This document shows positions 1-12,591 of a DNA stretch of 12,591 nucleotides, one piece after another. The stretch's first letter is position 1, and every line of letters starts with the position of its first letter. A program made the position numbers and the translations under genes. Origin of the DNA: Magnetovibrio sp. (lineage in GTDB: Bacteria; Pseudomonadota; Alphaproteobacteria; Rhodospirillales; Magnetovibrionaceae). The notes beneath the pieces are model-generated. The model was not told where the DNA came from and ran no database searches. It saw nothing but the letters and a program-made list of their open reading frames with translations. The stretch is from the NCBI GenBank assembly GCA_016763895.1, contig JAESSV010000129.1, positions 1 to 12,591 on the forward strand, given 5' to 3'.

Positions 1-546
1 TCATGGGCAGCAGCAGCAGGCGGCGGCGGAGCAATCACCGCAGCTTCAAACGCGAGCACTGATACATACTCTTATGGTATCGGCTTCAGTGGCGAACTCA
101 GCGGAGCTTCAGTTTCTGCAGACCTTATGCATGCTAAAGTTAATGCTGATTATGACGAAAACCACCTTGGTCTTTCTGTCGGCATGGCTGGCTTCACCGT
201 TTCTGGTTCTTACATAGATTATAACGATCTCCGTGGAACAGTTGCAGCAGACAAAGCAGCTCAGGATGGCTCAACGTACGAACTTGGTGTCGGTTACGCA
301 ACTGGTCCTTATAGCGTAGCTGTTGCTTACTCAAAAAGTAAAAGCACAGGCGACACATCTGTTGCTGGCGACAACACAGACAACCGTTGGTTGGTTTCTG
401 CAGCATACGACCTCGGTGCAGGCGTTGCTTTGACAGGTAACTACTTCTCTAACGAACGTAACCCAGAAGGCGCAGCTGCTAGCACAAATGCTACAGACAC
501 CTTTAAAGTTACTGGCGTTGTTGCTGGTATCGCAGTCAGCTTCTAA
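1..546 (+). CDS. Outer-membrane porin, C-terminal part (5' end outside window)
   Basis: The frame is open from base 1 to the TAA at 544-546, giving 181 residues of the C-terminal part of a Gram-negative porin of the alphaproteobacterial glycine/alanine-rich type. Short alternating polar/hydrophobic stretches (for example YSYGIGFSGEL, HLGLSVGMAGFTVSGSYIDY, YELGVGYATG, YSVAVAYSKS, RWLVSAAYDLG, VALTGNYFSN) are typical amphipathic beta-strands of a barrel. The protein ends in a terminal phenylalanine (AVSF), the usual signal recognised by the BAM assembly machinery. The protein should form a trimeric outer-membrane channel for small solutes; its selectivity cannot be told from this piece. The codon mix is rich in GCT, GGT and GTT, as in strongly expressed genes. 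A strong terminator follows directly. An Ala/Gly-rich stretch at residues 3-11 probably lies in a loop. Confidence 0.85.
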   Translation, partial: SWAAAAGGGGAITAASNASTDTYSYGIGFSGELSGASVSADLMHAKVNADYDENHLGLSVGMAGFTVSGSYIDYNDLRGTVAADKAAQDGSTYELGVGYATGPYSVAVAYSKSKSTGDTSVAGDNTDNRWLVSAAYDLGAGVALTGNYFSNERNPEGAAASTNATDTFKVTGVVAGIAVSF

Positions 547-574
547 GTTAACTTTAACTTAGACGACGAATTGG

Positions 575-606
575 AAAGGGCGGCCTTCGAGCCGCCCTTT
601 TCTTTT
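575..606 (+). terminator. Rho-independent terminator of the porin gene
   Basis: A perfect 10-bp stem, AAAGGGCGGC (575-584) pairing with GCCGCCCTTT (591-600), closes a CTTCGA loop and runs into a T-rich tract (598-606). It lies 28 bases after the porin stop. On the other strand the T-run is only three bases long, so any termination of the converging ThiE-like gene here would be weaker. Confidence 0.9.
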
Positions 607-640
607 GCCTAAATTTTGCCTCTTTTGCCTAAGTTTTCAA

Positions 641-1249
641 TTATGTTGACCAGGCTTCGATGGCGGCAAGTCCGTGCATGAGTTTTGACTTAAGGCGTTT
701 TACGTTAGCCGGGCAAATTCCCCCCAACGCAACGGGCTTAAGGTTTGGACAATGCCGTATCATGCGCAAGGCCCGAATGGATCCAAGAGGTTTCGCACCG
801 ATGTGGCTGTTGGTCTGAAAAACGGGCGAAATCATAACAACTTCGGCCTTAGCGATTTGAGCTCGCCAGAGTGCCTGTTTAGAATGTGCGGCGGCGGAAA
901 TCATAAACCCACGCGGCGTAGATTGAATGCGCAAAGGCCCACGGCGCGCCACAATTTCGGGCAAATGAACACCGTCGGCTCTTAATTTCAGCGCAAGGCG
1001 TATATTTTTAGACATAAAAACTCTAATATGTCGTCGATGCGCGTGTGGAATGACATATTTTGCAAGCTTTTCCAGTTGTTTAGGGTCCGAATGACGCAAG
1101 ATCACAGCCGCGCCTCGAGGAAGATTGTTGAGGACCGCTACAGGATCCGGTAATCTGTTCTGATCCGTTAACAAAAAGTACTGTGGATAAGCTGTTTTTT
1201 TTCTGTGTTGCCAATTAAATGGCTTGGCAAGGTTTGCTAATTTCTTCAT
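641..1249 (-). CDS. ThiE/TenI-family thiamine phosphate synthase-like protein
   Basis: This encodes a 202-residue cytosolic TIM-barrel protein of the thiamine-phosphate synthase/TenI family. Visible landmarks are YFLLTDQNRLPDP at the N-terminus (strand 1), RLALKLRADGVHLPE in the middle (family pattern ADGVHL), SAAAHS (pattern S.H), VVMISPVFQTNSH (pattern GPVF.T) and PVALGGI near the C-terminus (phosphate-binding loop). ThiE joins the pyrimidine and thiazole parts of thiamine; TenI relatives aromatise the thiazole tautomer. The SPVFQTNSH and HLPE variants resemble the alphaproteobacterial paralogue more than canonical ThiE, so the exact reaction is left open. I chose the ATG at 1249 (MKKLANL); an in-frame ATG at 1279 would add ten residues and overlap the yggS start. 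It is divergent from yggS, with no room for a separate intergenic promoter, and converges on the porin terminator. Confidence 0.75.
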   Translation of the reverse strand: MKKLANLAKPFNWQHRKKTAYPQYFLLTDQNRLPDPVAVLNNLPRGAAVILRHSDPKQLEKLAKYVIPHAHRRHIRVFMSKNIRLALKLRADGVHLPEIVARRGPLRIQSTPRGFMISAAAHSKQALWRAQIAKAEVVMISPVFQTNSHIGAKPLGSIRALRMIRHCPNLKPVALGGICPANVKRLKSKLMHGLAAIEAWST

Positions 1250-1252
1250 TAT
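1224..1252 (+). promoter_or_regulatory. Candidate sigma-70 promoter for yggS, inside the 5' end of the ThiE-like gene
   Basis: TTGGCA (1224-1229) and CATTAT (1247-1252) are separated by 17 bases and lie 25 bases before the yggS ATG at 1278. The -35 match is good (5 of 6) and the -10 is moderate (4 of 6). Position is the main support: the two divergent starts are 28 bases apart, so a yggS promoter must lie at least partly in the opposing coding region. Confidence 0.3.
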
Positions 1253-1277
1253 TCTATTTTGCCCAATTGGAGCCCCC

Positions 1278-1958
1278 ATGAAAAGCTTTTCTCACCCTTC
1301 AGACGTCGAAAACCGACTACTAGTCGTTCAAAATCAGGTTGCTTTGGCTTGCGAGCGGGCCAACCGGGATAAAAATGGTGTCACCTTGGTAGCCGTTTCA
1401 AAATTTCACGATGCCGAGCGCATATCGGTAACCCTTGAGCTGGGTCACAGGGTATTTGGGGAAAACCGGGTTCAAGAGGCTCAAGACAAATGGCCCGATT
1501 TGCGCCAAGCTTATCCCGATATCAATTTGCACCTTATTGGCCCCTTGCAGACCAACAAAGTTAAGTCCGCTGTCGCTCTTTTTGATGTGATCGAATCCGT
1601 GGACCGGGAAAAATTAGCGCGGGCATTGGCCAAAGAATTCACGGCAACTCAGCGACATTTACCTGTATATATTCAAGTGAATACCGGCGATGAACCGCAG
1701 AAAGCCGGGATTTTACCAAAGGATGCAGATACGTTCATTTCCCTGTGCCAAGACGAACTGGGCTTGGACGTTCAAGGATTGATGTGCATTCCCCCCGCCC
1801 AAGAAGAACCCGCTTTGCACTTTGCTTTGTTGTCAAAAATTGCCAAACGCAATGGTCTTAAGAACTTGTCCATGGGCATGAGTGGGGATTTTGAAACCGC
1901 AATTGATCTTGGGGCGACGCACATCCGTGTCGGGACGGCTATTTTCGGGCAACGTTAA
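1278..1958 (+). CDS. yggS: YggS/PROSC family pyridoxal-phosphate homeostasis protein
   Basis: This 226-residue protein belongs to the YggS/PLPBP family, which binds pyridoxal 5'-phosphate and buffers its cellular level without a known catalytic reaction. The PLP-binding lysine is in LVAVSKFHD (about residue 42). Other family marks follow in order: FGENRVQEAQDKW, HLIGPLQTNKVKSA, the ESVDREKLA segment, PVYIQVNTGDEPQKAG, and the C-terminal phosphate site LSMGMSGDFETAIDLGATHIRVGTAIFG. Length is normal for the family. The ATG at 1278 is preceded by GGAG at 1269-1272 with five bases of spacing, which favours it over the upstream TTG at 1224. The gene is divergent from the ThiE-like gene, and its last 20 bases overlap the end of the convergent transpeptidase gene. 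Confidence 0.93.
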   Translation: MKSFSHPSDVENRLLVVQNQVALACERANRDKNGVTLVAVSKFHDAERISVTLELGHRVFGENRVQEAQDKWPDLRQAYPDINLHLIGPLQTNKVKSAVALFDVIESVDREKLARALAKEFTATQRHLPVYIQVNTGDEPQKAGILPKDADTFISLCQDELGLDVQGLMCIPPAQEEPALHFALLSKIAKRNGLKNLSMGMSGDFETAIDLGATHIRVGTAIFGQR

Positions 1959-2448
1959 TCCAACTGTCTACGCTTGCCTCGTTCAGCAATTGTAAAAGAT
2001 CATTTAAATTCAGCGCAATACATCCTTCGGTGTGGGTGTAGCCGGGCCTGGCAACGTGCATGAAAATAGCACTTCCGTGACCAGAAACAATTGGATTTGT
2101 GTTGTAAAGCAGTTCAACAACGATGTCATAGACATGATCCTCGCGCCACATCTGTTCATGATGAGCGGGGTGGGGAAGGGCGACTAAGATGTTGTAATCC
2201 GGATGGGTTAGATCATCGCACCAACCCATTTGATCGGTTATTTCGGTGCAATTGAGACGTGTTTGTATGGGTTCCAACCGGTCCGATCGCCAGAAGACAC
2301 GGCCTAATTTATGCCGTCCTTGTGGCGTGATGCCATCTCCTTCTTTGGATTTAAGGCCAACTTGGCCTCGCCCCAAAGCACACCGCCAACGGTGTTGAGG
2401 ACCTTGGACGTATCCATCAGGGGTTACAAAGAAGTCCATAACTTGCAT
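1939..2448 (-). CDS. YkuD-type L,D-transpeptidase family protein without signal peptide
   Basis: This 169-residue protein matches the short YkuD-domain group (COG3786 type). Its N-terminus, FFVTPDGYVQ...RCALGRGQVGLKSKEGDGITPQGRHKLGRVFWRSDR, and middle, MGWCDDLTHPDYNILVALP, are typical. The active-site region reads SGHGSAIFMHVARPGYTHTEGCIALN, with His124 and His131 and the catalytic Cys143. YkuD enzymes make 3-3 peptidoglycan crosslinks or attach proteins to peptidoglycan. No signal peptide is visible, which is usual for this subgroup and leaves its site of action uncertain. The start ATG overlaps the stop of the upstream gene (TAATG at 2450-2446), suggesting translational coupling; no clear Shine-Dalgarno is seen. 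A second ATG three codons downstream is possible. The TAG stop lies inside the 3' end of yggS, a 20-base convergent overlap. Confidence 0.85.
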   Translation of the reverse strand: MQVMDFFVTPDGYVQGPQHRWRCALGRGQVGLKSKEGDGITPQGRHKLGRVFWRSDRLEPIQTRLNCTEITDQMGWCDDLTHPDYNILVALPHPAHHEQMWREDHVYDIVVELLYNTNPIVSGHGSAIFMHVARPGYTHTEGCIALNLNDLLQLLNEASVDSWINVARK

Positions 2449-3131
2449 TAGCTAAATTTAGAAGATTTACCAACATGGTCTGATTTAGGGTTCTGAGCCG
2501 CGTCATATGCCCCTGTGGCTTGTTGTAAGGCTTGGGTCGTCCATGTGTTGCTGGCCCAAGCGACCGTACTTGCATCTGCACCAAAGCCTAATTTTGTTTT
2601 CGCGGTGGCGGTCGCAAAGGTTTGATATTCTTGAAGACCTTTGCCCGGATCTTCTTGAAGCATGGGTGTACCATCGCCAATTTGCGAGGTGACAGTGGGG
2701 TCGGACGGTTGTCGCTTGCCAGCATCACCGGAAATTAAATTCATGGCGTGCTGACCCAAACTTTTACCCGTAACCATTTCTATAAATGAATTGGCCGCAC
2801 CGGCGATGAGACCAACCGGTCCCCCAAACAGAAACCCACCCGCCATGGACGCTACTGGGTTTTGTTTATCTCCGGTCAGGCCTTGGTAAGCGGATGAAAC
2901 ACCGGGAATGTGTTGTAGCGGGTTAAGGGTATCAACCAAAGTGCTCATGATGGTATCGAACGACGTTTCGGAACCTGTTCCATCGACGTTCGGGTCCTTC
3001 GCGACTGTGTCGGAACTTTTTTGGACCGGAAAGATTTGCTGAATCGATGTTCCGCCCTTATGGCGCACATTGTCTCGATTTTGATTTTGAACATCTAAGA
3101 TGTTACCACTTGATGTTTGGGATATATTCAT
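2448..3131 (-). CDS. Conserved alphaproteobacterial protein of unknown function (NPLQHIPxxSxxYxxxTGD motif)
   Basis: I do not recognise a function for this 227-residue protein. The first 55 residues are polar and Gln/Ser/Asn-rich and probably disordered. The core is TLVDTLNPLQHIPGVSSAYQGLTGDKQNPVASMAGGFLFGGPVGLIAGAANSFIEMVTGKSLGQHAMNLI, about residues 65-135. I recall the pattern NPLQHIP..S..Y..(I/L)TGD from uncharacterised alphaproteobacterial proteins, from memory and unchecked. The Gly-rich GGFLFGGPVGLIAGAAN segment could be one short membrane helix or a glycine-zipper hairpin. The C-terminal part is Ala/Thr/Gln-rich, including a possible helix WASNTWTTQALQQATGAYDAA. No signal peptide is seen. 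Its TAA overlaps the ATG of the L,D-transpeptidase by one base, so the two are likely co-translated and may share a cell-envelope role (inference). The Shine-Dalgarno is weak (GAG about nine bases before the ATG). Confidence 0.7.
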   Translation of the reverse strand: MNISQTSSGNILDVQNQNRDNVRHKGGTSIQQIFPVQKSSDTVAKDPNVDGTGSETSFDTIMSTLVDTLNPLQHIPGVSSAYQGLTGDKQNPVASMAGGFLFGGPVGLIAGAANSFIEMVTGKSLGQHAMNLISGDAGKRQPSDPTVTSQIGDGTPMLQEDPGKGLQEYQTFATATAKTKLGFGADASTVAWASNTWTTQALQQATGAYDAAQNPKSDHVGKSSKFS

Positions 3132-3259
3132 TGAACCAACTCACATTTCAAACTTAGACACGCATTTTCGGTATCTAAACACAGACTTTGGCCTAATACG
3201 ATGCAAACGCAGTGCCAGTTTTAAAATTGAAGTTTTTCAGTGCGTTAGCAATATTGCCA

Positions 3260-3273
3260 ATCGACTAGTCGAT
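3260..3273. repeat. 14-bp perfect palindrome in the gap between ribA and the unknown-function gene
   Basis: ATCGACTAGTCGAT reads the same on both strands. It lies in the 229-base non-coding stretch 3132-3360, about 130 bases upstream of the start of the minus-strand gene at 3131, so it could be an operator. One such palindrome is expected by chance in about 16 kb, so the case rests on its position only. I see no terminator or convincing promoter elsewhere in this stretch. Confidence 0.3.
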
Positions 3274-3360
3274 AATAATAGGGCAAAAGATGCCGCTTTT
3301 GGGGTGAAAGTTTGGCACGGTTGGGTTTTGGCTGAAAAGAAACGTAAATCTTGCGGGGCG

Positions 3361-4521
3361 TTAAAGTAAGTGCCCACCCTTGTCTTTTTTGGTTTGCAGA
3401 TACGTCTCATTATGCTGGTTCGAAGGAAAAGCATGGCGAATACGTGCAACAACTTCGATATCCGCACGGCTTAAAGCGTCAAGCTTGCTTGGGTTGTTGG
3501 TGAGCAGGCGAACCTTGGTCAGGCCTAGGTCCTTTAACATGAATGCAGCCGCTGCATAAACCCGTTCATCCGCGCGAAATCCCAATTTTTCATTGGCATC
3601 TAAGGTATCCGCGCCTTGGTCTTGTAACACATAGGCTTTTAATTTGTTAACGAGCCCAATACCACGCCCTTCCTGGGCCAGATAAATCAATACGCCATGG
3701 CCATCTTTTGCAATGGCTTGAATGGCCCCGCGCAATTGATCACCGCAATCACACCGTAACGATCCCAACAGGTCTCCGGTAAAGCATTGGCTATGTATCC
3801 GAATTAAGGGAGCTTTTTCTGATTGTTGCGGATGTCCAATAACGATTGCCAAGTGTTCTAGACCCCCATTTTGTGGCCGATAAGCGATAACATGCGCCTG
3901 TTCCGCATGGATCAAGGGCACAGCTGCTTCGGATACACGTACAAGCGTTTCGGCCTCGTAACTTTCCGATGCAAAGATATCGGCGGCCTGTACACCGAGA
4001 ATATTGTGCTCTTTGGCCCAGCCCTCAAAATTGGTTTTTTCCATTTCGGGCAAACAAGTATACAAGGCTGTGGGCAACAAATGGGCCAGTTTTAAAAGCC
4101 CAATGGCGGCCGCTTGAACGCCGTCGTCTGGCGTTATGGATACCGGTTCAAAATTGTGCCCTTTTGCATCAGGTGCCGGCAACAAGGGGTCCGCAAAACG
4201 GTGCAGCGTTTGCGGCTCTATGTGTGTGGGAAGTGATTGTAGAACAACCTCACTGGTTTTCGGTCCTATGAGACCCAAGGATTTGGCCCGTTCATTAGAA
4301 AGCGCCAAGAAAGTGACGTTGGAAGACAGTTTGGTCAAGCTATCCAGACGTTCCTGTGAAGCTTGTTCACATGCCAAAACCAATATACGTGTTTTTTCAG
4401 CATCTTCAATTACGACCGCGCGTCCACTGCGCAGCTCAAAAACAGCACGATGAACCCAGATATTTGCGCTTGGCGCTTGTGATGAGTGGGGTGTGCCTGT
4501 GGAATGGACTTGGTTTTGCAC
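3361..4521 (-). CDS. ribA: GTP cyclohydrolase II with degenerate DHBP-synthase-like N-terminal domain
   Basis: RibA opens the GTP ring to give the pyrimidine precursor of riboflavin, releasing formate and pyrophosphate, in the cytosol. The C-terminal 190 residues hold the whole catalytic domain: HSQCFTGDLLGSLRCDCGDQL carries the three zinc cysteines (about 246, 257, 259), YLAQEGRGIGLVNKLKAY is the GTP/catalytic segment, LQDQGADTLDANEKLGF follows, and VRLLTNNPSKLDAL is near the end. The first 190 residues begin like a RibB domain (RAVFELRSGRAVVIED) but lack the RibB acidic/His catalytic pattern, as in other alphaproteobacterial RibA proteins. The start is a GTG at 4521: an in-frame TAA lies two codons upstream, and AAAAGG lies about nine bases before it. 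The gene is divergent from the response regulator across 147 bases. I see no FMN riboswitch there. Confidence 0.93.
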   Translation of the reverse strand: MQNQVHSTGTPHSSQAPSANIWVHRAVFELRSGRAVVIEDAEKTRILVLACEQASQERLDSLTKLSSNVTFLALSNERAKSLGLIGPKTSEVVLQSLPTHIEPQTLHRFADPLLPAPDAKGHNFEPVSITPDDGVQAAAIGLLKLAHLLPTALYTCLPEMEKTNFEGWAKEHNILGVQAADIFASESYEAETLVRVSEAAVPLIHAEQAHVIAYRPQNGGLEHLAIVIGHPQQSEKAPLIRIHSQCFTGDLLGSLRCDCGDQLRGAIQAIAKDGHGVLIYLAQEGRGIGLVNKLKAYVLQDQGADTLDANEKLGFRADERVYAAAAFMLKDLGLTKVRLLTNNPSKLDALSRADIEVVARIRHAFPSNQHNETYLQTKKDKGGHLL

Positions 4522-4563
4522 CGGTTAAGCCTTTTGGTCGACGTGAACTTGGATACTTTTCAG

Positions 4564-4592
4564 AGATTACTCTTCCTCACCGGACAAGGCAA
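4564..4592 (-). promoter_or_regulatory. Weak candidate promoter for ribA
   Basis: On the minus strand TTGCCT (4592-4587) and TAATCT (4569-4564) are exactly 17 bases apart and lie about 45 bases before the GTG start of ribA. The -35 matches 4 of 6 and the -10 only 3 of 6, so this is tentative. Confidence 0.22.
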
Positions 4593-4602
4593 AGAAAACG
4601 AA

Positions 4603-4633
4603 TTGTACATTGGCTCAAAAATATCCATATACT
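4603..4633 (+). promoter_or_regulatory. Candidate promoter for the response-regulator gene
   Basis: A good -10 box, TATACT (4628-4633), lies 19 bases after a poor -35, TTGTAC (4603-4608). It is followed by GGAG at 4639-4642 and the starts at 4652 and 4669. The -10 is the stronger half of this call. Confidence 0.3.
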
Positions 4634-4651
4634 CTATTGGAGCCCTTTAAA

Positions 4652-4672
4652 ATGTCTGGCGGGTCAGTATGA
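4652..4672 (+). CDS. Possible six-codon leader peptide coupled to the response regulator
   Basis: ATG at 4652 opens a six-codon frame (MSGGSV) ending at TGA 4670-4672. That stop shares the ATGA overlap with the response-regulator start at 4669. The best ribosome-binding site nearby, GGAG at 4639-4642, is nine bases before this ATG and 26 before the regulator's own start, which has only GGCGGG in front. Ribosomes may therefore load on the leader and re-start at the regulator. Such a short frame can easily be chance. Confidence 0.25.
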   Translation: MSGGSV

Positions 4673-5370
4673 GTGATGGAAAACGTATTTTAGTTGTTGA
4701 TGATACTGGACTTTTGAGCCGGGCTTTATCAGAGCATTTAGAAAAGTCAGATGTGTATAGTTGCGTTATCGAAACTAATCCTGAAAAGGGATTGGAACGG
4801 GCGCTGAAGTGTTATTTTGATCTTATTGTTTTGGATGTGAATGAGTCTTGTGTAAGTCACACCCATATATGTAGAACCTTGCGCGCGAACGGCATTGCGG
4901 CCCCGATTATGACGGTTGTTTCCAATCAGTGTGACATTGGAACCATTCAGGACCTAGATGCCGGGGCTTCTGATTGCATCTGTAAACCGTTTAAATTTGG
5001 CGTGTTGATGGCCCGTATTCGGGCTCAAATCCGTCAATTTGAACATTCGGAAGAAGCCCAATTGAACGTTGGCCGATTTGTGTTCAATGGCGGCGCAAAA
5101 ACCTTGCTGTTTCAAGAGGCTGGAACCGATGAGATCATACGTTTGACCGACAAAGAAGCCCAAATTATTAAGTTTCTGTACCTGCACCGTGACCGCCTGG
5201 TTTCGCGCGAAGAATTATTGGGCGAAGTTTGGGGCTATAACGCGGGCATCAGCACCCATACGCTTGAAACTCACGTGTATCGGTTGCGTCAAAAAATGGA
5301 AACCGATCCCTCAGAGGTGAAAATTCTGGTCACCGAGCCGGGCGGGTATCGTTTAAGACCAGAAGGTTAA
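4669..5370 (+). CDS. OmpR-family response regulator with cysteine-rich receiver domain
   Basis: This is a 233-residue two-component response regulator. The receiver domain (about 5-125) keeps the acidic pair D11-D12 (ILVVDD), the phospho-acceptor D56 (LIVLDV), T82 (IMTVV) and K106 (CKPF), so phosphorylation should work. The winged-helix DNA-binding domain (about 135-231) is complete: LTDKEAQIIKFLYLHRDRLVSREELLGEVWGY, then THTLETHVYRLRQKM and the wing VTEPGGYRL. No histidine kinase is next to it, so its partner is unknown. After D56 the usual proline/glycine loop is replaced by NESCVSHTHICR, which contains a CxxHxHxC motif (residues 61-68). The receiver has seven cysteines (32, 48, 61, 68, 88, 103, 105) and the DNA-binding domain has none. 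It is divergent from ribA and converges on lolA with a three-base gap. Its targets cannot be inferred. Confidence 0.9.
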   Translation: MSDGKRILVVDDTGLLSRALSEHLEKSDVYSCVIETNPEKGLERALKCYFDLIVLDVNESCVSHTHICRTLRANGIAAPIMTVVSNQCDIGTIQDLDAGASDCICKPFKFGVLMARIRAQIRQFEHSEEAQLNVGRFVFNGGAKTLLFQEAGTDEIIRLTDKEAQIIKFLYLHRDRLVSREELLGEVWGYNAGISTHTLETHVYRLRQKMETDPSEVKILVTEPGGYRLRPEG

Positions 5371-5373
5371 AGG

Positions 5374-6075
5374 TTAATCCGCATTTTTCGGTTTAAGCGA
5401 TTTGTTTTCGACCTTGAAGGTGTCTTTTTTAAACGTAACACCGAATTCAGGACCCAACAGCGATACCGTTGTGGTGATGCCTTGGGCATCTAAAACGCTC
5501 CATTGCTTTAACGCCAGCGGTTTATCGGCAAACACCAAGGTTAAAGCGCCTTCGGCCGGATCAGCATTGCGTTGCAAGGAAATTCGGATGACGCCGGCTT
5601 CGTCCACATAATCGGAAATTAACAAATCATCGGCAAAAAAATCAACCGTTTCGCCAATGAACATGGATGCGGGCACCGAACTTAATAAAGTGTAGCTGCG
5701 TTGATCGAGCTGTTTGTCTTTGTACATCATCCAAAACCCACCAGATACCAACAAAATGGGGCTGGGGGGATCATATTCAATGCGCATAAGACCGGGGCGT
5801 TGCATGGAAAATTGGCCCTGCGTAAAATCCCCAAGGCTGGTGATTTGCAAGAAACGAGCGCGCATGCTTGAAATCGCATTCAGGTAGGTCTGGATGGATT
5901 TAAGCTTTTGCGTTTGTTGTGCATCAAGCCCGATGATATCTTTTGCCTCGGCGGTTTTGGGCAAGGTCAAGGCGGCGATGATAAAAATGCTGGCGATGGT
6001 AATGAGCCCAACGACAATGCGCTTTAACGGAAAAGGGCTGTTGGGGATGCCTTGAACGGCTGGTTCTTCACTCAT
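5374..6075 (-). CDS. lolA: LolA-type outer-membrane lipoprotein carrier protein
   Basis: LolA accepts lipoproteins from the LolCDE complex at the inner membrane and carries them across the periplasm to the outer membrane. The 233-residue product begins with an 18-residue polar stretch, then a basic residue pair (LKR) and a hydrophobic stretch (about 20-37) ending near TAEA at about residue 44, a plausible but long signal peptide. Family features in the mature part are YLNAISSMRARFLQITSLGDFTQGQFSMQRPGLMRIEYDPPSPILLVSGG, then FADDLLISDY, and KPLALKQWSVLDAQGITTTVSLLG near the end. AAGG lies eight bases before the ATG. No alternative start is seen before the hydrophobic stretch. It follows ftsK after 22 bases in the same direction, a common alphaproteobacterial pair, so co-transcription is likely. 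Confidence 0.9.
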   Translation of the reverse strand: MSEEPAVQGIPNSPFPLKRIVVGLITIASIFIIAALTLPKTAEAKDIIGLDAQQTQKLKSIQTYLNAISSMRARFLQITSLGDFTQGQFSMQRPGLMRIEYDPPSPILLVSGGFWMMYKDKQLDQRSYTLLSSVPASMFIGETVDFFADDLLISDYVDEAGVIRISLQRNADPAEGALTLVFADKPLALKQWSVLDAQGITTTVSLLGPEFGVTFKKDTFKVENKSLKPKNAD

Positions 6076-6097
6076 AGTCTGGCCTTTTTATTCATTC

Positions 6098-7510
6098 TTA
6101 AGAAGCCCTGCTGACATCGCCAACCAACACTTCACGTTTGCCAACCCTGTTTGCTTTACTGACCACGCCTTCGACTTCCATGCGTTCAATAACGCGCGCG
6201 GCACGGTTATAGCCGATTTGCAAATGCCGTTGGATGAAACTGGTCGAAGCCTTGCCTTCGCGGGCAATCAGCGCGACTGCTTCGTCATATAGCGCATCAT
6301 CCTTGTTTCCGCCACCCGCAATTGATGCCCCACTTGAATCCTTTGGCGAGACATCGACTGTGACGGCCTCAACGTACTGTGGTGTGCCTTGGCTTTTGAG
6401 GAACTTCACAATGTCTTCGACTTCGTCGTCCGATACAAACGGAGCATGAGCCCGGGTGATGCGACCGCCCCCCGCCATATACAACAAATCCCCCATGCCC
6501 AACAATTGCTCGGCGCCTTGTTCGCCCAAGATGGTCCGGGAATCAATTTTTGACGTCACTTGATAACTCATGCGCGTGGGGAAATTGGCTTTGATGGTGC
6601 CGGTAATAACGTCAACGGATGGACGTTGGGTGGCCATGACCAAATGAATGCCAGCGGCGCGCGCCATTTGCGCCAAACGTTGGATAGAAGCTTCGACATC
6701 CTTGCCGGCTTGCAACATTAAATCGGCCATTTCATCGACAATAACGACGATCAAAGGCAAGGCTTCCATAGACAATTCAACGTCTTCGAATATAGGTTTG
6801 CCTTCGGTATCAAATCCGGTTTGAACGTGACGAGACAACACTTCGCCCTTTTTATTGGCATCGGCCAAGCGTTGATTATAACCCGTGATGTTGCGCACGC
6901 CCAATTGGCTCATCAACCGATAACGGTCTTCCATTTCATGCACGGCCCATTTCAAAGCGACAACCGCTTTTCCGGCTTCCGTGACGACGGGGCTTAACAA
7001 ATGCGGAATGCCGTCATAAACGCTGAGTTCCAACATTTTAGGGTCCACCATGATAAAGCGACATTGGGCCGGAGTATATTGATACAAAAGCGAACAAATC
7101 ATGGCATTCACGCCAACGGATTTGCCCGATCCGGTGGTGCCCGAGATCAACAAATGGGGCATGCGGGCCAAATCGACGATCATGGGCAAACCGCCAATGT
7201 CCTTGCCCAGCGCCAAATTCAAAGTTCCCTTGGCTTTTTCAAAATCTTGCGAAGAGAGCAATTCGCGAAGATGAACCATTTCCCGGGTTTGGTTGGGCAT
7301 TTCGATGCCGATCACGGATCGTCCCGGTACGGTGGCGATGCGCACGCTGATGGCGGACATGGATCTGGCAATATCGTTAGATAAACCGATGACGCGCGAT
7401 GTTTTTGTGCCCGCCGCAGGCTCAAGCTCATACAGTGTGACCACCGGGCCGGGGCGCACCTTGACGATTTCGCCATGGACGCCAAAGTCTTCCAGCACGC
7501 CGGACAACAT
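6098..7510 (-). CDS. ftsK: FtsK DNA translocase, motor and gamma domains (downstream half of an interrupted ftsK)
   Basis: These 470 codons encode the complete FtsK motor. The alpha/beta part has [29 protein letters not shown], the Walker A loop GTTGSGKS (about 124-131), the Walker B strand [12 protein letters not shown] (about 253-264), [22 protein letters not shown] and [17 protein letters not shown]. The C-terminal winged-helix gamma domain (about 408-466), [45 protein letters not shown], normally reads KOPS sequences and activates XerCD. The frame is the same as that of the upstream half (7520-8455). Only one TAA codon at 7522-7520 separates them, and the ATG used here lies three codons after it. 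No good Shine-Dalgarno precedes this ATG (GGA is 13 bases away). Every motif is intact, so the motor does not look decayed. lolA follows after 22 bases. Confidence 0.88.
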
Positions 7511-7519
7511 AATCGCATT

Positions 7520-7522
7520 TTA
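7520..7522 (-). other. ftsK: In-frame TAA codon interrupting ftsK
   Basis: On the minus strand the codons read GCC TTG GAA TAA AAT GCG ATT ATG TTG. Both flanks are the same frame and match one continuous FtsK. A single C-to-T change from CAA (Gln) would create this stop, and Gln or a similar polar residue fits the family pattern at this site. TAA is used as an ordinary stop elsewhere in the window (porin, yggS, lolA, glnK), so the codon is not globally reassigned. Confidence 0.9.
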
Positions 7523-8455
7523 TTCCAAGGCGGCCTTGGTCATGCCTTTGTTTGCTTTGGGGTCGGGTGTGGCCAGCAAATCGAGGGGCGGCAATTGAAA
7601 GTCTTCGCCCGCGTCATTTAAATCAAACTTGCCTTGCCGTTGAGCCGTGGCCTTGCGCCCCGTCTTCAAGGTTTTAGAATTGTCGACAACCAAACCCTTG
7701 GTTTTGGGTTTTGGGTTGGCGGTGGTTTTTTTGGGGCTGCGCCGTTTTTTCTTGGCAACGACCAGATCATCATCATCCTTTGAAAGCGGGCGCACGTGAC
7801 CCAATAAGGCGAGCACGGCTTCACCAACTTTTCGATTGAGACGTATCCCGGCCCGCGCAAGGGCCTGCCAATCTTCATTGGGTAAGCCCAACGAAAACAC
7901 AAAAGCGGCCAATCCCGGCACGGCCAAGACTCCGCCGATGGAAAGCGCGGTTATATAAGGAATCGCCAAATCAAGATTGACAACGGTTTGCCCGATGCGA
8001 TCCATCAACACTTGTCCTGTGACGCCGCCCAAGCCAACATTCAAGGGCCATGCGGCAAACGGAGGCAACAAAGTGATCACCGCGCTGAGGGTCATAAGGG
8101 CCACAAGGGCCAACACCACCCGCAGCCAAAGTTGCGGAACGCCGCGTTTGCGCACCAACAAAACGCCCCAAGCCAGCAGGCTCATACCGGGCAAAAGAGC
8201 AGCAAGACCAAAGCTTTGCACCATAAGGTCAGCCACCATGGCGCCGGTTTGACCCAATACATTGAGGGCCGGGCTATCCGTAGCAGAATTCATGGAAGGG
8301 TCAGCGGGGTTATAGGTGGCAAGCGCGGCGAGGTAACCCACGCTCAAGACGCAAAAAATCAGCCCGGAGAGCTCGCTCATCCGGCGGGCAAAAAAGGCTG
8401 AACTCCCTTGTGGTAAAAGAGGTCCAGAACCAAGCTTTTGGGCAAGCCATGTCAT
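7520..8455 (-). CDS. ftsK: FtsK membrane and linker domains (upstream half of an interrupted ftsK)
   Basis: This 311-residue product is the N-terminal half of FtsK, which anchors the protein at the division septum. Four membrane helices are visible: about 28-48 (LSGLIFCVLSVGYLAALATY), 74-102, 112-132 and 160-190. The family segment DPSMNSATDSPALNVLGQTGAMVADLMVQSFG lies between the first two. A basic linker follows (VVAKKKRRSPKKTTANPKPKTK), then the motor-proximal FQLPPLDLLATP. The frame ends in AALE followed by TAA (7522-7520) and continues in the same frame as NAI and then the motor half. Related FtsK proteins run through here as E-(Q/x)-NA..L..VL.DFGV, so the stop replaces an internal residue of one full-length protein of about 785 residues. 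In E. coli the N-terminal domain is the part essential for division. The start ATG at 8455 has a poor ribosome site and is preceded by the hairpin at 8470-8494. Confidence 0.85.
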   Translation of the reverse strand: MTWLAQKLGSGPLLPQGSSAFFARRMSELSGLIFCVLSVGYLAALATYNPADPSMNSATDSPALNVLGQTGAMVADLMVQSFGLAALLPGMSLLAWGVLLVRKRGVPQLWLRVVLALVALMTLSAVITLLPPFAAWPLNVGLGGVTGQVLMDRIGQTVVNLDLAIPYITALSIGGVLAVPGLAAFVFSLGLPNEDWQALARAGIRLNRKVGEAVLALLGHVRPLSKDDDDLVVAKKKRRSPKKTTANPKPKTKGLVVDNSKTLKTGRKATAQRQGKFDLNDAGEDFQLPPLDLLATPDPKANKGMTKAALE

Positions 8456-8469
8456 AGCTCAGTTGTACA

Positions 8470-8494
8470 CTTAAGGACTTACCAAGTCCTTAAG
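8470..8494. repeat. Perfect 11-bp inverted repeat (hairpin or operator) upstream of ftsK
   Basis: CTTAAGGACTT (8470-8480) pairs perfectly with AAGTCCTTAAG (8484-8494) around a three-base centre. It lies in the 79-base gap between the second amtB and ftsK, starting 14 bases before the ftsK ATG. No T-run follows on either strand, so it is not a standard intrinsic terminator. An operator for a dimeric regulator or an mRNA hairpin controlling ftsK translation would both fit. Confidence 0.7.
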
Positions 8495-8534
8495 AGCATC
8501 CCAAAACGGGTGATTGTTCAGCCAAAATTCTGGC

Positions 8535-9758
8535 TTAGGCCTGAAGGTCTTCTTCGGGGTATGCACTGATATTATGCAAGGACAAGTCCGCGCCGCGATA
8601 TTCATCTTCGGGTATTAGGCGGATGCCGATCGTGGCTTTAAGCGCCCCATAAATCAGAAAACCCGAAATTGTGGCGATGACCACGCCCGTTAACGACCCA
8701 ATCAATTGTGCCGTGAATGTAACGCCGCCGAGGCCTCCAAAGGATTTTAAGCCAAATATGCCCGCAGCTATGCCGCCCCAAAGACCACACATGCCGTGCA
8801 AGGGCCATACCCCCAAAACGTCATCAATTTTCCATTTTATTTGGCACAAGTTAAAGAACCAAACAAACAAACCTCCGGCAACAACACCGACGGCCAAAGC
8901 TCCGATGGGGTGCATAATATCAGAACCCGCGCAAACCGCGACCAATCCAGCCAAGGCACCGTTGTGAATAAAGCCCGGGTCTTGTTTGCCCGCAACCAAA
9001 GCCGCCAAAATACCGCCGGCCAAAGCCATCAGTGGATTAATGGCCACCAGACCCGTGACACCCTCGACGGATTGAGCACTCATGACGTTAAATCCAAACC
9101 AGCCCACCACTAAAATCCAAGAGCCCAAGGCCAGGAAGGGAATATTTGAGGGGGGGATGCCAATAATACGGCCGTCTTTTTTATAGCGTCCAAGGCGCGC
9201 GCCCAACATGACCACGGCGCCGAGGGCCAACCACCCGCCCATGGCATGAACCACAATTGACCCGGCAAAATCATGAAAGGGAGCCCCGGCAAAATCTGTG
9301 AGCCAGGCTTGATAGCCAAAACGATCGCCCCAAATCATGCCTTCGAACATGGGGTATACAACGGCCACCAAAAAAGCCGTGGCGATCAATTGCGGCCAAA
9401 ATTTAAATCGTTCCGCTATGCCACCGGAAATAATGGCCGGGATCGCGGCGGCAAAGGTCAAAAGGAAAAAGAACTTTACCAAATCAAAACCGTTTTTGGC
9501 AAAGCTTACCCCGTCAACGGCCGTGGAACCCGTGATCACCGAAGCACTGGCAAAAAATTGAACGCCGTAAGCGACCCAATAGCCGATAAAAAAATAGGCA
9601 AGGGTCGAAACCGCAAAATCGGTGATGATTTTAACCAAAGCATTAACTTGGTTTTTGCGCCGCACCGTGCCGACCTCTAAAAAAGCAAATCCCGCATGCA
9701 TGGCCAAAACCATGGTGGCCCCCATGAGAACAAAAAAGACATCCATTCCGGCTTGCAT
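8535..9758 (-). CDS. amtB: Ammonium transporter, second and diverged AmtB paralogue
   Basis: This 407-residue inner-membrane protein belongs to the Amt/Rh family and should form a trimeric channel for ammonium. It has about 11 hydrophobic segments. The twin pore histidines are H171 (HDFAGSIVVHAMGGW) and H321 (WPLHGMCGLWGG), the entry-gate phenylalanine is likely F102 (LTFAAAIPAIISGGIAER), and the family loop GWFGFNVMSA is present. Unlike the neighbouring amtB it has no signal peptide and starts directly at the first membrane helix (MQAGMDVFFVLMGATMVLAMHAGFAFLEVG). The C-terminal tail RLIPEDEYRGADLSLHNISAY keeps the features through which PII proteins regulate AmtB. AAGGA lies eight bases before the ATG. 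Its own sigma-54-like element (9798-9818) and the terminator before it suggest separate transcription from glnK-amtB. Its sequence is clearly different from the upstream amtB, so this is not a recent tandem copy. Confidence 0.92.
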   Translation of the reverse strand: MQAGMDVFFVLMGATMVLAMHAGFAFLEVGTVRRKNQVNALVKIITDFAVSTLAYFFIGYWVAYGVQFFASASVITGSTAVDGVSFAKNGFDLVKFFFLLTFAAAIPAIISGGIAERFKFWPQLIATAFLVAVVYPMFEGMIWGDRFGYQAWLTDFAGAPFHDFAGSIVVHAMGGWLALGAVVMLGARLGRYKKDGRIIGIPPSNIPFLALGSWILVVGWFGFNVMSAQSVEGVTGLVAINPLMALAGGILAALVAGKQDPGFIHNGALAGLVAVCAGSDIMHPIGALAVGVVAGGLFVWFFNLCQIKWKIDDVLGVWPLHGMCGLWGGIAAGIFGLKSFGGLGGVTFTAQLIGSLTGVVIATISGFLIYGALKATIGIRLIPEDEYRGADLSLHNISAYPEEDLQA

Positions 9759-9797
9759 CGTTGATTTCCTTTAAAGTTGGTGGGTTTCGTGTGCGCT

Positions 9798-9818
9798 GCA
9801 CTTCATAAACCATGCCAA
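9798..9818 (-). promoter_or_regulatory. Sigma-54-like promoter element of the second amtB
   Basis: On the minus strand TTGGCATG, GTTT, ATGAA, GTGC follow one another, ending 39 bases before the ATG. The TTGGCATG part fits the -24 box of sigma-54 promoters (TTGGCACG); the -12 part (ATGAA versus TTGCA) is poor. The element is 17/21 identical to the one upstream of glnK, including the unusual GAAGTGC end, which is the best support. No NtrC-type site is evident nearby. Confidence 0.45.
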
Positions 9819-9926
9819 ATTTTGGAATTTTCTTAACCTATTGTTTTATATGTATTTTTTAGGGCGTGTCTGAAAAGAGAAAAGAATCGAAAACTTTGAA
9901 GCTGGGCAGGTAAAGGGCATTTGCCT

Positions 9927-9975
9927 AAAATAAAGGCAAAACAAGGCCGAGGGGAAAAGTCCCTCGGCCTTGTTT
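9927..9975 (-). terminator. Strong rho-independent terminator after glnK-amtB
   Basis: AAACAAGGCCGAGGG (9939-9953) pairs perfectly over 15 bp with CCCTCGGCCTTGTTT (9961-9975) around a seven-base loop. Read on the minus strand it is followed by a T-rich tract (TTTTGCCTTTATTTT). It lies 47 bases after the amtB stop at 10023. A smaller 7-bp hairpin, TTTGCCT/AGGCAAA (9920-9940), overlaps its 3' end. Confidence 0.9.
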
Positions 9976-10022
9976 CGGTGGTTTCGAAACGCTCGTTATA
10001 TAAATCTACAAAGCGTGTGGCT

Positions 10023-11339
10023 CTATAGAGTGTGTGCGCCGCGTCCAAACTCTGGGTAGGCTTCCAAGCCAAGCTCGGCTTTATCAAGCCCCAGAATTTC
10101 ATCTTCTTCGTCAACCCGAATACCCACGGTCATTTTGAGTATCAGCCAAGTGATCGTAGAGGCGACGATGACGAACCCGCCAATGGACAGAACGCCGATC
10201 AATTGAGTGCTAAAGCTTGTATCGGGATTGGTCAGCGGAACCGCCATGGTGCCCCAGATACCACAGAACAGGTGAGCTGGAATTGCGCCCACCACATCGT
10301 CGATTTTAAGCTTGTCCAAAAGAGGCACGGCAAAGACGACAATCGCACCACCCATGGCACCAATCAAAATGGCAGACCCCAGCGTGGGTGTATCGGGTCC
10401 CGCCGTGATAGAAACCAAGCCACCGATGGCTCCGTTAAGCGCCATAGACAGATCGACTTTTTTGTACAGCAATTGGGTCAAGATCACGGCCATGACCACA
10501 CCGCCTGCTGCGGCCATATTGGTGTTGGCAAACACATTCGCCATTGTAACGGCGTTTGCGGCTGAATCCAAAGCCAACACAGAACCGCCATTGAAACCAA
10601 ACCAACCGAGCCAAAGAATAAAGGTTCCGACCGTTGCCAAAGGCATGTTTGCCCCGGGGATAGGTTGAACCGCGCCGGTTGATGAATATTTGCCTTTACG
10701 TGCGCCAAGGATGATCGCGCCGGTTAAAGCGGCCCAACCGCCAACCGAGTGAACGATGCTTGAGCCTGCAAAATCAGCAAAGCCCATTTCCGTTAACCAG
10801 CCACCGCCCCATGTCCAAGCGCCTTCGATGGGATAGATGAAAGACGTCAACACCACAACAAAGATCAAGAAAGGCCACAGTTTAATGCGTTCTGCGACGG
10901 TACCCGAAACAATGGAAGCCGCCGTTGCGACAAACACCATTTGGAAGAACCAATCTGATGTAGCAGAATAACCGGCTTCAAAATTTGGTCCGGTTTCTGC
11001 AAGAGCCTTGGCATCATCGGCTGCCCAAGGCAGGATCGAGCCAATGTAGCCGGTCACGTCCATATACATAAGGTTATAACCAATGGCGTAAAAGGTGATG
11101 CCGGCTATGGCATACAAGGTGATATTTTTAAGACAGATGGTCGCCGTATTTTTAGACCGCACCAGACCCGCTTCCAACATGGCAAAACCCGCCGCCATAA
11201 ACATAACCAACGCACCATTGATCAGGAAAGAAAATGTGTTGAGGATATAAGCCGTTTCCGCAGAAACTTCTGCAAAGGCCGGGGTCGCCAACATCGTAAG
11301 TGATGCGGTCAGCCCCAAAATTAAAGTTTTTTTAGACAT
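10023..11339 (-). CDS. amtB: Ammonium transporter AmtB, partner of GlnK
   Basis: This 438-residue Amt-family inner-membrane channel imports ammonium under nitrogen limitation. It begins with a cleavable signal peptide (MSKKTLILGLTASLTMLATPAFA), as in E. coli AmtB, and then 11 membrane segments. Pore residues visible are H197 (DFAGSSIVHSVGGW), H356 (IPAHLFCGIWG) and the likely gate F136 (FFQMVFVATA), with the conserved D189. The C-terminal tail VGIRVDEEDEILGLDKAELGLEAY is the segment that contacts PII trimers in the family. The gene starts 11 bases after glnK, with AGGAG placed immediately after the glnK stop and six bases before the ATG, so the two are one operon. A 15-bp-stem terminator ends the transcript. 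The second amtB lies further downstream. Confidence 0.96.
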   Translation of the reverse strand: MSKKTLILGLTASLTMLATPAFAEVSAETAYILNTFSFLINGALVMFMAAGFAMLEAGLVRSKNTATICLKNITLYAIAGITFYAIGYNLMYMDVTGYIGSILPWAADDAKALAETGPNFEAGYSATSDWFFQMVFVATAASIVSGTVAERIKLWPFLIFVVVLTSFIYPIEGAWTWGGGWLTEMGFADFAGSSIVHSVGGWAALTGAIILGARKGKYSSTGAVQPIPGANMPLATVGTFILWLGWFGFNGGSVLALDSAANAVTMANVFANTNMAAAGGVVMAVILTQLLYKKVDLSMALNGAIGGLVSITAGPDTPTLGSAILIGAMGGAIVVFAVPLLDKLKIDDVVGAIPAHLFCGIWGTMAVPLTNPDTSFSTQLIGVLSIGGFVIVASTITWLILKMTVGIRVDEEDEILGLDKAELGLEAYPEFGRGAHTL

Positions 11340-11350
11340 TGAAGTTCTCC

Positions 11351-11716
<366 letters not shown>

Positions 11717-11739
11717 TCAAGCCAATAGGCTTAGGGCTA

Positions 11740-11760
11740 GCACTTCAAGACCCGTGCCAA
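11740..11760 (-). promoter_or_regulatory. Sigma-54-type promoter of glnK-amtB
   Basis: On the minus strand TTGGCACG, GGTC, TTGAA, GTGC follow one another. The -24 box (TTGGCACG) is perfect and the -12 box TTGAA differs from TTGCA at one base, with the correct spacing (GG, ten bases, then GA where GC is usual). The element ends 50 bases before the glnK ATG. Nitrogen control through sigma-54 and NtrC is the known pattern for glnK-amtB operons. I did not find a convincing NtrC site upstream. Confidence 0.6.
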
Positions 11761-11873
11761 CTCTTAAAAAGGATTGTTAATCGCTTAATATCAAAGTATT
11801 AGATGATTTATGATTGGACCATGTCCCCGCAATCTTGTGCTGAATTGCCTAATTAAGTTGCACTAATTACCAT

Positions 11874-11892
11874 TTGCTTATAATTTAAGCAA
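11874..11892. repeat. Inverted repeat TTGCTTA-N5-TAAGCAA in the glnK/ubiH-type intergenic region
   Basis: Two 7-bp arms (11874-11880 and 11886-11892) face each other across five bases in an AT-rich stretch, about 110 bases upstream of the glnK promoter element and about 90 bases before the UbiH-family start. It has the size of a dimeric-regulator operator; no specific regulator is recognised. The rest of 11690-11980 holds a G-rich patch (11897-11908) and repeated AAAAGAC words. Confidence 0.3.
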
Positions 11893-11980
11893 TTTAGGGG
11901 TGGGGTGGACAAAAGACCAAAAGACGTAAATTTTAAAGACACACCCTAGAATTTGCCTTGGACCTTCGGTATTATTTTTT

Positions 11981-12591
11981 ATGACCTTAGCAAAAAAGAC
12001 TTCCTCAGCTGCTCAAGAGCTTTCCGTTGATGTTTTGATCATTGGCGGTGGCCTTGCGGGTGGGACCTTGTCATTGGCCTTGGCACAAAATGGCTTTGAC
12101 GTGGTTACCGTGGACAAAGACGATACCAAAGCTTGGGTCGATCGGGGCTTTGACGGTCGGGCCTCGGCGATTGCCTTGTCCAGCCAACGGGTTCTTGAAC
12201 GTGTTGGCCTTTGGGACATTCTTAAGTCTGAAACCGCACCCATCAAAGAAATTCGGGTTGCCGATGGGCATTCCCCCTTGTTTTTACACTACGACCACGA
12301 ACAGCTGGGCACGGACCCGTTTGGGTTTATGATGGAAAACAGATCCCTGCGCACCGCCTTGAATACTTTGGTGCCCAAAACCAAAGGCCTGCATTATTTT
12401 GCCCCAAACACGGTGGTGGAATTGGATCGCAGCGCGGTCGGTGTACAGGCGAAGCTTGATGATGGCACCAATATAAAAGCGCGTTTGGTGGTGGCTTGCG
12501 ATGGGCGGGGCTCAAAGACCCGCGAAGATGCCGGCATCCGGCTGACCAAGTGGGATTATAAACAAGCCGGCATCGTGTGCACGGTTGAACA
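11981..12591 (+). CDS. UbiH/UbiF/COQ6-family FAD-dependent hydroxylase (3' end outside window)
   Basis: The frame runs open from the ATG at 11981 to the window edge, giving 203 codons of a protein that is about 400 residues in this family. The Rossmann FAD motif VDVLIIGGGLAGGTLSLALAQNGFDVVTVD is at about 16-45. RASAIALSSQRVLERVGLWDIL at about 60-81 is characteristic of ubiquinone-biosynthesis flavin monooxygenases. MMENRSLRTAL follows, and the second FAD/NADPH motif LVVACDGRGSKTRE is at about 169-182. These enzymes hydroxylate the aromatic ring of ubiquinone intermediates at the inner face of the membrane. Which ring position this one acts on (UbiH, UbiF, UbiI or UbiL type) cannot be decided from half the protein. 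The ribosome site is poor: a T-run lies directly before the ATG. It is divergent from glnK. Confidence 0.9.
   Translation, partial: MTLAKKTSSAAQELSVDVLIIGGGLAGGTLSLALAQNGFDVVTVDKDDTKAWVDRGFDGRASAIALSSQRVLERVGLWDILKSETAPIKEIRVADGHSPLFLHYDHEQLGTDPFGFMMENRSLRTALNTLVPKTKGLHYFAPNTVVELDRSAVGVQAKLDDGTNIKARLVVACDGRGSKTREDAGIRLTKWDYKQAGIVCTVE

Follow-up and report, generated by a model that had tools for sequence, protein, structure and literature searches.

The window analysed here (the whole stretch of 12,591 nucleotides of the Magnetovibrio sp. contig JAESSV010000129.1) carries an ftsK gene that lies in two pieces of one reading frame (Table 1). On the minus strand, the junction reads GCC TTG GAA TAA AAT GCG ATT ATG TTG TCC, so that the pieces are separated only by TAA AAT GCG ATT, and the ATG that is the candidate restart (position 7510) is the fourth codon past the stop. 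Both the minus-strand sequence and the open reading frames (ORFs) bear out the preliminary description of this locus, according to which an in-frame TAA divides ftsK. The split is not a chance ORF pattern; when 4072 adjacent in-frame segment pairs from 684 kb of the same genome are ranked by the hexamer coding signal flanking the stop on either side, the ftsK pair comes first. A lolA-like gene follows directly downstream, and an ORF start resembling it is found after ftsK in two genus-mates, G002 and G003, where the identity as LolA is assigned by sequence resemblance. The window also contains two tandem ammonium transporter genes (Pfam), and the ORF adjoining them is presumably GlnK/PII-like.

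Table 1. Features of the ftsK locus and further isolated in-frame stops in conserved genes of the same draft
Feature	Sequence	Position	Strand	Basis
ftsK 5' part, 311 aa: 4-TM membrane domain, linker, initial ~24 positions of the alpha domain	window	7520..8455	minus	ORF; Pfam FtsK_4TM (PF13491, 6.6e-27); alpha limits from intact genus-mate
In-frame TAA of ftsK; sense codon in all relatives readable at the column	window	7520..7522	minus	sequence; 108/108 relatives
ftsK 3' part, 470 aa counted from the ATG: remainder of the alpha domain, RecA-like motor and gamma domain	window	6098..7510	minus	ORF; Pfam FtsK_alpha (from position 29), FtsK_SpoIIIE (PF01580, 5e-72), FtsK_gamma (PF09397, 4.8e-26)
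lolA-like gene	window	5374..6075	minus	Pfam LolA 3.3e-19
Two tandem ammonium transporter genes	window	8535..11689	minus	Pfam
purD, in-frame TAA	L208 (G000:C54)	2635	minus	16/17 loci read: D 4, A 4, E 5, K 3
panC, in-frame TAA	L209 (G000:C55)	998	minus	15/17 read: E 5, K 2, T 2, one each A, R, V, Q, S, N
msrQ-like gene, in-frame TGA	L132 (G000:C2)	3112	minus	16/17 read, all Trp TGG; Pfam Ferric_reduct
HlyD-family adaptor, TAA near gene end	L145 (G000:C15)	3392	minus	17/17 read
def (peptide deformylase), in-frame TAA and a frameshift near 3340	L148 (G000:C18)	3431	minus	17/17: E 16, one masked base

The two pieces together match alphaproteobacterial FtsK in domain content and order (4TM domain, linker, alpha/beta motor and gamma domain) and differ from it by the one in-frame TAA inside the alpha domain. 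In agreement with the earlier statement that FtsK domains are kept on both sides of the stop, the Pfam matches comprise FtsK_4TM in the first piece and FtsK_alpha, the alpha/beta motor and FtsK_gamma in the second. The motor ORF further contains GTTGSGKSV and a 10-residue motif, which we take to be Walker A and B, respectively. The placement of the stop exactly between the membrane/linker part and the motor, as originally proposed, does not hold. On the uninterrupted G002 protein (788 residues), the stop column corresponds to residue 315, within an alpha domain that extends from residue 291 to 391, so that about 24 alpha positions stay with the membrane part and the TAA, near position 25 of the 101-position domain, cuts a domain and not the linker/motor border; the FtsK_alpha match of the second piece starts at profile position 29 of 101. 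As assembled, the continuity between anchor and motor is broken, whereas the gene is continuous in the four genus-mates. One of the options raised for this arrangement is a functional two-protein FtsK, in which the TAA would close an anchor protein and re-initiation at the nearby ATG would yield a soluble motor. The proximity of this ATG to the stop and the retention of domains in both parts are compatible with such a scheme. The cut through a folded domain, in a region also covered by the solved FtsK motor chains 2iut and 2ius, argues against it. No Shine-Dalgarno-like sequence is seen by eye just before the ATG, which may point the same way; at the starts annotated for ftsK and lolA themselves, a ribosome-binding site is at most weak (AAGG before lolA).

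Comparison with relatives, all of other species, covered 40 related genomes in addition to the draft itself, four of them genus-mates, together with the best 80 of 582 candidates from a named genome collection. A motor match is present in 37 of the 40 genomes; the stop column is readable in 28 of these, the G016 sequence (locus L017) ends short of it, and the remaining eight, with frames of 701-862 aa, were assessed by frame length only, except that in one of them, G028, the alignment runs through the stop region without a stop. The flag of an internal stop in G028 was rejected as referring to the terminal stop, and apparent splits were likewise dismissed for the short frames of G016, G012 and G023, which are cut by contig ends, and of G017, where the frame changes in the linker. 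The latter change, in another draft of the same family, is located at about position 2033 of L113 (G017:C82). The resulting set comprises 110 loci (30 from whole genomes, including the draft under study, and 80 from the named collection), of which 109 are readable, all with distinct sequences. The preliminary description named an uninterrupted ftsK in all close relatives as part of what would refute it, and as far as the relatives go this is what is seen: all 108 readable relatives have a sense codon at this column, the present sequence alone has a stop, and ftsK is uninterrupted in all four genus-mates (open frames of 785-819 aa), to which the motor part is 84-90% identical. The residues at the column are Q in 68 relatives, E in 11, K in 9, R and A in 7 each, N in 3, G in 2 and H in 1, in line with the earlier remark that Gln is common there. 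In the 16 same-family sequences, the codon is invariably CAA, from which TAA differs by a single base, and the protein flanks of the stop (27 protein letters) are identical to those of G002 and G003. The Met at the restart position is present in all 16 same-family sequences and in 37 of the 109 overall, and so is an ancestral residue of the protein, not a new start. The ancestral Met, together with the absence of a split from all 108 readable relatives, further counts against a two-protein FtsK, which we consider most improbable; the same low standing is assigned to its specific form, in which the TAA would be fixed in this one species and FtsK would be produced as two proteins, a septal anchor and a motor translated on its own from a start within the alpha domain.

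A recent nonsense mutation in the sequenced strain, or in part of its population, would also explain the stop; the motor would then be lost or weakly made, and selection would either be removing the mutation or letting it persist, given that the membrane part is retained. The single-base distance from CAA of the same-family sequences is consistent with this possibility, and so is the condition of the gene, with no other obvious decay in either part. The dN/dS comparison of both halves, one of the checks proposed at the outset, gives no more than a rough sign against long-standing decay of either part, with saturated dS and with the N part of G004 taken from an inner Met (264 codons). Pairwise NG86 estimates for the motor, all with saturated dS, are dN 0.071 and dS 1.38 between the present sequence and G002 versus 0.051 and 1.63 between G002 and G004, and those for the N part are 0.353 and 1.32 versus 0.377 and 2.74, respectively. 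Clear relaxation does not appear in these rough estimates, which speaks against the mutation, although a very recent one would leave no trace in dN/dS anyway. At otherwise invariant columns among 8 sequences, the motor has 11 private changes, near the top of the range of 0-12 seen in the others, and the N part has 2 (0-9 in the others).

The window corresponds to contig 75 of the source genome, a draft of 293 contigs and 1.94 Mb with an estimated completeness of 59.41%. Neither the motor nor the membrane part of a further ftsK turned up in the contigs of this 59%-complete draft. A scan of 684,406 bases in 101 of the 293 contigs, among them the window, yielded the 4072 adjacent in-frame open-segment pairs mentioned above, which were ranked by coding signal; candidates for internal stops were chosen by eye among the top 40 pairs and from shorter lists. 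Many of the top 40 looked by eye like separate adjacent genes, the stop being closely followed by a start codon. Among these, adjacent pairs that are presumably pntA, hemE-hemH and iscS-iscU were set aside as normal gene boundaries. Five candidates that look internal were each compared with 15-17 same-family sequences, those falling short of the junction being dropped. All five of these conserved genes contain an isolated in-frame stop where relatives have sense codons, namely purD, panC, a Ferric_reduct gene that we take to be msrQ-like, a gene for an HlyD-family adaptor, and def (Table 1). At the HlyD-family column, the 11 closer sequences have E in 7 cases and K, R, D and Q once each, and 6 distant paralogues all have G. 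Counting ftsK, roughly one third of the draft holds six or more isolated internal stops. Two other loci of the draft are of note. A hemerythrin-like gene, identified from its sequence, is seemingly interrupted by a TAA (L178, G000:C24, position 1096, minus strand), and a second HlyD-family match consists of two overlapping pieces, one with an internal TGA (G000:C149, 7071-7666, minus strand). The same scan of 299 kb from the genus-mates G001-G004 gave no clear internal stop among the 22 top-ranking pairs inspected by eye; at the rate of the present draft about 2.6 would be expected there, and the genus-mate contigs hold masked stretches, so that the contrast with the draft is weak.

The presence of similar stops in other genes of the draft makes a base error or a chance mutation likelier than a new two-piece motor, all the more so as these other lesions hit unrelated genes. 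The stops elsewhere fit a lineage under relaxed selection as well as they fit errors. The interrupted genes, however, include purD, panC and def, the loss of which is costly. A genuine recent nonsense mutation ranks second among the explanations and appears rather unlikely, if distinctly less so than any functional use of the stop.

Five of the six confirmed internal stops are TAA, and the sixth is TGA at a Trp codon (msrQ-like). Under the codon usage of this genome, 45.5% of random nonsense changes give TAA, and the probability of at least five TAA among six is about 0.07; the excess is thus not unusual. If all six lesions were random substitutions, the implied rate would be approximately 3.5e-4 per base, a rough figure because the denominator includes only segments of at least 200 codons and detection is incomplete. 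Damage of the C-to-T type was rejected as the sole cause, given that GAA or GAG predominates among the relatives at the def column and in the closest HlyD-family sequences. The prevalence of TAA is the one observation that would favour stop-codon readthrough, which had been raised for ftsK, or reassignment of TAA. Yet TAA is also the commonest terminator (of 372 closed long open segments, 212 end with it), the stops stand in place of different residues in different genes so that no single reassignment explains all six, and one of the six is not TAA. A UUA anticodon, as a suppressor tRNA would have, does not occur among the 16 tRNAs found, though this genome is 59% complete. Reassignment was rejected on the ground of the main-terminator role of TAA and the variety of replaced residues, and readthrough or reassignment taken together can be given hardly any credence. 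Apart from the layout of the locus, there is no positive evidence for readthrough or for a functional two-protein FtsK, and the occurrence of the other lesions in unrelated genes disfavours both.

These observations are best compatible with an ordinary full-length alphaproteobacterial ftsK that contains a single wrong or minority base call in the draft, a reading to which we assign a probability of about 0.74. A sequencing or assembly error was among the options listed initially, and it is now the best supported, with a stop that is unique among the relatives examined, in a 59%-complete draft in which five other genes contain stops. A consensus base error, or a minority variant, would have placed TAA where the gene has a sense codon. 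As several conserved genes unrelated to ftsK also carry isolated stops in this draft, and at least one of them a frameshift, the ftsK stop probably belongs to a background of base-level lesions, and the gene in the living population would most likely be one continuous reading frame. We infer a technical cause instead of a fixed mutation. Two points weigh on the other side of a draft error: the TAA sits mid-contig, away from the contig edges, and G-to-T changes, possible for 2-4 of the six lesions, could reflect a real mutational bias.

The presence of similar isolated lesions in purD, panC, the msrQ-like gene, the HlyD-family gene and def of the same assembly is a trait shared with the spurious pseudogenes of draft assemblies. 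Cooley and Wright 2024 (PMC11017572) report that internal stops in assemblies are often due to base miscalls and to sequencing and assembly error at low coverage, and that their number tracks assembly quality. The six-stop pattern, in which genes that are otherwise conserved show single internal stops and, in one case, a frameshift, fits that account. A search of an open-access library found nothing relevant on an ftsK described as split or as ending at a premature stop. SftA, the soluble FtsK/SpoIIIE homologue of Bacillus subtilis, is already known as a motor of this family that lacks an apparent transmembrane domain (PMC4744071). A separate FtsK motor would resemble SftA in this respect, but SftA is a homologue distinct from SpoIIIE, whereas the two parts seen here lie in one frame of one ftsK.

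A true split would mean that the anchoring and DNA-pumping functions of FtsK are separable in a natural division machine. As the evidence stands, the locus is mainly a caution: when a draft genome shows one stop in a conserved gene, the number of such stops elsewhere in that draft should be taken into account.
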